Shown: piece after piece, positions 1-64,000 of the stretch
How the letters are laid out: the number at the start of each line of letters is the position of its first letter
How positions within the stretch are numbered: the first letter of the stretch is position 1
From: Modestobacter italicus
Lineage (GTDB): Bacteria; Actinomycetota; Actinomycetes; Mycobacteriales; Geodermatophilaceae
Direction of reading: 5' to 3'
Length of the DNA: 64,000 nucleotides
Assembly: GCF_000306785.1 (NCBI RefSeq)
Contig: NC_017955.1
Span: 2,232,001-2,296,000, forward strand
Notes under the pieces: model-generated
Database searches by the model: none
What the model was told of the DNA's origin: nothing
Seen by the model: only the letters and a program-made list of their open reading frames with translations
Position numbers and translations under genes: made by a program

Positions 1-723
1 GTCTGGGGCGACGGCGACCCCGAGGGCGTGCGGCAGCGGGCCGCGGAGGAGATGAAGGCCACCGCCCGGGCCGCCCGCGCGCTGGGCGTCGACGTCGTCG
101 TCGGGTTCACCGGGAGCAAGATCTGGAAGACCGTGGCGATGTTCCCGCCGGTGCCCGACTCGATGATCGAGGACGGCTACGCCGACTTCGCCGCCCGCTG
201 GAACCCGATCCTGGACGTCTTCGACGAGGTCGGGGTCAAGTTCGCGCACGAGGTGCACCCGAGCGAGATCGCCTACGACTACTGGACGACGGTCCGCACC
301 ATGGAGGCGATCGGGCACCGCGAGGCGTTCGGGCTGAACTGGGACCCGTCGCACTTCGTCTGGCAGGACCTGGACCCGGTCTCCTTCATCTGGGACTTCA
401 AGGACCGGATCTACCACGTGGACTGCAAGGACGCGAAGAAGCAGGTGGGCAACGGCCGCAACGGCCGGATGGGCTCCCACCTGCCGTGGGCCGACCCGCG
501 GCGCGGCTGGGACTTCGTCTCCACCGGCCACGGCGACGTCCCGTGGGAGGCGTGCTTCCGGATGCTGAACACCATCGGCTACACCGGGCCGATCTCGGTG
601 GAGTGGGAGGACGCCGGCATGGACCGGCTGGTCGGGGCGCCCGAGGCGCTGGAGTTCGTCCGCCGGCTGGCCTTCGACCCGCCCGCGGCCGCCTTCGACG
701 CCGCCTTCTCCAGCGGCAACTGA
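1..723 (+). CDS. Sugar phosphate isomerase/epimerase, TIM barrel (5' truncated)
   Basis: The open frame enters from the left edge, so the N-terminus is missing; 240 residues are visible. The protein looks like a xylose-isomerase-like TIM barrel (AP_endonuc_2 family). Putative metal ligands appear in the family order: a Glu in HEVHPSE (about residue 84), Asp and His in [10 protein letters not shown], His in YHVDCKDA and a late Glu in SVEWED. Such enzymes isomerise or epimerise sugars, inositols or their phosphates with a divalent metal in the cytoplasm; the substrate cannot be told from this fragment. A long hairpin directly follows the stop codon, so this is probably the last gene of its transcript. 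The GTG at 28 is an internal codon, not a credible start. Confidence 0.85.
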
Positions 724-729
724 GCCGGT

Positions 730-763
730 CTCCCCGTCTCCCGCCGAGGCGGGAGATGGGGAG
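730..763 (+). terminator. Intrinsic-type terminator hairpin
   Basis: Arms CTCCCCGTCTCCCGCC (730-745) and GGCGGGAGATGGGGAG (748-763) pair over about 15-16 bp with one G-T wobble (736/757). The hairpin starts 7 nt after the isomerase stop codon. There is no long T-tract, as is common in actinobacteria. Confidence 0.7.
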
Positions 764-836
764 TTCGCCCGATGCCACCGGGAACGGTGGCGGCCACGCT
801 CGTGGGCAGCGAGACCCCGCTGACCAGGAGGAACCG

Positions 837-1661
837 ATGACCGCCACCACCACCGACACCGAGCTCAAGGCACGCCACCGCGCCATGTGGGCCTCCGGGG
901 ACTACCCCCGGATGGTCGAGACCTTCCTGACCCCGCTCGGTCCCCGGCTGGTGGAGGCCTGCGCCGTCTCCGCCGGCGACCGGGTGCTCGACGTCGCCGC
1001 CGGCACCGGGAACGCGTCGCTGCCCGCGGCGGCCCGGGGCGCCCGGGTCACCGCCAGCGACCTCACCCCGCAGCTGCTGGCCGAGGGCCGCCGGCGGGCC
1101 GAGGCGGCCGGGCTGCAGCTGGAGTGGACCGAGGCCGACGCCGAGCACCTGCCGTTCGAGGCGGCGTCCTTCGACGTCGTGATGTCCGCGATCGGCGTCA
1201 TGTTCGCCCCGCACCACCAGGAGGCGGCCGACGAGCTGGTCCGGGTCTGCCGGCCCGGCGGCACGATCGGCCTGCTCTGCTGGACGCCCGAGGGCATGGT
1301 CGGTGCGCTGTTCCGCGCGATGAAGCCCTTCGCGCCGCCGCCTCCGCCCGGCGCCCAGCCGCCGCCGCTGTGGGGCAGCGAGGAGCACCTGCGCGGGCTG
1401 TTCGGCGGCCGGGTCGAGTGGACGACGATGCGCCGGGAGGCGCTGGACATCACCGCGTTCCCGCAGGTGCACGGCTACGCCGAGCACTTCAAGGCCCACT
1501 ACGGTCCGACGATCGCGGCCCGGGCCAACGCGGTGAAGGACGGCCGCGAGGCGGAGTTCGACGCCGCGCTGGACGCCGTGTGCGACGAGTTCGACCACGG
1601 CACGCCGGAGCAGGCCCGGTTCGACAGCGAGTACCTGCTCGCCGTCGGCACCCGGAGCTGA
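837..1661 (+). CDS. Class I SAM-dependent methyltransferase
   Basis: 274 residues. A Rossmann-type methyltransferase fold is clear: motif [14 protein letters not shown] (about residues 47-59), an acidic motif II region ([13 protein letters not shown]), the post-II loop [19 protein letters not shown], and a motif around [13 protein letters not shown]. This resembles the UbiE/Coq5-like Methyltransf_11 group; the acceptor substrate is unknown. The ATG is preceded by AGGAGG at 826-831, five bases upstream, which fixes the start. The gene stands between a terminator hairpin and a LuxR-type regulator 47 bp downstream on the same strand, so co-transcription with the regulator is possible. Family assignment is firm, reaction is not. 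Confidence 0.85.
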
Positions 1662-1708
1662 CCGCGCCAGGGGTCCTCAGCGCGGCCCCTCCGTGGGAGG
1701 CTCGGCCG

Positions 1709-3364
1709 GTGCAGGGGCCCGAGGGGGCCGCGCAGCTGCGGACCGGCAGGCAGGCGCTCGAGCGGGCGGACTGGGAGTCCGCCCGCTCGGCGTACGCCGC
1801 TGCCCTCGGCGAGGACGGGGACGCCGACGCCCGGGACGGGCTCGCCCAGGCCCAGTGGTTCCTCGGCCGGGTCCCCGAGGCGATCGCGCTGCGCGAGCGG
1901 GCCTTCGCCGACCACGTGCAGGCCGGCCGCTGCGGCGAGGCCGCGCGGGCGGCCGTGTGGGTGGCCCACCAGCACCTGCTCGGCGGCCACGGGTCGGTGG
2001 CCCGCGGCTGGCTGGCCCGGGCCGAGCGGGTCATGGCCGACGTGCCGCTGTGCGCCGGTCACGGCTGGGTGGCCGTCGAGCGCGCCCGGCAGGCGGCGAC
2101 GGTGCGGGACCAGACCGCGGCGGCGTCCCGGGCGCTGGAGGTGGCCCGGGTGACCGGGGACGCCGACCTCGAGGTGCTGGCGATCAGCCTGCTGGGCCGG
2201 GCAGAGGTCCGGGCCGGCCACCGGGAGGCCGGGCTGCGGCTGCTCGAGGAGGCCATGGCGGCGGCGACCGCCGGCCGGGCGCAGGACGTGCACACCCTCG
2301 GCGAGGCCTACTGCAACCTGGTCGTGGGGTGCGCGTCGGCCGGGGAGTGGACCCGGGCGGCCGAGTGGTGCGCGCACGTCGAGGCGTTCGCGCGGGCGTC
2401 GGCGATCACGCCGCTGTTCGGCGCCTGCCGCACGGTCCACGCCGAGCTGCTCATCGCCCACGGCCGGTGGGCCGACGCGGAGCAGGCGCTGCAGGAGGCG
2501 CTGGCCGTGCGCACGCCGCACCTGCCGCAGGTGGGCGCCCCCACGGTCGCCTCGCTGGCCGAGCTGCGGGTCCAGCAGGGGCGGCTGGCCGAGGCGGGGG
2601 AGCTGCTCGCCGGCCGGGAGGAGCACCCGGCGACGCTGCGCGCGCTGGCGCTGCTGCGGCTGGCCGAGGGACGGCCCCGCCCGGCGGCCGCGCTGCTCGA
2701 GCGCGGGCTCCGCGCCGCGCCGGACGACGCGGTGGCGACCGGCGGGCTGCTCTCGCCGCTGGTGCACGCCCGGCTCGCCCTCGCCGACCTGCCGGGCGCC
2801 CGGACCGCGGCCGCCGAGCTCGCCGCGCTGGGCGCGGACACCGGCATCCGGCTGCTCGACGCCCGCGCCCGGCTGGCCGACGCGGCCGTCGAGCTCGCGG
2901 CCGGGCGGCCCCGGGAGGCGGCGGAGCCGGCCCGCCGCGCGCTGCGCGGGTTCACCGGGCTGCAGATGCCGTTCGACGCGGCGGCGGCCCGGCTGGCGCT
3001 GGCCCGGGCGGTGGCCCCCGACGACCGGGACACCGCCCGGGACGAGGCGGCCGCGGCGCTGGCCGCCTTCCGCGACCTCGGCGCCAGCCGGGCGGCCGAC
3101 GCCGCGGCGGCGGTGCTCCGGGAGTGCGGCGACCCGGCGCACCGGCGGGACGCCGGCGAGCTGTCCGCGCGGGAGGAGGAGGTGCTCGCGCTGGTCGCCC
3201 GGGGGCTGTCCAACGCCGGCATCGCCCGGACCCTGGTGATCAGCGAGAAGACCGCCGGGCACCACGTGAGCCACATCCTGGCCAAGCTGGGCGCCCGCAA
3301 CCGCGCCGAGGCCGCCGCCCACGCCGTCCGTCGTCGTCAGCCGGGCGGCCTGCTGCCCGGTTGA
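1709..3364 (+). CDS. LuxR-family transcriptional regulator with TPR-like helical repeats
   Basis: 551 residues. The body (about residues 10-470) is Ala/Arg/Leu-rich helical repeat of TPR type (for example [18 protein letters not shown] near the start). The C-terminus is a LuxR/GerE helix-turn-helix: [20 protein letters not shown], then [20 protein letters not shown] (about residues 485-535). No Walker A motif is visible, so it lacks the ATPase of the MalT/LAL class, and there is no receiver domain. It is therefore probably a DNA-binding regulator driven by protein or ligand contact with the repeat domain. The GTG start is chosen because GGGAGG lies 8 bp upstream (1695-1700); the frame stays open further upstream only as a shadow of the methyltransferase. 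Targets are unknown. Confidence 0.85.
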
Positions 3365-3370
3365 GGGCGG

Positions 3371-4642
3371 TCAGCCGCCGAGGACGTGCCGCTCCAGCCA
3401 CGCGTTGCCGAAGGCGCGCCGGGGGTCCAGCCGCTGCACCAGGTCGGCGAAGTCGGCGTGCCGGGGGTACCGGGGGGCCAGCGTGCCGGCGTCGGCCAGG
3501 AAGACCTTGCCCCAGTGCGGGCGCGCCCCCAGGGGGAGCAGGGCGGCCTCCAGGTCGACGAGCAGCTCCTCGACCGCGGACTGCGCCTGCACCCAGGTGA
3601 AGTGCAGGGCGACCGAGTCCTGCTCGTGCGCCGTGCTGAGCCAGAGCCGGTCGGCGGCGACGGTGCGGATCTCGCAGGTCTGCAGCAGCGGCCGGATCCG
3701 GTCGGCGAGCGCGCGCAGCGCCTCCAGCGCCGGGACGGCGTGCGCCCGGGGGAGCAGGTACTCGGACTGGATCTCGTCGCCGTTGCTGGGCGTGAAGCCC
3801 ATCCGGAAGTGCGGCAGCCGGTCCGACCACGGCCCGGCGCTGCCCAGCTGCGGCGTGGTCGGGCTCGGGTCGATCCCGGGGATGGGGTGCCGCTCGCCGT
3901 CGGCGGCCACCGCACCGAACAGCTCGCCCTCGGGCGGGGCCGCTGCGTCGGTCCGCGACTTCACCCAGACCATGTCCACGTCGCCGCCGAACAGCGTGAA
4001 GAGGCTGACGCTGTAGCCGCAGGACACGACCTCGTCGAAGTGCTCGAACAGCGCCGTCCACGGCAGGTGGTCGAAGACCTGCTGCCGGACCTCGAACGCC
4101 GGCTCGACGTCGAGGGTGACCCGGGTGACCGCGCCCAGCGCGCCCAGGCCGACGACCATGCCGTCGAAGTCGGCGTCCCCGCGGGCGGCGCGCACCACCT
4201 CGCCGGCGGAGGTGACCAGCTCCAGGGCCGCGACCGCGGTCGCCAGGTTCCCGTTGCCCACGCCGGACCCGTGGGTGGCGGTGGCCACGGCACCGGCCAC
4301 CGAGATGTGCGGGAGCGAGGCGAGGTTGTGCAGTGCCAGACCGTGGGGCTGGAGCGCCGCAGCCACCTCGCCGTAGGTGAGGCCGGCGTCCACGGTCACC
4401 GTCCGCCGGTCGGGGGCGACGACGACGGAGTCCGGGGAGGTCATCGCCTCCAGCGACACCAGCTCGGCCGAGTCGACGATGCCGGTGAAGGAGTGGCGGG
4501 AGCCGAGCACCTTCACCCGCGCCCCGGCGGAGACCACCTCCTGCAGCTGCTCCAGCGACTGCGGGCGGTGCAGCGTCCTCGCCCAGTAGGTGTAGTTGCC
4601 GGCCCAGTTCGTCGTGGACAGCGCCACGGGCACCTCGATCAC
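3371..4642 (-). CDS. aldO: Alditol (xylitol/sorbitol) oxidase
   Basis: 423 residues from the chosen start. It closely resembles Streptomyces AldO, an FAD-dependent oxidase of the VAO family that oxidises the C1 hydroxyl of xylitol, sorbitol or glycerol and makes H2O2. Visible features: TNWAGNYTYWA at the N-terminus; GSRHSF containing His50, the position that carries covalent FAD in AldO; SLPHISVAGAVATATHGSGV in the FAD domain; and the active-site segments CEIRTVAAD and HWGKVF in the C-terminal ALO domain. The GTG start has GAGGGAG 8 nt upstream. An ATG 48 nt upstream at 4690 lies inside the operator palindrome and lacks a Shine-Dalgarno sequence. It is divergent from an ArsR regulator that probably controls it. 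Confidence 0.88.
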   Translation of the reverse strand: MIEVPVALSTTNWAGNYTYWARTLHRPQSLEQLQEVVSAGARVKVLGSRHSFTGIVDSAELVSLEAMTSPDSVVVAPDRRTVTVDAGLTYGEVAAALQPHGLALHNLASLPHISVAGAVATATHGSGVGNGNLATAVAALELVTSAGEVVRAARGDADFDGMVVGLGALGAVTRVTLDVEPAFEVRQQVFDHLPWTALFEHFDEVVSCGYSVSLFTLFGGDVDMVWVKSRTDAAAPPEGELFGAVAADGERHPIPGIDPSPTTPQLGSAGPWSDRLPHFRMGFTPSNGDEIQSEYLLPRAHAVPALEALRALADRIRPLLQTCEIRTVAADRLWLSTAHEQDSVALHFTWVQAQSAVEELLVDLEAALLPLGARPHWGKVFLADAGTLAPRYPRHADFADLVQRLDPRRAFGNAWLERHVLGG

Positions 4643-4687
4643 GCCCCAGTCTCCCTCAGGCCACGTGGAGGGCGGCACGGGGTTGCG

Positions 4688-4709
4688 CATATAAGTCTCA
4701 GCTTATATG
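4688..4709. promoter_or_regulatory. ArsR-type operator overlapping divergent -10 elements
   Basis: A perfect inverted repeat, CATATAAG (4688-4695) and CTTATATG (4702-4709), with a 6-nt spacer. It is an AT-rich island in very GC-rich DNA. TATAAG, a good -10 hexamer, reads out of the site on both strands, so one site can block both aldO and the arsR-type gene. The half-site form suits an ArsR/SmtB winged-helix dimer. Binding is inferred. Confidence 0.7.
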
Positions 4710-4717
4710 GTGAGCAG

Positions 4718-5095
4718 GTGCACGCGTTCGACGTCCTCGGCGACCCGGTCCGGCGCCGCATCCTGGAGCTGCTCGCCGAGGGCGAGCAGCCCGCGGGGCA
4801 GGTCGCGGCCGTGGTGCACGCCGAGTTCGGCATCTCCCAGCCCGCCGCCTCCCAGCACCTCAAGGTGCTGCGGGAGAACGGCTTCGCCCGGGTGCGGGCC
4901 GACGGCGCCCGGCGGCTCTACGCCGTCGACGCGGCCGGGCTCCAGGAGATCGACGCCTGGCTCACCGGCTTCCGCCGGTTCTGGGACCAGCGCCTGGACG
5001 CGCTGGCCACCGAGCTCGCCCGGGGCGCGCGTGCCCGGTCGGGAGCAGCGACCACGGGCACCGTGCCCGCGGCCGACACGGAGGAGGAGACATGA
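4718..5095 (+). CDS. ArsR/SmtB-family transcriptional regulator
   Basis: 125 residues with a winged helix-turn-helix: DPVRRRILELLAEGEQPAGQ, a recognition-helix region ISQPAASQHLKVLRENGFAR, and a wing VRADGARRLYAVD. No metal-binding cysteine box is visible, so it belongs to the non-metal ArsR group often paired with SRPBCC/AHSA1 partners. The GTG start begins 9 bp after the operator palindrome and the protein opens VHAFDVLGDP, typical for the family. Its stop overlaps the next gene's ATG (ATGA), so the two are translationally coupled. Likely autorepressor and controller of the divergent alditol oxidase; the inducer is unknown. Confidence 0.88.
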   Translation: MHAFDVLGDPVRRRILELLAEGEQPAGQVAAVVHAEFGISQPAASQHLKVLRENGFARVRADGARRLYAVDAAGLQEIDAWLTGFRRFWDQRLDALATELARGARARSGAATTGTVPAADTEEET

Positions 5096-5724
5096 GGGAC
5101 CTCATCGACGAGCTGGTGGCAGCTCACCGGGACGTGCAGCGGCGGGGGAGCGGCGATGCCGAGGAGATCGCGGTGGGCGTCCGCCGCCGGTACGACGCGG
5201 CGGTCGCCGACGTCTGGTCCGCCGTCACCGAGCCCGACCGGCTGGCCCGGTGGTTCGCGCCGGTGAGCGGTGACCTCCGGGTGGGTGGGGCCTTCCAGGT
5301 CGAGGGGAACGCCGGCGGCGAGGTGCAGGAGTGCGACCCGCCGCACGGCTTCACGGTCAGCTGGGGTGGTCCGCAGAGCATCGTGCGGCTGCGGTTGACC
5401 CCGGACGGCGCGGCCACCGAGCTGCACCTGGAGCACTCGGTGCCGGTCGCCTTCGCCGGCAGCGGCGCGGGGGCGCTGTACGTGGGCCCCGGCTGGGACG
5501 TCGCCGTCCTCGGGCTGGCGCTGTTCCTGCGCGGCGAGCCGGTCGGCGACCCGGTCGCCTGGGAGGGGACGCGGGAGGTGCAGCGCTACAACGCCGCCTC
5601 GATCGACGCGTGGGTGGCGGCGATCGGCGCGACGGCGACCCCGGACGAGGTCGCCGCCGGCGTGCAGGCGGCCCGGGCGCAGTTCGCGCCCGGGCCGGAG
5701 GTCACCGGACCGGTGCCTGGTTGA
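5092..5724 (+). CDS. SRPBCC (AHSA1/CalC-like) domain protein
   Basis: 210 residues. The helix-grip fold is suggested by VGVRRRYDAAVADVWSAVTE at about residues 24-43, the typical start of AHSA1/polyketide-cyclase-like domains, followed by LARWFAPVSGDLRVGGAF. The family binds hydrophobic ligands; ArsR-adjacent members are widespread in actinobacteria and their role is not settled. The ATG overlaps the stop of the ArsR gene, so this is a two-gene operon. The 3' end overlaps the convergent SDR gene by 23 bp. It may sense or chaperone the ligand to which the ArsR protein responds, but that is inference from position only. Confidence 0.82.
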   Translation: MRDLIDELVAAHRDVQRRGSGDAEEIAVGVRRRYDAAVADVWSAVTEPDRLARWFAPVSGDLRVGGAFQVEGNAGGEVQECDPPHGFTVSWGGPQSIVRLRLTPDGAATELHLEHSVPVAFAGSGAGALYVGPGWDVAVLGLALFLRGEPVGDPVAWEGTREVQRYNAASIDAWVAAIGATATPDEVAAGVQAARAQFAPGPEVTGPVPG

Positions 5725-6556
5725 ACCCGGTCAGCAGCATGTGACCGGCGTCGACCGGGATGGTCACGCCGGTCACCGCGGCGGCCAGGTCGGAGTTGAG
5801 GTAGAGCGCGGTGTCCGCGATGACCTGCGGCGGCATGAACGTCATGCCCTTGAGCGCGTGGAAGTGGTAGCCGCCCTCGATGAGGTCGGCCTCCGTGCCG
5901 CCCTCGTGGCCGGCGAACATGTCCCAGGCGCCCTGGTGGTCGGTCATCGGCGTCTTGATCGCCCCGGGGTTGATCGAGTTGCAGCGCACCCCGTGGGGGG
6001 CCAGCTCGAGGGCGATGTTCTTCATCAGGCCGATGACGCCGTGCTTGGCGGCGACGTAGTGGGCGTAGTTCGCCCCGGGCTCGAGGCCGTTGACCGAGGA
6101 GGTGATCACGATGGACCCGCTCTGCCGCTCGATCATGTGCGGCGCCACCGCCTTCGCCGACTTCCAGACGCCGGTGAGGTTGACCCCGATCATCTCGTCC
6201 CAGGACTGCTCGGACAGCTCCCAGAACGGGCCCTGGGTCCAGATCCCGGCGTTGGCGATGAGGATGTCGATCTTCCCGAACTCGGCGATCCCGCGGCTGA
6301 CCGCCTCGTCGAGCTGGCCCTGGTCGCGGACGTCGGCCGTCACCGCCAGCGCCCGCCGGTCCAGCGCCTCGACCTGGGGCACGGTCTCGGCCAGGTCGTC
6401 GGCCGTGGCCATCGCGTAGGGCACGGTCTCCAGCTGGTCGGCGATGTCGACCAGCACCACGTCGGCGCCCTCGCGCGCTGAGGTCAGCGCGTGCGCACGC
6501 CCCTGCCCCCGGGCACCGCCGGTGATCAGTGCGACCTTGCCGTCGAGCAGTCCCAT
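5702..6556 (-). CDS. Mycofactocin-type short-chain dehydrogenase/reductase
   Basis: 284 residues. Classical SDR features: nucleotide-binding TGGARGQGRAHA near the N-terminus, NAG in IANAGIW, catalytic Ser in VITSSVNG, and Tyr-x-x-x-Lys in YVAAKHG. An insertion rich in Thr/Asp/Leu after strand 2 (VPYAMATADDLAETVPQVEA) is characteristic of the mycofactocin-coupled SDR subfamily, which holds nicotinamide without exchange and passes electrons to mycofactocin. The substrate is probably an alcohol or hydroxy compound but cannot be specified. It lies 34 bp downstream of a paralogue on the same strand, so the two are probably one operon. The ATG has upstream GAGGAGAACGTC, a good Shine-Dalgarno. Confidence 0.87.
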   Translation of the reverse strand: MGLLDGKVALITGGARGQGRAHALTSAREGADVVLVDIADQLETVPYAMATADDLAETVPQVEALDRRALAVTADVRDQGQLDEAVSRGIAEFGKIDILIANAGIWTQGPFWELSEQSWDEMIGVNLTGVWKSAKAVAPHMIERQSGSIVITSSVNGLEPGANYAHYVAAKHGVIGLMKNIALELAPHGVRCNSINPGAIKTPMTDHQGAWDMFAGHEGGTEADLIEGGYHFHALKGMTFMPPQVIADTALYLNSDLAAAVTGVTIPVDAGHMLLTGFNQAPVR

Positions 6557-6590
6557 GACGTTCTCCTCTGCAGTGGTGTGGACGGACGGG

Positions 6591-7418
6591 TCAGAGCTGG
6601 CCGCCGGCGTCGACGACGTGCGTCGTCCCGGTGACGTAGCGGCCCTCGTCGGAGACGAGGTAGAGCACGGCGTTCGAGATGTCGACGGCCTCGATCGCGG
6701 GTACCGGCAGCTTGTTCAGCGTCAGCGCGGCCTCCTCGAAGTCCGCGCGCGTCGGGTTCTCCAGGTCCGGCCGGAACAGCCGGTAGGTCGGCTCGTTGAG
6801 GATCATGTCCGTGGCCACCGTCGTCGGGTGGATCGTGTTGACCCGGATGCTGTGCGGTGCCAGCTCCTTGGCCAGCACCTTGGCGAACATCACGAGCCCG
6901 GCCTTGGCCGCGGAGTAGTGCGCGGTGTTGGGGTTCGCGTAGATCGCCGCGAGCGAGCTGGTGATGACCACCGAGCCGCCCCGGCCCCCGGCGACGACGT
7001 GCGGCACGGCCGCCTTGATCGTCTTCCACTGCCCGGTCAGGTTGACGTCGATCATCGTCGACCAGGTCTCCTCGTCCATCTCCAGCGTGGAGGCGGGGGT
7101 GGAGATGCCGGCGTTGGCCAGCACGATGTCGAGCCTGCCGAGCTGGGCGACGCCGTCGTCGACCGCCGCCTGCAGCGCCGCGAGGTCCCGGACGTCGGCC
7201 TCGGTGGCGATGATCCGCCGATCCAGGGCCTCGACCTGGCGCACCGTCTCGGCCAGGTCCTCGGACGTCGCGGTCGGGTAGGGCACCGTCTCGACCTGCC
7301 GGCAGACGTCGACGGCGATGATGTCGGCGCCCTCCTGTGCCAGCCGGACGGCGTGGCTGCGCCCCTGCCCGCGCGCCGCTCCGGTGATGAACGCGACCTT
7401 GCCCTCGACCCGGCCCAT
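6591..7418 (-). CDS. Mycofactocin-type short-chain dehydrogenase/reductase
   Basis: 275 residues and a paralogue of the downstream SDR. It shows TGAARGQGRSHA, ANAGIST, the catalytic Ser in VITSSLAA, YSAAKAG for Tyr/Lys, and the same subfamily insertion (VPYPTATSEDLAETVRQVEA). Mycofactocin-dependent oxidation of an unidentified alcohol is the likely activity. The ATG is preceded by CTGGGAGGGCTC, a clear Shine-Dalgarno. It is first gene of the minus-strand pair and divergent from a TetR regulator, with two palindromes between them. No mycofactocin biosynthesis gene (mftA-F) lies in the window, so the cofactor must be made elsewhere. Confidence 0.87.
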   Translation of the reverse strand: MGRVEGKVAFITGAARGQGRSHAVRLAQEGADIIAVDVCRQVETVPYPTATSEDLAETVRQVEALDRRIIATEADVRDLAALQAAVDDGVAQLGRLDIVLANAGISTPASTLEMDEETWSTMIDVNLTGQWKTIKAAVPHVVAGGRGGSVVITSSLAAIYANPNTAHYSAAKAGLVMFAKVLAKELAPHSIRVNTIHPTTVATDMILNEPTYRLFRPDLENPTRADFEEAALTLNKLPVPAIEAVDISNAVLYLVSDEGRYVTGTTHVVDAGGQL

Positions 7419-7440
7419 GAGCCCTCCCAGCGGTGTGGTG

Positions 7441-7459
7441 TGACGTGCGTCGCACGTTA
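7441..7459. promoter_or_regulatory. Palindrome between SDR and TetR genes (site 1)
   Basis: ACGTGCG T CGCACGT (7443-7457) is a perfect inverted repeat with a single central base; TGACGTGCG / CGCACGTTA extends it imperfectly to 7441-7459. It sits 22 bp upstream of the SDR start codon. Size and position fit a regulator site for the divergent pair. Confidence 0.45.
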
Positions 7460-7474
7460 TGGCACTCCGTGCCA
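7460..7474. promoter_or_regulatory. Palindrome between SDR and TetR genes (site 2)
   Basis: TGGCAC TCC GTGCCA is a perfect 15-nt inverted repeat directly beside site 1. Adjacent 15-nt palindromes between a TetR-family gene and its divergent target suggest an autoregulated operator. Binding by the neighbouring TetR protein is inferred. Confidence 0.5.
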
Positions 7475-7557
7475 GAAGCGGAAGGGGGCCGGCGGGCGGA
7501 TCTGTGCCGGTGCGGTCGGGCAGGATCGGGGGATGGGGACGGCGGGGGACGGCACCG

Positions 7558-8136
7558 GTGAGCGTGGCGGCCGGCCGGCCCGCCACGACCGCGCACGAGC
7601 TGGCCGCGGTGGCCCAGCGGTTGTTCGTCGCCGGCGGCTTCGAGCAGACCAGCATCGAGGACGTCGCCGCGGCGGCCGGGATCAGCCGGCGCACCTTCTT
7701 CCGCTACTTCGCGACCAAGGCCGACGTGCTGTTCGCCGACTCCCCGGCGGAGCTGGCCCGGCTGCGGGAGTGCCTGGCCGACCCCGCGCCGGGGCTGACC
7801 TACCGGGAGGTGGTGACCCGGTCGGTGACCACGGCGCTGCGGGTGCCGGCCGGGGAGGAGGAGTGGGCGCGGCAGCGGGCGCAGCTGATCCTGACGGTGC
7901 CGGCGCTGCAGGCGCACGCCTCCGTCGTCTTCGCGGCCTGGCGGTCGGCGGCGGCGGACTTCGCGCGGACGCTGCGGGCGGCCGACCCGATGTTCCCGCT
8001 CGCGGTCGGGCACGCGGTCCTGGCGGCGACCCTGGCGGCGCACGAGCACTGGATCTCCGAGCCGGGGGGTGACCTGGCAGACGCGCTCACCGGCATGCTG
8101 CGGCTGCTGCTGCCCCCGGAGCCCACCCTGCGGTGA
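7558..8136 (+). CDS. TetR-family regulator, MftR-like
   Basis: 192 residues. The N-terminal helix-turn-helix reads ELAAVAQRLFVAGGFEQTSI, then EDVAAAAGISRRTFFRYFAT; the RRTFFRYF recognition helix is typical of the MftR (mycofactocin) branch of TetR regulators. The C-terminal ligand domain ends HEHWISEPGGDLADAL. It is divergent from two mycofactocin-type SDR genes, which supports the link. The GTG start is preferred: the conserved domain begins soon after it and GGGGGA lies about 8 nt upstream. An in-frame ATG at 7459 would place the start codon inside the operator palindromes. The inducer is unknown; acyl-CoA binding is reported for related proteins as far as I recall. Confidence 0.84.
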   Translation: MSVAAGRPATTAHELAAVAQRLFVAGGFEQTSIEDVAAAAGISRRTFFRYFATKADVLFADSPAELARLRECLADPAPGLTYREVVTRSVTTALRVPAGEEEWARQRAQLILTVPALQAHASVVFAAWRSAAADFARTLRAADPMFPLAVGHAVLAATLAAHEHWISEPGGDLADALTGMLRLLLPPEPTLR

Positions 8137-8226
8137 GCGCCTGCTCCACGAGCGGTCTGGTTCACTGGTGGTTGAGCGTTTGACGGAACCGTCCGTCGGC
8201 GCCGCTCAGCTCTCCGGGAGGACCCC

Positions 8227-9255
8227 ATGCACCTCGGCGTCGACAGCTTCGTCTCGGCGGTGACCGATCCCGCGTCGGGTCACGTGGTCGGGCCCGAGGA
8301 GCGGATGGCCCACCTGCTCGAGGAGATCGCCCTCGCCGACGAGGTGGGCCTGTACTCCTTCGGCATCGGCGAGCACCACCGGCCGGAGTACTACGACTCG
8401 GCACCGGCGGTCATCCTGGCCGCCGCGGCCGCCCGCACCTCGCGCATCCGGCTGGGCAGCGCGGTCAACGTGCTCAGCGCCGCCGACCCGGTGCGGGTGT
8501 TCCAGGAGTTCGCCACCCTCGACCTGATCTCCCGCGGCCGGGTCGACCTGGTCGTCGGCCGCGGGTCGTTCACCGAGGCGTTCCCGCTGTTCGGCCTGTC
8601 GCTGGCCGACTACGACTCGCTCTTCTCCGAGAAGCTCGACCTGCTGCTGCAGATCCGGGACTCGGAGGAGGTGACGTGGTCCGGGCGCCACCGCCCCGCG
8701 CTCACCGGCCAGGGCATCTACCCGCGGCCGCTGCAGGACCCGCTGCCGATCTGGGTGGGCGTCGGCGGGACGCCGGAGTCCTTCGTCCGCGCCGGCCTGC
8801 TCGGGCTGCCGCTGATGGTCGCCATCATCGGTGGGGAGCCGCGCCAGTTCGGCCCGCTGATCGACCTGTACCGCCGGGCCGGCGCGCAGGCGGGGCACGC
8901 CCCGGAGACGCTCCAGGTCGGCCTGCACGTGTTCGGCTTCGTCGCGGAGAGCACCCAGGCGGCCGCGGACACCATCTACCCCGGCTGGCACGAGATGTTC
9001 ACCAAGGTCTCCCGCGAGCGCGGCTTCTCCCCGCCGTCCCGCGCGCAGTTCGACGCGACGAGCGGCCCGGACGGCGCGTTCTTCATGGGCGACCCGGACA
9101 CCGTGGCCGAGAAGCTGGTGCGGATCTCGGGGCAGCTCGGCGGGGTGGACCGGATCTCGCTGCAGATGACCAACCCGCGGCTGGCGCACGCCGACCTGCT
9201 GCGCGGCATCGAGCTGCTGGGCACCGAGGTCGTGCCCCGGGTTGCGGCCGGCTGA
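8227..9255 (+). CDS. LLM-class flavin-dependent oxidoreductase
   Basis: 342 residues with the luciferase-like TIM-barrel pattern: GLYSFGIGEHHRPEYYDSAP near the N-terminus, ARTSRIRLGSAVNVLSAADP, LDLISRGRVDLVVGRGSF, and the late segment GDPDTVAEKLVRISGQLGGV. The GEHH motif points to the FMN/FADH2-type bacterial-luciferase-like group more than to classical F420 enzymes, though cofactor choice cannot be read safely. Probably a monooxygenase or reductase of unknown substrate. A GGGAGG Shine-Dalgarno lies 5-10 nt before the ATG. A short inverted repeat GACGG-AA-CCGTC (8182-8193) lies in the 90-bp leader between the TetR gene and this gene. Confidence 0.86.
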   Translation: MHLGVDSFVSAVTDPASGHVVGPEERMAHLLEEIALADEVGLYSFGIGEHHRPEYYDSAPAVILAAAAARTSRIRLGSAVNVLSAADPVRVFQEFATLDLISRGRVDLVVGRGSFTEAFPLFGLSLADYDSLFSEKLDLLLQIRDSEEVTWSGRHRPALTGQGIYPRPLQDPLPIWVGVGGTPESFVRAGLLGLPLMVAIIGGEPRQFGPLIDLYRRAGAQAGHAPETLQVGLHVFGFVAESTQAAADTIYPGWHEMFTKVSRERGFSPPSRAQFDATSGPDGAFFMGDPDTVAEKLVRISGQLGGVDRISLQMTNPRLAHADLLRGIELLGTEVVPRVAAG

Positions 9256-9299
9256 CCCCGGCCGACCAGGTGCGCGCGGTCGACAGGGACCATGGGGCG

Positions 9300-10397
9300 G
9301 TGAGCCCGGAGGAAGGACAGCCGCTGCCGGCCGGGCAGCTGTCCGCCCCGGACGAGGGCCCGGTGGTCGAGCCCGCCGGACGGCGGCGGCCCATGGGGCT
9401 GCTGCTGCGCGGGCTGCTGGTCCTGGTGGCCGTGGTGCTGGTCGTCGTCTTCCGGCACCGGATCGCCGAGTGGTGGGACGGGCTGGTCGGGGTCGCCTGG
9501 AAGTGGGTGCTCCTGGCGGCGGTCGTGCAGCTGCTGTCGATGCAGTGCCTGGTGGAGCAGCAGCGCGGGCTGCTGCGCGCCGGCGGTGGGTCGGCGCCGC
9601 TGGGCAGCGCCACGAGCACGATCTACGCGGGCAACACGATCTCGGCGACGGTGCCGGTGGCCGGTGCCGCGGCCAGCGCCGCGTACACCTACCGCCGGCT
9701 GCACGCGCTGGGCAACAGCACCGGGCTGGTGGGCTGGGCGCTGGCGGTCTCCGGGATCGCGGCGACCGCGTCGCTGGCGGTCGTGCTCGCCGTCGGCTCC
9801 GCGGTGACCGGGTCGCTGGTCGGGGCGCTCGGCGCGTTCCTCGCCACGGTGGCCGGGGTCGTCCCGGTCGCCGGGCTGGTGCTGGTGCTCCGGCACGCGC
9901 GGACCCGCGCGGTGGTCGTGCGCTGGGTCAGCCGGGCCGCCGCGGTGCTCGGCCGGTGGGTGCCGGCGCTGCGCAGCGACCGGGTCGGCCTGCGGGTCGA
10001 CGAGCTGCTCAGCTCGCTCGGCTCGTTCCGGCTGAGCCCGCTCGCCGGGAGCGCCGCCGGCTTCTACGCGCTCGCCAACTGGGTGCTGGACGTCGCCACG
10101 CTCGCGCTCGCCCTGGTCGCCGTCGGCGCGCCGGTGCCCTGGCAGGGGCTGCTGCTCGCCTGGGCCGCCGGCGCCCTCGCCTCCTCGGCCCGGCTCACGC
10201 CGGGTGGGATCGGCGTGGTGGAGACGGCGCTCGCCTCCGCGCTGGTCGCCGCCGGGCTGCCCGCGAGCCAGGCCGTGCCGGCGGTGCTGGTCTACCGGCT
10301 GGTCAGCCTCTGGCTGCTCGTCGGCATCGGCGCGCTCTTCCTGGTCGCCACCCCCGCCGGCCGGCGCCGCACCCCGGACGACGCCGCGAGGGCCTAG
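9300..10397 (+). CDS. UPF0104/LPG-synthase-transmembrane-type membrane protein
   Basis: 365 residues. A basic, proline-rich cytoplasmic N-terminus (about 40 residues) is followed by at least seven hydrophobic helices, starting at MGLLLRGLLVLVAVVLVVVF. The pattern matches the lysylphosphatidylglycerol-synthase TM region family (UPF0104): QCLVEQQRGLLRAG, NTISATVPVAGAAASAAYTY, and the conserved RLTPGGIGVVETAL near the C-terminus. Family members without an aminoacyltransferase domain are thought to be lipid flippases. No MprF-type synthetase domain is present. The GTG start lies 45 bp after the LLM gene and has only weak GGGGCG upstream; a GTG at 9270 is an alternative. A second family member is at 36413-37510. 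Confidence 0.82.
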   Translation: MSPEEGQPLPAGQLSAPDEGPVVEPAGRRRPMGLLLRGLLVLVAVVLVVVFRHRIAEWWDGLVGVAWKWVLLAAVVQLLSMQCLVEQQRGLLRAGGGSAPLGSATSTIYAGNTISATVPVAGAAASAAYTYRRLHALGNSTGLVGWALAVSGIAATASLAVVLAVGSAVTGSLVGALGAFLATVAGVVPVAGLVLVLRHARTRAVVVRWVSRAAAVLGRWVPALRSDRVGLRVDELLSSLGSFRLSPLAGSAAGFYALANWVLDVATLALALVAVGAPVPWQGLLLAWAAGALASSARLTPGGIGVVETALASALVAAGLPASQAVPAVLVYRLVSLWLLVGIGALFLVATPAGRRRTPDDAARA

Positions 10398-10471
10398 GAG
10401 TCGTCGAGTAACTGCAGGTCGGTGCCGCGATGGCCCCCGGAACTGTCGTACCCCTCCCGTAGCTTGAGCGT

Positions 10472-11362
10472 GTGTTCGAGACCGGCGGGTTCGGGGTGGC
10501 GGTGACGGTGGCGCCTGCCCGCCCGGTAGACCCCGACCGCTGGGGCCCGGCGCCGGCGGGGGTGAGCCGGCGCCGCTCGCGGTTGTCGGAGGTGCTCGAC
10601 CCGAGCGGCTTCGACGATGCCGGGCTGGCGCGGGAGCTGGCGGTGGTGGGGGACCTGCGGTCGCAGCTGGCGGCCTACGAGGCGGCGTTGGTCTCCGACT
10701 TCGCCCGCCGCCGCCCGGCCACCCAGGACCGGGATGCGGACCAGCCGGGGCACCGGGTGGAGGGCTGGACGCCGGGGATGGTGCCCGTGCAGGTGTCGGA
10801 GTTCTTCGCCGATGAGCTGGCCGTGGTGGCCGGGCTGTCCCCGCAGGCGGCGACGAAGCTGGTGGAGCGGTCGCTGGCGTTGGTGGGGGAGCTGCCGGCG
10901 ACGTGGGCGGCGTTGGCCGATGGGTTGATCGACCCGCCGCGGGCGAACGCGATCGTCAAGGCCCTCGGTGGGCAGTCGACCGCTGCCGGTGGCCGGGTGG
11001 ACCCGGCCGTGGTCGGTGAGGTGGAGGCGCAGGCGCTGCAGTGGGCGCTGGCGGGGGAGACGCCGGTGCGGTTGGCGGAGCGGACGGCGGCGGCGTTGAT
11101 CGCGGTGGACGCCGCGGCGGCGGACCGGCGGCGGCGCAAGGCCGAGCAGTGCATGGACGTGCAGGCCAGGGCAACCGCGGACGGGATGGGTCAGCTGGTG
11201 GCGGACCTGCCGATGCCGGTGGCGGCGGCGTGCCGGGACGCGGTGGACGGCTACGCGCGGATGGCCAAGGCCGACGGGGACACCCGGCCGATCGGTCAGC
11301 TGCGGGCGCAGATCATGGCCGACCTGATCCTCCGCCCCTGGGACACGAGCCGGGAGCGGTGA
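10472..11362 (+). CDS. DUF222 (13E12-type) protein, N-terminal part, frameshifted
   Basis: 296 residues covering the DUF222 domain of the 13E12 repeat family. Recognisable segments are ELAVVGDLRSQLAAYEAALV, LVERSLALVGELPATWAALA and the domain end LRAQIMADLILRPWDTSRER. In intact family members the last segment continues straight into (E)PVTAHLTVIAPLP and an HNH nuclease domain. Here the frame ends in TGA at 11360-11362, while the continuation resumes one frame over. Restoring one C near 11357 (GAGCGG to GAGCCGG) would rebuild a normal junction. The GTG start may be used by a leaderless transcript, because TAGCTT, a possible -10, ends 6 nt upstream. Read this as half of a broken or split gene. 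Confidence 0.75.
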   Translation: MFETGGFGVAVTVAPARPVDPDRWGPAPAGVSRRRSRLSEVLDPSGFDDAGLARELAVVGDLRSQLAAYEAALVSDFARRRPATQDRDADQPGHRVEGWTPGMVPVQVSEFFADELAVVAGLSPQAATKLVERSLALVGELPATWAALADGLIDPPRANAIVKALGGQSTAAGGRVDPAVVGEVEAQALQWALAGETPVRLAERTAAALIAVDAAAADRRRRKAEQCMDVQARATADGMGQLVADLPMPVAAACRDAVDGYARMAKADGDTRPIGQLRAQIMADLILRPWDTSRER

Positions 11363-12099
11363 CGCGCACCTGCAGGGTCATCGCCCCGCTGCCGGGGCTG
11401 AGCACCCGGTCGGCCGGTGAGGGCACCCGGCCGACCGGCGGCGACCTGCGACCGTTCACGCCCCTGACCGACTCCGACACCGCGACGGTGGACGGCGCGC
11501 CGATCACCGCCGGGCAGCTGCGGGAGCTGCTGGAACAGCTCGACGCCCTCTGCCCGGGCGGGTTGCAGGCACCGACCGGCGGCAGCCTGGGCATCTCGCT
11601 GACCGACCCGGAGAGCGGGGCGCTGCGGGCGACGGTGACCCGGGGTGAGCTGGAGGCGCTGGTCCGCCGCGGCTGCCCGCAGCACGGCACCGGGACCAGC
11701 TGTGGCTGCGCGGTGCTGGACCGGCCGCCGCCGGTGGACCGGTACCGGCCGACGCCGGCGCAGCAGCGGTTCGTCAAGGCCCGGGACCGCACCTGCCGGC
11801 ACCCCGGCTGCCGCCGTCCGGCACGGTGGACCGAGGCCGACCACGTCCACCCGCACGCCGAGGGTGGGCAGACCGCCTGCGAGAACCTGTGCTCGCTGTG
11901 CCGCCGGCACCACCGGCTGAAGACCCACGCACCGGGCTGGCGGTTCACCATGACCGACGACGGGGTCCTGTCCGTCACCACTCCCTCCGGGGTCACCCGC
12001 ACCACGAGACCACCGGGCCTCCGGCTGCCCGGCGAACTCGTCCCGGTCCCGGTCGGCGGCCCACCCCCGGACCCGGCGGACGACCCACCACCGTTCTGA
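11359..12099 (+). CDS. HNH endonuclease domain, C-terminal part of the split DUF222 gene
   Basis: 246 residues from a GTG that overlaps the upstream TGA (GTGA). It holds the family's linker (VIAPLPGLSTRS, then DGAPITAGQLRELLEQLDAL) and the C-terminal HNH domain: TCRHPGC, EADHVHPHAEGG, NLCSLCRRHHRLKT, ending GVTRTTRPPGLRLP. The zinc-ribbon cysteines and the HNH core (DH, N, H) are intact, so the nuclease domain itself is not decayed. Either the gene is a recent single-base deletion pseudogene, or the GTGA overlap allows reinitiation and two polypeptides. A tandem repeat array starts 6 bp after the stop. Confidence 0.7.
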   Translation: MTRTCRVIAPLPGLSTRSAGEGTRPTGGDLRPFTPLTDSDTATVDGAPITAGQLRELLEQLDALCPGGLQAPTGGSLGISLTDPESGALRATVTRGELEALVRRGCPQHGTGTSCGCAVLDRPPPVDRYRPTPAQQRFVKARDRTCRHPGCRRPARWTEADHVHPHAEGGQTACENLCSLCRRHHRLKTHAPGWRFTMTDDGVLSVTTPSGVTRTTRPPGLRLPGELVPVPVGGPPPDPADDPPPF

Positions 12100-12105
12100 C
12101 GACAT

Positions 12106-12240
12106 GGCGACCTGTCGTCGTGGCGACCAGTCGAGGAGGCGACCTGTCGTCGTGGCGACCTGTCGAGGAGGCGACCTGTCCACGTGGCGACCTGTCGAGC
12201 TGGCGACGTGGCGACATGTCGACCTGTCGGGATGTCCAGC
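12106..12240. repeat. Tandem repeat array, 16-nt period
   Basis: Six consecutive units of exactly 16 nt begin at 12106, 12122, 12138, 12154, 12170 and 12186, then an 8-nt half unit (12202-12209) and degenerate remains to about 12240. Units 1 and 3 are identical (GGCGACCTGTCGTCGT); units 2 and 4 differ at one base (GGCGACCAGTCGAGGA, GGCGACCTGTCGAGGA). So a 32-nt higher-order period is visible. The period is not a multiple of three and the array lies between convergent genes, so it is non-coding. Confidence 0.85.
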
Positions 12241-12257
12241 CGCCGTGCTCCAGCGCC

Positions 12258-12848
12258 TCAGCGCCGGACCGGGAAGACCAGGTGCGTGACGCGGTCGCCG
12301 TGCACCGTCGTGGTCGGCTCGCCGAGCAGCGCCGGTCCGTGCGCGATGCCGGTGAAGTACGGGCGGCCGGCACCGAGGACGACGGGGACGAGGTCGACGG
12401 CCACCTCGTCCAGCAGGCCGAGGTCGAGGCACTGGCTGGCGATCGTGCCGGCCGCGACCCCGACGACCGCGGCACCGGCGAGCTCCTGGGCTCGGGCCAG
12501 GCCGGCGACCACGTCGTCGCGGAACTCGGTCGAGGGTCCGGCGTGTGCCCAGCCCTGCGGCGGCCGGTGGGTGACCACGACGACCGGCACGCCCAGCGGG
12601 TGCCGGCCCTGCCACCCGTCGGTGAGGTCGAACAGCCGGCGACCGACGACGATCGCCCCCAGCGACCCCGTCCACGCCGCCCAGTGCGCGGCGCTCTCCG
12701 GCGTCAGGTGGAAGGTCAGGTCGTCGCGGGCGGTCCGCACCTCGACCTCCCCGGCGTCGTACCAGTCGAAGAGCGGGCCGGGGGTGTCGTCCGGCAGGGC
12801 GACGTACCCGTCCAGCGACATCGACGCTGATGACACGACCTGGCCCAC
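12258..12848 (-). CDS. Dihydrofolate reductase-family (RibD C-terminal) protein
   Basis: 196 residues of the RibD C-terminal/DHFR-like fold: an N-terminal SASMSLDGYVALPDD, GAIVVGRRLFDLTDGW, and a late VDLVPVVLGAGRPYF. This small family is widespread in actinobacteria and probably reduces an NADPH-dependent substrate, but it is usually not the essential folate enzyme, and no deaminase domain is attached. The ATG is preceded by GGAGGAGCC, a strong Shine-Dalgarno. The gene is monocistronic as far as spacing shows and is convergent with the split HNH gene, with the tandem repeat between them. Substrate unknown. Confidence 0.85.
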   Translation of the reverse strand: MGQVVSSASMSLDGYVALPDDTPGPLFDWYDAGEVEVRTARDDLTFHLTPESAAHWAAWTGSLGAIVVGRRLFDLTDGWQGRHPLGVPVVVVTHRPPQGWAHAGPSTEFRDDVVAGLARAQELAGAAVVGVAAGTIASQCLDLGLLDEVAVDLVPVVLGAGRPYFTGIAHGPALLGEPTTTVHGDRVTHLVFPVRR

Positions 12849-12934
12849 GGCTCCTCCTGTCCCGGCGGTCGCGGGTGCTGCCGCCGCTGTCGAGGTGGAG
12901 ACCCGCCGGGCCGGCGGAACTCAGCGGCCGTCCG

Positions 12935-14467
12935 TCAGCCGCCGGCGAGCAGGGCGCGTACCGCGTCGATCGTGTCCGCCTCGGCCGCGGTCTTGTCCGG
13001 GCGGTAGCGCAGCACCCGGGCGAACCGCAGCGCCACGCCGCCGGGGTAGCGCGGGCTGCGCTGCGCGCCGTCCAGCGCGATCTCCACGACCAGCTCCGGC
13101 CGCAGCAGCACACCCCACGGCGGCTGCTCGGCGGCCAGGTCGGGGAAGGTCGCGGTCTGCCAGTCCAGCAGCTCGTCGGTCATCCCCTTGAAGGTCTTGC
13201 CGACCATCACCGGCTCGCCGCCGTCGGGGTCGCGGGCGCCCAGGTGGATGTTCGACAGCTTCCCCGACCGCCGGCCGTACCCCCACTCCGCGCCGAGCAC
13301 GACCAGGTCCAGGGTGTGCACCGGCTTGACCTTCTGCCACGCCTTGCCCCGCCGCCCGGCCGCGTACGGCGCGTCCAGCGCCTTGACCACGACGCCCTCG
13401 TGGCCGGCGGTGAGCGCGTCGTCCAGCACGCCGGCCGCCTGCTCGGCGGTGGGCCGCCGCACGCCGGGCATCCGCAGCGCCGCGTGCGCGTCGTCGGCCA
13501 GCAGCCCGGCCAGCGCGTCCAGCCGCACGGCCAGCGGCTCGTCGAGCAGGTCGCGGCCGTCCAGGTGCAGCACGTCGAAGAGGAACGGTGACAGCAGCAC
13601 ACCCGCGTCGGCGGAGTCGCTGCCGAACCGGCTCATCGTGTCCTGGAACGGCCGCGGCCGGCCGTCGTCGTCCAGCGCCAGCGTCTCGCCGTCCAGGACG
13701 GCGGTCTCGCAGGGCAGCGCGCGGATGCGGTCCACCAGCTCCGGCACCCCGTCGGTCACCTCGCGCAGCGTCCGCGTCCACACCCGGACGACGTCGCCGT
13801 CCCGGTGCACCTGGATGCGGGCGCCGTCCAGCTTGAACTCGACGGTGACCTCGCTGCCCAGGTCGGTGAGCGCGGCGTCCAGCGACGAGCCCGGGCTGGC
13901 CAGCATCGGCCGCACCGGACGGCCGACCTGCAGCTGCACGGCGTCCAGCGCCGCGACCCCGCCAGTCAGCGCGGTGGCCGCGGTCTCCGGCAGCCGGCCG
14001 GAGAGCATGAACGCCCGGCGTACCGCGGCCGCCGGCACGTCCGCCGCCAGCGCGACCGCGTCCAGCACCACGCCCTCCAGCGCGCCCTGCCGCAGCTCCC
14101 CGGTGAGCAGCCGGACGAGGAACTGCTGCTCCGACTCGGTCGCCGCCGCCAGCACCGCGCCGACCAACGCGTCCCGGCGGGCCGCGGACCCCGCCCCGGA
14201 GGTGGTCGCCAGCTCGTCGAGTGCCGCGTCGAGCGCGCCGACGGTCAGCGAGGGCTCCGCCGCCGGCTCGCCGGTCAGCCGGGACAGCGTCCGCCAGCCC
14301 AGCCCGAGCCGGCCCTGCCGGAGCTCACCGGACAGCCACGCGGTGACCGGCTCGACCTCCGCGTCCCCGGCCCGGCGGACCAGGTCGGCGATGGCCTGCG
14401 CCTTCGCCGTCCGGGAGCGGGTGGCGCTGACCGCGGCGGACACGGCGAGGACGTCGGCGAGGAGCAC
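12935..14467 (-). CDS. ATP-dependent DNA ligase (LigB type)
   Basis: 510 residues, the usual length of mycobacterial LigB. Domains in order: N-terminal DNA-binding domain (about residues 1-185), adenylyltransferase domain with the nucleotidyl-lysine motif FKLDGARIQ (Lys212), later motifs TAVLDGETLALDDDG, LFDVLHLDG, HEGVVVKALDAPY and WQKVKPVHTLDLVVLGAEWG, then an OB fold ending PRYPGGVALRFARVLRYRPD. It seals nicks using ATP; unlike LigC/LigD it has no attached NHEJ polymerase or nuclease domain. The GTG start gives MLLADVLAVS, matching the family N-terminus. It lies 30 bp downstream of the FAD/Fe-S oxidoreductase on the same strand and may be read through from it. Confidence 0.9.
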   Translation of the reverse strand: MLLADVLAVSAAVSATRSRTAKAQAIADLVRRAGDAEVEPVTAWLSGELRQGRLGLGWRTLSRLTGEPAAEPSLTVGALDAALDELATTSGAGSAARRDALVGAVLAAATESEQQFLVRLLTGELRQGALEGVVLDAVALAADVPAAAVRRAFMLSGRLPETAATALTGGVAALDAVQLQVGRPVRPMLASPGSSLDAALTDLGSEVTVEFKLDGARIQVHRDGDVVRVWTRTLREVTDGVPELVDRIRALPCETAVLDGETLALDDDGRPRPFQDTMSRFGSDSADAGVLLSPFLFDVLHLDGRDLLDEPLAVRLDALAGLLADDAHAALRMPGVRRPTAEQAAGVLDDALTAGHEGVVVKALDAPYAAGRRGKAWQKVKPVHTLDLVVLGAEWGYGRRSGKLSNIHLGARDPDGGEPVMVGKTFKGMTDELLDWQTATFPDLAAEQPPWGVLLRPELVVEIALDGAQRSPRYPGGVALRFARVLRYRPDKTAAEADTIDAVRALLAGG

Positions 14468-14497
14468 GCCGCCATGGTGGCACCCGCGCCGGAGCGG

Positions 14498-17317
14498 TCA
14501 GCCGCTGCGCGGTGGCGCGGCCAGCAGTTGCGCCAGGTGCAGCGCCGGCCGCCCGGCCAGCTGGTCGAGCTGGGTCCGGCAGGAGAAGCCGTCGGCGAGG
14601 ACCACGGCGTCCGGGCCGGCCGACCGGACGGCGGGCAGCAGCGCGTGCTCGGCGATCGCCACCGACACGTCGTGGTGCCCGCGCTCCACGCCCCAGTTGC
14701 CGGCCAGCCCGCAGCAGCCGCCCACCCGGGTCAGCGTCGCCCCGGCCCGGCGCAGCAGTCGCTCGTCGGTGCTCCAGCCCAGCACCGAGTGGTGGTGGCA
14801 GTGCGGCTGCGCCACCACCTCCACCCCGGCCAGCGACGGCGGCTCCCAGCCCGGGGTCCCGGTCAGCAGCTCGGCCAGCGTGCGGGTGGCCCGGGCGACC
14901 CGCTCGGCCACCGGGTCCGCGACGAGCTCGGCGGCCTCCCCGCGCAGGACGGCGGTGCACGACGGCTCCACCCCGATGATCGGCATGCCCGCGTCGGCGT
15001 AGCCGGCCAGCGTGGTCAGCGTCCGCCGCAGGATCCGCCGCGCTGCGTCCAGCTGGCCGGTGGTGATCCAGGTCAGCGCGCAGCAGGTGTCGTCGGGCGG
15101 CAGCACGACCCGGTAGCCCGCGGACTCCAGCACCTGCACCGTCGCCGCGGCGGCCTCGGGGGCGAAGTGGTCGGTGAACGAGTCCACCCACAGCGCGACC
15201 GCCGGCCGGCCGTCGTCCGGGCGCGAGGTCCAGCCGGCGGAGAAGGTGCGCGGCGCGAAGGCGGGCAGGTCGCGGCGCTGGTCGACGCCGGCGGCCCACT
15301 TGGCCAGCGCGCCGCCGGGCCGGGAGCCGAGCACCGCGTTGACCAGCCGGGGCGCCCGGGCCGCCAGGTCCGACCAGCGCGGCAGCTGGCCCAGCGCGTA
15401 GTGCGGCCGCGGCCGCAGCCGGCGCCGGTAGGACTGGTGCAGCACCTCGGACTTGTAGGCGGCCATGTCCACCCCGGTCGGGCAGTCCCGGGAGCAGCCC
15501 TTGCAGGACAGGCAGAGGTCCAGCGACTCGTGCACCTCGGGCGAGCGCCAGTCGTGCACCGGCCCGCCGGGCGCCAGCATCTCCTGCAGCACCCGGGCGC
15601 GGCCGCGGGTGGAGTCCTTCTCCTCCCGGGTGGCCAGGTACGAGGGGCACATCACCGCGCCGGCGTCGGTCAGGTCGGCGCGGCACTTCCCGACGCCGGT
15701 GCACCGGTGCACCGCGGCGGTGAGGTCCCCGCCGTCGTGCCGGTAGGCCAGCGCGAGGTGCTGCCGGCGCGGCGCGACCTCGGCGACCCGGACGTCGGCG
15801 TCGAACGGCGCCGGGCGCACCAGCACGCCGGGGTTGAGCAGGTCGTCGGGGTCCAGCACGCCCTTGACCCGGGCGAACAGCGCGAGGACCTCCGGGGAGT
15901 ACATGTGCGGCAGCAGCTCGCCGCGCGCCCGGCCGTCGCCGTGCTCGCCGGACACCGACCCGCCGTGCCGGGCCACCAGCCGGGCGGCGTCGGTGATGAA
16001 CGCCCGGTACCGCGGCCGGCCGCCGTCCTCGTGCTGCGCGCCGAACGGGAAGTCGATCCGGACGTGCACGCAGCCGTCGCCGAAGTGCCCGTACGGCAGC
16101 CCCTGCAGGCCGTGCTCGACCAGCAGCGCCTCGAAGTCGCGCAGGTAGTCGCCGAGCTGCTCGACCGGGACGGCGGCGTCCTCCCAGCCGGCGTGCGCCG
16201 GCCGCCCGTCGCTGGTCCGGCCGGCCAGCCCGGCGCCGTCCTCCCGGATCCGCCAGATCGCCGCCGCCTCCGCCGGGTCGCTGACCACCAGGGTGTCGAC
16301 CGCGCCGGACGCCGCGGCCATCCGCCGGGCGCGGTCGGCGACCTCGCCCGCGTCGTCGCCGGTGAGCTCGACGATCAGCCAGCCCTGGCCCCGCGGCAGG
16401 TCGGGGACGACGGCGGCGGGGACGTCCCGCAGCCGCTGGACGATCCGCGAGTCCAGCCCCTCGACCGCGGTCGGCGAGTAGGCCAGCAGCGGCGGCGTGG
16501 CGTCGGCCGCGTCCGGCATCGAGGGGTACCCGAGGACGACGAGCGCGCGCACCGCCGGCTCGGGCACCAGCCGCACCGTGGCGCCCAGGGTCAGCGCCAG
16601 GGTCCCCTCGCTGCCCACCAGCGCCCGGGCCAGGTCGCTGCCGCGCTCGGGCAGCAGGTGCTCCAGCGCATAGCCCGACACCTGCCGGCCGAAGCGGCCC
16701 AGCTCGGTGCGGAGCACCGCCAGGTGCGCGTCGACCAGCGCCCGCAGCTCCGCCGGCAGCGCACCGCTGCCGTTCAGCCGCAGCCGGGTGCCGGCGCCGG
16801 TGACGACGTCGAGGGCGGCCACGTTGTCCGACGTCCGGCCGTAGCCCAGCGCCCGCGAGCCGCAGGCGTTGTTGCCGATCATCCCGCCGATCGTGCAGCG
16901 GTTGTGCGTGCTCGGGTCCGGGCCGAACCGCAGCCCGTGCGGCCGGGCGGCGGCCTGCAGCGACGCCTGGACCACGCCCGGGTCGACCACCGCCGTCCGC
17001 GCCTCCGGGTCGATCGCGTGCACCCGGGACAGGTACCGGCTGGTGTCGAACACGACGCCGGGACCGACCGCGTTACCCGCGATCGACGTCCCGGCGCCGC
17101 GCGCGGTCAGCGGCACCCCGAGCTCCCGGCAGACCGCCAGCGTCGCGACGATCTCGTCGGGGTGCCGGGGGCGCACCACGGCCCGCGGCAGCACCCGGTA
17201 GAGCGAGGCGTCGGTGGAGTACAGCGCCCGGGCCAGGCCCGAGTCGTCGACGTCGGTGACCCCGGCGCGGCGCAGGCCCTCGACCAGTGCGGCGTCCGGC
17301 CCGGCCGTCCGGGTCAC
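14498..17317 (-). CDS. FAD/Fe-S D-2-hydroxyacid dehydrogenase (YdiJ-like)
   Basis: 939 residues. The N-terminal half is a GlcD/D-lactate-dehydrogenase-type FAD oxidase: PP-loop GAGTSIAGNAVGPGVVFDTS, then GGMIGNNACGSRALGYGRTS and FGDGCVHVRI, SGEHGDGRARGELLPHMYSP. The C-terminal half is a GlpC-like electron-transfer module: a 4Fe-4S ferredoxin pair (CTGVGKCR, CPSY; CLSCKGCSRDCPTGVD) and two CCG-type clusters (DDTCCALTWI; VGGCCGLAGNWG). The layout equals E. coli YdiJ, a D-2-hydroxyglutarate dehydrogenase. Its GTG start overlaps the stop of the transhydrogenase gene (GTGA). That partner makes D-2-hydroxyglutarate, so oxidation back to 2-oxoglutarate is the likely role. D-lactate is an alternative substrate. 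The GTG one codon upstream (17320) is an equally possible start. Confidence 0.85.
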   Translation of the reverse strand: MTRTAGPDAALVEGLRRAGVTDVDDSGLARALYSTDASLYRVLPRAVVRPRHPDEIVATLAVCRELGVPLTARGAGTSIAGNAVGPGVVFDTSRYLSRVHAIDPEARTAVVDPGVVQASLQAAARPHGLRFGPDPSTHNRCTIGGMIGNNACGSRALGYGRTSDNVAALDVVTGAGTRLRLNGSGALPAELRALVDAHLAVLRTELGRFGRQVSGYALEHLLPERGSDLARALVGSEGTLALTLGATVRLVPEPAVRALVVLGYPSMPDAADATPPLLAYSPTAVEGLDSRIVQRLRDVPAAVVPDLPRGQGWLIVELTGDDAGEVADRARRMAAASGAVDTLVVSDPAEAAAIWRIREDGAGLAGRTSDGRPAHAGWEDAAVPVEQLGDYLRDFEALLVEHGLQGLPYGHFGDGCVHVRIDFPFGAQHEDGGRPRYRAFITDAARLVARHGGSVSGEHGDGRARGELLPHMYSPEVLALFARVKGVLDPDDLLNPGVLVRPAPFDADVRVAEVAPRRQHLALAYRHDGGDLTAAVHRCTGVGKCRADLTDAGAVMCPSYLATREEKDSTRGRARVLQEMLAPGGPVHDWRSPEVHESLDLCLSCKGCSRDCPTGVDMAAYKSEVLHQSYRRRLRPRPHYALGQLPRWSDLAARAPRLVNAVLGSRPGGALAKWAAGVDQRRDLPAFAPRTFSAGWTSRPDDGRPAVALWVDSFTDHFAPEAAAATVQVLESAGYRVVLPPDDTCCALTWITTGQLDAARRILRRTLTTLAGYADAGMPIIGVEPSCTAVLRGEAAELVADPVAERVARATRTLAELLTGTPGWEPPSLAGVEVVAQPHCHHHSVLGWSTDERLLRRAGATLTRVGGCCGLAGNWGVERGHHDVSVAIAEHALLPAVRSAGPDAVVLADGFSCRTQLDQLAGRPALHLAQLLAAPPRSG

Positions 17318-18615
17318 CACAGGCGGATCGACCGGCGGAAGATGCCCTCGAGGTCGTCCTCGGTGACGTCCTTGGGTGCGGTCGCCAGCAGCCGCTGCTG
17401 CTTGAGCGTGCCCTGCACCAGGTCGCCGATGTCGCCCTCGTCGTAGCCGACCGCGCCGATCCCGCCGGGGATGTCGATGTCCCGCATCAGCGCGATCAGC
17501 ACCCCCGGCAGGAACTCCGCGGCGTCGCCCGGCTCCTCCGCGCGCGGGTCGAGCAGCTGCGCGGCGCGGCGGTGCCGCTCGGGGCTGGCGTCGAAGGTGA
17601 ACCGGAAGGCCTCCGGCGCGGTGAGCGCCACCGACATGCCGTGCGGGATCATCGGGTGGTCGTCGGGGTAGTCCTTGGGGGAGAAGTCCTTCACCCGGCC
17701 GGCGATCGGGTAGGCGTTGGCGTGCGGGATGTGCACGCCGGCGTTCCCGAAGCCCATCCCGGCGAAGGTGGCCGCCATCGCCATCTCCGCGCGCGCCTCG
17801 TCGTCCTCGCCGTGCTGCACGGCCCGGCGGAAGGAGCTGGCGAGCAGGCTCATCGCCTTCTCCGACCACATGTCCGCGATCGGGTTGGCCCCGCAGTAGG
17901 GCACCCGCTCCTCCGGCCGCTTGTGCTCGTAGGTCGTGTACGGCCGCGCGGTGTAGCTCTCCAGCGCGTGGCACAGGATGTCCATCCCGGCCGCCGCGGT
18001 CACCCCGGCCGGCTGGGTGCGGGTGAGCGAGGGGTCGATGACCGCCAGCGTCGGCCGCAGCCGGGCGTGGCTGATGCCCGTCTTCACCTTCAGCGACAGC
18101 ACGTCGAGCACGCAGATGGTGGTGCTCTCCGCGCCGGTGCCGGTCGTGGTGGGGACGGCGACCAGCGGGTGCAGCGGGTTCGCCGGCGCCCGGCCGCCGC
18201 CGACCGGCTTGTTGACGTAGTCCATCAGCTCGCCGGGGTTGGTCGTCATCAGGTTCACCGCCTTGGCGGTGTCGATGCTCGACCCGCCGCCGACGGCGAC
18301 GATCGCGTCCCAGGGGCCGTTCTCCCGGGCCCAGTCGACGGCGTGCTGGAGGCTCTCGTCGGTCGGCTCGACGTGCGCACCGTCGAAGACGTGCGCCTCG
18401 ATGCCGAAGGTCGTCATCTGGTCGGCGACCCGCTGCGGGGAGCCGGTGGCGGCCACCCCGGGGTCGGTGACGACCAGGACCCGCTGAGCGCCGGTCTGGC
18501 TGAGGTCGTAGCCGATCTCGTCGGCGGCGCCCACCCCGAACTTCAGGTGGGGCGCGCCGTAGGTGAAGACGCTCTCGGGGTTCGCGGGCTGGAACGTGGA
18601 CGTGGGCTGCGACAT
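17314..18615 (-). CDS. Hydroxyacid-oxoacid transhydrogenase (iron-type alcohol dehydrogenase)
   Basis: 433 residues. It follows human ADHFE1/HOT along its length: FTYGAPHLKFGVGAADEIGY at the N-terminus, VAVGGGSSIDTAKAVNLMTT (nucleotide loop), VPTTTGTGAESTTICVLDVL, LCHALESYTARPY and FGNAGVHIPHANAYPIAG with the metal-binding histidines. HOT couples oxidation of gamma-hydroxybutyrate to succinic semialdehyde with reduction of 2-oxoglutarate to D-2-hydroxyglutarate using tightly bound NAD. A plain Fe-alcohol dehydrogenase is the alternative, but YDEGDIGDLVQGTLKQQRLL near the end also fits HOT. AGGAGAGGCG precedes the ATG. The next gene overlaps by 4 nt and would recycle the D-2-hydroxyglutarate. 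Confidence 0.87.
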   Translation of the reverse strand: MSQPTSTFQPANPESVFTYGAPHLKFGVGAADEIGYDLSQTGAQRVLVVTDPGVAATGSPQRVADQMTTFGIEAHVFDGAHVEPTDESLQHAVDWARENGPWDAIVAVGGGSSIDTAKAVNLMTTNPGELMDYVNKPVGGGRAPANPLHPLVAVPTTTGTGAESTTICVLDVLSLKVKTGISHARLRPTLAVIDPSLTRTQPAGVTAAAGMDILCHALESYTARPYTTYEHKRPEERVPYCGANPIADMWSEKAMSLLASSFRRAVQHGEDDEARAEMAMAATFAGMGFGNAGVHIPHANAYPIAGRVKDFSPKDYPDDHPMIPHGMSVALTAPEAFRFTFDASPERHRRAAQLLDPRAEEPGDAAEFLPGVLIALMRDIDIPGGIGAVGYDEGDIGDLVQGTLKQQRLLATAPKDVTEDDLEGIFRRSIRLW

Positions 18616-18703
18616 CGCCTCTCCTCGCTGAGCAGACGGGGGATGCCCATCCTGCTCCCCCGGGGAGCGCGGTGCGCAGGCCGGCCGCGCCGCGGCCCCC
18701 GGG

Positions 18704-18847
18704 TCAGCGCCGGGCGGCCAGTGCGGCGAGCTCGTGGGCCGACTCGACGGTCGGCGCGCCGGCGACGGCCCGCTCGAGTGCGCGTCCGTCACGGCGGAGG
18801 GAGCGGAGCTGGTGCCGGCGGGCGAGGGCGGTGCGGAGGCTGGTCAT
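18704..18847 (-). CDS. Small basic hypothetical protein (47 residues)
   Basis: A 47-codon frame starting ATG at 18847: MTSLRTALARRHQLRSLRRD at the start and SAHELAALAARR at the end. Codon third positions are nearly all G/C, and CAGGGA lies about 8 nt before the ATG. Short Arg/Ala/Leu-rich proteins beginning MTSLRTALARR are common in actinobacteria; their function is not known to me. It lies upstream of the transhydrogenase operon on the same strand (88 bp gap), so it could be its first gene. It is too small to be certain. Confidence 0.5.
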   Translation of the reverse strand: MTSLRTALARRHQLRSLRRDGRALERAVAGAPTVESAHELAALAARR

Positions 18848-18897
18848 GGCGGTGTCCCTGCTGCTGCACGATCCCTGCGGCGTCCTCCCGGCGCCGT

Positions 18898-18916
18898 CAG
18901 TTCGTATATCAAACTG
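18898..18916. promoter_or_regulatory. AT-rich imperfect palindrome upstream of the 47-residue gene
   Basis: CAGTTCGTATATCAAACTG: the outer CAGTT/AACTG arms pair exactly and the inner G/C pair also matches; the centre TATAT is AT-rich. It lies 51 bp upstream of the small minus-strand gene, in a 216-bp intergenic stretch shared with the cupin gene. The form suits a GntR- or IclR-type operator overlapping a promoter, but no regulator gene is adjacent. Confidence 0.35.
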
Positions 18917-19063
18917 TCGTCCTCGCGGCGGCGTCCGTCAAGCAGCTGTGAGCCACGGATCAGCGGTGCGCCGACCGCTTCCCGGCGGGTCGCCCGAGGG
19001 TCACCATGGCTGCCACCGCGGACGCACGGGGGCACCCGCACCAGCACCCCCGAGGAGTCCGCC

Positions 19064-19507
19064 ATGGCCGTCGCCGACAGCCTCCGCACGTCCACCGTCG
19101 TGTCCGCCGCCCCGGTCATGCGGGTCGGCGACGACCTCGCCGCACGGCTCACCCGCACCGAGGTCCAGCGCGGTCCGTCGTCGGTCCCCGGGCGGGAAAT
19201 CGTGCAGGTGCTCACCGAGCTCCCACGGGGGATGGAGTCCGGCTGGCACACCCATCCGGGGGAGGAGGTGGGGTACCTGGTCGGCGGCACCGTGGAGCTG
19301 TCGATCGAGGGGCAGCCGACCCGGACGGTGCGCGCCGGCGAGGGGTTCCTCATCCCGCCGGGCACCCCGCACAACGCCCGCGACCTCGGCCCGGGGACCG
19401 GGCGGATCGTCTCCACCTACCTCGTCGAGGTCGGCCGGCCGCTGGCCGTCCTGACCGGGGGAGGCGTCCTGCCCGCGCGTCGCGCTGGGCTCGCCGGGGC
19501 CGGATAA
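19064..19507 (+). CDS. Cupin-domain protein
   Basis: 147 residues with a single cupin beta-barrel. Motif 1 is G(X)5HXH(X)3,4E(X)6G-like: SGWHTHPGEEVGYLVGG; motif 2 is G(X)5PXG(X)2H(X)3N: AGEGFLIPPGTPHNARD. The two His, the Glu and the second-motif His form a complete metal site. Such small cupins act as dioxygenases, isomerases or sensors, and this one cannot be assigned. The ATG is preceded by CGAGGAGTCCGCC, a good Shine-Dalgarno. The first 25 residues may be flexible. The upstream 216-bp intergenic region contains the AT-rich palindrome at 18898-18916. Confidence 0.82.
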   Translation: MAVADSLRTSTVVSAAPVMRVGDDLAARLTRTEVQRGPSSVPGREIVQVLTELPRGMESGWHTHPGEEVGYLVGGTVELSIEGQPTRTVRAGEGFLIPPGTPHNARDLGPGTGRIVSTYLVEVGRPLAVLTGGGVLPARRAGLAGAG

Positions 19508-19632
19508 CGGTTCGGCTGCGGCGCGGGGGTGTCGGGTTGTCCGCCGACCCGGACGGCGGGACCTTCGGCACGTCGTCGGGCGGAACTCCGGGTGCCGGGA
19601 CCGGTCGCGGCCGTCGCGAGAGGTGCAGCCGC

Positions 19633-20082
19633 ATGTGGACGCTGCTGTGGGTCGTCGTCTGCTTCGTGGTGCTGTCGGTGGGCGTCGCCGTCCTCGCCCG
19701 CAGCACCACGTCCCGGTGGGAACGCGAGCGGGTCCGCCGCCGGCGCCCGCCCCCACCGCCGGCAGAGCCGGTGCCCTCCGGGGTCGCGGCCCGGCTCGGC
19801 CGGGTCGTGGCCACCGCCCGGCCGACGGCCGCGCGGGTGGAGGGGCTCCGGCGGGCCGCGGGGCACGGTCTGGCGTCGGTCCGCCGGCGCGGCGGGCGCG
19901 CGGTGCCGCGGGTCACCGCCGTCCTCCGGCGCGTGCACCTGGAGCACCGGCACCCGGCCCAGCTCGCCGCGCGGGTCGTGCACCGCCGCGGCCACCGCGG
20001 CCCGGTGCCCGAGCCGCCGGTCGGCGGGCAGGGCGAGCACGCGGTCGAGCAGGAGCGCGGTCGCCGCGGCGTCGAACCGTAG
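19633..20082 (+). CDS. Membrane-anchored hypothetical protein, Arg/Pro-rich
   Basis: 149 residues. It begins with one membrane segment, MWTLLWVVVCFVVLSVGVAV, followed by a strongly basic tail (ARSTTSRWERERVRRRRPPPP) and a low-complexity Arg/Ala/His-rich remainder. That gives one N-terminal helix with a cytoplasmic positive tail. GAGAGG lies 9 nt before the ATG and codon third positions are almost all G/C to the stop, which supports a real gene. Its 3' end stops 5 bp short of the convergent AraC gene. No family recognised. The last third could be non-conserved. Confidence 0.55.
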   Translation: MWTLLWVVVCFVVLSVGVAVLARSTTSRWERERVRRRRPPPPPAEPVPSGVAARLGRVVATARPTAARVEGLRRAAGHGLASVRRRGGRAVPRVTAVLRRVHLEHRHPAQLAARVVHRRGHRGPVPEPPVGGQGEHAVEQERGRRGVEP

Positions 20083-20087
20083 CGGGC

Positions 20088-20924
20088 TCAGCGGCCGTGC
20101 AGCGCGGCGAACTCGCCCGGGGTCATCCCGGTGACCCGGGCGAAGTCGCGGCTGAAGTGCGGCTGGTCGGCGTAGCCCAGCGCGGCGGCGACCTCGGCCA
20201 GGGTGGTGCCGCGAGAGCGCAGCCGCTCGGCCGCCTCCTGCAGCCGGCGCCGCTGGACCAGCCACTTGGGGGTCAGCCCCAGCCGGCGGTGCACGAGCCG
20301 CTGCAGGCTCCGCTCGGACAGCCCGGTCTCCGCGCACAGCTGGGCCACCCGGGTCACGTCCGGCCGCTGCTCGACGAACGCGACGAGCTCGTTGACCTGC
20401 TCGCCCTCGGCGTCGATCGGCAGGAACCGGTGCAGCGCGTCCCCGACGGCGTCCATCGCGGCCCGGTGCGCAGCCGGCGAGCGCGGGTCGGCCGCCATCG
20501 CCCCGCGGACCCGGGCGACCATCCGCCTCCCCTCGTCGCCCAGCACCTCGGCGACGTCGACGAACCGGTCGGTGTACGCGGCCATCGACCCGCCGGCGAT
20601 CAGGGAGCCGGCGGCCGGCTCGCACATCAGCCCCACCGCCCAGCCCTCGCCGGTCAGCGTGGTCGTGGACAGCCCGGGCACCACGCCGTAGAAGCGGGCG
20701 TACTCCGCGGACACCACGACCAGGGCCACCGGGTACTGCAGCACCTTCTGCGGCGCCTCGAGCCCCGGCGGCACCGACCACACCGGGATCCAGAACCGCC
20801 GCAGCAGCCCGGCGAACTCGTCGTCCACGGGGTAGCGGGACATCGTGTGCGAGGCGTCGCGCGGGTCCTTGAGGTGGGCGCGCTCGACCTCGTCCGACCG
20901 GCGCGTGGCGCCGTCGCCGGTCAC
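20088..20924 (-). CDS. AraC-family transcriptional regulator
   Basis: 278 residues. The N-terminal domain (YPVDDEFAGLLRRFWIPVWS, then PQKVLQYPVALVVVS) resembles the DUF6597 ligand-binding domain common in AraC proteins. The C-terminal double HTH is clear: RVAQLCAETGLSERSLQRLV, GLTPKWLVQRRRLQEAAERL and EVAAALGYADQPHFSRDFAR, then TGMTPGEFAALHG. The GTG start overlaps the stop of the thioesterase gene (GTGA); an internal ATG at MSRYPVDDEF is another possible start. As the last gene of the paaABCDE-thioesterase transcript it would be produced when the pathway is on, possibly regulating a connected aromatic or fatty acid gene set. Targets are not visible. Confidence 0.85.
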   Translation of the reverse strand: MTGDGATRRSDEVERAHLKDPRDASHTMSRYPVDDEFAGLLRRFWIPVWSVPPGLEAPQKVLQYPVALVVVSAEYARFYGVVPGLSTTTLTGEGWAVGLMCEPAAGSLIAGGSMAAYTDRFVDVAEVLGDEGRRMVARVRGAMAADPRSPAAHRAAMDAVGDALHRFLPIDAEGEQVNELVAFVEQRPDVTRVAQLCAETGLSERSLQRLVHRRLGLTPKWLVQRRRLQEAAERLRSRGTTLAEVAAALGYADQPHFSRDFARVTGMTPGEFAALHGR

Positions 20925-21313
20925 GGCCGCCGGAGCCGGTCGTCGAGGGCCTGCTGCGGCAGGACGACCTGCACGGTGCTGCCGTGCCCCAGCTCGCGGC
21001 CGTCCGCCGCGACGGCCCGGCACGCGCAGGTCAGCCGGTTGCCGCGCAGCTCCACGCACTCTGCGGTGACCTGGACCATGTCACCGACCCAGGCGGGCGC
21101 GAGGTGCTCGACCGACAGCGACCGCCCGATGGCCGCCTCGCCGGGCTCGAGGGAGCGGAGCAGCAGCTTCCGCCCGGCCTCCTCGAAGTGCTCGGCCATG
21201 CGGTAGGTCGCGTACACCGGGTGCACCGGCCCGAGCTCGCCGAACCGGACGGTCATCTCCGGGGTCACCACCACCACCAGCTCCGCCGTCGCACCGACGG
21301 GCACGGGGATCAC
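20921..21313 (-). CDS. FlK-like hotdog thioesterase
   Basis: 130 residues with a hotdog-fold thioesterase pattern: FGELGPVHPVYATYRMAEHF, EEAGRKLLLRSLEPGEAAIG, then SVEHLAPAWVGDMVQVTAEC and a final beta strand HGSTVQVVLPQ. It is most like the fluoroacetyl-CoA-thioesterase (FlK) family rather than PaaI. The GTG start overlaps the paaE stop (GTGA) and its stop overlaps the AraC start, so it is embedded in the phenylacetate operon. A sensible role is hydrolysis of stalled or toxic CoA intermediates such as ring-1,2-epoxyphenylacetyl-CoA products, the job that PaaI and PaaY do elsewhere. That role is inference. Confidence 0.8.
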   Translation of the reverse strand: MIPVPVGATAELVVVVTPEMTVRFGELGPVHPVYATYRMAEHFEEAGRKLLLRSLEPGEAAIGRSLSVEHLAPAWVGDMVQVTAECVELRGNRLTCACRAVAADGRELGHGSTVQVVLPQQALDDRLRRP

Positions 21314-22386
21314 GCGTCGAAGTCGACCGTGACCTCGTCGGTCAGCGGCAGGGTCTGGCAGGTGAGCACGTAGCCGCGCGCCACCTCGCCGGGGTCCAGG
21401 GCGTAGTTGCGGCGCATCTCCACCTCGCCGCCGGTGACCCGGGCCCGGCAGGTGCCGCACACCCCGCCCTTGCAGGCGAAGGGCAGGTCGCTGCGCACCT
21501 GCTGCGCCGAGTCGAGCACCGGCACGCCGCGGGGCAGCGTCAGGGTCGTGGAGCGGCCGTCGAGCACGATCGTCACCTGCGAGCTGGGGCCCTCGACCGT
21601 CTGGTCGTCGCCGCGCACCGGCTCCGGCGGCAGGTCGTCGACGTAGAACAGCTCCTGGTGCACCCGCTCGACCGGCACGCCGAGCTCGGTGAGCAGGGCG
21701 CGGGCGTCGGTGACCATGCCGTGCGGCCCGCACAGCCACCAGTGGTCGACCTCGGGGACGTCGACGAACGCGCCGACCAGGGTGCGCAGCCGCTCGCCGT
21801 CGAGCCGGCCGCTGGTCAGCTCGGCGTCCCGCGGCTCGCGGGAGAGCACGTGCACCAGCTGCAGCCGGGTGCCGTAGCGGTCCTTCAGGTCGGCGAGCTC
21901 GTCGGCGAACATCACCGTGTTGGTCCGCCGGTTGCCGTAGAAGACGGTGACGGTCGACTCGCCGTCGCGGAGCACGGTGGCGGCGAGCGAGAGCACCGGG
22001 GTGACCCCGGAGCCGGCGACGACGAACACGTGGTCGGCCGGGGTGGACAGGTCGGCGGTGAAGGTGCCCGACGGCGGCAGCACGTCGATCTCGTCGCCGG
22101 GCCGCACCTCGTGGACCAGGTAGGAGGAGAAGAAGCCGCCGGGCACCTCCCGGACGCCGACCCGCGGGGCGGCGCCGACCGGCGCGCAGATCGAGTACGA
22201 GCGCCGCTCGTCCCGGTCACCGTCGACCCGGCGCAGGGTGAGCGCCTGACCGGGTGCGAAGGCGTAGTCGGCGGCCAGCTCGGCCGGGACGTCGAAGGTC
22301 ACCGCGACCGCGTCGTCGGTGAGCCGCTCGACCTCGGCCACCCGGAGCGGGTGGAACTGCGGCCTCCGGCGCTGCACCGACGTCAT
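21310..22386 (-). CDS. paaE: Phenylacetyl-CoA 1,2-epoxidase reductase subunit PaaE
   Basis: 358 residues. Domain order: FAD-binding ferredoxin-reductase domain (RSYSICAP; PGGFFSSYLVHEVRPGDEID), NAD(P)-binding domain (VFVVAGSGVTPVLSLAATVL; WWLCGPHGMV), then a C-terminal plant-type 2Fe-2S ferredoxin with ACKGGVCGTCRARV and a later Cys in YVLTCQTLP. It passes NADPH electrons to the di-iron PaaA. This subunit is also called PaaK in older gene naming. Start ATG overlaps the paaD stop by one base (TGATG). It belongs to the minus-strand paaABCDE operon. Confidence 0.93.
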   Translation of the reverse strand: MTSVQRRRPQFHPLRVAEVERLTDDAVAVTFDVPAELAADYAFAPGQALTLRRVDGDRDERRSYSICAPVGAAPRVGVREVPGGFFSSYLVHEVRPGDEIDVLPPSGTFTADLSTPADHVFVVAGSGVTPVLSLAATVLRDGESTVTVFYGNRRTNTVMFADELADLKDRYGTRLQLVHVLSREPRDAELTSGRLDGERLRTLVGAFVDVPEVDHWWLCGPHGMVTDARALLTELGVPVERVHQELFYVDDLPPEPVRGDDQTVEGPSSQVTIVLDGRSTTLTLPRGVPVLDSAQQVRSDLPFACKGGVCGTCRARVTGGEVEMRRNYALDPGEVARGYVLTCQTLPLTDEVTVDFDA

Positions 22387-22889
22387 CAGATCTCCTTCAC
22401 GTGCTCGAACGGCTCGAGGCAGGCCCGGCAGCGGCGCATCGCCTTGCACGCGGTGGCGCTGAACTCGCTGACCTCCTCGGTGTCGGTCGACCCGCACTGC
22501 GGGCAGCTCGCCGTCCGCCGGGAGGGCCCCAGCTGCAGCGGCACCGGACCGGCGGTGCGCACCGGGGCGCGGCCGGGTGGCGCGATGCCGCCGGCGGCGA
22601 GCTTGCGGCGGCCCTCGTCGCTGATCCAGTCGGTGCTCCACGCGGGGGAGAGCACGGTGCGGACGTCGACGTCGGCGAACCCGGCCCGGTGCAGGGCGTG
22701 CACCAGGTCGGCGCGCATGACGCCCATGGCCGGGCAGCCGGAGTAGGTCGGGGTGATCTCCACGACGACGGTGCCGCCCTCGGCGCGGACGTCCCGCAGC
22801 ACCCCGAGGTCGGCGAGGGTGAGCATCGGCAGCTCGGGGTCGGTGACCGTCGCGGCGACCGCCCGCGCGTCGGCCAGCACCGCCGTCAC
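22386..22889 (-). CDS. paaD: Phenylacetate degradation protein PaaD (MIP18/DUF59 family)
   Basis: 167 residues. The N-terminal DUF59 domain has VTDPELPMLTLADLGVLRDV and ITPTYSGCPAMGVMRADLVH. The C-terminal zinc-ribbon-like part has SCPQCGSTDTEEVSEFSATA followed by CKAMRRCRACLEPFEHVKEI. PaaD is an Fe-S assembly-type helper, thought to mature or repair the reductase or oxygenase. The GTG start overlaps the paaC stop (GTGA); a second GTG one codon upstream cannot be excluded. Both ends overlap neighbours, so it is translationally coupled in the operon. Confidence 0.92.
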   Translation of the reverse strand: MTAVLADARAVAATVTDPELPMLTLADLGVLRDVRAEGGTVVVEITPTYSGCPAMGVMRADLVHALHRAGFADVDVRTVLSPAWSTDWISDEGRRKLAAGGIAPPGRAPVRTAGPVPLQLGPSRRTASCPQCGSTDTEEVSEFSATACKAMRRCRACLEPFEHVKEI

Positions 22890-23794
22890 CACGTGGCGGC
22901 CGGGTGCTCGCGGGCCAGGCCCTGCAGGTCGGCGAGCAGCGCGGTCAGCTCCGGGCCGTGCTGACCGAGGCGGCCGCGGCTGGGCTGCCCGGCGGGCCAC
23001 GGGGGGACGGTCAGCGTCGCGCGCTCGAGCACCAGGGTGAGCACGTCGCGCACCTCGTCGCGGACGTCGGCCGGGTCCACCGCCACGCCGGCCGCGGTCA
23101 GCCGGGTCTCGACGTCGGTGGCGGTGAACAGGTCGGCCAGCAGCGGCCAGACGGCGTCGACCCCGGCCTGGGCGCGGCGGTGCGACTCCGCGGTGCCGTC
23201 GCCGAGCCGCAGCACCCAGCGGGCGGCGTGGTCGCGGTGGTAGGTCAGCTCGGGCACGCCCTTGGCGGCGATCGCGGCGAGCACCGGGTCCCGGGACCCC
23301 CGCAGCCGGGAGAACACGGCCAGCCGCCAGGTCGAGGCGGCCAGCAGCCGGACGACGGTCTGCCCGAAGTCGCCGTTGGGGGCCTCGACGAGCAGGCAGT
23401 TGCGGAACTCGTCGGAGTCCCGGAAGTAGGCGAGCGCGTCCTCGTCCGGGATCGAGTCGGTGGCCAGCGCGCGGGAGCGGCCGAGGACGCCGACCGAGCC
23501 GGCCCGGGCCAGCAGCAGCCGGGCCTGGCCGAGCAGGTCCAGCCCGCAGTTGGCCAGCGCCACCTCCTCCTCCAGCTCGGGGGCGGCGGTCACCCACTGG
23601 GTGAGCCGCTGGCAGAGCACCAGCGCGTCGTCGCCGAGCATCAGGCAGTAGGCGCCCAGGTCGGCCGGGTCGAGGCCGTCGGGCACGGTGGTGTCCACCC
23701 CGGCCAGCGGCTCGTCGAACCCGGTGCCGAACGCCCACTGCCCCTCGCCCCCGTGGGCGTGGTCCAGCGCGTCGTACACGGTCTCTTCATGCAT
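22886..23794 (-). CDS. paaC: Phenylacetyl-CoA 1,2-epoxidase structural subunit PaaC
   Basis: 302 residues of the ferritin-like fold, paralogous to PaaA but without the full di-iron ligand set. Recognisable segments are YCLMLGDDALVLCQRLTQWV, ANCGLDLLGQARLLLARAG, EFRNCLLVEAPNGDFGQTVV, and VPELTYHRDHAARWVLRLGD. PaaC forms the heterodimer with PaaA that makes up the oxygenase core. GAAAGG precedes the ATG. An 81-bp gap with a GC hairpin separates it from paaB; this is the only real gap inside the operon. Confidence 0.93.
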   Translation of the reverse strand: MHEETVYDALDHAHGGEGQWAFGTGFDEPLAGVDTTVPDGLDPADLGAYCLMLGDDALVLCQRLTQWVTAAPELEEEVALANCGLDLLGQARLLLARAGSVGVLGRSRALATDSIPDEDALAYFRDSDEFRNCLLVEAPNGDFGQTVVRLLAASTWRLAVFSRLRGSRDPVLAAIAAKGVPELTYHRDHAARWVLRLGDGTAESHRRAQAGVDAVWPLLADLFTATDVETRLTAAGVAVDPADVRDEVRDVLTLVLERATLTVPPWPAGQPSRGRLGQHGPELTALLADLQGLAREHPAATW

Positions 23795-23809
23795 CGATGT
23801 GCCTTTCTC

Positions 23810-23827
23810 GGCCCCCTCTCAGGGGCC
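23810..23827. promoter_or_regulatory. GC hairpin in the paaB-paaC gap
   Basis: GGCCCC (23810-23815) and GGGGCC (23822-23827) form a 6-bp stem with a 6-nt loop, between paaB and paaC. It could be an mRNA stability or partial termination element that sets the subunit ratio. Stem-loop is seen; role is inferred. Confidence 0.35.
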
Positions 23828-23875
23828 CGCCGCCGAGGTACGAGGTGGTGGGGGGAGAGGGGGTCCTTTCGCCGC

Positions 23876-24241
23876 TCACATGTGGGGGACGTCGTCCGGG
23901 ATCTCGTAGAACGTCGGGTGCCGGTAGACCTTGTCCCCGCTGGGGGCGAACATCGGGTCCTTCTCGTCCGGGCTGGACGCGGTGATGTCCGCCGCCCTCA
24001 CCACCCAGATGCTCACGCCCTCGTTGCGACGGGTGTAGACGTCGCGGGCGGCGTGCACCGCCATCTCGTCGTCCGGGGCGTGCAGCGAGCCGACGTGCAC
24101 GTGGTTGAGCCCGCGCTTGCCGCGGACGAACACCTCGTAGAGCGGCCAGTCCCGGCGGGCGGTCGACGCCTTCGGCTCGACCGGGATCTCCGGCCCGGTC
24201 GGGACGGCGCCGTGCCCGCCCTCCGCGGTCACGTCGCTCAC
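23876..24241 (-). CDS. paaB: Phenylacetyl-CoA 1,2-epoxidase subunit PaaB
   Basis: 121 residues. The conserved core is [60 protein letters not shown] and the C-terminal [18 protein letters not shown]. PaaB bridges PaaAC heterodimers in the epoxidase complex. The roughly 25-residue N-terminal extension ([11 protein letters not shown]...) is longer than in E. coli and likely flexible. The GTG start overlaps the paaA stop (GTGA). Confidence 0.94.
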
Positions 24242-25203
24242 GCGTGCTTCTCCGCGTAGACGCTGGCCGCCTCGGTCACCCAGGCGTTGTCGTCGCGGGC
24301 GGCGCGCCGGCGGGCGATCCGCTCGTCGTTGCACGGGCCGTTGCCGGCGAGGACCTGCTTGAACTCGGTCCAGTCGATCGCGCCGAAGCGGTACCGGCCG
24401 GTCTCCGGGTCCAGCGCGAGCTCCGGGTCGGGCAGCGTCACGCCGAGCACCTCGGCCTGCGGCACGGTCATGTCGACGAACCGCTGGCGCAGCTCGTCGT
24501 TGCTGTGCCGCTTGACGCCCCACGCCATCGACTGCGCCGAGTTGGGGCTGTCGTCGTCCGGCGGGCCGAACATCATCAGCGACGGCCACCACCAGCGGTC
24601 GACGGCGTCCTGCACCATCGCCCGCTGCGCCTCGGTGCCGCGCATCATCGTCATCAGCAGCTCGTAGCCCTGCCGCTGGTGGAAGGACTCCTCCTTGCAG
24701 ACCCGGATCATCGCCCGGGCGTAGGGCCCGTAGCTGGACCGGCACAGCGGCACCTGGTTGCAGATGGCCGCGCCGTCGACGAGCCAGCCGATGACGCCGA
24801 CGTCGGCGTAGGTGAGCGTCGGGTAGTTGAAGATCGAGCTGTACTTCTGCTTGCGCTCGATGAGCTTGTCGGTGAGGTCGGCCCGGTCGGCGCCGAGGGT
24901 CTCCGCCGCGGCGTAGAGGTACATGCCGTGCCCGGCCTCGTCCTGGACCTTGGCCAGCAGGATCGCCTTGCGCCGCAGGCTGGGCGCGGCGAGCAGCCAG
25001 TCGCCCTCGGGCTGCATGCCGATGATCTCGGAGTGGGCGTGCTGCGCGATCTGCCGGACCAGGCCCTTGCGGTAGGCCTCCGGCATCCAGTCGCGCGGCT
25101 CGATCCGGTGGTCGGCGGCGATCGTGGCGTCGAACTGCGCCTGGAGTGCTGCGGTGCCGGCGTCGCGGCTGTCGGTCGGGCGGTCCAGTGCGGGCGCGGA
25201 CAT
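24238..25203 (-). CDS. paaA: Phenylacetyl-CoA 1,2-epoxidase catalytic subunit PaaA
   Basis: 321 residues, the expected length. It carries the di-iron ferritin-like domain with two E(X)nEXXH-type elements: [20 protein letters not shown] and [20 protein letters not shown], plus [16 protein letters not shown] and the C-terminal [17 protein letters not shown]. The enzyme epoxidises the ring of phenylacetyl-CoA with O2 in the cytoplasm. The ATG with GAGGAG upstream is chosen over upstream in-frame codons, which would overlap the promoter. First gene of the paaABCDE-thioesterase-araC operon; a PaaR-type operator lies 33 bp upstream of its start. Confidence 0.95.
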
Positions 25204-25235
25204 CGCATCTCCTCGGGAGCTCTCGGATCGGGCAT

Positions 25236-25257
25236 TTACCGACCGGGCGTTCAGTAA
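25236..25257. promoter_or_regulatory. PaaR-type operator between paaA and paaK
   Basis: Imperfect 22-nt inverted repeat TTACCGACCGG / GCGTTCAGTAA in the divergent paaA-paaK promoter region. The inner ACCGACCGGGCGTT fits the ACCGNNCGNNCGGT core that I recall for Corynebacterium PaaR at all fixed positions but one. The gene just downstream of paaK encodes a TetR-family protein, the likely ligand. In family members phenylacetyl-CoA releases the repressor. Confidence 0.65.
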
Positions 25258-25334
25258 TAGTGTGACGCGGGACAACGCAGTCCACAAGCGCCGGTGCCGA
25301 TCCGCGCGGCGCGCAGTCCTGAGGGGACCCCGCG

Positions 25335-26672
25335 ATGACCCGTGCGACCAGCGAGACCACCCGCCGGCTCGGCGCGGCCCCCGACCCGGCGCTGCTCGAC
25401 CCGGCCGAGCGGATGGGCGTCGACGAGCTGCGGGCCCTGCAGCTGGAGCGCCTGCGGTGGACGCTGCGGCACGCCTACGACAACGTGCCGCACTACCGGG
25501 CGGCCTTCGACGCCGCCGGCGTCCACCCCGACGACTGCCGCGAGCTGGCCGACCTGGCCCGCTTCCCGACCACGGCCAAGGCCGACCTGCGCGAGAACTA
25601 CCCGTTCGGGATGTTCGCCGTGCCGCAGGACCAGGTCCGCCGGGTGCACGCCTCGTCCGGGACGACCGGCCGGCCCACCGTCGTCGGCTACACCGAGCGC
25701 GACATCGCCACCTGGGCCGCGGTCATGGCCCGCTCCATCCGGGCGGCCGGCGGCCGGGCGGGGGACAAGCTGCACAACGCCTACGGCTACGGCTTGTTCA
25801 CCGGCGGGCTCGGTGCGCACTACGGCGCGGAGGCGCTGGGCTGCACGGTCATCCCGGTGTCGGGGGGCATGACCCCGCGTCAGGTGCAGCTGATCACCGA
25901 CTTCCAGCCGCGGGTGATCATGGTGACGCCCAGCTACATGCTCACCGTCATCGACGAGTTCGAGAAGCAGGGCATCGACCCGCGGTCCTCCAGCCTGCAG
26001 ATCGGCATCTTCGGCGCCGAGCCGTGGACCGAGCAGATGCGCACCGAGATGGAGGAGCGCCTGGACATCGAGGCGGTCGACATCTACGGCCTGTCCGAGG
26101 TGATGGGCCCGGGGATCGCGCAGGAGTGCGGAGAGAGCAAGGACGGGCTGCACGTCTGGGAGGACCACTTCCTCCCCGAGGTGATCGACCCGGCCACCGG
26201 CGAGGTGCTGCCCGAGGGGGAGCAGGGCGAGCTGGTGTTCACCTCGCTCACCAAGGAGGCCATGCCGGTCGTCCGGTACCGCACCCGCGACCTCACCCGG
26301 CTGCTGCCGGGCACCGCGCGGCCGGGCATGCGCCGGATGGAGAAGGTCACCGGCCGCACCGACGACATGATCATCCTGCGCGGGGTGAACCTGTTCCCGA
26401 CCCAGATCGAGGAGGTCGTGCTGCGCACCCCGGGGCTGTCGCCGCACTTCTCCCTCGAGCTGACCAGCCGCGGCCGGATGGACCACCTGACGGTGCACGT
26501 GGAGGCGCGCCCGGACTGCCCGGCCGAGCGCCGCGACGTCGCCGCGCGCGAGGTGGAGACGGCGGTCAAGGACACCGTCGGCACCTCCGTCGAGGTCCGC
26601 GTCGTGGACCCGGAGACGCTGGCCCGCTCGGTCGGCAAGCTCCAGCGGCTCACGGACCGGCGGGTGCGGTGA
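25335..26672 (+). CDS. paaK: Phenylacetate-CoA ligase
   Basis: 445 residues, typical for PaaK. The AMP-forming adenylate domain has the P-loop [16 protein letters not shown] (about residues 105-120), [20 protein letters not shown], the [17 protein letters not shown] signature, and [20 protein letters not shown] in the C-terminal hinge region. It converts phenylacetate, ATP and CoA to phenylacetyl-CoA, the first committed step. It is the first gene of the plus-strand arm and shares the operator with paaA. Its stop overlaps the next gene's GTG (GTGA). Confidence 0.95.
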
Positions 26673-27295
26673 CGACCGTCCCGGCGCGCCGGGGGCGCCC
26701 CGGGCACTCGCTGGACTCGCTGCTCGACGTCGCCGTCGCGGTGTTCAACGAGCGCGGCTTCGAGGCGACCAGCATGGACGAGCTGGCCACCCGGCTCGGC
26801 GTCACCAAGTCCGCGATCTACCACCACGTGCCGAGCAAGGTCGAGCTGCTGCGGCTGGCCCTGGACCGGGCGCTGGACGGGCTGTTCGCCGTCCTGGACG
26901 AGCCCGGCGCGACCACCGGCCCGGCGATCGACCGGCTCGAGCACGTCGTCCGCGGGTCGGTGCGGGTGCTCACCACCCAGCTGCCGTTCGTCACCCTGCT
27001 GCTGCGGGTGCGCGGCAACTCGCCGGTGGAGACCGACGCCCTGCGGCGGCGCCGCGAGTTCGACCGGGTCGTCACCGACCTGGTGCGCGCGGCGGAGGAG
27101 CAGGGCGACGTCCGCCCGGACGTCGACCCCGCCGTCACCAGCCGGCTGCTGTTCGGCACCGTCAACTCGCTCACCGAGTGGTACCGGCCCGGCCGCGGGC
27201 TGGACGCCGACGCGCTGGCCGACGCCCTCGTCACCACCACCTTCCGCGGCCTGCGCACGGCCGCCCGACCCTCCCCGCGAGAGGCCCTCCGATGA
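26669..27295 (+). CDS. paaR: TetR-family repressor PaaR-like
   Basis: 208 residues. The N-terminal HTH is AVAVFNERGFEATSMDELAT, RLGVTKSAIYHHVPSKVELL. The C-terminal ligand domain is typical of actinobacterial PaaR. Its place inside the paaK-paaR-paaZ operon, with overlaps at both ends, plus the PaaR-type site upstream, make it the probable phenylacetyl-CoA-responsive repressor of both arms. The GTG start overlaps the paaK stop. There is nothing to suggest a defect. Confidence 0.87.
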   Translation: MTTVPARRGRPGHSLDSLLDVAVAVFNERGFEATSMDELATRLGVTKSAIYHHVPSKVELLRLALDRALDGLFAVLDEPGATTGPAIDRLEHVVRGSVRVLTTQLPFVTLLLRVRGNSPVETDALRRRREFDRVVTDLVRAAEEQGDVRPDVDPAVTSRLLFGTVNSLTEWYRPGRGLDADALADALVTTTFRGLRTAARPSPREALR

Positions 27296-29340
27296 GCGCA
27301 CCGATGCTGCCCAGCTACGTCGCCGGACGCTGGTACACCGCCCCGGACGAGGGCGTGCCGATCGCCGACGCGGTCACCGGCGAGACCGTCGTCCGGGTCT
27401 CCAGCACCGGGCTGGACGTCGCCGCGATGCTCGACCACGCCCGCTCCGTCGGCGGCCCGGCGCTGCGCGAGCTGACCTTCCACCAGCGCGCCGGCCTGCT
27501 CAAGCAGCTCGGCCTGCGGCTGATGGCGGAGAAGGACGCCTTCGACGCCCTGTCCCGGCGCACCGGGGCCACCGACCGGGACAGCGCCGTGGACGTCGAC
27601 GGCGGCTTCGGCACGCTGCTCTCCTACGCCAGCAAGGCCCGCCGCGAGCTCCCCGACGACACGGTGGTGCTCGACGGCGGCGTCGAGCCGCTGGGCCGGG
27701 GCGGCACGTTCGTCGGCCAGCACCTCTACACCTCGCTGCGCGGGGTGGCGGTGCAGGTCAACGCCTTCAACTTCCCGGTCTGGGGCTTCCTGGAGAAGCT
27801 CGCGCCCACCTTCCTGGCCGGCGTGCCCACCGTCGTGAAGCCGGCCAGCCAGACCGCCTACGTCACCGAGGCCGTCGTCCGGTCGATCGTGGCGAGCGGG
27901 CTGCTGCCCGAGGGAAGCGTGCAGCTGCTGGCCGGCAGCGCCGCGGGCGTGCTCGACCTCCTGGGCGGCCAGGACCTCGTCGCGTTCACCGGGTCGGCGT
28001 CGACCGCCCGCACGCTGCGCAGCACCCCGGCCGTGGTGGCGAACTCGGTGCGGTTCAACGCCGAGGCCGACTCGCTCAACTGCTCGGTGCTCGGCCCGGA
28101 CGCCACCCCGGACACCCCCGAGTTCGGCCTGTTCGTCGACCAGCTCGTCGAGGAGATGACCATCAAGGCCGGGCAGCGGTGCACCGCCGTCCGCCGCGCG
28201 CTGGTGCCCCGCGAGCTGGTGGACGACGTGGTCGAGGCCACCCGCGCCCGGCTGGCCGAGGTGGTCGTCGGCGCACCCGGCGCGGACGGCGTCACGATGG
28301 GCGCGCTGGCCAGCCTCGGCCAGCGCGAGGAGGTGCTGCGCTCGGTCGCCGCGCTGCGCGGGGTGGCTGCGCTGGTGTCCGGGGACCCGGCGCGCGTCGA
28401 CGTCGTCGGTGCCGACGCCGAGCGCGGCGCGTTCCTGCCGCCGCTGCTGCTGCGCTGCGACGACCTGTCCGCCGCCGAGCCGCACGACGTCGAGGCGTTC
28501 GGGCCGGTGAGCACGGTGCTGCCCTACGACGGCGTGGCGCAGGCGGTGGAGCTCGCCGCCCGCGGCCAGGGCAGCCTGGTCGCCTCGCTGGTCAGCCACG
28601 ACCCGGCCGTCGCGCGGGAGTTCGTGCTCGGCGCCGCGCACGCGCACGGCCGGGTGCTGGTGCTCGACCGGGACGACGCCGCGGAGAGCACCGGCCACGG
28701 GTCACCGCTGCCGGTGCTGGTGCACGGCGGCCCCGGCCGGGCCGGCGGCGGCGAGGAGCTCGGCGGGATCCGCGGCGTGCTGCACGCCATGCAGCGCACC
28801 GCCGTGCAGGGCTCGCCGGACGCGCTGACCGCGATCGGCGGCCGCTGGGTGACCGGCGCGCAGCGGCGGGACGACGGCGTGCACCCGTTCCGCAGGTCGC
28901 TGGCCGAGCTGCGGATCGGGGACTCGGTGACCGCCGGGCCGCGGGCGGTCACCCTCGCCGACATCGAGCACTTCGCCGAGTTCACCGGCGACACCTTCTA
29001 CGCCCACACGGACGAGGCGGCGGCCGCGGCCAACCCGCTGTTCGGCGGCCGGGTCGCGCACGGCTACCTCATCGTCTCCTGGGCCGCCGGGCTGTTCGTC
29101 GACCCCGAGCCGGGCCCGGTGCTGGCGAACTACGGGGTGGACAGCCTGCGGTTCCTCACCCCGGTCAAGCCCGGCGCGGAGCTGACGGTGACGCTCACCT
29201 GCAAGCAGATCAGCCCGCGCGGCGGCGCCGACCACGGCGAGGTGCGCTGGGACGCCGTGGTGGTCGACGGCGACGGGCGGCCGGTGGCCACCTACGACGT
29301 CCTCACCATGGTCGCGAAGACCTGGCCCCCCGCCGGCTGA
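27292..29340 (+). CDS. paaZ: Oxepin-CoA hydrolase / 3-oxo-5,6-dehydrosuberyl-CoA semialdehyde dehydrogenase
   Basis: 682 residues, full bifunctional length. The N-terminal aldehyde dehydrogenase domain (about 1-520) shows QVNAFNFPVWGFLEKLAPTF, FTGSASTARTL, the Glu in FNAEADSLNCSVLG and the catalytic Cys in KAGQRCTAVRRALV. The C-terminal MaoC-type hydratase (about 545-675) has FTGDTFYAHTDEAAAAANPL with its Asp/His pair, then FGGRVAHGYLIVSWAAGLFV. It opens the oxepin ring and oxidises the aldehyde so that beta-oxidation-like steps can follow. Those later genes (paaF, G, H, J) and the isomerase gene are not in this window. The ATG overlaps the paaR stop (ATGA). Confidence 0.94.
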   Translation: MSAPMLPSYVAGRWYTAPDEGVPIADAVTGETVVRVSSTGLDVAAMLDHARSVGGPALRELTFHQRAGLLKQLGLRLMAEKDAFDALSRRTGATDRDSAVDVDGGFGTLLSYASKARRELPDDTVVLDGGVEPLGRGGTFVGQHLYTSLRGVAVQVNAFNFPVWGFLEKLAPTFLAGVPTVVKPASQTAYVTEAVVRSIVASGLLPEGSVQLLAGSAAGVLDLLGGQDLVAFTGSASTARTLRSTPAVVANSVRFNAEADSLNCSVLGPDATPDTPEFGLFVDQLVEEMTIKAGQRCTAVRRALVPRELVDDVVEATRARLAEVVVGAPGADGVTMGALASLGQREEVLRSVAALRGVAALVSGDPARVDVVGADAERGAFLPPLLLRCDDLSAAEPHDVEAFGPVSTVLPYDGVAQAVELAARGQGSLVASLVSHDPAVAREFVLGAAHAHGRVLVLDRDDAAESTGHGSPLPVLVHGGPGRAGGGEELGGIRGVLHAMQRTAVQGSPDALTAIGGRWVTGAQRRDDGVHPFRRSLAELRIGDSVTAGPRAVTLADIEHFAEFTGDTFYAHTDEAAAAANPLFGGRVAHGYLIVSWAAGLFVDPEPGPVLANYGVDSLRFLTPVKPGAELTVTLTCKQISPRGGADHGEVRWDAVVVDGDGRPVATYDVLTMVAKTWPPAG

Positions 29341-29360
29341 CCCCTGGCCTCAGCCGGCGG
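29330..29360. terminator. Bidirectional terminator between paaZ and a VOC gene
   Basis: Perfect 11-bp arms CCGCCGGCTGA (29330-29340) and TCAGCCGGCGG (29350-29360), loop of 9 nt. The left arm ends with the paaZ stop and the right arm begins with the complementary stop of the convergent gene, so one hairpin serves both transcripts. Confidence 0.6.
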
Positions 29361-29745
29361 TCTCCTCCTGGTCGACGCACAGGATGTTGCCCTCGCTGTC
29401 CTTGAACCAGGCCGCCCGGCCGAGCCCCTCCATCGAGGCGATCGCGCCGTCCCACCGCACCCCGGGCATGTCCGCGTAGACCTCGAACTCGACGCCCTTG
29501 GCCTCGAGGTCGTGGACCTCGGCCTCGATGTCGTCGACGTGCCACTGCGCGATGGTGTGCCCGGCCTGACCGGCGTAGGCGGTCTCGTAGACGTTGAAGG
29601 TCGTGCCCCCGTCGGTGCGGTAGACGAGGTTGACGCCGCCCAGCTCGCGGGTGGGGGTCAGCCCCAGCTTGTCCGCGTAGAACGCCCGCGCCCTGCCGAG
29701 GTCGGCTGCGGGGATGTTGGCCTCGACCCTGCTGGTGCTCAGCAT
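29350..29745 (-). CDS. VOC (glyoxalase/bleomycin-resistance-like) protein
   Basis: 131 residues with the paired beta-alpha-beta-beta-beta fold: VEANIPAADLGRARAFYADK, LGLTPTRELGGVNLVYRTDG, and WFKDSEGNILCVDQEE at the C-terminus. Potential ligands are a His in AQWHVDDIEA and a Glu in the late EGN segment, fewer than in typical metal-dependent glyoxalases, so it may be a binding or resistance-type member. It is convergent with paaZ, sharing a hairpin, and not linked to any pathway. Substrate unknown. Confidence 0.85.
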   Translation of the reverse strand: MLSTSRVEANIPAADLGRARAFYADKLGLTPTRELGGVNLVYRTDGGTTFNVYETAYAGQAGHTIAQWHVDDIEAEVHDLEAKGVEFEVYADMPGVRWDGAIASMEGLGRAAWFKDSEGNILCVDQEETAG

Positions 29746-29822
29746 GGTCAGCTCCTGAAGGGGATGCCCCCGTACGGATGGGACGCACCGACGCTAGGCC
29801 GGGGCAGCAGGGGTGGCAAGGG

Positions 29823-30536
29823 TCAGGCGGCCACGGCGGTGACGAAGGTGCAGACGCCCTCGCCGTCGTCGGCCCGCTGGCGCAGCCCGAGCGCGCGGAG
29901 CACCGCCAGCTCGACCCGGTGCACCCGCTGCCGCAGGCCGGTGTAGTCCATGCTCCCCGCCCGCCGGACCTCGATCTGGTCGAACCCGGCCTGGCGGACG
30001 TGCTCGGTGAGCATCCAGTCCGGCAGCAGGGTGATGTGCCCGGGCTCGTAGTAGTGCGTCGGGCCGAAGAAGACCGGGGCGCCGCGCAGCACCGTCTTCA
30101 GCAGCGAGTGCGGGTGGGTGACGTTGGGGGTGCTCACCACCAGCCTGCCGCCGGGGCGGAGCAGTGCCCGGACCGACCGCAGCACCTGCCGCGGGTTCTC
30201 CACGTGCTCCAGGGTCTCGACCGAGACGACCAGGTCGAACGGGCCCTCGGTGTCCTCGGTCCACTCGGGGTGGTCCAGGTCGAGCCGGTGGATCCAGTCG
30301 TGCGGCGGGAAGAGGTCGGTCGGGACGACGTCGAACCCGGCGTCGCCGAGCCGGAGCGCCAGCGCGCCGCAGCCGGCACCGACCTCGAGGACCCGGCCCC
30401 CGTCCGGGAGCGCCGCCCGCACCAGGGTCACCGCGTACTCGTGGACGCCCGGTGCGGCGTGCACGGAGTGGCCGCGGTAGGCGCGGGCGCTGGCCGTTCG
30501 CTGGATGGTCGGGCGCACAGTCGGCGTCACCCGCAC
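29823..30536 (-). CDS. Class I SAM-dependent methyltransferase (UbiG-like)
   Basis: 237 residues. Motif I is RVLEVGAGCGALALRLGDAG, motif II reads VVPTDLFPPHDWIHRLDLD, the post-motif FDLVVSVETLEHVENPRQVL and LLRPGGRLVVSTPNVTHPHS follow. This is the Methyltransf_23/UbiG-like group; HEYAVTLV in the N-terminal region is a common lead-in. The acceptor is unknown. Several in-frame GTG codons (30536, 30530, 30518) can serve as start, and none has a strong Shine-Dalgarno. A later one would leave room for divergent promoters with the next gene. Confidence 0.8.
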   Translation of the reverse strand: MRVTPTVRPTIQRTASARAYRGHSVHAAPGVHEYAVTLVRAALPDGGRVLEVGAGCGALALRLGDAGFDVVPTDLFPPHDWIHRLDLDHPEWTEDTEGPFDLVVSVETLEHVENPRQVLRSVRALLRPGGRLVVSTPNVTHPHSLLKTVLRGAPVFFGPTHYYEPGHITLLPDWMLTEHVRQAGFDQIEVRRAGSMDYTGLRQRVHRVELAVLRALGLRQRADDGEGVCTFVTAVAA

Positions 30537-30604
30537 AGGTTCCCATGCCGCCGCCCGCGCCGACGGGCCTGGTGGTCACCTGCGCGTCGGAGCAGCATGG
30601 GGCG

Positions 30605-31042
30605 GTGGCCTTCGACGTCGACCGGTTGCTCCGGCTGTGGAGCGACCCGCTCCCGGACGACGGAGCCGCCGCGGCCGCGTTCCGGGAGCTCTACACCGAC
30701 CCGGTGACCGTCAACGGCGCCCCGGTGCCCGCCGCGGGCCTCGTCGTCCGCGCCCGGGCGCTGCAGACCGCCCTCGACCGGGTCGAGCGGGAGGTCGTCC
30801 ACGTCGTCGAGGCCGGTGACCAGGTCGCCGTGGCGTTCCGGTTGCGCGGGCGGCACACCGGCACGCTGTCCACCTCCGCCGGGCCGGTGCCGGCCACCGG
30901 CGGGGTCGTCGAGCTCCGGGTGATCGACGTGCTGACCCTCACCGACGGCCGGATCAGCGACACCTGGATGGTCGCCGACGAGCTCGGCGCCCTGGCCGGC
31001 ACCGGCGCCGTCCGGGTGGCGTCCCCCACGGGCGGGGGCTGA
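30605..31042 (+). CDS. SnoaL-like (NTF2-fold) ester cyclase family protein
   Basis: 145 residues from the chosen GTG, opening VAFDVDRLLRLWSDPLPDDG. The fold is indicated by FRELYTDPVTVNGAPVPAAG, then DQVAVAFRLRGRHTGTLSTS and VIDVLTLTDGRISDTWMVAD, the last two strands of the SnoaL/NTF2 barrel. Such proteins are aldol-cyclase-like or simple ligand binders; no active-site claim can be made. An ATG 60 nt upstream (30545) keeps the frame but would leave only 8 bp to the divergent methyltransferase gene. The 3' end is convergent with the histidine kinase gene, sharing a small hairpin. Confidence 0.75.
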   Translation: MAFDVDRLLRLWSDPLPDDGAAAAAFRELYTDPVTVNGAPVPAAGLVVRARALQTALDRVEREVVHVVEAGDQVAVAFRLRGRHTGTLSTSAGPVPATGGVVELRVIDVLTLTDGRISDTWMVADELGALAGTGAVRVASPTGGG

Positions 31043-31059
31043 GCAGGCTCCGGCTCAGC
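31038..31059. terminator. Short bidirectional hairpin between convergent genes
   Basis: GCTGAGC (31038-31044) and GCTCAGC (31053-31059) with an 8-nt loop. Both facing stop codons (TGA 31040-31042, TCA 31055-31057) are part of the arms. Stem is short, so efficiency is uncertain. Confidence 0.4.
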
Positions 31060-32437
31060 GGGCGCCGTCCACCGGCAGCCGGACCCGCAGCACGGTCTCG
31101 CCCGGCCGGAGCTCGATGCCGATGTCACCGCGGTGCCGGTCGACGATCCGGCGGGAGATGTCCAGGCCCAGGCCGGTGCCCTCGCCGACGCCCTTGGTGG
31201 TGAAGAACGGGTCGAAGGCGTGCCGCGCGGTCTCCGGGGACATCCCGGCCCCGGTGTCCGCGATCTCCACGACCACGTCGCCGCCGTCCACCCGGCTCGA
31301 GACCCGCAGCGTGCCGGAGCCGCCCAGGGCGTGGAGCGCGTTGTCGACGAGGTTGGTCCACACCTGGTTCAGCTCGGCGGCCAGCGCCGGGATGCGGGGC
31401 ACCGCAGCGCTGTGCTCCCGGACGACGGTGACGCCGGCGGGGATGCGGTGGGCGAGCACCACCAGCGTGCTCTCCAGCCCCTCGGCCACGTCGGTCTGCT
31501 GCATCGACGCCCGGTCCAGCTGCGAGTAGGACCGGGCCGCGGCGACCAGGTCGGAGATCCGGCGGGTGGACTCCTTCACCTCCGCCAGCAACGCGGTCGC
31601 GGCGAGGGTGCTCACCACCCACTCCAGGCCGGGCTCGAGCCGGGCGCTGCCCAGCACCTCGGCGGCGCGCTCGCACCAGAGCTCGTCGGCACCCGCAGCG
31701 GCCAGAGCGGGCGCCAGCACCCAGTCCCGCCGCACGCCGTGGCCGGTCAGCCAGTCCGACAGGGCGTCCTCGCGGTCGGCAGCGCTGAGCGGGTCGCCGG
31801 GCGGGACCGGGGCCAGCTCCTGCCGCAACGAGTCGAGCGCGGCGAACTGCGCGGCGGTCACCGGCGCGGCGGCCAGCGACCGGAGGGAGTCCAGCATCTG
31901 CTCGTGCGCCTCGCCGAGGGCGTCGACGGCCCGGGACGCGGCGGCGGCCGGGTTGTTGAGCTCGTGGGCGAGCCCGGCCGCCAGCGTGCCCAACGCCGCG
32001 AGCGCCTCGCGCTGCCGGGCCATCGACTCGTAGTTGCGAGCCGACCGGGACACCCCCTCGACCAGGTGGAGGCCCAGCGGGAAACGGTCGGCCCAGACCC
32101 GGTGCAGGTCCTCGGCCGGCACCCGCAGGACGCGCGCGCCGGTCGCGGCCCGGCCGGTCGCGAGGTAGACGCCGTGCTCGTCCCACGCCCGGAACCCGCC
32201 CGCCCAGCGGCCCGGCACGTCCATGACCCCGAGCCGGGTCTCCTCGTGCCCGACGTGCCGCAGCAGGTCGATGCGGCCGTCGAGGAGCACCCACCAGTGC
32301 TCGGCGGGCCGGTTCTCGGCGAAGACGACGTCACCGGCCCCGGCGTGCACCTCGGTGCCCGCCGCGACCAGCGCGGCCAGCTGGTCCTCGCCGGTGCCGG
32401 CGAAGAGCCCGAGCGGGCGGAGCTCGTCGAGGTCCAT
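31055..32437 (-). CDS. Sensor histidine kinase with N-terminal cyclic-nucleotide-binding-like domain
   Basis: 460 residues, no membrane segments, so probably cytoplasmic. Residues about 5-120 form a Crp-like cNMP-binding domain (LRPLGLFAGTGEDQLAALVA, AGDVVFAENRPAEHWWVLLD). A dimerisation/phosphoacceptor region follows with LGTLAAGLAHELNNPAAAAS, where the His in HELNNP is the likely phosphosite. The C-terminal HATPase has N-box NQVWTNLVDNALHALGG, G1 DTGAGMSPE, F-box FDPFFTTKG and G2 GEGTGLGLDI. No response-regulator gene lies nearby, so it is an orphan. The ATG at 32437 is chosen because the conserved domain starts directly after it. Confidence 0.87.
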   Translation of the reverse strand: MDLDELRPLGLFAGTGEDQLAALVAAGTEVHAGAGDVVFAENRPAEHWWVLLDGRIDLLRHVGHEETRLGVMDVPGRWAGGFRAWDEHGVYLATGRAATGARVLRVPAEDLHRVWADRFPLGLHLVEGVSRSARNYESMARQREALAALGTLAAGLAHELNNPAAAASRAVDALGEAHEQMLDSLRSLAAAPVTAAQFAALDSLRQELAPVPPGDPLSAADREDALSDWLTGHGVRRDWVLAPALAAAGADELWCERAAEVLGSARLEPGLEWVVSTLAATALLAEVKESTRRISDLVAAARSYSQLDRASMQQTDVAEGLESTLVVLAHRIPAGVTVVREHSAAVPRIPALAAELNQVWTNLVDNALHALGGSGTLRVSSRVDGGDVVVEIADTGAGMSPETARHAFDPFFTTKGVGEGTGLGLDISRRIVDRHRGDIGIELRPGETVLRVRLPVDGAR

Positions 32438-32563
32438 CACGTCGCCCCGGGACGGTGGACGGACATGGCTCCTCCTCCGCGGACGACGGTGCGCGCATCG
32501 AAGCACGCCGCACGCGGTCAGCGGGGGCTCCGGTGCACCCCGTCCGGGGTGGTGCCGTGCCGC

Positions 32564-32581
32564 CGGCCGGCGCGCCGGCCG
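32564..32581. repeat. 18-bp perfect palindrome in the leader of the HhH gene
   Basis: CGGCCGGCGCGCCGGCCG, 13 nt upstream of the next gene's ATG. The same core (GGCCGGCGCGCCGGCC) occurs in the ctaD leader at 40587-40602. It may be an operator or an mRNA hairpin; no protein is known to me for it. Confidence 0.45.
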
Positions 32582-32594
32582 CTAGGTTGGGGCC

Positions 32595-33059
32595 ATGCCG
32601 ATCGGGTCGCCGGGGGACGAGCCCGCACGCAGCCTCCGCGAGCTCGGGCTGCCGGCGCGGGCGGTCACCGTGCTGACCCGGGCGGGGATCACCGACGTCG
32701 ACCGGCTCGCGCGGCTCAGCCGGGAGGAGCTCGCCGCCGTCCCCGGCCTGGGTCCGGGGACGATCGCCGCGATCCGGCGCGTGCTGCCCGGGGCGCCCGC
32801 GCCGGACGTCGAGGAGGAGTCGCCGGACGCGCCGGCGATCCCGTCGTTCGACTCGCTGCGCGCCCCGCGCGGCCGCTCCGCCGTCGACCTGCTCACCGCC
32901 GGGCCGACTCCGCCGCCGACGCCGCCGCCGGCTGCGCCCGCGACCGGCCCGCGGCCGGCGGAGTACGGCGACCTGCTGCGGTTGGGCGTCCGGCTGGCCT
33001 GCTGGTCGCTGCGCCAGCCGGGTCGCCTTCTGCACCGGCTGCTCGGCGACCGCGGCTGA
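32595..33059 (+). CDS. Helix-hairpin-helix (RNA polymerase alpha-CTD-like) protein
   Basis: 154 residues. Residues about 10-65 match the alpha-CTD/HhH fold used for DNA or protein binding: RSLRELGLPARAVTVLTRAG, ITDVDRLARLSREELAAVPG, LGPGTIAAIRRVL. The middle is Pro/Ala-rich linker (GPTPPPTPPPAAPA) and the C-terminus is a short basic amphipathic segment LGVRLACWSLRQPGRLLHRL. This could be a small regulatory factor that mimics the RNA polymerase alpha C-terminal domain, but its partner is unknown. A palindrome lies in the leader. It is convergent with the OpuAC-type gene. Confidence 0.75.
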   Translation: MPIGSPGDEPARSLRELGLPARAVTVLTRAGITDVDRLARLSREELAAVPGLGPGTIAAIRRVLPGAPAPDVEEESPDAPAIPSFDSLRAPRGRSAVDLLTAGPTPPPTPPPAAPATGPRPAEYGDLLRLGVRLACWSLRQPGRLLHRLLGDRG

Positions 33060-33075
33060 CCCCGGCGGTCAGCTG
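33053..33075. terminator. Bidirectional hairpin between convergent genes
   Basis: GCTGACC (33055-33061) and GGTCAGC (33067-33073), extended by a G-T wobble and a C-G pair, loop of 5 nt. Both facing stops (TGA 33057-33059, TCA 33069-33071) lie in the arms. Confidence 0.5.
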
Positions 33076-33983
33076 CCGTCCCACCAGCGGGCCGCGGCGG
33101 CCCGCGGGGTCAGGCCCTCGACCTCCACGGCCCGGTTCAGGCCGCTGAGGTCGGCGGTGGTCAGCCGGGCGCTCACCGCGTCCAGGGCGTCGGCCAGCCG
33201 GTCTCCCCACCGCTCGAGCGCGGCGGTGCGCACCAGCGGGACGACGTTCTCGTGCGGCTGCAGCGCCCGGTCGTCGGCGAGCAGCACCACCGGCGCCCCG
33301 CCGCCGCCCAGCCGGGCGTCCGTGGTCTCCAGCAGCCCGACCTGGATCGACCCGGCGACCAGGGCCTCGACCGTGGCGGCCCGGGACGGCATGTTCACGA
33401 CGCTGCCGAACCGGAGGCCGTAGACCTCTCGCAGACCGGGCAGGCAGAGCGGACGCTCCGGACACTCCGGCGGACCGCCGAAGGCCAGCCCGGGGGCCAG
33501 CGGCTCGAGCTCGGACAGCCGGCTCACGCCGTGCTCGGTGGCGAACGCCCGGCTGACCGCGAAGCCGTTCTGGTCCTCGGCCGCTGCCGCGGCGAGCACG
33601 GTGACGCCGCGCGGTGCGAGCAGCGCGCTGAGCGTGGCGTGCAGCTGCTCGGGGGTGCTGGTGCCGGCCGCGCCGCTGGGGTCGACGAAGCGCACCGCGG
33701 TGCCCAGGTAGTCGACGACCACGTCGACGACCCCCTGCTCCAGCGCCGGCTCGACGACCTCACGGGTGCCGGCGCCGGGGTGCAGCGACACCGGCAGGCC
33801 CGCCTGCCGGGCGGACTCCGCGTAGACCGCGGCGAGGATCTCGTTCTCGCTGAAGTCGTAGGAGGCGAACCGGACCGTGTCCCCGGGGCGCTCCCCGTCG
33901 TCCGCGGAGCCGGAGCACGCGCTCGCTGCGAGGAGCAGCAGCACGACGAGGAGGACGACGGACGGCGCGCGGCGAGGTGGCAC
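33069..33983 (-). CDS. Glycine betaine/choline-type ABC transporter substrate-binding lipoprotein (OpuAC family)
   Basis: 304 residues. The N-terminus VPPRRAPSVVLLVVLLLLAA with SACSG forms a lipoprotein signal peptide, so the mature protein would be tethered outside. The body follows OpuAC: VRFASYDFSENEILAAVYAE, SARQAGLPVSLHPGAGTREV, VVDVVVDYLGTAVRFVDPSG, and a C-terminal WWDGS. Substrates of the family are betaine, choline, carnitine or ectoine. No ABC permease or ATPase gene is nearby, so it is an orphan or works with a transporter encoded elsewhere. The GTG start has AGGGAAGG upstream. The adjacent upstream gene is divergent. Confidence 0.83.
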   Translation of the reverse strand: MPPRRAPSVVLLVVLLLLAASACSGSADDGERPGDTVRFASYDFSENEILAAVYAESARQAGLPVSLHPGAGTREVVEPALEQGVVDVVVDYLGTAVRFVDPSGAAGTSTPEQLHATLSALLAPRGVTVLAAAAAEDQNGFAVSRAFATEHGVSRLSELEPLAPGLAFGGPPECPERPLCLPGLREVYGLRFGSVVNMPSRAATVEALVAGSIQVGLLETTDARLGGGGAPVVLLADDRALQPHENVVPLVRTAALERWGDRLADALDAVSARLTTADLSGLNRAVEVEGLTPRAAAARWWDGS

Positions 33984-34119
33984 AGTGCCCGCCTTCCCTG
34001 CCGGAGCGTCACCACCGTCGGCGTGGGGCCGCGGCGGCGCGGCACGGGGCCACGCTAGCGGCACCTGGGGCGCACAGGGGGATGTCCGTCGCCGCCCGGG
34101 AGGTGGAGCATCAGCCGAC

Positions 34120-35817
34120 GTGACCTCGCTGCCCCAGGCAGTGCCGACCGCGGTGTCTCCCACGGGGCAGGCCCCGCCGGCGATCCACCGCGTCCGGCGC
34201 CGGCGTCGTCCCTCGGGTGAACCGCCGCCGCTGCCCCGGCACCTCAACGCCTCGGGCAAGTGGTGGCTGGCCATGTCCGGGCTGGTCGTCGTCGCCTGGG
34301 TGGTCGTCTGGGCGACCGACAGCGTCGGCCGGTTCGACGTGGCCGACACCCGGGTCCTGCAGGCCTTCGAGCGGATCCGCTCGCCGGCGCTGACCCGGGT
34401 GGCCGAGGTCGCCGGCGTGCTGGCCTCGGCCACCGCGATCTACGTCCTGTGGCTGGGCAACCTCGCGGTGCTGATCGCCGTCCGGCGGTGGCGGCACCTG
34501 TTCGTGGTGATCGCCGTCGGGATCATCGTGGTGCAGGTGGGTGCCGAGATGGCCGGCACCCTGCAGCGCCCGCGGCCCTTCGAGGTCGAGATCATCGGTC
34601 CGTGGACGGGCTTCTCGATGCCGTCGCTGCCGGTCACCGTGCTGGCCACGTTGCTGCTCAACGCCGTCTACTCCCTGGTCCCGGCCGGCCGGTACCGCAC
34701 CATCGGCAAGTGGGTCGTCTGCGTGGTGCTGGCGGTCACCGCCCTGTCCCGCCTCTACCTGGCCCAGGACCACCCGACGGACATCGCCGCCGGGGTCATC
34801 CTCGGGGTGGCCGTGCCGCTGGCGGCCTTCCGGCTGCTCACCCCCAACGACGTCTACCCGGTGCGCTACCGGCGCGGTCGCCCGGCGCACCTCGACGTCA
34901 CCGGACCCCGCGGTGAGGCGATCGTCCGCGCCCTGGAGGACCAGCTCGGGCTCCTGGCCACCGCCGTGGAGCCGTTCAACCTGTCCGGTTCCGGCGGCTC
35001 CACACCGCTGCGGATCACCGTCAAGGCCGCCGGGGAGGGCGAGAGCTGCGTGTTCGGGAAGCTGTACGCGGCGACCCACGTGCACTCCGACCGCTGGTAC
35101 AAGCTGGGTCGCACGCTGCTCTACGGCCGGTTGGAGGACGAGCAGCCGTTCCACAGCGTGCGTCGGCTCGTGCAGTACGAGGACTACGTGATGCACCTGT
35201 TCACCGATGCCGGGCTGCCCACCCCGCGCCCGCTGGGCATCGTGGAGATCACCCCGGAGCGGGAGTACCTGCTGGTCGCCGAGTTCATGGCCGGCGCCCA
35301 GGAGGTCGGCGACGCCGACGTGGACGACGCGATCATCGACCAGGGGCTCGCCCTCGTCCGCCGGATGTGGGAGATCGGCGTCGCCCACCGGGACATCAAG
35401 CCGGCGAACCTGCTGGTCCGCGACGGCAGGCTCGTGGTCATCGACACCGCCTTCGCGGAGGTCCGCCCCAGCCCGTGGCGGCAGGCGGTCGACCTGGCCA
35501 ACATGATGCTGGTCCTGGGGCTGCGCACCGACGCCGAGCGGGTCTACCGGCGGGCCCGCCTGCAGTTCACCGACGAGGAGCTCGCCGAGGCGTTCGCGGC
35601 CACCCGCGGGCTCACCATGCCCTCCCAGCTCCGCCGGATGCTGCGCCAGCAGGGGCGCGACCTGCACACCGCGTTCCTGGCGCTGCTGCCGTACCAGCTG
35701 CCCTCGGTGCGCATCCAGCGCTGGAGCTGGCGGCGGGTCGTGCTCACCCTCGCGACCCTGCTCGCGGCCCTGGTCTGCGCCGGTGTGACCTCCGACCTGC
35801 TCCGCTCGCCGCTGTGA
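34120..35817 (+). CDS. PAP2-like membrane domain fused to a protein/lipid kinase-like domain
   Basis: 565 residues. Residues about 45-240 hold several membrane helices in PAP2 arrangement, but the three catalytic motifs are degenerate: motif 1 reads E(x6)RP instead of K(x6)RP at about 148, motif 2 PSLP instead of PSGH at 168, and motif 3 SRLYLAQDHPTD at 210 has Asp where the nucleophilic His is expected. Residues about 290-520 are a kinase-like fold with Lys314 (VFGKLYA), catalytic loop HRDIKPANLLV (Asp425, Asn430) and metal Asp442 in VIDTAFAE. A final membrane helix closes the protein. It starts a five-gene operon; the next GTG overlaps its stop. Substrate unknown; a lipid-linked sugar is plausible. 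Confidence 0.82.
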   Translation: MTSLPQAVPTAVSPTGQAPPAIHRVRRRRRPSGEPPPLPRHLNASGKWWLAMSGLVVVAWVVVWATDSVGRFDVADTRVLQAFERIRSPALTRVAEVAGVLASATAIYVLWLGNLAVLIAVRRWRHLFVVIAVGIIVVQVGAEMAGTLQRPRPFEVEIIGPWTGFSMPSLPVTVLATLLLNAVYSLVPAGRYRTIGKWVVCVVLAVTALSRLYLAQDHPTDIAAGVILGVAVPLAAFRLLTPNDVYPVRYRRGRPAHLDVTGPRGEAIVRALEDQLGLLATAVEPFNLSGSGGSTPLRITVKAAGEGESCVFGKLYAATHVHSDRWYKLGRTLLYGRLEDEQPFHSVRRLVQYEDYVMHLFTDAGLPTPRPLGIVEITPEREYLLVAEFMAGAQEVGDADVDDAIIDQGLALVRRMWEIGVAHRDIKPANLLVRDGRLVVIDTAFAEVRPSPWRQAVDLANMMLVLGLRTDAERVYRRARLQFTDEELAEAFAATRGLTMPSQLRRMLRQQGRDLHTAFLALLPYQLPSVRIQRWSWRRVVLTLATLLAALVCAGVTSDLLRSPL

Positions 35818-36416
35818 AGCGGCCCGGGACCGCCGCCGCGCTCGCCCTGCTGGCGGCCGGCTGCCTGACCGGGTGCGGCAGCGACTCGGCGGACCCGGCG
35901 GCCGCGATCACCAGCCCACCGGCCTGCCCGGTCGGCGACGGTGGTGCGGGCAACGGCGTCATCCTGATGGCCCAGTCGGTGCCGACCGCGGCCTGGGCGC
36001 CGTGCCTCTCGCCGCTGCCCTCCGGCTGGGAGTTCCGGCACCTGGAGGTGCGCAACGGCATCTCCCGGTTCTGGCTGGACTCCGACCGGGACGGCACCCG
36101 GGCCATCGAGGTCCGGCTCGAGGAGTCCTGCGACACCGCCGGCGCCACCGAGATCGCCAGCGACCGGGAGTACATGCACCGGCTGGAGCGGGTCCGCCAG
36201 GTCAGCCCGACCTACTCGGGAGAGCGGCACTACGTGTTCCGCGGCGGCTGCCTCAGCATCGTCTTCCGGCTGGACGGGGACAGCCCCGGGGAGGCGCTGG
36301 CGCTCGCCTCCCAGGCCGTCGGGGTGGTCAGCCGGGAGGACCTCCAGACCCAGGTGCACGCCGACAGCGGCGGACGGATCGACCTCGACCCCAGCAGAGG
36401 GGACGGACAGCCATGA
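35814..36416 (+). CDS. Hypothetical lipoprotein in the PAP2-kinase operon
   Basis: 200 residues. MKRPGTAAALALLAAGCLTG then CGSDSAD is a lipoprotein signal with an LTGC lipobox, so the protein should be anchored on the outer face of the membrane. The mature part has four cysteines (SPPACPVG, APCLSPL, EESCDTAG, FRGGCLSIV), which could form two disulfides. No family recognised. The GTG overlaps the preceding stop (GTGA) and the stop overlaps the next ATG (ATGA), so it is firmly part of the operon and probably works with the membrane proteins around it. Confidence 0.8.
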   Translation: MKRPGTAAALALLAAGCLTGCGSDSADPAAAITSPPACPVGDGGAGNGVILMAQSVPTAAWAPCLSPLPSGWEFRHLEVRNGISRFWLDSDRDGTRAIEVRLEESCDTAGATEIASDREYMHRLERVRQVSPTYSGERHYVFRGGCLSIVFRLDGDSPGEALALASQAVGVVSREDLQTQVHADSGGRIDLDPSRGDGQP

Positions 36417-37510
36417 CCACACTCGAGCAGGCGAGCCCCCCGGCGCGGCCCCGCCGACCGGCCTGGCGGCGCTGGCTCGCCCCGGCGTTCTCCCTCGTGC
36501 TGGTCGCGGCGATGGTCTTCTGGTTCCTCCCGCAGTTCACCAGCCTCAGCGACGTGTGGGCCTCGGTGCAGGACATGACCGCCCTCCAGATCGGCCTGCT
36601 GCTCCTGGCGACGGTGTGGAACCTGGCCACCTACCAGTTCGTGATGGTCATCACCACGCCGGGGATGACCCTGCGGCAGGCCACGGTCTCGACCGAGACG
36701 ACCACCGCGGTGGCGAACACGCTGGTCGGGGGTGCGGCCGTGGCGATGGGGCTCACCTACGCGATGAACACCTCGTGGGGCTTCTCGCGCAGCCGGACGT
36801 CGGTGTCGCTGCTGACCTCGGGCCTGTGGAACAACTTCGCCAAGCTGGGCCTGCCGGTGGTGGCGCTGGCGCTGGTGGCCTTCACCACGCCGCCGACGCC
36901 CGGCCGGGTGCTGGCCGGGCTGCTCGGGGTCACCGGCCTCGTCGCGGCGGTGGTCGGGCTGTGGCTGGTGCTGCGCAGCCGGGCGAGCGCGGCCCGGGTG
37001 GGCGTGGCGCTGGCCCGCTGGGTCTCGGCGCTGCTGCGGCTGGTGCACCGGCCGCCGGTGCACGGCTGGGACCTGGCGCTGACCAAGTTCCGCGACCGGA
37101 CCGTGCTGCTGCTGCACGCCCGCTGGCACTGGCTGACCCTGGCCACGGTCGTCAGCCACCTGTCGCTGTTCCTGGTGCTGCTGCTGGCGCTGCGGTTCTG
37201 CGGGGTCGGCGCCGACCAGGTCGCCTGGACCGAGGCCCTGGCGGTGTTCGCCTTCGCGCGGCTGCTCACCGCCGTCCCGTTCACGCCCGGTGGTCTCGGG
37301 GTGATCGAGGTGGCGATGATCGGCGGGCTGGCCGCCGCCGGTGGGGACCGCCCGGCCGTCGCCGCCGGGGTGCTGGTCTTCCGGGTGCTGACCTACGTCC
37401 TCCCCATCCCGTTCGGGGTGCTCACCTACGTCTTCTGGCAGCGCAACAAGTCGTGGCGGCGCGCGCCCGGCACCGCGCCGCGCACCGACCTGGTCCCCGA
37501 GCAGGCATGA
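36413..37510 (+). CDS. UPF0104/LPG-synthase-transmembrane-type putative flippase
   Basis: 365 residues with about eight membrane helices (first: WLAPAFSLVLVAAMVFWFLP). Family features: TETTTAVANTLVGGAAVAMG, SGLWNNFAKLGLPVVALALV and the conserved late AVPFTPGGLGVIEVAMIGGL. Members related to the MprF flippase half are believed to move lipids across the membrane. No synthetase domain is attached. A paralogue lies at 9300-10397, sharing the same TPGGxGVxE signature. Start overlaps the lipoprotein gene and stop overlaps the first PAP2 gene. Confidence 0.85.
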   Translation: MTTLEQASPPARPRRPAWRRWLAPAFSLVLVAAMVFWFLPQFTSLSDVWASVQDMTALQIGLLLLATVWNLATYQFVMVITTPGMTLRQATVSTETTTAVANTLVGGAAVAMGLTYAMNTSWGFSRSRTSVSLLTSGLWNNFAKLGLPVVALALVAFTTPPTPGRVLAGLLGVTGLVAAVVGLWLVLRSRASAARVGVALARWVSALLRLVHRPPVHGWDLALTKFRDRTVLLLHARWHWLTLATVVSHLSLFLVLLLALRFCGVGADQVAWTEALAVFAFARLLTAVPFTPGGLGVIEVAMIGGLAAAGGDRPAVAAGVLVFRVLTYVLPIPFGVLTYVFWQRNKSWRRAPGTAPRTDLVPEQA

Positions 37511-38133
37511 CGACCACCGCGCGGACCGGCCGGGTCGCCGCGGTCGTCCGCCGGCCGCGGGACGTGCTGCTGCTCGTCGGCGGCTCGGCGCTGCTGGTGC
37601 TGGCCTCCCTGCCGGTGCTCCCGGGCACGGTCAGCGCCGCCGAGACGGCGGTGTTCCGGGCGCTGAACGCGACGACGGTCCTGCCGTTCGTGCTCGTCTG
37701 GCCGGTGATGCAGCTGGGCAACGTCCTCGTCGTGCCCTGCGCCGCCGCGGTGGCGGCGGCGTTCCGCCGCTGGCGGCTGGCGGCCGGGCTGCTGCTGGCC
37801 GGGGCCGGCGTGTACCTGCTGGCCAAGGTGGTGAAGGGAGAGGTGCCGCGCGGCCGGCCCGACGGTCTGCTCACCGACGTCGTCATCCGCGGGACCGCGG
37901 CGCTGGGCCGCGGCTACGTCTCCGGGCACGCCGCCGTGGTCACCAGCCTGCTCGTCGTCGCCTGGCCCTGGCTGGGCCGCCCGGCCCGGATCGGCTGCAC
38001 CGTGCTGGTCGTCGCGGTCTGCCTGGCGCGCGTGCACGTCGGCGCGCACCTGCCGCTGGACGTCGTCGGCGGCGCTGCCCTGGGGGTCGCGGTCGCCGGC
38101 GCGGTCCGGCTGCTGCTCGGGCACCCGCGCTGA
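37507..38133 (+). CDS. PAP2-family membrane phosphatase (first of two)
   Basis: 208 residues, about six membrane helices. The PAP2 active-site motifs are all present: KGEVPRGRP (K-x6-RP), YVSGHAAV (SGH) and ARVHVGAHLPLD (R-x5-H-x3-D). This predicts a lipid phosphatase, for example for phosphatidic acid, undecaprenyl pyrophosphate or another polyprenyl phosphate, with the active site facing outside. Overlaps on both sides (ATGA; TGATG) place it in the operon. Confidence 0.88.
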   Translation: MTTTARTGRVAAVVRRPRDVLLLVGGSALLVLASLPVLPGTVSAAETAVFRALNATTVLPFVLVWPVMQLGNVLVVPCAAAVAAAFRRWRLAAGLLLAGAGVYLLAKVVKGEVPRGRPDGLLTDVVIRGTAALGRGYVSGHAAVVTSLLVVAWPWLGRPARIGCTVLVVAVCLARVHVGAHLPLDVVGGAALGVAVAGAVRLLLGHPR

Positions 38134-38831
38134 TGCTGGTCGACACCCGGCGGGCCCTGGTGGTCAGCGGTGCGCTGCTGGCCGGCGCCGTCCTGGTCAC
38201 CGTCCTGGTGGTCTGGCCGGTCACCTCACCGGTCGTGCAGGCCGTGGACGACGCGGTGTGGCGGGGGGCGGTCGCGGTGGAGAACCGCCCGACCACCGTG
38301 GTCGCGGTCGGCATGTCCTGGTTGGGCAGCGTCTGGGTCAACTGGCCGGTGCGGATCGCCGTGCTGGTCCTGCTGGCCTGGCGGCGGCACTGGCTCCGGT
38401 TGACGGCGTTCGCCCTGGCGGTGGTCAGCAGCGAGGCGCTCATCGGCCCGGTGAAGGCGTGGGTCGACCGTCCCCGGCCGCCGGACGGCCTCATCGCGAC
38501 CTCGGGAGCCGCGTTCCCGTCGGGGCACGCGATCGCCGGTGCGGTGACCGCCGTCGGGGTGGTGCTCGTGGTGGCCGCGCCGGGGCCGATGCGCTGGCGC
38601 TGGGAGGTGCGCGCGGTGCTGTTCGCCGTGGTGATGGCGCTGTCCCGGGTGTACCTGCGGGCGCACTGGCTCACCGACACCCTGGCCGGCGGCCTGCTCG
38701 GCGCCGGTCTCGCCCTCGGCTGGCCGGCGCTGCTGATCCCTTTCCGGCACGGCACCGAGGGCGGCCCGCCCGTCGCCCGGGGCAGCGCTCGCCGGACCCG
38801 GCGCCCGCGCGCCCGCGGACGCCCGGGCTGA
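38133..38831 (+). CDS. PAP2-family membrane phosphatase (second of two)
   Basis: 232 residues. Motifs are complete: VKAWVDRPRP (K-x6-RP), FPSGHAIAG (PSGH) and SRVYLRAHWLTD (SR-x5-H-x3-D). The C-terminus is strongly basic (ARRTRRPRARGRPG). Its sequence is only distantly like the preceding PAP2 protein, so the pair probably has different substrates or steps. The ATG shares one base with the preceding stop (TGATG). Last gene of the operon; a hairpin follows. Confidence 0.88.
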   Translation: MLVDTRRALVVSGALLAGAVLVTVLVVWPVTSPVVQAVDDAVWRGAVAVENRPTTVVAVGMSWLGSVWVNWPVRIAVLVLLAWRRHWLRLTAFALAVVSSEALIGPVKAWVDRPRPPDGLIATSGAAFPSGHAIAGAVTAVGVVLVVAAPGPMRWRWEVRAVLFAVVMALSRVYLRAHWLTDTLAGGLLGAGLALGWPALLIPFRHGTEGGPPVARGSARRTRRPRARGRPG

Positions 38832-38832
38832 G

Positions 38833-38851
38833 CCGGTCGGGACCCGACCGG
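38833..38851. terminator. Bidirectional terminator after the PAP2 operon
   Basis: CCGGTCGGG (38833-38841), A, CCCGACCGG (38843-38851): perfect arms that fold to an 8-bp stem with a GAC loop. It lies exactly between the stop codons of the PAP2 operon and the convergent anti-sigma gene. Confidence 0.6.
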
Positions 38852-39292
38852 TCAGGCGAGGGTCAGGCAGGCCCAGACGTGCTTGCGCCGGCCGACCACG
38901 GCCCAGCCGTGCCGGGCGGAGAGCCGGGCGATGAGGTGCAGGCCCAGCCCGCCGAGGGAGGGGTCGCGGTCGACGGCCGGGACGGGCGGCTGGTCGGGCC
39001 GGGCGTCGCTGACGTCGATCAGCCAGCCGGTCGCCGTCCCGGTCACCGTGACCCGGACCGGGGCGCCGCTGTGCCGGACGCCGTTGGACGCCAGCTCCTC
39101 GAAGGCCAGCAGCAGCCGGTCGACGTCGTCCTGGTCGGCTCCCTCGGGCAGCGCCCCACCGGCGAGGTCGGCCCGCAGCCGCACCCGGGCAGCGGTGAGC
39201 TCCGCCGGGCGGGAGATCTCCCACTGCCACGTCGTCCTGACCGGCCCGCGGATCTCGGGGAGGGGGTCCTGCGCCCAGCTGTCGGTGCTCAT
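38852..39292 (-). CDS. ATP-binding anti-sigma-factor-type protein (HATPase_c_2)
   Basis: 146 residues of the RsbW/SpoIIAB-like GHKL fold. N-box is FEELASNGVRHSGAPVRVTV, G1 is IDVSDARPDQPP and G2 GGLGLHLIARLSARHGWAVV. These small kinases, abundant in actinobacteria, bind sigma factors or phosphorylate STAS antagonists. No sigma factor is next to it; the nearest STAS-like gene is at 53118-53459, too far to call a pair. Monocistronic by position. Confidence 0.86.
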   Translation of the reverse strand: MSTDSWAQDPLPEIRGPVRTTWQWEISRPAELTAARVRLRADLAGGALPEGADQDDVDRLLLAFEELASNGVRHSGAPVRVTVTGTATGWLIDVSDARPDQPPVPAVDRDPSLGGLGLHLIARLSARHGWAVVGRRKHVWACLTLA

Positions 39293-39398
39293 GTGCTCCC
39301 TGCGGTGGTCCGGTGGGCGTCACACCCCCTGTGCCCGTTCCGCGCCCGGCCACTCATCGTCCCGCCCGGACGGGGGAGGGCGGCACGTCCGGTCGGGG

Positions 39399-39836
39399 TC
39401 AGCAGGACGACGACACGTCCGAGGCCAGACCGGCGGTGGTGTCGGCGAGGGCGCGGACCGAGGTGCCGACGGCGTCCAGCGAGGCCGCCGACGGTGCCGA
39501 GACGGCGGACTCGACCGACGTCTGCACGGCGGACAGGCTCGCGGTCAGGGCGTCGGCCTGGGTCTCGAACTGCGACCGCGCGTCGTCGACCACCTGGGTC
39601 ACCTCGGACGCGACCTGACCGAGGGCCTCCCGGAGGGTGCCGAGCCCCTCGACCGTCACCGGCACCTCCGGGAAGGCCGCCAGCGAGGCCTGCAGGTCCT
39701 CGACCGAGCCGCAGACCGCGGGCGCCGCCGTGCTCGAGGACGGCGCGCCGGCGGAGCTGCCGTCGTCGTCGGAGCAGGCCGCGAGGAGGCCGCAGCAGAC
39801 CAGGAGCGGGACGCCGATCAGCCGGGCGGGTCGCAT
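39399..39836 (-). CDS. Hypothetical lipoprotein with helical body
   Basis: 145 residues. MRPARLIGVPLLVCCGLLAA then CSDDDGSS is a lipoprotein signal (LLAAC lipobox). The rest is Ala/Ser/Val-rich and helical, with heptad-like stretches (SLDAVGTSVRALADTTAGLA) and two cysteines, one at the very C-terminus (SSSC). Probably anchored on the outside of the membrane. No function recognised; genes of this sort are common and poorly known in this order. Confidence 0.8.
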   Translation of the reverse strand: MRPARLIGVPLLVCCGLLAACSDDDGSSAGAPSSSTAAPAVCGSVEDLQASLAAFPEVPVTVEGLGTLREALGQVASEVTQVVDDARSQFETQADALTASLSAVQTSVESAVSAPSAASLDAVGTSVRALADTTAGLASDVSSSC

Positions 39837-39896
39837 GCCCTCACCCTGCGCCGGGCGGGGCGCCGGCGGATCGCCCGAGTCGGATGAGCCGCGTCG

Positions 39897-40493
39897 TCAG
39901 CCTGCCGGCCCGCGCCGGACGGCCAGGAGCAGACCTGCCCCGGTGCGGGCGACGGTGGACTCCAGCTGCGGGTCCGCCTCGATCCGGTCGCGGACGTCGG
40001 CGACCTCGTCGGGGTGCGAGAGCACGTTGTCGACGGCCAGCAGGCCGCCCACCCGGAGGACCCGGACCGGGTCCGGCCACCACCGCGGGTACAGCGACCG
40101 CTCGGCGTCCAGCAGGACGACGTCCTGGCTGGCGTCGGGCAGCCCGCGGAGGACCGCACCCCCGTCGGCGCAGCGGAACTGCACCCGGTCGCGGAGCCCG
40201 ACCCGGTCGAGGGTGGCCGCCGCCGCGCCCTGCGCCTCGCCGTCGACGTCGACGCTGAGCACGGTGCCGCCCTGGTCGTGCACGGCGCGCGCCAGCCAGA
40301 GGGTGGAGCAGCCGTTCGACGTCCCGACCTCGACCACCCAGCGAGCCCCCATGGCCCGGCACACGACGGAGAGCAGCGCCGCGGCGTCCGGCCCCAGGTT
40401 GCGCCGCCGCAGCCGGCGGTCCGGCTGGTCGGCGTCGTGGCGGACGCCGTCGTCGTGCAGCGCGCGGGCGACCTCGTCGAAGTTCTCGGGCAC
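39897..40493 (-). CDS. O-methyltransferase-like SAM-dependent protein
   Basis: 198 residues. The motif [20 protein letters not shown], then [20 protein letters not shown] and [20 protein letters not shown] are the class I SAM fold of the caffeoyl-CoA-OMT-like group (Methyltransf_24/3). The DAE-D metal positions in that group appear partly kept (VLLDAE; VDNVLSH). Substrate unknown. It is convergent neither with nor operonic to others; the ctaD gene starts on the other strand 126 bp away. Confidence 0.83.
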
Positions 40494-40586
40494 GCCCCCG
40501 TCCTACCGCACGGGTCCCCTCGAGTGGTGCGCATGGGCATTGCGCCCGCGGCATCGGGGTCGCACGCTGGTCGCACCCAGTCCCCG

Positions 40587-40602
40587 GGCCGGCGCGCCGG
40601 CC
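40587..40602. repeat. 16-bp perfect palindrome in the ctaD leader
   Basis: GGCCGGCGCGCCGGCC, 17 nt upstream of the ctaD ATG. The same sequence forms the core of the palindrome at 32564-32581. Between palindrome and ATG lies the Shine-Dalgarno CAGGAG, so a hairpin here could affect translation. Confidence 0.45.
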
Positions 40603-40619
40603 AGCGGTCAGGAGTCCCG

Positions 40620-42371
40620 ATGACGATCGCGCCCGCTCCGATCATCAGCCGGCCCGGTTCCGTCCCCCCACCGGCGAGGGGTTCGCGGTTCCTCGCGCTG
40701 CTGCGGACCACCGACCACAAGACCATCGGGCTGATGTACACGGCGGTGGCGTTCGCCTGGTTCTTCATCGGTGGCCTGATGGCGCTGCTGATGCGCGCCG
40801 AGCTGGCCCGGCCGGAGCTGCAGTTCCTCTCGCCCGAGCAGTACAACCAGCTGGTCACCATGCACGGCACGATCATGCTGCTGTTCTTCGCGACGCCGAT
40901 GTTCTTCGCCTTCGGCAACCTGGTGATGCCGCTGCAGCTGGGGGCCCCGGACGTCGCCTTCCCGCGGCTGAACGCCTTCTCGTTCTGGCTGTTCTTCTTC
41001 GGGTCCTCGCTGGCCCTGTCGGGGTTCGCGACCCCGGCGGGCGCCGCGGACTTCGGCTGGTACGCCTACGTCCCGCTGTCCACCGGCGCGCACAGCCCCG
41101 GCACCGGCGGTGACCTGTGGATCGCGGGACTGGCCGTCAGCGGTCTGGGCACCATCCTCGGCGCGGTCAACTTCATCACCACGATCGTCTGCCTGCGGGC
41201 GCCGGGCATGACCATGTTCCGGATGTCGCTGTTCACCTGGGGCTGCCTGACCACGAGCATCCTGGTCCTGCTGGCGTTCCCCATCCTGACCGCGGCGCTG
41301 ATGGCGCTGCTGAGCGAGCGGCACCTGGGCGCGCAGGTCTACACCGCGGCCAACGGCGGGCCGATGCTGTGGCAGCACCTGTTCTGGTTCTTCGGCCATC
41401 CCGAGGTCTACATCATCGCGTTGCCGTTCTTCGGGATCATCTCCGAGGTCATCCCGGTGTTCAGCCGCAAGCCGCTGTTCGGCTACAAGGGGATGGTGTT
41501 CGCGATGATCGCGATCGCCGCCCTGTCCGCGGCGGTGTGGGCGCACCACATGTTCGCCACCGGCGCGGTGCTGCTGCCGTTCTTCAGCTTCATGACGTAC
41601 CTGATCGCCGTCCCGACCGGCATCAAGTTCTTCAACTGGATCGGCACCATGTGGCGCGGTCGGATCACCTTCGAGACGCCGATGCTGTTCTCGATGGGCT
41701 TCCTCATCACCTTCCTGCTCGGTGGCCTGACCGGCGTGCTGCTGGCCAGCCCGCCGCTGGACTGGCACCTCAACGACAGCTACTTCGTCGTCGCGCACTT
41801 CCACTACGTCGTCTTCGGCACGGTGACCTTCTCGGTCTTCGCCGGGTTCTACTTCTGGTTCCCCAAGCTGTGCGGCCGGATGATGGACGAACGGCTCGGG
41901 AAGCTGCACTTCTGGCTGACCTTCATCGGCTTCCACCTCACGTTCCTCGTCCAGCACTGGCTGGGCAACGACGGCATGCCGCGGCGGTACGCCGACTACC
42001 TGGCCACCGACGGGTTCACCACCATGCACACGGTCTCCACGATCGGGTCCTTCGTCCTCGGGGCCTCGGTCATCCCCTTCACCTACAACGCCGTGACCTC
42101 GTGGCGGCACGGCGCACCGGCGCTGCGGGACGACCCCTGGGGCCACGGCAACTCGCTGGAGTGGGCGACCTCGTCCCCGCCACCGCGGCACAACTTCCTG
42201 GAGATCCCGCGAATCCGCTCCGAGCGCCCGGCGTTCGAGCTGCACTACCCGCACCTGAAGGACCGGCTGCAGGTCGAGGCGCACGCCGGCAAGCGCCATG
42301 AGCCCTACGCCCAGGAGGCCGGGCTGACCGGGGGAGCCCGGGCCGGCGCCAACGACCCCGATCCCACCTGA
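40620..42371 (+). CDS. ctaD: Cytochrome c oxidase subunit I (aa3 type)
   Basis: 583 residues with 12 membrane helices expected. Ligands are in place: low-spin haem His82 ([10 protein letters not shown]), CuB His260 with cross-link Tyr264 ([12 protein letters not shown]), CuB His309/His310 (WAHHMFATG), and haem His393/His395 ([10 protein letters not shown]). It reduces O2 to water and pumps protons at the plasma membrane. Start ATG has CAGGAG upstream. The subunit II, III and haem-assembly genes are not in the window, as is usual when ctaD lies alone in actinobacteria. A small membrane protein gene follows 61 bp downstream. Confidence 0.96.
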
Positions 42372-42432
42372 GGAGACCCCTGACCGTCCCGGGCACGTCC
42401 GGGATGGGCGGGACGACGGACAGGAGGAGCCC

Positions 42433-42690
42433 GTGAGACTCCGTCGACGCCATCGGGACGACTGGTCCCTGCCCAGCGGCCTGGCCGAGGTCGAGCTGTT
42501 CCGCTTCTGGGAGGAGGACCTGGTGGGCGACCTGCCGCCGGAGGTCGTGGCGGTCGGTCCGCCGCCCGCCGTTCGTGCGGGCGCTCCTGGCCCGGCGGCG
42601 GCCGAGGAGCCGTCGGAGTCCTCCACCGACCCGCTGTGGTGGGCGGTGGGGCTGGTGTTCGTCGCGGTCCTGCTGGCGGTCGTGGTCTGA
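42433..42690 (+). CDS. Small C-terminally membrane-anchored protein downstream of ctaD
   Basis: 85 residues. The N-terminal half is soluble (SLPSGLAEVELFRFWEEDLV), followed by a Pro/Ala linker and one C-terminal helix, WWAVGLVFVAVLLAVVV. GGAGGAG precedes the GTG. Being 61 bp after ctaD and on the same strand, it may be a small oxidase subunit or assembly factor, but no known cytochrome oxidase subunit was recognised. Presence of one C-terminal anchor suggests it stays in the membrane with the bulk in the cytoplasm. Confidence 0.65.
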   Translation: MRLRRRHRDDWSLPSGLAEVELFRFWEEDLVGDLPPEVVAVGPPPAVRAGAPGPAAAEEPSESSTDPLWWAVGLVFVAVLLAVVV

Positions 42691-42729
42691 ACGGCGGCTG
42701 GGCACTCGGCGTTGACCTGGGGATTCGGC

Positions 42730-42758
42730 TTGTGTGACCTGGCGTTCGAACGTATGAT
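42730..42758 (+). promoter_or_regulatory. Promoter of the second DUF222-HNH gene (leaderless)
   Basis: TTGTGT (42730-42735), 17-nt spacer, TATGAT (42753-42758). A start point about 7 nt after the -10 would fall on or next to the ATG at 42766, so the mRNA is probably leaderless; no Shine-Dalgarno is seen before this ATG. Confidence 0.5.
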
Positions 42759-42761
42759 CGA
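42746..42761. promoter_or_regulatory. LexA (SOS-box)-like operator
   Basis: TCGAACGTATGATCGA matches the actinobacterial SOS box TCGAAC-N4-GTTCGA at all but one fixed base. It overlaps the -10 element of the DUF222-HNH gene, the correct place for LexA repression. Some mycobacterial 13E12-family genes are LexA-controlled, which supports the call. Confidence 0.65.
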
Positions 42762-42765
42762 GCGC

Positions 42766-45012
42766 ATGACGAGCTCGACCGCCGTGCAGCAGCGCAGTGC
42801 GCCTGCGGTGCGCGAGCGGTCGACGGGATCGCCGGTGCTCCCGGCGGTGGCGGTGTCGGCCGGGCCGCTGGGGGTGGTGCAGGCCGCGGACCGGGAGATC
42901 GCTCGGTTGACCGCGGTACGGGCTCGGGCGGTGGCGGAGTTCGCGGCCTCCCGGCCGGCGTCGGTGGACCGCCGGCAGGGCGAGCCCGGGGCGATGAGCG
43001 CCGAGCGGTGGGCGGCGCGGGCCGAGGTGCTGCAGCCGGTCAGCGAGTGGGCCACCTCGGAGCTGCAGGTGGCGCTGGCGCTGGGGCAGCAGTCGGCGGA
43101 GGACCTGCTGGAGCGCTCGCTGCGGCTGGTGTCCCGGCTGCCGGGGGTGCTGGCCGGGCTCGAGGCCGGCGGCCTGCACGTGGGGCACATGTGGCCGATG
43201 CTGGACCTGGTCGCCGACATCGCCGACGACTCGTTGCGGGCCGAGGTCGAGGCGGAGGTCCTGGACTGGGTGGCCGCCCGGGCCGCGGGCGGGACGCTGA
43301 CCACGCCGGCGCAGCTGCGCGACAAGGCGCGGCGGGTGATCGCCCGGCGGGGAGCGCGGGACGCGGCGCAGCGGCTGGCGAAGGCGGTGAAGAACCGCGG
43401 CGTGCAGCTGCGGGCCGGCGCGGACGGGATGGCGGCGGTGACGGCGCTGCTGACCGGCCCCGAGGGGCAGGCGCTGCACGCCGCGCTGGGTGCCTACGCC
43501 GACGCGGTGCAGGACGAGCCGGGCGCCGAGCCGCGGACGCGCGGGCAGAAGATGGCCGACTGCCTGATGGACCTGGTGCTCCGACCGGGCGAGGGCGACC
43601 GGCCCCCGGTGCAGGTCGCGCTGACCCTGGTCGCGGCGGTGGGCACCGTGCTCGGCGGCGACGCCCCGGGGGAGTGCAACGGGCAGGTGGTGCCGGCGGA
43701 GGTGGTACGCCAACTGCTGCGGCTGCTCGCCGGCACCCCGACCGCCGACCCGGTCCCCGCTGACACCGAGGCGGCGGACGTCCACCGTGACCACGGCGGC
43801 GCTCCTGAGCCCGTCCCTGACCCTGATGTCGTCCTCGACCCTGGCGGCGTCCCTGACCCCGACGCCGTCCGCGACTTCGTCCCCGATGGCGACCACGACG
43901 ACCTCGGCTGCATCTCTCACTACGGCGGCGTCCCTGACCCCGACGCCGTCCCCGTTCCTGACGGCACCCCTGACGCCGGCGGCACCCCTGACCCTGACGT
44001 CACCTCTGGCCTCGACGGCGTCCCTGACCCCGACGCCGTCCTCCTCTGCGACGGCGACCCCGTTCCCGACCCCGCCGAGGTGGCCCTGTTCGTCGCCATG
44101 GACGCGGCGCTCCGGGAAGTGGAGCAGCGCTGGTGGGCAGACTTCGAGCGCGGCCTGATCACCGACCCGGACCCGGTCGAGGACCGTCGGCCGAGCGGGT
44201 CCGCGCGGCCGGGGTCACCCTGGGCGCCGCCGTCGTGGGAGGACAGCCGACCCCTAGAGCCTCCGGCGAGCAGCGGTGCGAGCGTGGGTGACGGGTGGTG
44301 GGCGGCGGCCGATCGCGCGGTGGACGACGCGTCCCAGGCCCAGTACCAGGCACGGCAGGCGCTGGCGCACGCCGAGCGGCTGGTGCGCACGGCGGCGCGG
44401 GCGGACGCCGCCGACGAGGTCGGCTGGCGGGCCGGCCCGGCGGGTCGGGTGGACGCCGCCGGGGACGCGCTGCAGGCGCTGGCCTCGGCGGCGCGGGCGG
44501 ACCGGCAGGCGCTGGCCGGGCTGCTCTCCCGGACGGCCGGTGGCGGGCTCGCCGACCGGCCGCGGATCGCGCTGGTCGACGCGCTCACCGGTGCGCTGGT
44601 GTCGCTGACCGACCTGCCCGAGCTGCGTCGCACCGGGCAGTGCGGGCGGAGCGCCTGCCGCCGCGACCCGGCAGCCTGCGCGCACGACCTCACCGGTCGG
44701 CCGGGGCTGGGCGCGCCCGGCCCGACCGACGGGTACCGGCCCGGGGCGGCACTCGACCGGTTCGTCCGCGCCCGGGACAGGCGCTGCCGGTTCCCCGGCT
44801 GCCGTCGCCTCGTCGCCGCCGGGGAGCTCGACCACCGGATCCGGTACCCCGACGGGCCCACCTCGATCAGCAACCTGGCCGGGTTCTGCGTCACCGACCA
44901 CCGGGGAAAGCACCAGGCCCCGGACTGGACCTTCCACCTGGCCGAGGACGCCACCCTGACCGTCACCACGCCCACCGGCCTGGTCGCGACCACAGGCCCA
45001 CCGCCCTCCTGA
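42766..45012 (+). CDS. DUF222/13E12-family protein with C-terminal HNH endonuclease domain
   Basis: 748 residues, long for the family. The DUF222 part (about residues 25-330) includes REIARLTAVRARAVAEFAAS, DLLERSLRLVSRLPGVLAGL and QKMADCLMDLVLRPGEGDRP. A Pro/Asp-rich linker of roughly 110 residues follows, with three copies of GVPDPDAV. Then a coiled-coil-like stretch (DASQAQYQARQALAHAERLV) and the HNH nuclease: CRFPGCRRL, GELDHRIRYPDG, LAGFCVTDHRGKHQ, at about 670-725. It probably nicks or cuts DNA; its real role is unknown. A LexA-like box overlaps the promoter, linking it to DNA damage. ATG 42766 is preferred to 42754, which lies inside the -10. Confidence 0.86.
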   Translation: MTSSTAVQQRSAPAVRERSTGSPVLPAVAVSAGPLGVVQAADREIARLTAVRARAVAEFAASRPASVDRRQGEPGAMSAERWAARAEVLQPVSEWATSELQVALALGQQSAEDLLERSLRLVSRLPGVLAGLEAGGLHVGHMWPMLDLVADIADDSLRAEVEAEVLDWVAARAAGGTLTTPAQLRDKARRVIARRGARDAAQRLAKAVKNRGVQLRAGADGMAAVTALLTGPEGQALHAALGAYADAVQDEPGAEPRTRGQKMADCLMDLVLRPGEGDRPPVQVALTLVAAVGTVLGGDAPGECNGQVVPAEVVRQLLRLLAGTPTADPVPADTEAADVHRDHGGAPEPVPDPDVVLDPGGVPDPDAVRDFVPDGDHDDLGCISHYGGVPDPDAVPVPDGTPDAGGTPDPDVTSGLDGVPDPDAVLLCDGDPVPDPAEVALFVAMDAALREVEQRWWADFERGLITDPDPVEDRRPSGSARPGSPWAPPSWEDSRPLEPPASSGASVGDGWWAAADRAVDDASQAQYQARQALAHAERLVRTAARADAADEVGWRAGPAGRVDAAGDALQALASAARADRQALAGLLSRTAGGGLADRPRIALVDALTGALVSLTDLPELRRTGQCGRSACRRDPAACAHDLTGRPGLGAPGPTDGYRPGAALDRFVRARDRRCRFPGCRRLVAAGELDHRIRYPDGPTSISNLAGFCVTDHRGKHQAPDWTFHLAEDATLTVTTPTGLVATTGPPPS
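43846..44040 (+). repeat. Three exact 24-nt direct repeats in the DUF222-HNH linker
   Basis: Identical 24-nt copies at 43846-43869, 43927-43950 and 44017-44040, each encoding GVPDPDAV with its first Gly. Surrounding Asp/Pro-rich codons are variations of the same unit. Codon choice here (CCT, CTC, GAT) is less GC3-biased than in the rest of the gene. Confidence 0.8.
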
Positions 45013-45047
45013 CCCGCCGGCGGGATCCGGCGGCGGGTCAGGAGGGC
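45003..45047. terminator. Strong hairpin terminator after the DUF222-HNH gene
   Basis: Perfect 17-bp arms GCCCTCCTGACCCGCCG (45003-45019) and CGGCGGGTCAGGAGGGC (45031-45047), loop of 11 nt. It includes the HNH gene's stop and, being symmetric, could also stop the convergent VOC gene transcript. Confidence 0.75.
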
Positions 45048-45082
45048 AGGGTCAGAAGGGCACGGTCACGCTGGCAGGACGG

Positions 45083-45484
45083 TCAGTTCACGACGTGCAG
45101 CTGGTCGATCCACCGGATCTCCCAGACGTGACCGTCCGGGTCGGTGAAGCTGCCGGTGTGGTCGGAGGCGGTGTCCCGCGGCGGCAGCCAGGGCCCGCCG
45201 CCGGAACCGAGGGCCCGGGCCACGAGGTCGTCCACGTCCTCGCGGGTGTCCGCCGTGAGGCTCAGCAGCACCGTGGGACCCGACGCGGGGTCACCGACCT
45301 CGCCGGTGACCAGCTCGGCGAAGCGGTCGCGGGCGAGCAGGCGCACGACGATGCTCTCGTCGACGACCATCGACGCCGACCCCTCGTCGGAGTCCAGCCG
45401 GTGGAAGGTGAAGCCGAGCGCCTCGTAGAACGACCGCGCGGCCGCGACGTCGCGCACCGGCAGGTTGACGAAGAGCATCCGCAC
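45083..45484 (-). CDS. VOC-family protein (glyoxalase-like)
   Basis: 133 residues. Two beta-alpha-beta-beta-beta modules: FVNLPVRDVAAARSFYEALG, FTFHRLDSDEGSASMVVDES, and DHTGSFTDPDGHVWEIRWID at the C-terminus, which gives possible metal ligands (His, Glu). The GTG start is preferred to the ATG two codons later because GAGGGG lies 6 nt before it. It is the last gene of the aromatic cluster strand, 2 bp after the hydrolase stop codon. Could be an additional dioxygenase-like or resistance protein; not assigned. Confidence 0.8.
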   Translation of the reverse strand: MRMLFVNLPVRDVAAARSFYEALGFTFHRLDSDEGSASMVVDESIVVRLLARDRFAELVTGEVGDPASGPTVLLSLTADTREDVDDLVARALGSGGGPWLPPRDTASDHTGSFTDPDGHVWEIRWIDQLHVVN

Positions 45485-45486
45485 GG

Positions 45487-46665
45487 TCAGCCCCTCGCCA
45501 GCTCGGTGAACGTGTCGGCCACCCAGTCGGCGATGAACGTGCTCACGTGGGGCAGGTGGTCCAGCCCGATGTGCTCGGTCGCGCCTTCCTCGGGGGTGAA
45601 CACCCGCAGCTGCCGCTTCGGGCTGTTGACCGCCTGGTCGTAGGAGCGGTGCGCGTACTCCAGCGGGATCTGCCGGTCGTTGGCGCCGTGCGCGATGAGG
45701 AACGGCACGGTGATCTGCTCGACCACGCCGTCCAGGTGCACCCCGTCGGCGAAGTCGAGGAACCCGTCGAGGTCGTTCTCGTCGCCCTCGTGACCCCACA
45801 CCCACAGCACGTGGCTCCAGTAGTGCGGGACCGGGCGCTCGCCCTCGCGCTCCTTGCGGCGGCGCTGCACCGCGCCCCAGTTGTGGTTGGCCCCCCAGGC
45901 CACGACCAGCGCGAACCGCTTCTCGAACGCGGCGGCGCGCGGCGCGTAGTAGCCGCCCAGCGACCAGCCGACGATCCCGATGCGAGAGGCGTCGACGTCC
46001 TCGCGGGTCTCCAGCCAGTCCACGCACGCGCCGGCCCAGGCCTCGGTGTCGATCCGCGCGGTCAGGCCCTGCAGCCGCAGCGCCTCGCCGGTGCCGGGCT
46101 GGTCCAGCATCAGGCAGGAGATGCCGCGGGCGGCGAGCTCCTCCCAGTGGTTGGAGGCGTACATGTGCTCCTTGGTGGAGTCCAGCCCGTTGACCAGCAC
46201 GACCACCGGCGCCGGACCCTCGTCGGTCGCCGGCGCCTGGCTGAAGTAGGCCGGCAGCGTGGTCCCCTCGTAGGGGACGGCGACCCGGGAGACCCGCGGG
46301 CTGTGCAGGTCGAACGCCTTCTGCGCCAGCTCCAGCAGCCGCCGGTAGGTCGGCACCCGGTTCGGGTCGGAGTGCGCCAGCATCCGCTCGGCCTGGGCCA
46401 GGTAGTTGCTGGCCCGGAAGTACAGCTGGCCGGCGGTGCGGACGTGCCCGGCCTTCTCGGCCTCCTCGGCCTGGCCGACCAGCTGGTCGGTGAGCGCGGT
46501 CCACGCCCGCAGGAAGTCCGGCGTCCCGGCGTCCTCCCCGGCGTTGGCCGCCTCCTTGATCGGCCGGCATGCGCGGTCGACCTCGTCGATCAGCCCCCCG
46601 GAGTTCAGCGTCGCGACGACGCTGAGGTTCCAGGTGTAGGGGCCGGTGGGGAAGTACTCGAACAC
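45487..46665 (-). CDS. Alpha/beta hydrolase, 2,6-dihydropseudooxynicotine-hydrolase-like
   Basis: 392 residues. An N-terminal helical cap (about 1-115: VDRACRPIKEAANAGEDAGT, YFRASNYLAQAERMLAHSD) precedes the alpha/beta hydrolase core with oxyanion region VVVLVNGLDSTKEHMYASNH, nucleophile elbow GIVGWSLGGYYA, acid IAHGANDRQIP and His in EGATEHIGLDHLP. The layout equals the FrsA/DHPON hydrolase family, which includes C-C bond hydrolases. Beside an extradiol dioxygenase and FAH protein it probably hydrolyses the ring-fission product or a carbon-carbon or ester bond of a side chain. Exact substrate is not readable. Confidence 0.85.
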   Translation of the reverse strand: MFEYFPTGPYTWNLSVVATLNSGGLIDEVDRACRPIKEAANAGEDAGTPDFLRAWTALTDQLVGQAEEAEKAGHVRTAGQLYFRASNYLAQAERMLAHSDPNRVPTYRRLLELAQKAFDLHSPRVSRVAVPYEGTTLPAYFSQAPATDEGPAPVVVLVNGLDSTKEHMYASNHWEELAARGISCLMLDQPGTGEALRLQGLTARIDTEAWAGACVDWLETREDVDASRIGIVGWSLGGYYAPRAAAFEKRFALVVAWGANHNWGAVQRRRKEREGERPVPHYWSHVLWVWGHEGDENDLDGFLDFADGVHLDGVVEQITVPFLIAHGANDRQIPLEYAHRSYDQAVNSPKRQLRVFTPEEGATEHIGLDHLPHVSTFIADWVADTFTELARG

Positions 46666-46692
46666 GGGTGGTTCCTCTCGCAGGGGTGTGGT

Positions 46693-47667
46693 TCAGGAAG
46701 CGGCGGGGCGCTTGCGGGTCCGCGGCCGGGCGCGGGCCGGCGCCACCGGGGGCAGGTCGACACCTGCGACCACGCGGTTGCGGATCGTGCCGATGCCCTC
46801 GACGGTCATCTCCACGACGTCGCCCGGCTGCAGCGGCGGGGGAGCGGCCTCGCCGCGGGTGCCCCACAGCTCGGCCAGGCAGCCGCCGTTGCCGGAGGTC
46901 CCCGAGCCCAGCACGTCGCCGGCGCGCACCTCGGTGCCGCGCGAGGCGTAGCTGATCAGCTCCTCGAAGGGCCAGCCCATGTTCGACAGCAGGTCCTGGC
47001 CGACCTCGGTGCCGTTGACCGACACCCGCATGTCCAGGGCCAGGAACCCCTCGTCGTCCCGGTAGGGCTCGAGCTCGTCGGCGGTCACCAGCCAGGGCCC
47101 CAGCGTGGTGGCCGAGTCCTTGCCCTTGGCCGGGCCGAGGCTGACCCGCATCTCCCGGGCCTGCAGGTCGCGCGCCGACCAGTCGTTGAGCACGGTGTAG
47201 CCGAAGACGTGCTCGCGGGCCTGCTCCGGGCTCAGCGACGCGCCGTCCCGCCCGACGACGACCGCGACCTCCAGCTCGAAGTCGAACCGCTGCGAGTTCG
47301 GCGGGACGGCGACGTCGTCGTGCGCGCCGACGAGCGCGTACGGGTTGGTGAAGTAGAACGTCGGCGCCTGGTACCACTCCGGTGGCACCCCGGCGACCCC
47401 GTCGATCGCCTTCCGGACGCCCTCGACGTGCTCCTCGAAGGCGACGAAGTCCCGCACGGTCGGCGCCTGCAGCGGGGGGAGCAGCGTGACGTCGGCCAGC
47501 GGCACCTCCGGCTCGGCGAGCGCTGCTGTGCCCGCCTCGACCGCGGCCGGCAACCCCGCGCGCACCAGGTCCAGCACCGTCGTCCCGGCCGGGAGAGCGT
47601 GGACGACGTCGCCGTCGACCACGCCCGCCCGGGTCGACCCGTCGTGGCGGTAGGTGGCGAACCGCAT
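46693..47667 (-). CDS. Fumarylacetoacetate hydrolase-family protein
   Basis: 324 residues. The metal site is visible: FDFELEVAVVVG (E-x-E) and YTVLNDWSARDLQAREMRVS with its Asp, then GPWLVTADELEPYRDDEGFL and GDVLGSGTSGNGGCLAELWG, the family's late loop. A C-terminal basic tail (ARARPRTRKRPAAS) is unusual. The family hydrolyses C-C bonds or hydrates/decarboxylates oxo acids, depending on the member; next to an extradiol dioxygenase it probably acts on the ring-cleavage product. Start overlaps the dioxygenase stop (TGATG). Confidence 0.88.
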   Translation of the reverse strand: MRFATYRHDGSTRAGVVDGDVVHALPAGTTVLDLVRAGLPAAVEAGTAALAEPEVPLADVTLLPPLQAPTVRDFVAFEEHVEGVRKAIDGVAGVPPEWYQAPTFYFTNPYALVGAHDDVAVPPNSQRFDFELEVAVVVGRDGASLSPEQAREHVFGYTVLNDWSARDLQAREMRVSLGPAKGKDSATTLGPWLVTADELEPYRDDEGFLALDMRVSVNGTEVGQDLLSNMGWPFEELISYASRGTEVRAGDVLGSGTSGNGGCLAELWGTRGEAAPPPLQPGDVVEMTVEGIGTIRNRVVAGVDLPPVAPARARPRTRKRPAAS

Positions 47668-48608
47668 CAGACCGGCGGGGCCACGAACAGGCCCTTGTCC
47701 GGGTCGTTGAAGGACCGCTGCGCGACGAACTCGTTCATCGCGTTCGCCGTCCCCCACTGGTCGGAGACCTCGGGGTTGCTGAAGTCGTAGACGTGCGGGT
47801 GCCAGGTGTCCTCGTCCAGCACGTCGAGCTCGGTCGTGTACTCGACGGTGTTGCCGTGCGGGTCCAGGAAGTAGCTGAAGGTGTTGTTGCCGGCCATGTG
47901 GCGGCCCGGGCCCCAGATCTTCTCCACGCCGGCCCGCAGCAGCCGCCCGGTGCCGCGCATGTACTCGTCGATGCCGCGCAGCTCGAACGACGCGTGGTGC
48001 AGCGAGGGGTGCGGGCCGCGGGCGATCGCCATGCTGTGGTGCCAGGCGTTGATCCGCATGAACCACATCATGTCGCCCATCCGCGGGTGCATCAGGGTGT
48101 CGGACAGGGCGAAGGCCAGGTGCTTCTCGTAGAAGGCGCGGGTGCCCTCGGGGTCGGCCGAGTTGATGACGACGTGGGAGAGCCGGACCGGGATCGACTC
48201 GCCCTCCTCGATGGCCCGGTGCTCGCGCACGGCCACGTCGGAGCTGATCTCGACGGTGCGGCCCTCGTTGTCGAAGAACCGGAAGCCGTAGCCGCCGCCG
48301 GGGGTCTGCAGGGTGTCCGGCTCGCCGACCAGCTGCACGCCGTCGGCGGCCAGCTGCCCGGCGAGGGTGTCGACGTCGGCGGCGTTGGCGGCACCGAAGG
48401 AGATCAGGTCGATCCGCTTGTCGGTCGCCTCGCGCAGCCGGACGACGTACTGCTCCGGCGAGCCCTCGGCGGCCAGGAAGGCCAGCCCCGAGTCGCTGTG
48501 CTCGGCCTTCAGGCCCCAGGTGCCGGAGTAGAAGTCGAGCTGCTTGGCGAAGTCGGGCACGGCCAGGTCGACGTGCCGCAGGTGGGTGATCAGGCGCTGC
48601 TGGGTCAT
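47667..48608 (-). CDS. Extradiol ring-cleavage dioxygenase (VOC, type I)
   Basis: 313 residues with two VOC modules. The catalytic C-terminal one shows His in VRLSHVVINSADPEGTRAFY, His in LHHASFELRGIDEYM and Glu in GNTVEYTTELDVL: the Fe(II) His-His-Glu triad of type I enzymes; the HH before ASF is the usual active-site pair. It most resembles catechol 2,3-dioxygenase or 2,3-dihydroxybiphenyl dioxygenase types. A plausible role is meta cleavage of a hydroxylated aromatic made by the upstream monooxygenase. ATG overlaps nothing upstream; a 16-bp gap separates it from the monooxygenase. Confidence 0.88.
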   Translation of the reverse strand: MTQQRLITHLRHVDLAVPDFAKQLDFYSGTWGLKAEHSDSGLAFLAAEGSPEQYVVRLREATDKRIDLISFGAANAADVDTLAGQLAADGVQLVGEPDTLQTPGGGYGFRFFDNEGRTVEISSDVAVREHRAIEEGESIPVRLSHVVINSADPEGTRAFYEKHLAFALSDTLMHPRMGDMMWFMRINAWHHSMAIARGPHPSLHHASFELRGIDEYMRGTGRLLRAGVEKIWGPGRHMAGNNTFSYFLDPHGNTVEYTTELDVLDEDTWHPHVYDFSNPEVSDQWGTANAMNEFVAQRSFNDPDKGLFVAPPV

Positions 48609-48624
48609 CGTGGTTCCTCGTCTC

Positions 48625-49755
48625 CTACGCGGGCTGGCTGGTGAGCATGGCGATCGACCTCATGAGGCCGGGGATGTCGCCTTGGACGTGGTCGATCTGC
48701 CACTGGGCGAGCTGGTTGGACGCGTCGACGACGGTCTTCGCGCGCTGGTACCGGCGCGCGGTGAAGTCGTTCCACAGCTCCTGGTCGAGCGTCTGCCGTT
48801 CGGTCAGCAGCTCGGCCAGGACGACGGCGTCCTCGAGGGCCATCGCCCCGCCCTGGGCGATGGTCGGCGGGCAGGTGTGCGCGGCGTCGCCGATCAGCAC
48901 GACCCGGCCGCGGTTCCACGGCTCCTCGAGCACGTGGGTCTCGAACCAGGTGTAGTTGACCCGCGACGGGTCGGTGAGCGTCTCGCGGATCTCGTCCCAC
49001 GGGCCGTGGTAGGCCTGCGACAGCTGCTTCATGGTGGCCAGCTGCTCGTCGGGGCCCAGCCCGCTGCGGTCCTGCGCCGGCTCGACGATGTAGGCGTAGA
49101 GCGAGTCCTCGCTGGTGGGGCAGTAGCCGGCGATGAACGACGGGCCGCCGTAGTACAGGTCGGTGCGGGTGACGCTGGCCGGGCGGGGGCCGAAGGCGCG
49201 CCAGATGCCCATGCCGACCGAGCGCGTCTCCAGGTTGATGCCCAGCGCCCGGCGGGTCCAGGACCGGATGCCGTCGGCGCCGACCACGACGTCGTAGCGC
49301 CCGGTCGAGCCGTCGGAGAAGGTCACGTCGACGCCGTCGTCGTCCTGGGTGAGCTCGGTGAACGTCGTGCCGAACCGGACCTTGACACCGACCTCGGTGG
49401 CCCGGTCCAGCAGGATCCGGGCCAGCTCGGGCCGCGGCATGCCCATCGCTGCCGGCAGGTCCGGGCCGCCGGTCTTCGCGTCCGGGACCTCGGCGACCAC
49501 GGTCCCGTTCGGGTCGGGCGCCCGGATGCCGGTGACGTCGAACGGGTAGCCGGCCGCCTGCGCCTGCTCCCAGACGCCGAGGCTGCGCAACTCCCGCAGG
49601 GCGTTGCCCTGCAGGGTGATGCCAGAGCCGAGCGCGGCGGCGTCCGGCTTGATCTCGATCAGGTCGACGGCCACGCCGCCGGCGGCGAGGTGGATGGCGG
49701 TGGCGGCGCCGGCCAGGCCACCACCGACGACCAGGACTGAGGACGCTGCGGGCAT
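48625..49755 (-). CDS. FAD-dependent aromatic monooxygenase (PHBH/UbiH family)
   Basis: 376 residues. N-terminal FAD motif VLVVGGGLAGAATAIHLAAG, NADPH/FAD DG motif VVGADGIRSWTRRAL, and GD motif VVLIGDAAHTCPPTIAQGGA, MALEDAVVLAEL follow the family. Group A flavin monooxygenases hydroxylate phenols or pyridines with NAD(P)H. In this cluster it would supply the ortho-dihydroxylated substrate for the dioxygenase. ATG at 49755 opens MPAASSVLVVGGG, the normal distance to the Gly motif. Upstream in-frame codons only shadow the cyclase gene. Confidence 0.88.
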   Translation of the reverse strand: MPAASSVLVVGGGLAGAATAIHLAAGGVAVDLIEIKPDAAALGSGITLQGNALRELRSLGVWEQAQAAGYPFDVTGIRAPDPNGTVVAEVPDAKTGGPDLPAAMGMPRPELARILLDRATEVGVKVRFGTTFTELTQDDDGVDVTFSDGSTGRYDVVVGADGIRSWTRRALGINLETRSVGMGIWRAFGPRPASVTRTDLYYGGPSFIAGYCPTSEDSLYAYIVEPAQDRSGLGPDEQLATMKQLSQAYHGPWDEIRETLTDPSRVNYTWFETHVLEEPWNRGRVVLIGDAAHTCPPTIAQGGAMALEDAVVLAELLTERQTLDQELWNDFTARRYQRAKTVVDASNQLAQWQIDHVQGDIPGLMRSIAMLTSQPA

Positions 49756-49763
49756 GTCGACTC

Positions 49764-50759
49764 CTACTTGACGGCGATCGGGTTGACCGGGGAGCCGACG
49801 GCGCCGGTCACGGGCAGGGGGGCGGCGGTGAGGAAGAAGTCCCAGACGCCGTCGGCCGCGCAGTCGGCGGCGAGGGCGTCGAGGTCCCACATCTCGCCGA
49901 GGAACAGGCCGATGTTGGGGATGGCGACCTGGTGCAGCGGCTGGAAGGCGACGTCGAACTCGTTGGGCCGCACCTCGAAGCCCCAGGTGTCGGTGGCGAT
50001 GCCGGCGATCTCGCTGCCGTGCAGCCAGTCGGCGGTGGTGAACGACAGCCCGGGGGAGGCCCCGCCGGCGTAGTCGCCCCACCCGCGCCCCTCGGCGATG
50101 TCGCGGCGGGCGCGGGTCAGCCGGCCGGTGCGCACGCACAGCAGGTCGCCGCGGCCGACCCGGGCCGAGCCGCCCTGCGCGGCGATGGTCGCCTCGAGGT
50201 GCTCGGCGGTGATCGCGAACCCGTCGGGGAGCTCGCCGTCGGTGCCGATCGCCCGGCCGACGTCGAGCAGCACGCCGCGGCCGGTGATGTGCGCGGCGGC
50301 GGTCTGGATGCCGGTGACCAGGTCGCCCTCGCTGGTGACGACGTCACCGGCCCGGCGGCCGTTCCAGGCGTTGCCGTGGTCGAAGATGTGGCCCAGGCCG
50401 TCCCACTGGGTGGAGCACTGCAGCGGCATCGCGATCACGTCATCAGCGCCGCCGATGCCGTGCGGGAAGCCCTGGTTGCCGCGCTCGGCGTCGGTGCCGG
50501 TGTCGGTCATCGTGTGCACCGGGTTGGTGCGCCGCCGCCAGCCCTTCTGCGGGCCGTCGGTGTCGAAGGCCTGCGACAGCGAGAAGCTCACCCCGCGGCG
50601 GACCAGCCGGGCGCCCTCGACCCGCTTGTCCTCGGTGAGGAAGTTCAGCGTGCCGAGGACGTCGTCGGCGCCCCAGCGGCCCCAGTTGGAGCAGCGCTTC
50701 GCCGCGGCGGCGATGGCGCCCTCGGGGTCGGTGCGGTCGAGCTCGTCCTGCAGCGGCAC
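49764..50759 (-). CDS. Cyclase-family (kynurenine formamidase-like) protein
   Basis: 331 residues. The signature region is MPLQCSTQWDGLGHIFDHGN, a variant of the HxGTHxDxPxH metal motif in PF04199; here QWDGLGHIF keeps Asp and one His. Other blocks: LLDVGRAIGTDGELPDGFAI and DLLCVRTGRLTRARRDIAEG. The family hydrolyses amides, lactones or cyclises polyketides. First gene of the minus-strand aromatic cluster and divergent from the LysR gene, so it is likely under LysR control. The exact reaction is uncertain. Confidence 0.86.
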   Translation of the reverse strand: MPLQDELDRTDPEGAIAAAAKRCSNWGRWGADDVLGTLNFLTEDKRVEGARLVRRGVSFSLSQAFDTDGPQKGWRRRTNPVHTMTDTGTDAERGNQGFPHGIGGADDVIAMPLQCSTQWDGLGHIFDHGNAWNGRRAGDVVTSEGDLVTGIQTAAAHITGRGVLLDVGRAIGTDGELPDGFAITAEHLEATIAAQGGSARVGRGDLLCVRTGRLTRARRDIAEGRGWGDYAGGASPGLSFTTADWLHGSEIAGIATDTWGFEVRPNEFDVAFQPLHQVAIPNIGLFLGEMWDLDALAADCAADGVWDFFLTAAPLPVTGAVGSPVNPIAVK

Positions 50760-50841
50760 GTCAGTTCCTCCTCGAAGCGACGTGGACCACAGTCGGCCAC
50801 TCCGGACGAGGGGGGAAGAGGCAATGGCTGATGACCGGCAT

Positions 50842-50860
50842 CACCGTCGTCGATACGGTG
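50842..50860. promoter_or_regulatory. LysR-type inverted repeat in the divergent promoter
   Basis: CACCGT (50842-50847), 7-nt spacer, ACGGTG (50855-50860), 5 nt before the LysR GTG. LysR regulators bind T-N11-A-like interrupted palindromes between themselves and their target; size and place fit, but the core is G/C-rich. Confidence 0.4.
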
Positions 50861-50865
50861 GGCCG

Positions 50866-51828
50866 GTGAACCTGGCCAGCCTGGACCTGAACCTGCTGGT
50901 CTCCCTGGACGCCCTGCTGCAGCAGCGCAGCGTCACCCGGGCCGCCGCGCAGATGGGGCTGTCCCAGCCGGCGCTGTCGGCGTCCCTGGCCCGGCTGCGC
51001 CGGCACTTCGGCGACGAGCTGCTCACCCGGGTCGGCAACGAGTACCGGCTGACCCCGCTCGCGGTCCAGCTCAAGGAGCTGGCCCGGATCGCGGTGGCCG
51101 GGGTGGAGCGGGTCTTCACCGCCCAGCCGGAGTTCGACCCCGGCTCCTCCACCCGCGAGTTCACCCTGCTGGTGAGCGACTACGTGGTCGCCATCCTCGG
51201 CGACACCATCGCCGAGCTGGTGGCCGAGGAGGCGCCGCACACCCGGCTGCGCTTCACCCCCCACTCACCGGCGATGGTCGAGCGCGCCGACCAGGTGCTG
51301 CTGACCGCCGACGTGATGCTGCTGCCGCGCGGCTTCATCACCGACCTCTCGCACCGCGACCTCTACCGCGACGAGTGGGTCTGCGTGCTCTCCGCGGACA
51401 ACCCGCTGGTCGACGAGGGCCTGACCATCGAGCACCTGGAGACCCTGCCGTGGGTGGCGACCTACCACGGGCAGACGGCGTCGACCGCGGCGGCGCGGCA
51501 GATGCGGATGCTCGGCATCGAGCCCCACGTGCAGGTGGTGAACGAGCACTTCCTCACCGTGCCCGCGCTCATCGCCGGCAGCGACCGGGTCGCGCTGCTG
51601 CAGCGCCGGCTGATCGACCTGCTCCCGCTGAACAGCGGCGTCCGGGCGCTGCCGTGCCCGTTCGAGGTCGGCCCGCTGATCGAGGCGATGTGGTGGCACC
51701 CGGTGTTCGACGACGACCCGGAGCACGGCTGGCTGCGCGACCTCGTCGTGCGCGCGGCCGAGCTGGCGGTGGGCACCTCCGCGGTGGCCGGTATCGACCT
51801 CGGTGATGACCCACCTCAGGAGAAGTGA
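50866..51828 (+). CDS. LysR-family transcriptional regulator
   Basis: 320 residues. The N-terminal winged HTH is clear: LDLNLLVSLDALLQQRSVTR, AAAQMGLSQPALSASLARLR, RHFGDELLTRVGNEYRLTPL. The effector domain follows (FTLLVSDYVVAILGDTIAEL; LPWVATYHGQT; PALIAGSDRVALLQ), similar to NodD/PcpR-type members that sense aromatics. Divergent from the aromatic cluster it most probably activates. The GTG start gives the canonical short N-terminus; an ATG at 50824 with stronger ribosome site would add 14 odd residues and run through the putative operator. Confidence 0.87.
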   Translation: MNLASLDLNLLVSLDALLQQRSVTRAAAQMGLSQPALSASLARLRRHFGDELLTRVGNEYRLTPLAVQLKELARIAVAGVERVFTAQPEFDPGSSTREFTLLVSDYVVAILGDTIAELVAEEAPHTRLRFTPHSPAMVERADQVLLTADVMLLPRGFITDLSHRDLYRDEWVCVLSADNPLVDEGLTIEHLETLPWVATYHGQTASTAAARQMRMLGIEPHVQVVNEHFLTVPALIAGSDRVALLQRRLIDLLPLNSGVRALPCPFEVGPLIEAMWWHPVFDDDPEHGWLRDLVVRAAELAVGTSAVAGIDLGDDPPQEK

Positions 51829-51912
51829 TTTCCGCTCCGCCCCCCTGCTGCTGACACTTCCGCTCCAGTGATGCCGGTCACCGGACCGGCGCCCTCGTCA
51901 ACGGAGACGCCC

Positions 51913-53154
51913 GTGTCGGAAGTCGTGAGTCCCCAGCCGCTCGCCGAGGAGCCGCTGGCCGGTGAGGTCGCGGTCGACCCGGCGACCGGTCGCCCGGCCG
52001 GGCGCGCCCAGGCCGCGGTGCTGCTGCTGGCCAGCTGCCTCGCGGTGCTGGGGGCGGTGCTGCTGGCACCCGTGCTCCCCGCCATCGAGGACGCCTTCGC
52101 CGGCACCGCCGGCGTCGAGGCGCTGACGCCGGTCGTGCTCACCGCGCCGGCGCTGGTCATCGGCCTGACCGCGCCGTTCGCCGGGCGGGTGCTGGACCGG
52201 GTGGGCCGCACGCGCCTGCTGGTCGCCGCGCTGGTCGTCTACGCCGTCGTCGGCACCGCGCCGGTGTGGCTGCCCTCGTTGCAGCTGATCGTGGCCAGCC
52301 GGGTGCTGGTCGGCCTCACCGAGGCCGTGATCATGACGTGCTGCACCACGCTGCTCGCCGACTACTTCCACGGCTCCCAGCGCGAGCGCTACTTCGGCCT
52401 GCAGGTCGTGTTCACCACGGTCGCCGCGACGCTGTTCTTCGGCCTCGGTGGGGCGCTCGGCTCGCACAGCTGGCGGACGCCGTTCTGGCTCTACCTGGTC
52501 AGCCTGCCGCTGGCCGTCGCCGCTGCGCGGTTGATCTGGCAGCCGGTGGTGCAGCGGCCGTCCGGCGTCCTGCCGGCCCTGCCGTGGCACCGGCTGGCCG
52601 CCCCGGTAGCGGTCTCGCTGGTCGGCGGCCTGGTGTTCTACGTGCTGATCGTCGAGCTCTCCTTCAAGCTCGACGACGTCGGCGTGGAGTCCACCGGGGC
52701 CATCGGCGCGGTGAGCGCGATCGCCTCGCTGGGCACCGCGGTCGGCGGCGCCTCCTTCAGCCGGCTCGCCGCCCGCGGGCCCGCGGTCACCGTCCCGCTG
52801 GCCTTCGCGGTGTCCGGCATCGGGTTGGTCGGCCTGGGTCTGGCGCCGAGCGTCCCGGTGATCGTCCTGTTCGCCGTGGTCACCGGTCTGGGCAACGGCC
52901 TGCTGCTGCCCTCGCTGCTGACCTGGGCGCTGGGGTCGCTGACCTTCGAGCAGCGCGGGCGGGGCACCGGCTGGTGGACCGCCGCGGTCTTCCTCGGCCA
53001 GTTCGTCTGCCCGCTGGTGGTGCTCGGGCTCTCCGCTGCGATCGGCGGGCTCGGCTCGGCGATCGTGGTGCTCGGCGTCGTGGCGCTCGTCGCCGCGGGC
53101 GTCGTGCGGGCCTCGCGTCAGGCCCGGGCCGTGGCGCCCGCCCACGGCGCCTGA
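51913..53154 (+). CDS. MFS transporter
   Basis: 413 residues with 12 predicted helices. The start of helix 1 is AVLLLASCLAVLGAVLLAPV; the loop 2-3 motif is GRVLDRVGRTRLL; the central cytoplasmic loop is short. This is a drug/metabolite:H+ antiporter-like MFS protein. Situated between the LysR gene and a STAS gene, it may import the aromatic substrate or export an intermediate. GTG 51913 with GGAG 6 nt upstream is preferred; ATG 51871 would add 14 residues. The 3' end overlaps the convergent STAS gene by 37 bp. Confidence 0.85.
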   Translation: MSEVVSPQPLAEEPLAGEVAVDPATGRPAGRAQAAVLLLASCLAVLGAVLLAPVLPAIEDAFAGTAGVEALTPVVLTAPALVIGLTAPFAGRVLDRVGRTRLLVAALVVYAVVGTAPVWLPSLQLIVASRVLVGLTEAVIMTCCTTLLADYFHGSQRERYFGLQVVFTTVAATLFFGLGGALGSHSWRTPFWLYLVSLPLAVAAARLIWQPVVQRPSGVLPALPWHRLAAPVAVSLVGGLVFYVLIVELSFKLDDVGVESTGAIGAVSAIASLGTAVGGASFSRLAARGPAVTVPLAFAVSGIGLVGLGLAPSVPVIVLFAVVTGLGNGLLLPSLLTWALGSLTFEQRGRGTGWWTAAVFLGQFVCPLVVLGLSAAIGGLGSAIVVLGVVALVAAGVVRASRQARAVAPAHGA

Positions 53155-53459
53155 GCCGCCCGGGCGGTCGCCAGCAGCCGCTCGACCAGCGGTGTGCGGA
53201 GCACCATGACGGGCCGGCCGGCGAGCTCGGCGGCGGCCAGGTGCTCCAGCACGAGGTCGAGGGCCGGCTCGGACAGCGAGGTCACCGAGCCGGCCTCGAT
53301 CCGGTCGACCCGGGCCGGCTCGCGGCCGTAGCGCTGCACGAAGGCGGCGACGACGGCCTCGTCGACCTGGCCGGCCAGGCAGAGCGCCCGCCCGTTCGAG
53401 GTGTTGAGCAGCCGGACGACGCCCCGCGCTGCGGAGCCGGCGGACAGCGGCGAGGTCAC
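53118..53459 (-). CDS. STAS-domain-like protein
   Basis: 113 residues. The pattern VVRLLNTSNGRALCLAGQVD, then RYGREPARVDRIEAGSVTSL and PALDLVLEHLAAAELAGRPV suggests a STAS/anti-anti-sigma fold, with the Ser/Thr in SVTSLS at the usual phosphosite region. The fit is loose, so a diverged STAS protein is the best guess. It overlaps the MFS gene by 37 bp at the 3' end and precedes nothing on its strand except MMPL upstream. GTG start with weak GCAGG upstream. Confidence 0.65.
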   Translation of the reverse strand: MTSPLSAGSAARGVVRLLNTSNGRALCLAGQVDEAVVAAFVQRYGREPARVDRIEAGSVTSLSEPALDLVLEHLAAAELAGRPVMVLRTPLVERLLATARAAQAPWAGATARA

Positions 53460-53497
53460 GCCTGCAGTCTGCCGCCCGCACGCGCGGGGCGCCGGGG

Positions 53498-55678
53498 TCA
53501 GCCGACCGGGACCGGGTCCTCCGTCGTCCGGGCGGGGGTCCCGTGCTCCAGGGCGGCGCCCTCCACGTCGAGCCGGGGGAGCCACCGCAGCCAGCGGGGC
53601 AGCCACCAGGCCCGCTCGCCGAGCAGCGCGAGCGCGGCGGGCACCAGCACCATCCGGACGACGAAGGCGTCGAACAGGATGCCGCTGGCCAGGGCGAACG
53701 CGATCGACTTGATCGTCGCCTCGTCACCGGTGAAGAACCCGGCGAAGACGGCGAACATGATCAGCGCCGCCGCGACGACGACCGGGGCCGCCTGCCGGAA
53801 GCCGGTGCGGATCGCCTCCATCGCCGAGGCGCCGTGGCTGTGCGCCTCGTGCATCCGGGAGACCAGGAAGATCTGGTAGTCCATCGCCAGCCCGAACAGG
53901 ATGCCGATCACCAGGATCGGGGTGAGGCTGATCAGCGGCCCGGTGCTCGGGATGCCCAGCAGGTCCGACAGCCAGCCCCACTGGAACACCGCGACGGTCG
54001 CCCCCAGCGAGGCGCCGATGGTGAGCAGGAAGCCCAGCACGCCGACCAGCGGCACCAGCAGCGACCGGAACACCAGCACCAGCAGCACGAGCGCCAGCCC
54101 GACGACCAGCACCAGGTACACCGGCAGCGCCGCGTCGAGGGACTCGGAGACGTCGACGCTGACCGCGGTGGAGCCGGTGACGTAGGCGTCCACGCCGTCG
54201 AGGTCGGCCAGCTGGCCGCGCAGGTCGGCCACCAGCTGCTCGGTGGCCTGGCTGGTCGGCCCGGACGCCGGGATGACGGTGAGCAGTGCCGCGCTGTCGT
54301 CGGCGTTGGGGATGGCCGGCGCGACGGCGGTCACGTCGGCGAGGTCGGCGATCGGGCCGCTGGCCGCGGTGGCGGCCTCGGCGGCGCCGTCGCCCTGGAA
54401 CAGCACGGTGAGCGGGCCGTTGAAGCCCTCGCCGAAGCCGTCGGCGAGCAGCTGCTCGGCCCGGGCCTGGGTGCTGTCCTCGGGCTGGGTCTGCACCAGC
54501 GTGGTCCGCATCGAGAAGAACGGCACCGCGACGGCGCCGAGGGCGACGACCGCCAGCAGCAGCGAGAGCACCCGGTGCCGGGTGACGGTGGTGACCCAGC
54601 CGGCGAGGAAACCGCGCCGGGCGGCCGCGTGGTGGGTCACGCCTCGAACGGCGCGCTCCTTGCGGGGCAGGGTGCGGCGGCCCAGCAGGCCGAGCACGGC
54701 CGGCACCAGCGTGAGCGCGACCAGCACGGCCACCACGATGGTCGCGGCCGCGGCGATGCCCATCTGGGTCAGGAACGGGATGCCGACGACGGCCAGCCCG
54801 ACCAGCGCGATGACCACGGTCAGCCCCGCGGTGACCACGGCCGAGCCGGCGGTGCCGACGGCGGTCGACACCGCGGTGCCCACGTCGGAGCCGCGGCGCA
54901 GCTCCTGCCGGAACCGGCTGACGATGAACAGGCCGTAGTCGATGCCGACGGCCAGGCCGAGCATCCCGGCCAGCGCGGAGGTCGTCGAGGACAGGTCCAG
55001 GAAGCCGGTGGCGATGGTGATCCCGAGGACGCCGATGCCCACCCCGACGACCGCGGTCAGGAGGTTCATGCCGGCGGTGACCAGCGTGCCGTAGGTCAGG
55101 GCCAGCACCAGCAGCGCGACGACGACGCCGGCCAGCTCACCGACGCCGGCGACCGACGGGGTCTCGTTCAGCGCGTCGCCGCCGATCTCGACGGTGAGCC
55201 CGCTGCTGCCGCGGACGTCGTCGACCGCGGCGACCAGCGCGTCCTGCTCGGCGACGGTGACGCCGCCGACCGGGGCGTCGTAGGTGACGGTGCTGTAGGC
55301 GGTGGTCTGGTCGGCGTTGACCGCCGGGGCGGCCGGGTCGAGCGGGTCGCTCGCCGACACCACGCCGGGCAGCCCGCCCAGCTCGGTGACCAGGCCCTGC
55401 ACGGCGGCCGCGTTCTCCCCACCCGTCAGCGGCGTGCCGTCGGGTGACTGCACGACGACCCGGGCGGTGGCCCCGTCACCGCCGGCGCCGAAGTCCTGCT
55501 CGATCAGCCGCAGCGCGGTGGTCGACTCCTGACCGGGGATGGAGAAGGTGCTGGAGGTGGTGCCGGCCAGGGTGGCCGCGCCGACCCCGCCGCCGACCAG
55601 CACGGCCAGCCAGACGAGCACGACGGCCCAGCGGTGCCGGGCCGAGAAGGCCCCGAGTCGGGACAGCAACAGAGCCAT
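53498..55678 (-). CDS. MMPL-family RND transporter
   Basis: 726 residues, the typical size of actinobacterial MMPL/SCO6666-like proteins with 11-12 helices in two RND repeats. First half: RHRWAVVLVWLAVLVGGGVG, periplasmic loop (about 45-190), then LGLAVGIDYGLFIVSRFRQE. Second half ends with LIMFAVFAGFFTGDEATIKS. GIDYGLFI and GLAMDYQIFLVSR are the RND proton-relay Asp motifs. Substrates are probably lipids or hydrophobic drugs. It is coupled to the TetR gene 3 bp upstream on the same strand, so a self-regulated export unit is likely. Confidence 0.9.
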   Translation of the reverse strand: MALLLSRLGAFSARHRWAVVLVWLAVLVGGGVGAATLAGTTSSTFSIPGQESTTALRLIEQDFGAGGDGATARVVVQSPDGTPLTGGENAAAVQGLVTELGGLPGVVSASDPLDPAAPAVNADQTTAYSTVTYDAPVGGVTVAEQDALVAAVDDVRGSSGLTVEIGGDALNETPSVAGVGELAGVVVALLVLALTYGTLVTAGMNLLTAVVGVGIGVLGITIATGFLDLSSTTSALAGMLGLAVGIDYGLFIVSRFRQELRRGSDVGTAVSTAVGTAGSAVVTAGLTVVIALVGLAVVGIPFLTQMGIAAAATIVVAVLVALTLVPAVLGLLGRRTLPRKERAVRGVTHHAAARRGFLAGWVTTVTRHRVLSLLLAVVALGAVAVPFFSMRTTLVQTQPEDSTQARAEQLLADGFGEGFNGPLTVLFQGDGAAEAATAASGPIADLADVTAVAPAIPNADDSAALLTVIPASGPTSQATEQLVADLRGQLADLDGVDAYVTGSTAVSVDVSESLDAALPVYLVLVVGLALVLLVLVFRSLLVPLVGVLGFLLTIGASLGATVAVFQWGWLSDLLGIPSTGPLISLTPILVIGILFGLAMDYQIFLVSRMHEAHSHGASAMEAIRTGFRQAAPVVVAAALIMFAVFAGFFTGDEATIKSIAFALASGILFDAFVVRMVLVPAALALLGERAWWLPRWLRWLPRLDVEGAALEHGTPARTTEDPVPVG

Positions 55679-55681
55679 GGA

Positions 55682-56278
55682 TCAGGCCTCCACCTGGTCG
55701 GAACGGGTCGGGGGAGCGCCGGGACTCCGGTGGCCGAGCGCGTCGAAGCTGGTGGCGATGATGTGCGGCCGGAGGGCGGCGGCCTCGCCGGACTGCCGGG
55801 CGCCGAGGGCGAGGACGGCGAGGGCGACCAGCGCGCCGGCGACCCGGACGCAGCGCTCCCGCTCCGCCGTCCGCGGGTCGACGTCGAAGGCGGCGAAGGC
55901 CCAGGAGCTCGCCGGGTCGGTGTCCACCTCGCCCACCGCGACCCCCTGGGTCGCCGGCGTGAGCAGGAACGAGACCAGGCCCGGGTGCGCCAGCGCGGTG
56001 TCCACGAGCACCTCGATCGCCCGGTGGTCGCGCGCGGCGCCGGGCGGGAGGTCGCGCACCTGGTCCAGCGCGCCGGCCCCCAGCGTGTCGACCTGCGCGC
56101 GCACGGCCTCGTGCAGGGCGTCCTTGCTGGGGAAGTGGTGCAGCAGGCCGGCCTTGGACAGCCCGACGGCGTCGGCGACCGCCTGCACGGAGGTCTGCTC
56201 GAAGCCGTGCCGGGCGAACAGGGCCGCCGCCCGGTCGAGGATGCCCGCGTCGATCTGCTGACGGAACGGGCGGGCCAC
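55682..56278 (-). CDS. TetR-family regulator of the MMPL exporter
   Basis: 198 residues. The HTH is ILDRAAALFARHGFEQTSVQ, AVADAVGLSKAGLLHHFPSK. The C-terminal domain is the TetR ligand pocket with no clear subfamily. GTG start opens VARPFRQQIDAGIL, which is right for the family. Three bases separate its stop from the MMPL ATG, so the two form an operon. Twin palindromes upstream (56301-56338) are its likely operators. Ligand unknown, perhaps the exported compound. Confidence 0.88.
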   Translation of the reverse strand: MARPFRQQIDAGILDRAAALFARHGFEQTSVQAVADAVGLSKAGLLHHFPSKDALHEAVRAQVDTLGAGALDQVRDLPPGAARDHRAIEVLVDTALAHPGLVSFLLTPATQGVAVGEVDTDPASSWAFAAFDVDPRTAERERCVRVAGALVALAVLALGARQSGEAAALRPHIIATSFDALGHRSPGAPPTRSDQVEA

Positions 56279-56300
56279 GAGGACGACGGTAGCCCGGCTC

Positions 56301-56338
56301 CCGACCGATCCGGTCGGCGACCCGACCAGATCGGTCGG
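56301..56338. promoter_or_regulatory. Twin TetR-type operators
   Basis: Site A CCGACCGATCCGGTCGG (56301-56317) and site B CCGACCAGATCGGTCGG (56322-56338) are two 17-nt palindromes whose starts lie 21 nt apart, two helix turns. Both have the CCGACC/GGTCGG arms. They are between the TetR start (56278) and the divergent lipase start (56399), so could control both. Confidence 0.65.
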
Positions 56339-56398
56339 TGCCGTTGCTCACAACCGGTCGATGGTCGCCGTCCCGGAGGTCACCGGCAGACTGGGGCG

Positions 56399-57226
56399 GT
56401 GAGCGAGCCGACGACGGAGGGGACGCTGCCCGTGGGCCAGTTCTGGGCCGGGTGGACTGTCGACGACCCGGCCGGGGTGGTCGTGCTGGTGCACGGGCTG
56501 CACGAGCACGGCGGGCGCTACGGCCACGTCGCGGAGCGGCTGCAGCGTGCCGGGTACAGCAGCTACGCCGTCGACCACCCCGGCCACGGCCGCTCGCCCG
56601 GCGTGCGCGGCGGCATCGGCAGCATGGCCGCCACCGTCGCGGGGGTCGGTGAGCTGGTCACGCTGGCGGCGGAGCGGCACCCGGGCGCACCGCTGTTCGT
56701 CTACGGCCACAGCCTCGGCGGGCTGATCGCCCTGCAGTACCTGACCGGCACCCCGGACGACCGGATCCGCGGCGCGGTGCTCTCCGCCCCGGCGCTGGAC
56801 ACCGGCGCGGCCACCCGGGCGCACCGGGTCGCGGCGCCGGTGCTGTCCCGGCTGCTGCCGCACCTCGGCGTGCTCACGCTGGACGCCGAGACGATCAGCC
56901 GAGACCCCGCGGTGGTGGCCGCCTACCGCGCCGACCCGCTCACCTTCACCGGGAAGGTCCGCGCCCGCACCGGCGCCGAGATGGTGGCCGCGGCCACGGC
57001 CATGCCGGCCCGGCTCAGCTCGCTGACCCTGCCGCTGCTCGTGCTCCACGGCGGCGCCGACCGGCTGGTGCCGACGGCGAGCAGCGAGCTGGTCCCGGCC
57101 GCGGCCGGCTCGGCCGACGTCACCCGCACGGTCTACCCGGAGCTGTTCCACGAGCCGCACAACGAGCCCGAGCAGGAGCAGGTGTTCGACGACGTGGTCG
57201 CCTGGCTGGACGCCCACCGGGCCTGA
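56399..57226 (+). CDS. Alpha/beta hydrolase, monoacylglycerol-lipase-like
   Basis: 275 residues. Features: GVVVLVHGLHEHGGRYGHVA (oxyanion region), VDHPGHGRSPG, nucleophile elbow VYGHSLGGLIALQYL, acid VLHGGADRLVP and His in YPELFHEPHNEPEQEQ. This equals the monoacylglycerol lipase/lysophospholipase family (Hydrolase_4). Divergent from the TetR-MMPL unit across the twin operators, so it may belong to the same regulon. The GTG start follows the GACTGGGGCG region; no strong Shine-Dalgarno. It is convergent with the GGDEF gene. Confidence 0.88.
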   Translation: MSEPTTEGTLPVGQFWAGWTVDDPAGVVVLVHGLHEHGGRYGHVAERLQRAGYSSYAVDHPGHGRSPGVRGGIGSMAATVAGVGELVTLAAERHPGAPLFVYGHSLGGLIALQYLTGTPDDRIRGAVLSAPALDTGAATRAHRVAAPVLSRLLPHLGVLTLDAETISRDPAVVAAYRADPLTFTGKVRARTGAEMVAAATAMPARLSSLTLPLLVLHGGADRLVPTASSELVPAAAGSADVTRTVYPELFHEPHNEPEQEQVFDDVVAWLDAHRA

Positions 57227-57229
57227 GCG

Positions 57230-58117
57230 TCAGCCGGGGCTGCGCGGGTCGCGCCGCCGGCGCCGGGACTTGGCGCCGTACATGGCGTGGTCGGCCCGGG
57301 CGACCAGCCGGTCCGGTGCCTCCCCGGGCTCGCCCACGGCGTGGCCGATGCTCACCCCGATGGTGAGCTCGCCGGCCGGGTTGGCGAACGGGCGCCGGAA
57401 GGCGGTGGTGACCTCCGCGGCGAGCATGCCCAGCCGCGCGCTCGCCCCGCCGGGGCAGACGACCACGAACTCGTCACCGCCCAGCCGGGCCACCAGGTCC
57501 GACGGCCCGGCCAGCGACTGCAGGCGGGCCGCCGCGTCGGCCAGCAGCCGGTCGCCCACCGCGTGCCCGTGCCGGTCGTTGACCGCCTTGAACCCGTCGA
57601 GGTCGCAGAACAGCAGCCCGCAGCCGCTGCCGCGCTCGCTGTCGAGGTGCTGGTGGAGCGCGTCGAACAGGGCGCTGCGGTTGGGCAGGCCGGTGAGCAC
57701 GTCGGTGTGCGCCCGCCGGCGCAGGGCCGCCTCGCGCTCGCGCTCCTCGGTGACGTCGAGCCCCAGGCAGGCCAGCGCCCACGGCGCGCCGGCGTCGTCG
57801 TGCAGCACGTCGATGGTCATCGACACCCGGCGGCGGACCCCGCCCGCCGCCAGCCAGTCGGCCTCCTGGGGGAACGCGGTGCCCGTCGCCATGGAGCGGG
57901 CGACCGCGTCCAGGGCCAGCGCGCGGTGCTCGGGCGCCACGTAGACGTCGTAGAAGGGCCGGCCGACGAGCTCGTCGGCCGACCGGCCGGTGAACTGCTC
58001 CATCGCCGGGTTGACCAGCACCAGCCGGTTCGCCCCGTCGACGACGCACAGCAGCGCGCGCGTGGAGCGCACCACCTCCACGGCCAGCTCCTGCTCGGCC
58101 CGGCCTGCCCGGATCAC
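57230..58117 (-). CDS. PAS-GGDEF diguanylate cyclase
   Basis: 295 residues. Residues about 15-125 are a PAS domain (LLCVVDGANRLVLVNPAMEQ, FTGRSADELVGRPFYDVY; PAC end ACLGLDVTEERERE). Residues 130-290 are a GGDEF domain with TDVLTGLPNRSALFDALHQH and the intact active-site GGDEF at 213-217, so it should make c-di-GMP from GTP. The inhibitory I-site RxxD is not complete: Gly204 stands in place of Arg, Asp207 is kept. No membrane helix, so cytosolic. It is convergent with the lipase gene, stop codons 3 bp apart. Confidence 0.9.
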   Translation of the reverse strand: MIRAGRAEQELAVEVVRSTRALLCVVDGANRLVLVNPAMEQFTGRSADELVGRPFYDVYVAPEHRALALDAVARSMATGTAFPQEADWLAAGGVRRRVSMTIDVLHDDAGAPWALACLGLDVTEEREREAALRRRAHTDVLTGLPNRSALFDALHQHLDSERGSGCGLLFCDLDGFKAVNDRHGHAVGDRLLADAAARLQSLAGPSDLVARLGGDEFVVVCPGGASARLGMLAAEVTTAFRRPFANPAGELTIGVSIGHAVGEPGEAPDRLVARADHAMYGAKSRRRRRDPRSPG

Positions 58118-58229
58118 CGCCCGACCCTAACCGCAGGTCCCGGACGCCATCACCCGCGCTCGGCTGCCACCTGGAGTGACGTCCCGCTGGCCCTCTGTGC
58201 GCAGCGTGTGCGGTTGCTGTGCACCACCA

Positions 58230-58259
58230 TTGACACCGCTCTCACGGCCTCCCTACGGT
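58230..58259 (+). promoter_or_regulatory. Sigma-A-type promoter of the mutarotase gene
   Basis: Consensus -35 TTGACA (58230-58235), 18-nt spacer, -10 TACGGT (58254-58259). The mutarotase ATG is at 58382, leaving a leader of about 115 nt. This is the clearest promoter in the window. Confidence 0.65.
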
Positions 58260-58381
58260 CGGGTCCGTTCTAGGACTGCACGGGGGGCACACCCTGCCGG
58301 TCCTGCTGGCGCCCTGGACCGGCCGTGCCCCCGACCACCGCGCGACGACGCCGGTGGACCGCAACGGACACGGAGTCCCCC

Positions 58382-59650
58382 ATGCCTGGACGTCTGGCAC
58401 CACCCCCTGCCCTGCCGCCGGCCGCGGCCGCACCCCGCAGACGACGGCGCCGCTGGCCGCTCGTCGCCACGCTCAGCGCCGGCCTGCTGGCCGGCAGCGC
58501 CGCCACCCCCGCCGGGGCCACCGACGGCCACTGGGGCGGTGGCCCCGGCGGCGGCCACGCGAGCACGACGGTGGAGCCCTTCGGCACCACGCCCGACGGG
58601 ACCGCGGTGGAGCGCTGGACGCTCAGCAACGGTGACATGACCGTCCGGGTGCTCACCTACGGCGGCATCGTGCAGTCGCTGGAGGTCCCGGACGCCCGCG
58701 GCGAGGTGGACAACGTCGTCCTCGGGTTCGCCGACCTGGCCGGCTACATCGAGAACAACAACCCCGGCCCCTACTTCGGCGCCCTCATCGGCCGCTACGG
58801 CAACCGGATCGCGAACGGCAGGTTCGAGCTGGACGGCCAGACCTACCAGCTGCCGCAGAACAACAACGACAACACCCTGCACGGCGGCACGGCGGGCTTC
58901 GACACCAAGGTCTGGTCGGCCACCCCGGTCGGCGACAAGGACGTGGCCGCCCTCGAGCTGACGCTGGTCAGCCCGGACGGCGACCAGGGCTTCCCCGGCA
59001 CGCTCACCACGACCGTCACCTACTCCCTCGACGACGACGAGCGGCTCTCGGTGCACTACGAGGCCACGACCGACGCCCCGACCGTGGTGAACCTGACCAA
59101 CCACACCTACTGGAACCTGTCCGGCGAGGGGTCGGGGACCATCTACGACCACGAGCTGCAGCTCAACGCGAGCGGCTACACGCCGGTCGACGCGGAGCTG
59201 ATCCCGACCGGGGAGATCGCACCGGTCGCCGGCACGCCCTTCGACTTCCGCGAGCCGACCGCGATCGGGGCGCGCATCCGGGAGGACGACCAGCAGCTGC
59301 TGTACGGCCAGGGCTACGACCACAACTGGGCGCTGGACCGGGTGGACAACGGGACGCGGGAGGGCTCGGACAGCGAGGACGCGCTCGAGCCCGCGGCCCG
59401 GCTGCACGACCCGGACAGCGGCCGGACGCTGTCGATCGAGACCACCGAGCCGGGCATCCAGTTCTACTCGGGCAACTTCCTGGACGGCACGCTGGTCGGG
59501 ACCGGCGGCCAGGTGTACCGGCAGAGCGACGGGCTGGCCCTGGAGACCCAGCACTTCCCGGACTCCCCGAACCAGCCGCAGTTCCCCTCGACCGTGCTGC
59601 GCCCGGGGGAGACCTACGACAGCACCACGGTGTTCGACCTGTCCGACTGA
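58382..59650 (+). CDS. Secreted aldose 1-epimerase (galactose mutarotase)
   Basis: 422 residues. An N-terminal export signal ([34 protein letters not shown]) with a twin-Arg-rich basic region then hydrophobic stretch precedes the mutarotase domain. GalM features: VRVLTYGGIVQSLEVPDARG, FGALIGRYGNRIANGRFELD, LHGGTAGFDTKVWSATPVGD with its conserved His, and NLTNHTYWNL (second His), then HNWALDRVD and SGNFLDGT. It interconverts alpha and beta aldose anomers, here outside the cell. ATG 58382 has GGAG upstream; earlier in-frame codons lack one. Own promoter and terminator make it monocistronic. Confidence 0.9.
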   Translation: MPGRLAPPPALPPAAAAPRRRRRRWPLVATLSAGLLAGSAATPAGATDGHWGGGPGGGHASTTVEPFGTTPDGTAVERWTLSNGDMTVRVLTYGGIVQSLEVPDARGEVDNVVLGFADLAGYIENNNPGPYFGALIGRYGNRIANGRFELDGQTYQLPQNNNDNTLHGGTAGFDTKVWSATPVGDKDVAALELTLVSPDGDQGFPGTLTTTVTYSLDDDERLSVHYEATTDAPTVVNLTNHTYWNLSGEGSGTIYDHELQLNASGYTPVDAELIPTGEIAPVAGTPFDFREPTAIGARIREDDQQLLYGQGYDHNWALDRVDNGTREGSDSEDALEPAARLHDPDSGRTLSIETTEPGIQFYSGNFLDGTLVGTGGQVYRQSDGLALETQHFPDSPNQPQFPSTVLRPGETYDSTTVFDLSD

Positions 59651-59672
59651 CCTCCCGGAGGACCTGCTGACC

Positions 59673-59708
59673 AGGGGCCCCGACCGTCGCCCGACGGCCG
59701 GGGCCCCT
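59673..59708 (+). terminator. Terminator of the mutarotase gene
   Basis: AGGGGCCCCG (59673-59682) pairs with CGGGGCCCCT (59699-59708); inside, CCGTC/GACGG pair around a GCCC loop, with one A/C mismatch between stems. A very stable hairpin 23 nt after the stop codon, without a T-tract. Confidence 0.75.
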
Positions 59709-59731
59709 CGGTCATGAGCCAGGATGGCCCG

Positions 59732-60610
59732 GTGACCCCCACCCTGGCCGCGCTGGTGCTGCCCGACCGCCACCCGGTGTCGCTCTTCCTCGCCGAGGTG
59801 CAGGAGGCCGAGCAGGCCGGGGTGCGTCTGGTCTCCACCTACGACCACCTCACCTGGCCGCTGCTGGCCGACCGGCCCTGGTACGGCGCCGTCCCGCTGC
59901 TGGCCGCGGCGGCGGGGGTGACCGACCGGGTGCGGCTGGGCACCCAGGTCGCCTCGCCGAACTTCCGGCACCCGGTCCCCTTCGCCAAGGAGCTGATGAC
60001 CCTCGACCAGCTCACCGGGGGCCGGCTGGAGCTGGGCGTCGGCGTGGGCACCGAGGGCCCGGACGCCCTGGTGCTCGGGGAGCCGCCGCTGTCCCGCCGG
60101 GAACGCGCCGACCGCTTCGCCGAGTGGCTGGGCCTGCTGGACCAGCTGCTCCGCGAGCCGGTCACGACCGTGCACGGCGAGCGGTACACCGCGGTCGACG
60201 CCCACCAGCTCCCGGGCTGCGTGCAGCAGCCCCGGCTGCCGTTCACCGTCGCCGCCACCGGGCCCCGGGCACTCCGGCTGGCCGCCCGGTACGGCCAGCG
60301 CTGGGTCACCTACGGCCCCTTCGGCGCGGAGGTGGGACCCGAGGAGTGGTTCGCCGCCGTGGCCCAGCAGTCCGCGCGGCTGACCGACGCGCTGGCCGAG
60401 GAGGGCCGGGAGCCGGCCGCGCTGCGGCGCAGCGCCCAGCTCGGGCTGGAGACGTCCTGGCCGTTCGAGAGCGCCGAGCGGTACGCCGACACGGTCGGCC
60501 GGCTGGCGGAGGCCGGCATCGACGAGGTCGGGGTGCACTGGCCGCGGCCCGACGGCCGCGGGGTGCCGCGGGCGGCGCTGCCCTTCCTGGCGCAGGCGCA
60601 CGGCGGCTGA
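59732..60610 (+). CDS. LLM-class (F420-dependent-type) oxidoreductase
   Basis: 292 residues. The TIM-barrel pattern is LFLAEVQEAEQAGVRLVSTY, DHLTWPLLADRPWYG, VTDRVRLGTQVASPNFRHPV and LDQLTGGRLELGVGVGTEGP, which is typical of F420-dependent LLM proteins. Substrate unknown. GTG 59732 has AGGA 7 nt upstream; ATG 59714 lies 5 nt after the terminator stem and is less likely. Next gene starts 25 bp downstream. Differs strongly from the other LLM gene at 8227. Confidence 0.84.
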   Translation: MTPTLAALVLPDRHPVSLFLAEVQEAEQAGVRLVSTYDHLTWPLLADRPWYGAVPLLAAAAGVTDRVRLGTQVASPNFRHPVPFAKELMTLDQLTGGRLELGVGVGTEGPDALVLGEPPLSRRERADRFAEWLGLLDQLLREPVTTVHGERYTAVDAHQLPGCVQQPRLPFTVAATGPRALRLAARYGQRWVTYGPFGAEVGPEEWFAAVAQQSARLTDALAEEGREPAALRRSAQLGLETSWPFESAERYADTVGRLAEAGIDEVGVHWPRPDGRGVPRAALPFLAQAHGG

Positions 60611-60635
60611 GCCCCGCGCCCGGGACGATGGGGCC

Positions 60636-61454
60636 GTGCGGCAGCTGGCCCGGGTGGCGGTGGTCCTCCTCGTCCTGTCGGCTGTCCTCGTGGGCCTGCT
60701 CTGGGCGGTGCAGCGACGCCTCGTCTACTTCCCGGACGACGGTCCCGTGCCGGCGGCCGCGGACGCGCTGCCCGGCGCACGCGACCTCCGGCTGACCACC
60801 GACGACGGGCTCCGGCTGGGTGCCTGGTGGGTGCCGGCCCCGCACGCCGACGCGGCGACCGTGCTGGTCGCCCCCGGCAACGGCGGCTCCCGCACCCTGC
60901 GGGCACCGCTGGCCCGGGCGCTGTCGGCGGCCGGGCTGGGCGTGCTGCTGTTCGACTACCGCGGCTACGGCGGCAACCCGGGCAGCCCGAGCGAGGCGGG
61001 CCTCGCCCTCGACGTGCGCGCCGCCCGCAGCGCCCTGGTCGAGGCCGGCGTGCGCCCCGACCGGCTGCTCTACCTCGGCGAGAGCCTGGGCTGCGCCGTG
61101 GTCACCGAGCTGGCCGTCGAGCACCCACCGGCCGGCCTGGTGCTCCGCTCGCCGTTCGTCGACCTCGCGGCGGTGGGCAGCGCGCACTACCCGTTCCTGC
61201 CGGTCCGGGCGCTGCTCCGGGACCGGTACCCGGTGGCGGAGCAGGTCGCCGGGGTGACCGCGCCGACGACGGTCGTCTACGGCAGCGGCGACACGATCGT
61301 CCCCCCGGCGCAGAGCCGGCGGGTCGCCGACGCCGCCGGCCGGCTGCACCGGCTGGTCGAGGTGCCCGGCGCGGACCACAACGACGCCGTGCTGGCCGAC
61401 GGCGACCCGCTCGTGGCCGCGGTCGTCGAGCTGGCGGAGCTGACGGGTCGCTGA
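60636..61454 (+). CDS. Membrane-anchored alpha/beta hydrolase (BEM46/abhydrolase-like)
   Basis: 272 residues. An N-terminal helix RVAVVLLVLSAVLVGLLWAV anchors it, the rest being extracytoplasmic or cytoplasmic-facing serine hydrolase: VLVAPGNGGSRTLRAPLARA, LLFDYRGYGGNPGSP, nucleophile elbow LYLGESLGCAVVTEL, acid YGSGDTIVP and His in VPGADHNDAVLAD. This is the BEM46/ABHD13-like group, of unknown substrate. Located after the LLM gene in the same direction (25 bp), it may be co-transcribed. It is convergent with selO, stop codons 3 bp apart. Confidence 0.87.
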   Translation: MRQLARVAVVLLVLSAVLVGLLWAVQRRLVYFPDDGPVPAAADALPGARDLRLTTDDGLRLGAWWVPAPHADAATVLVAPGNGGSRTLRAPLARALSAAGLGVLLFDYRGYGGNPGSPSEAGLALDVRAARSALVEAGVRPDRLLYLGESLGCAVVTELAVEHPPAGLVLRSPFVDLAAVGSAHYPFLPVRALLRDRYPVAEQVAGVTAPTTVVYGSGDTIVPPAQSRRVADAAGRLHRLVEVPGADHNDAVLADGDPLVAAVVELAELTGR

Positions 61455-61457
61455 CCC

Positions 61458-62921
61458 TCAGGTGCCGCAGAAGGTCCGGTAGGCGGCGGAGCCGCCCGGC
61501 GCGGGGGCGGCGTACCGGGCCAGGCCGGGGCGCTCGGTGTACGGGGAGGTCACCGCGTCCAGCAGCCGGTGCAGCGGGTCGAGGTCGCCGGCCGTCGCGG
61601 CGGTGAGCGCCTCCTCGACCAGCAGGTTGCGCGGGACGTAGACCGGGTTGACCCGGTCCATCGCCTCGGCGTCCGGGCCGACGGCACGCCAGCGGGCCAG
61701 CCAGCCGTCGATGCCGGCGAGGTCGAGGAACAGCAGCCGCGCGGGCTCCGCGTCGCCGCGGGCGGCCGTGCCCAGGGCGCGGGAGAACGAGGTGAGGTCG
61801 ACGTGGTCGGCCTGCAGCAGGGTGAGCAGGTCGTCGACCAGCGGGCCGACGACGCCGTCGTCCAGCCCCGCCGGCAGGCCGAGCTTGGCCCGCATGCCCG
61901 CCGTCCAGGCCGCGCCGTACTGCGGGCGGAACCCGTCGAGGGCGGCCACCGCGAGCTCGACGGCCTGCTCCTGCTCGTCGGCGAGCAGCGGCAGCAGCGC
62001 CTCGGCCAGCCGGGCGAGGTCCCACTCGGCCACGACCGGCTGGTTGCCGTAGGCGTAGCGGCCGCCGGTGTCGATGGAGCTGTACACCGTCGCCGGGTCG
62101 TAGGCCTCCATGAACGCGCACGGGCCGAAGTCGATGGTCTCGCCGGAGATGGTCATGTTGTCGGTGTTCATCACGCCGTGCACGAAGCCGACCAGCATCC
62201 AGCGGGCGACCAGCTCGGCCTGGGCGGTGACCACCGCCTCGAACAGCGCCAGGGCCGGGCGCTCGGCATCGGCGGCGGCCGGGTGGTGCCGGGCGATGGC
62301 GTGGTCGGCCAGCCGGCGCAGCAGGTCGACGTCCCCGGTGGCCCGGGCGTACTGGAAGCTGCCGACCCGCAGGTGGCTGCTGGCGACCCGGGTGAGCACC
62401 GCACCGGGCAGCAGGGTCTCCCGCCGCACCGGGCGCCCGGTCGCCACCACGGCGAGCGAGCGGGTGGTGGGGATGCCCAGGGCGTGCATCGCCTCGCTGA
62501 CCACGTACTCCCGCAGCATCGGCCCGACCGCGGCCAGCCCGTCGCCACCGCGGGCGAACGGGGTGCGACCGGAGCCCTTGAGGTGCAGGTCGCGGAGCCG
62601 GCCGTCGGCGTCGACGAGCTCGCCGAGCAGCAGGGCGCGCCCGTCGCCGAGGCGGGGGACGAACCCGCCGAACTGGTGCCCGGCGTAGGCCTGGGCCACC
62701 GGCGTCGCGCCGTCCGGGACGTCGTTGCCCAGCAGCAGCCGGACCCCCTCGGGGGTGCGCAGCTGCGCCGGGTCGAGGCCCAGCTCGCCGGCCAGCGGCT
62801 CGTTGAGCACCAGCAGCTGCGGCGCCGGGGCCTCGTCGGCCTGCCAGGGGACGGTCAGCTCCGGGAGCTCGCGGGCGAACCGGTTGCCGAGGCGGACGCT
62901 CAGGTGCGGGGCGACGGTCAC
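61458..62921 (-). CDS. selO: Protein adenylyltransferase SelO (YdiU/UPF0061)
   Basis: 487 residues, usual length. Family blocks: [60 protein letters not shown] and [20 protein letters not shown] with the catalytic Asp-Asn and metal Asp (pseudokinase fold using ATP upside-down to AMPylate proteins), then [20 protein letters not shown]. The C-terminus is FCGT, so a Cys stands third from the end, the position of selenocysteine in eukaryotic SelO. GTG start overlaps the preceding gene's stop (GTGA). Involved in redox stress regulation in other bacteria. Confidence 0.93.
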
Positions 62922-63886
62922 CCCTCGAGGGTAGGAGCCGTCGCGCGTCCCCGCGCCCGCTCGCGGGCCCGGCGCATCGCGCGGCGGCGGACGGCCCGCT
63001 GCACGCGGCGCACGTAGAGGCCGACCAGCTCCGGGCCGCGCGGGACCCGGGCGGCCCGGACCGCCCACGGCGACACCCCGCGCTGGACGGCGAAGCCGTT
63101 GGCGTCGATCCAGTACCGGTCCGCGGCGAGCACCTCGGCCGAGGGCGCCCGCATCACCCGCTTCTGCAGGTGCACCAGCAGCGCGGTGCGCCGGACGACC
63201 TGCCCGTGCTCGAGCCGGTACTCGCAGACCTCACCGTCCTCCCAGGCGTAGCGCCGGGGGTCCCGCCCAGGCGGGTGCTCCGCCCGGGTCCGGTAGCGCG
63301 CGAAGGAGAGGTCGAAGATCGTCTGCTCCTGCCAGATCGGCACGCCCAGGTCCCGCAGCAGGAGGTAGATGCCCGCCCACTCGTCGAAGTGCCGGGCCGC
63401 CGGGTCGGTCAGCACGTCGCGGTGGCTGACCCCGTCGATCTCGTGGCGCCACCAGCCGGCGGCGGCGGGGGTGTTCCGGTAGAGCGCGAAGTTGCCCTGC
63501 ACGAGCACCTTGTCGGCGGAGAAGGCCTCGGGTGGGAGGTGGTCGCGGATCCGGCCGAACACGACGTCGAGGTCGCAGTGCCCCCAGAAGTCGCAGCCGG
63601 CCAGCTCGTCGGCGAGGACCTCGCCGAACGCCGGCCGGAGGTCGCACAGCTTGTACGGGCCCTCGACCGCCAGCGGGACGTCGACGTGCCGCTGGAAGCG
63701 CGCCACCAGGTCGGCCAGCTCCCACCGCTGGACGGTCAGGTTGGCCGAGGCCCCCGGCACCGGCGCGTCGGTCAGCATCAGCCACTCGACGTCGGGGTTG
63801 GCCGCCATGCTGCGCACGACGAGCGGGAAGTACGACGGCCGCGCCCCGAAGTAGGGGACGACCAGTCTGATCGAGGGTCCGGCCAC
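62918..63886 (-). CDS. DUF6625-type (glycosyltransferase-like) protein
   Basis: 322 residues from GTG 63886, opening [20 protein letters not shown]. Features: [20 protein letters not shown] with a DxD-like motif (DLD) and nearby acidic residues, [20 protein letters not shown], and a C-terminal Arg-rich tail. This matches the DUF6625 family as I remember it, which looks like a GT-A glycosyltransferase fold, acting perhaps on polysaccharides. The frame is open up to 63970 but has no better start. Its stop overlaps the selO start, so the two are coupled, which is a curious pairing. Confidence 0.75.
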
Positions 63887-64000
63887 CCGCCGGACCGTAG
63901 CGACCGCCGGCCGCTCGCGGGACCCGCCCGGCAGCGCGGCCGTTTTGCCCGCCCCCGGTGGGGGGACCACCCGGTCGTGCCCCCTCCCTCCCTGCGCCCG

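Follow-up and report, generated by a model that had tools for sequence, protein, structure and literature searches.

What is a kinase fused to a phosphatase-like membrane domain doing at the head of a lipid-handling operon? The initial annotation of the window (the whole stretch of 64,000 nucleotides of Modestobacter italicus DNA analyzed here) had described such an operon, and had suggested that its kinase, flippase-like protein and phosphatases might drive a phosphorylate-flip-dephosphorylate cycle on a lipid-linked molecule. To our knowledge, two questions are open: by what means bacteria perceive, across the membrane, how much phosphate-bearing lipid carrier is available, and which roles UPF0104 proteins have outside MprF. 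The features of the locus, in which we named the first two plus-strand genes kin and lip, are as follows.

33069 to 33983, minus strand: OpuAC/ProX-type substrate-binding lipoprotein, GTG start assigned in this analysis, lipobox-like LAASAC (Pfam, ProX match)
33984 to 34119, 136 bp, no strand: presumed shared promoter region of the divergent binding-protein and kin genes (from the coordinates)
34120 to 35817, plus strand: kin, with a basic Pro-rich tail, a pseudo-PAP2 domain, a RIO/Bud32-like kinase domain and a C-terminal helix (Pfam, alignments, AF2, fold, residues)
34198 to 34239, plus strand: conserved tail motif of kin, RRRRPSGEPPPLPR, residues 27-40 (alignments of relatives)
34240 to 34839, plus strand: pseudo-PAP2 membrane domain, about residues 41-240 (Pfam, residue alignment)
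34903 to 35685, plus strand: kinase domain, about residues 262-522, with Lys314, HRDIKPAN at 423-430 and Asp442 (alignments)
35728 to 35805, plus strand: C-terminal helix, residues 537-562, presumed transmembrane (AF2 helix, topology inferred)
35814 to 36416, plus strand: lip, lipoprotein-like partner domain of the kinase, lipobox-like LTGC (alignment, AF2)
36413 to 37510, plus strand: UPF0104/LPG_synthase_TM flippase-like membrane protein (PF03706, tree)
37507 to 38133, plus strand: PAP2 phosphatase with motifs KGEVPRGRP, VSGH and ARVHVGAHLPLD (Pfam, motifs; C1 read in the translation)
38133 to 38831, plus strand: PAP2 phosphatase with motifs KAWVDRPRP, PSGH and SRVYLRAHWLTD (Pfam, motifs)
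38826 to 38857, no strand: terminator-like hairpin, common to the convergent gene 38852-39292 (fold energy)

The five plus-strand genes and their overlaps (GTGA, ATGA, ATGA and TGATG at the four junctions) were found as annotated. The bidirectional hairpin proposed to end the operon also held up, with a fold energy of -22.9 kcal/mol (z -2.89; 1 of 200 shuffles was equally good); its core stem spans 38833-38851, and both convergent stop codons lie inside the fold. The start of the unit had to be revised: it does not lie at 34120, but the divergent OpuAC-type lipoprotein gene belongs to the unit as well.

We analyzed the kinase domain using 49 diverse relatives of kin and the 120 listed among the 7996 relatives scored at E ≤ 1e-10. 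The annotated kinase signature was confirmed: Lys314, His423, Arg424, Asp425, Lys427, Pro428, Asn430 and Asp442 are present in 49/49 and 120/120 of these rows. Among kinase families, Kdo/WaaP (PF06293) alone passes the Pfam threshold with the protein of the window, at 22.3 bits and thus one bit above the cut-off of 21.3; Kdo/WaaP proteins are sugar kinases of the lipid A core. The scores for the RIO1 (16.1, cut-off 22) and Bud32 (27.1, cut-off 125) models are below threshold, the latter far below, and so is that for the Pkinase model (18.9, cut-off 31.7), despite the HRDIKPAN motif. At E ≤ 0.01, the 49 relatives match Pkinase (49), RIO1 (42), APH (38) and Kdo (33).

The AF2 model of kin (mean pLDDT 81.1) was used for the structural comparison with WaaP, RIO and APH folds that had been proposed, and the outcome depended on the ranking. 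By Z, the RIO1/RIOK3 rows come first (14.4-16.6; the top value over 225 residues with an rmsd of 4.0), and PRPK/Bud32 rows reach 12.9-15.3 (the best over 202 residues) and ordinary protein kinases at most 13.3, whereas the order of Foldseek E-values puts ordinary protein kinases first and a RIO-bearing chain at rank 9. A Kdo/WaaP chain was not found among the structure matches listed by either ranking, which excludes nothing. Because the likeness to several families is weak, and given the Foldseek order, kin fits protein kinases and small-molecule kinases alike. RIO and Bud32 (PRPK) are soluble ribosome or KEOPS kinases; unlike them, kin is fused to a membrane domain and carries HRDxKPxN.

The membrane half of kin scores 36.4 bits with the PAP2 model PF01569 (cut-off 27.2), which matches 47 of the 49 relatives at E ≤ 0.01. 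The annotation of this half as PAP2 stands as a sequence match, but the catalytic His residues of C2 (PSGH) and C3 (SRx5H) are absent from their usual places, which are occupied by Pro171 and Asp217; a His at either position was found in none of the 49 diverse rows and in none of the 120 listed close relatives. Retained are two arginines belonging to the site, Arg152 (49/49 rows) and Arg211 (46/49), as well as Pro153 and Asp221. Because His218, present in 35/49 rows and 120/120 listed relatives, adjoins the lost C3 His place by one residue, the designation “dead” PAP2 leans mainly on the absence of the C2 His and the displacement of the C3 His. The domain is preceded by a tail whose residues 1-43 have pLDDT values below 50 and whose positions 28-34 and 36-39 are conserved in 118-119 of 120 close relatives (among the matches listed); in the 49 more diverse rows, Gly33, Pro36 and Pro37 are each conserved in 46, Leu38 in 49 and Pro39 in 48.

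At its other end, kin finishes in a helix that would lead outside the cell, and in fused relatives the reading frame continues from this helix into the lip domain. The Cys-containing lipoprotein-like gene of the initial annotation is indeed present (Cys38, 64, 106 and 146 in 77, 80, 80 and 79 of 80 rows; AF2 pLDDT 89.5), and it has no Pfam family above cut-off. The gene-order comparison proposed earlier showed conservation beyond chance: lip follows kin in 78/78 testable related loci, and a UPF0104 gene lies within 5 kb of kin in 59/64 (56 separate genes and three parts of fusion proteins). At 14 of the 78 loci, and also at the truncated locus L187, lip is in the reading frame of kin, and the fused and split states imply at least three changes on the kin tree. 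Across 396 genomes lip is present in 24, all within the 26 carrying kin; the two genomes with kin but without lip (G474 and G651) have a contig end just after or inside kin. The chance of this co-occurrence is about 2e-36 with relatedness ignored. In the 10 loci of a more distant branch of kin (identity about 42-46%), no match to lip or OpuAC was obtained; the companions there are PAP2 and, in 5/10 loci, UPF0104.

The divergently transcribed binding protein matches PF04069 with 139.1 bits (cut-off 21.2) and ProX 1sw1 with an E-value of 5.2e-18. Its gene occupies the same position beside kin in 41/41 testable Geodermatophilaceae loci; of 30 testable loci outside this family, 15 have it upstream of kin and 15 lack it, which gives 56/71 overall. 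A tblastn search of 80 loci with the permeases and ATPases of two transporters of the same genome detected no transporter genes adjoining kin. As the only matches in these loci were distant ones, namely in L175, where OpuAC is missing, a permease some 7 kb away from kin, and in L186, L201 and L210 ATPases at about 5-7 kb, we rejected the possibility that the binding protein is part of an osmolyte transporter. In the tree, the kin-adjacent proteins are not separated from two transporter paralogues (two changes, as in shuffles; branches are long).

Eight ligand residues of Archaeoglobus fulgidus ProX were compared, among them the four tyrosines of its betaine cage. In 61 rows, Tyr63 is conserved in 59 (2 gaps), Thr66 in 45 (Ser in 13), Asp109 in 54 and Arg149 in 61, whereas Lys13 has given way to Phe or Tyr (2 gaps). 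Asn stands in place of Tyr111 in 61/61; Tyr190 is replaced by Glu (45) or Phe (16), and Tyr214 by Glu in 61/61, although the HMMER pairing places His244 there instead. Betaine is an unlikely ligand because three of the four cage tyrosines are replaced. The Asn at the place of Tyr111 is not peculiar to these proteins, since visual inspection shows it also in a transporter protein encoded by the same genome.

The third gene encodes an LPG_synthase_TM protein, as annotated (PF03706, 58 bits, cut-off 33.4). It shares the flippase domain with MprF and lacks the MprF synthetase domain; its scores are below cut-off for TIGR00374 (39.8 against 43.2) and for the NCBIfam MprF model, which represents the whole bifunctional protein (50.2 against 600). 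UPF0104 genes near kin occur in both orientations, and in a thinned tree 29 kin-adjacent copies are separated from eight fusion copies by a branch with SH-aLRT 96. The last two genes proved to encode PAP2 proteins (51.7 and 53.7 bits, cut-off 27.2) with C1, C2 and C3 present. In a strict motif scan, 45 of 63 PAP2 relatives match all three patterns and 18 miss one or two.

UPF0104 domains are also joined to kinase-like domains. In one fusion family (about 800 residues), the HRD Asp is found in 0/119 among the matches listed, marking a pseudokinase, and fusions beside the diverged kin branch retain this Asp but lack the Lys and, in most cases, the Asn. PAP2, kinase-like and UPF0104 domains were also found united in single proteins. 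The link between the pseudokinase fusions and kin is weak: of the 396 genomes, 49 carry the fusion family, and seven carry both (G418, G422, G432, G445, G504, G687 and G719). In M. italicus itself, no such fusion was matched at E ≤ 1e-30. Still, these natural fusions, in which UPF0104 is joined to a kinase-like domain whose catalytic residues are degenerate, fit the control of a flippase by a kinase/pseudokinase pair. Mycobacterial MviN/MurJ, whose active partner is PknB, is likewise a lipid flippase with a pseudokinase tail, although the flippase families are unrelated.

On these grounds we tentatively prefer, at a little short of even confidence, the view that the unit codes for a sensor kinase spanning the membrane, along with lipid-handling proteins most likely under its control. 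The kinase domain would be cytoplasmic and lip outside. On the outer leaflet, the pseudo-PAP2 domain may bind a lipid phosphate, for which undecaprenyl phosphate, a carrier like it or the phosphate of a glycolipid are the obvious candidates, and lip and the binding protein would determine how the system responds to a ligand from outside. Phosphorylation of a protein partner could be the way in which kin passes on its state and tunes UPF0104-mediated lipid movement and PAP2-mediated dephosphorylation. A bolder version, which we consider doubtful, is that of a new transmembrane kinase class, in which the dead PAP2 domain, as outer-leaflet lipid-phosphate receptor, together with the outside domain and the orphan binding protein, directly sets the activity of the RIO/Bud32-like kinase; this kinase would control the UPF0104 flippase and the PAP2 phosphatases, and the parts would have merged into PAP2-kinase-flippase proteins in other lineages.

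The cycle of the initial annotation is partly supported. In this pathway, kin would phosphorylate a lipid-linked molecule held on its pseudo-PAP2 domain, UPF0104 would flip it and the two PAP2 proteins would remove a phosphate outside. We consider this possible but rather unlikely. It would account for the Kdo/WaaP match of the window protein and of 33/49 relatives, for a membrane domain that could present lipid to the kinase, for the frequent company of UPF0104 and motif-bearing PAP2 genes, and for the single proteins uniting all three domains. Yet the nearest solved folds by Z are RIO and Bud32, the kinase-like domain of the roughly 800-residue fusions is catalytically degenerate in both families, and a PAP2 gene is absent near kin in 16/42 Geodermatophilaceae and 7/22 other loci; moreover, kin is linked to an exported domain and, next door, to a binding protein, neither of which a metabolic kinase would seem to need. 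That an unrelated kinase happens to adjoin ordinary genes for the recycling of undecaprenyl phosphate, clustered without common function, is very improbable. PAP2 and UPF0104 proteins are common and neighbours in single genomes mean little, but the same partners recur in altered order and orientation in two actinobacterial classes (according to record titles), the kin-lip association is exceptionless apart from contig ends, and domains are fused.

Alternatively, the OpuAC protein could be the true sensor of a nutrient or osmolyte, as GlnH is for PknG. In that case kin would relay the signal, and the lipid genes would make up no more than a part of what follows. The orphan binding lipoprotein held in place throughout the Geodermatophilaceae points this way, as does an established actinobacterial precedent: GlnH-GlnX-PknG is described (PMC6069109, PMC9769921) as a chain of binding lipoprotein, membrane protein and Ser/Thr protein kinase, with the ligand outside and the kinase inside. 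We regard this alternative as improbable, since half of the testable loci outside this family lack OpuAC but none lacks lip, and betaine is an unlikely ligand. Judged by that description, the kin unit resembles GlnH-GlnX-PknG in its binding lipoprotein, membrane part and kinase, and differs in having a PAP2-type membrane domain fused to a RIO/Bud32-like kinase, an OpuAC-type binding protein and UPF0104/PAP2 partners. LpqN and PsbP/Mog1-like proteins are also among the closest known systems. No such gene set was recognised among the matches listed from the open-licence PMC literature, and a term search of the main text of a pseudokinase review (PMC12599244) returned no PAP2, flippase, lysylphosphatidylglycerol, substrate-binding or Bud32.

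With a sensor kinase as the preferred reading, the module suggests that bacteria have an undescribed means of sensing or handling envelope lipids that bear phosphate. Its kinase is genetically tied to a UPF0104 protein and has a membrane part resembling a phosphatase that became a binding domain; at all testable loci of the main branch, this kinase is coupled to an exported domain. Judging from sequence, some of the proteins annotated as “phosphatase PAP2 family protein” may be kinases whose phosphatase domain is dead. The distribution of the gene set is patchy even within its own genus. According to record titles, its carriers are soil actinobacteria, several of them named culture-collection strains, so that lipid-carrier sensing and the role of UPF0104 are open to testing.

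The region was initially annotated as five genes with overlapping ends closed by a terminal hairpin, and this description holds. These genes, and a sixth one located upstream, are:

33069-33983, minus strand, OpuAC/ProX-type binding lipoprotein gene
34120-35817, plus strand, kin, PAP2-like membrane domain plus kinase domain
35814-36416, plus strand, lip, lipoprotein-like protein
36413-37510, plus strand, gene 3, UPF0104 protein
37507-38133, plus strand, gene 4, PAP2 protein
38133-38831, plus strand, gene 5, PAP2 protein

Pfam searches matched PAP2 to residues 126-240 of kin and kinase families to residues ~347-450, and assigned gene 3 to UPF0104/LPG_synthase_TM and genes 4 and 5 to PAP2. The closest named relative of the kin protein is that of Modestobacter excelsi (93%). 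The window lip had no Pfam family at E <= 0.1, and a scan of 49 members of its family gave stray weak Pfam hits in at most 4. A HATPase_c_2 protein (histidine-kinase-like ATPase domain; 38852-39292, minus strand) is convergent with the operon, and its stop codon lies within the shared hairpin.

A catalytic His at the C2 or C3 place, the PAP2 catalytic motifs, was found in none of 49 aligned kin relatives and none of the 120 homologues listed, whose identity to the window protein is 74% or more; Pro predominates at position 171 and Asp at position 217. His218, one residue after the C3 place, is present in 35/49 aligned relatives and 120/120 listed homologues. Arg152 is retained in 49 and Arg211 in 46 of the 49 aligned relatives. 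Arginines of this kind bind the phosphate in PAP2 enzymes, and catalysis is carried out by the histidines. In the kinase part, Lys314, the HRD catalytic loop, Asn430 and Asp442 are invariant. Judged by sequence, the PAP2 domain of kin appears catalytically inactive, unlike its kinase.

We favor reading kin as a transmembrane kinase that would sense a lipid phosphate and control flippase and phosphatases. The main rival is the chemical cycle of the initial annotation, in which phosphorylation, flipping and dephosphorylation would follow each other. For the sensing kinase, an analogy in the arrangement of parts is GlnH-GlnX-PknG, for which two papers (PMC6069109, PMC9769921) describe a binding lipoprotein, a membrane protein and a kinase able to form a signalling chain in Actinobacteria.

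The AF2 model of kin has a mean pLDDT of 81.1. By Z score, the top solved folds are RIO1/RIOK3 (14.4-16.6) and PRPK/Bud32 (12.9-15.3), with ordinary protein kinases reaching up to 13.3; by Foldseek E-value, ordinary protein kinases lead. The N-terminal tail RRRRPSGEPPPLPR is modeled with low confidence and is nearly invariant across the 120 close homologues listed, and its GxxPPLP core is retained in nearly all 49 diverse rows. We infer that this tail is a candidate docking or regulatory site.

To study the neighborhood, the best 80 of 190 relatives, all of them named loci that align with kin (L-numbers below), were fetched and divided into 44 taken as Geodermatophilaceae and 36 others. The former include L135, titled as a Frankiales MAG, and L141, nominally a Bacillus sp., placed there against their titles by 73-80% identity. 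Each neighbor count omits loci with too little flank and refers to related loci, not independent events; as these are the closest 80, distant arrangements are under-sampled. With L173 and L187 omitted, lip is present at most 900 nt downstream of kin in 44/44 Geodermatophilaceae and 34/34 other loci. UPF0104 was found within 5 kb of kin in 42/42 and 17/22 loci, respectively (three of the 17, L184, L204 and L209, as part of a fusion protein), and PAP2 in 26/42 and 15/22. The parts, where present, have a single order in Geodermatophilaceae; elsewhere, UPF0104 is upstream, downstream or convergent. In a thinned UPF0104 tree, one branch separates 29 kin-adjacent rows (matches above 300 bits, the second UPF0104 of the window excluded) from eight fusion UPF0104s (SH-aLRT 96). 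That second LPG_synthase_TM gene (8676-10397, plus strand; match 9417-10331) lies far from kin on a long branch and adjoins a luciferase-like monooxygenase gene (8227-9255).

Of the 79 named loci with a placeable lip, 59 have, under a nearest-start rule, a lip start that overlaps the kin stop by four bases. Several results point to lip as a partner domain of kin. At 14 loci, and also at L187, which is truncated, kin shares its open frame with the beginning of the lip domain, which follows the last helix:

L184, L189, L191, L193-L197, L199, L200, L203, L204, L206, L208: in-frame kin-lip loci

At L189, the remainder of lip is in a different frame. At the remaining loci lip is a separate gene, the window copy having a lipobox-like LTGC. 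On a kin tree of 47 of the 80 loci, in which L173 was scored as split though lip is not visible there, fused and split states changed at least three times. Moreover, kin was detected in 26/396 phylum genomes (E <= 1e-30) and lip in 24/396 (E <= 1e-6), every one among those 26; in the other two, G474 and G651, the contig breaks off within kin or directly behind it. The chance of such nesting by random draw is about 2e-36, relatedness ignored.

Clustering of open frames from 40 loci (the 36 non-Geodermatophilaceae, three Geodermatophilaceae and the window) revealed an additional conserved neighbor directly upstream of kin in 18. The three copies scanned are OpuAC/ProX-type binding lipoproteins, with ProX as best solved relative. 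A profile search placed OpuAC within 2 kb upstream of kin in 41/41 Geodermatophilaceae, all divergent, and in 15/30 other loci (8 co-directional, 7 divergent). Slightly past the window OpuAC gene, one protein (31055-32506, minus strand) combines cyclic-nucleotide-binding and histidine-kinase ATPase domains. Another OpuAC protein of the same genome (G000:C1:733290-734135; L229:4291-5136) is apparently circularly permuted, Pfam positions 187-256 preceding 2-184; it adjoins permease and ATPase frames resembling a quaternary-amine ABC operon.

At L184, L191, L204, L208 (interrupted by the contig end) and L209, kin has a neighbor of ~800 residues in which UPF0104 is joined to a membrane and kinase region resembling that of kin; PF03706 was present in the three scanned (L184, L191, L209). 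Homology between kin and this family extends over the membrane region as well as the kinase (hhalign probability 99.5). Among 120 relatives listed for the fusion family, the ATP-lysine is kept in 120/120 and the HRD Asp in 0/119 with a letter there, and the fusion proteins are therefore regarded as pseudokinases. A diverged kin branch (10 loci: L076, L088, L093, L095-L101) has an active-looking kinase and gave no lip or OpuAC match. Nine of the ten, all except L099, have PAP2 and kinase-loop motifs in one frame (~6 kb off in L093), with the Asp retained, the Lys absent and the Asn mostly absent. The L101 and L095 frames, single proteins, matched PAP2 (62.7 and 68.6 bits), LPG_synthase_TM (44.9 and 41.9) and, weakly, kinases. 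PAP2, kinase-like and UPF0104 domains thus occur in single proteins, and the three domain types of the operon are therefore naturally joined. The large proteins with PAP2 and a degenerate kinase loop (L101:9470-11890, with comparable frames at L076, L088, L093, L095-L098 and L100) form a second branch of the system that merits separate study.

The hits listed by a search of open-licence PMC papers included nothing that we recognised as this gene set. At E <= 1e-30, kin was found in 57/112 family genomes, some with the diverged branch only; at E <= 1e-10, it was found in 12/296 class genomes, 7 of which match the kinase part alone. The distribution is thus patchy in the family, class and phylum surveys, which argues for an accessory trait and against a housekeeping role. 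Six surveyed genomes (G432, G441, G445, G504, G514 and G554) have at least three kin matches each, and several of them have more than one lip match.
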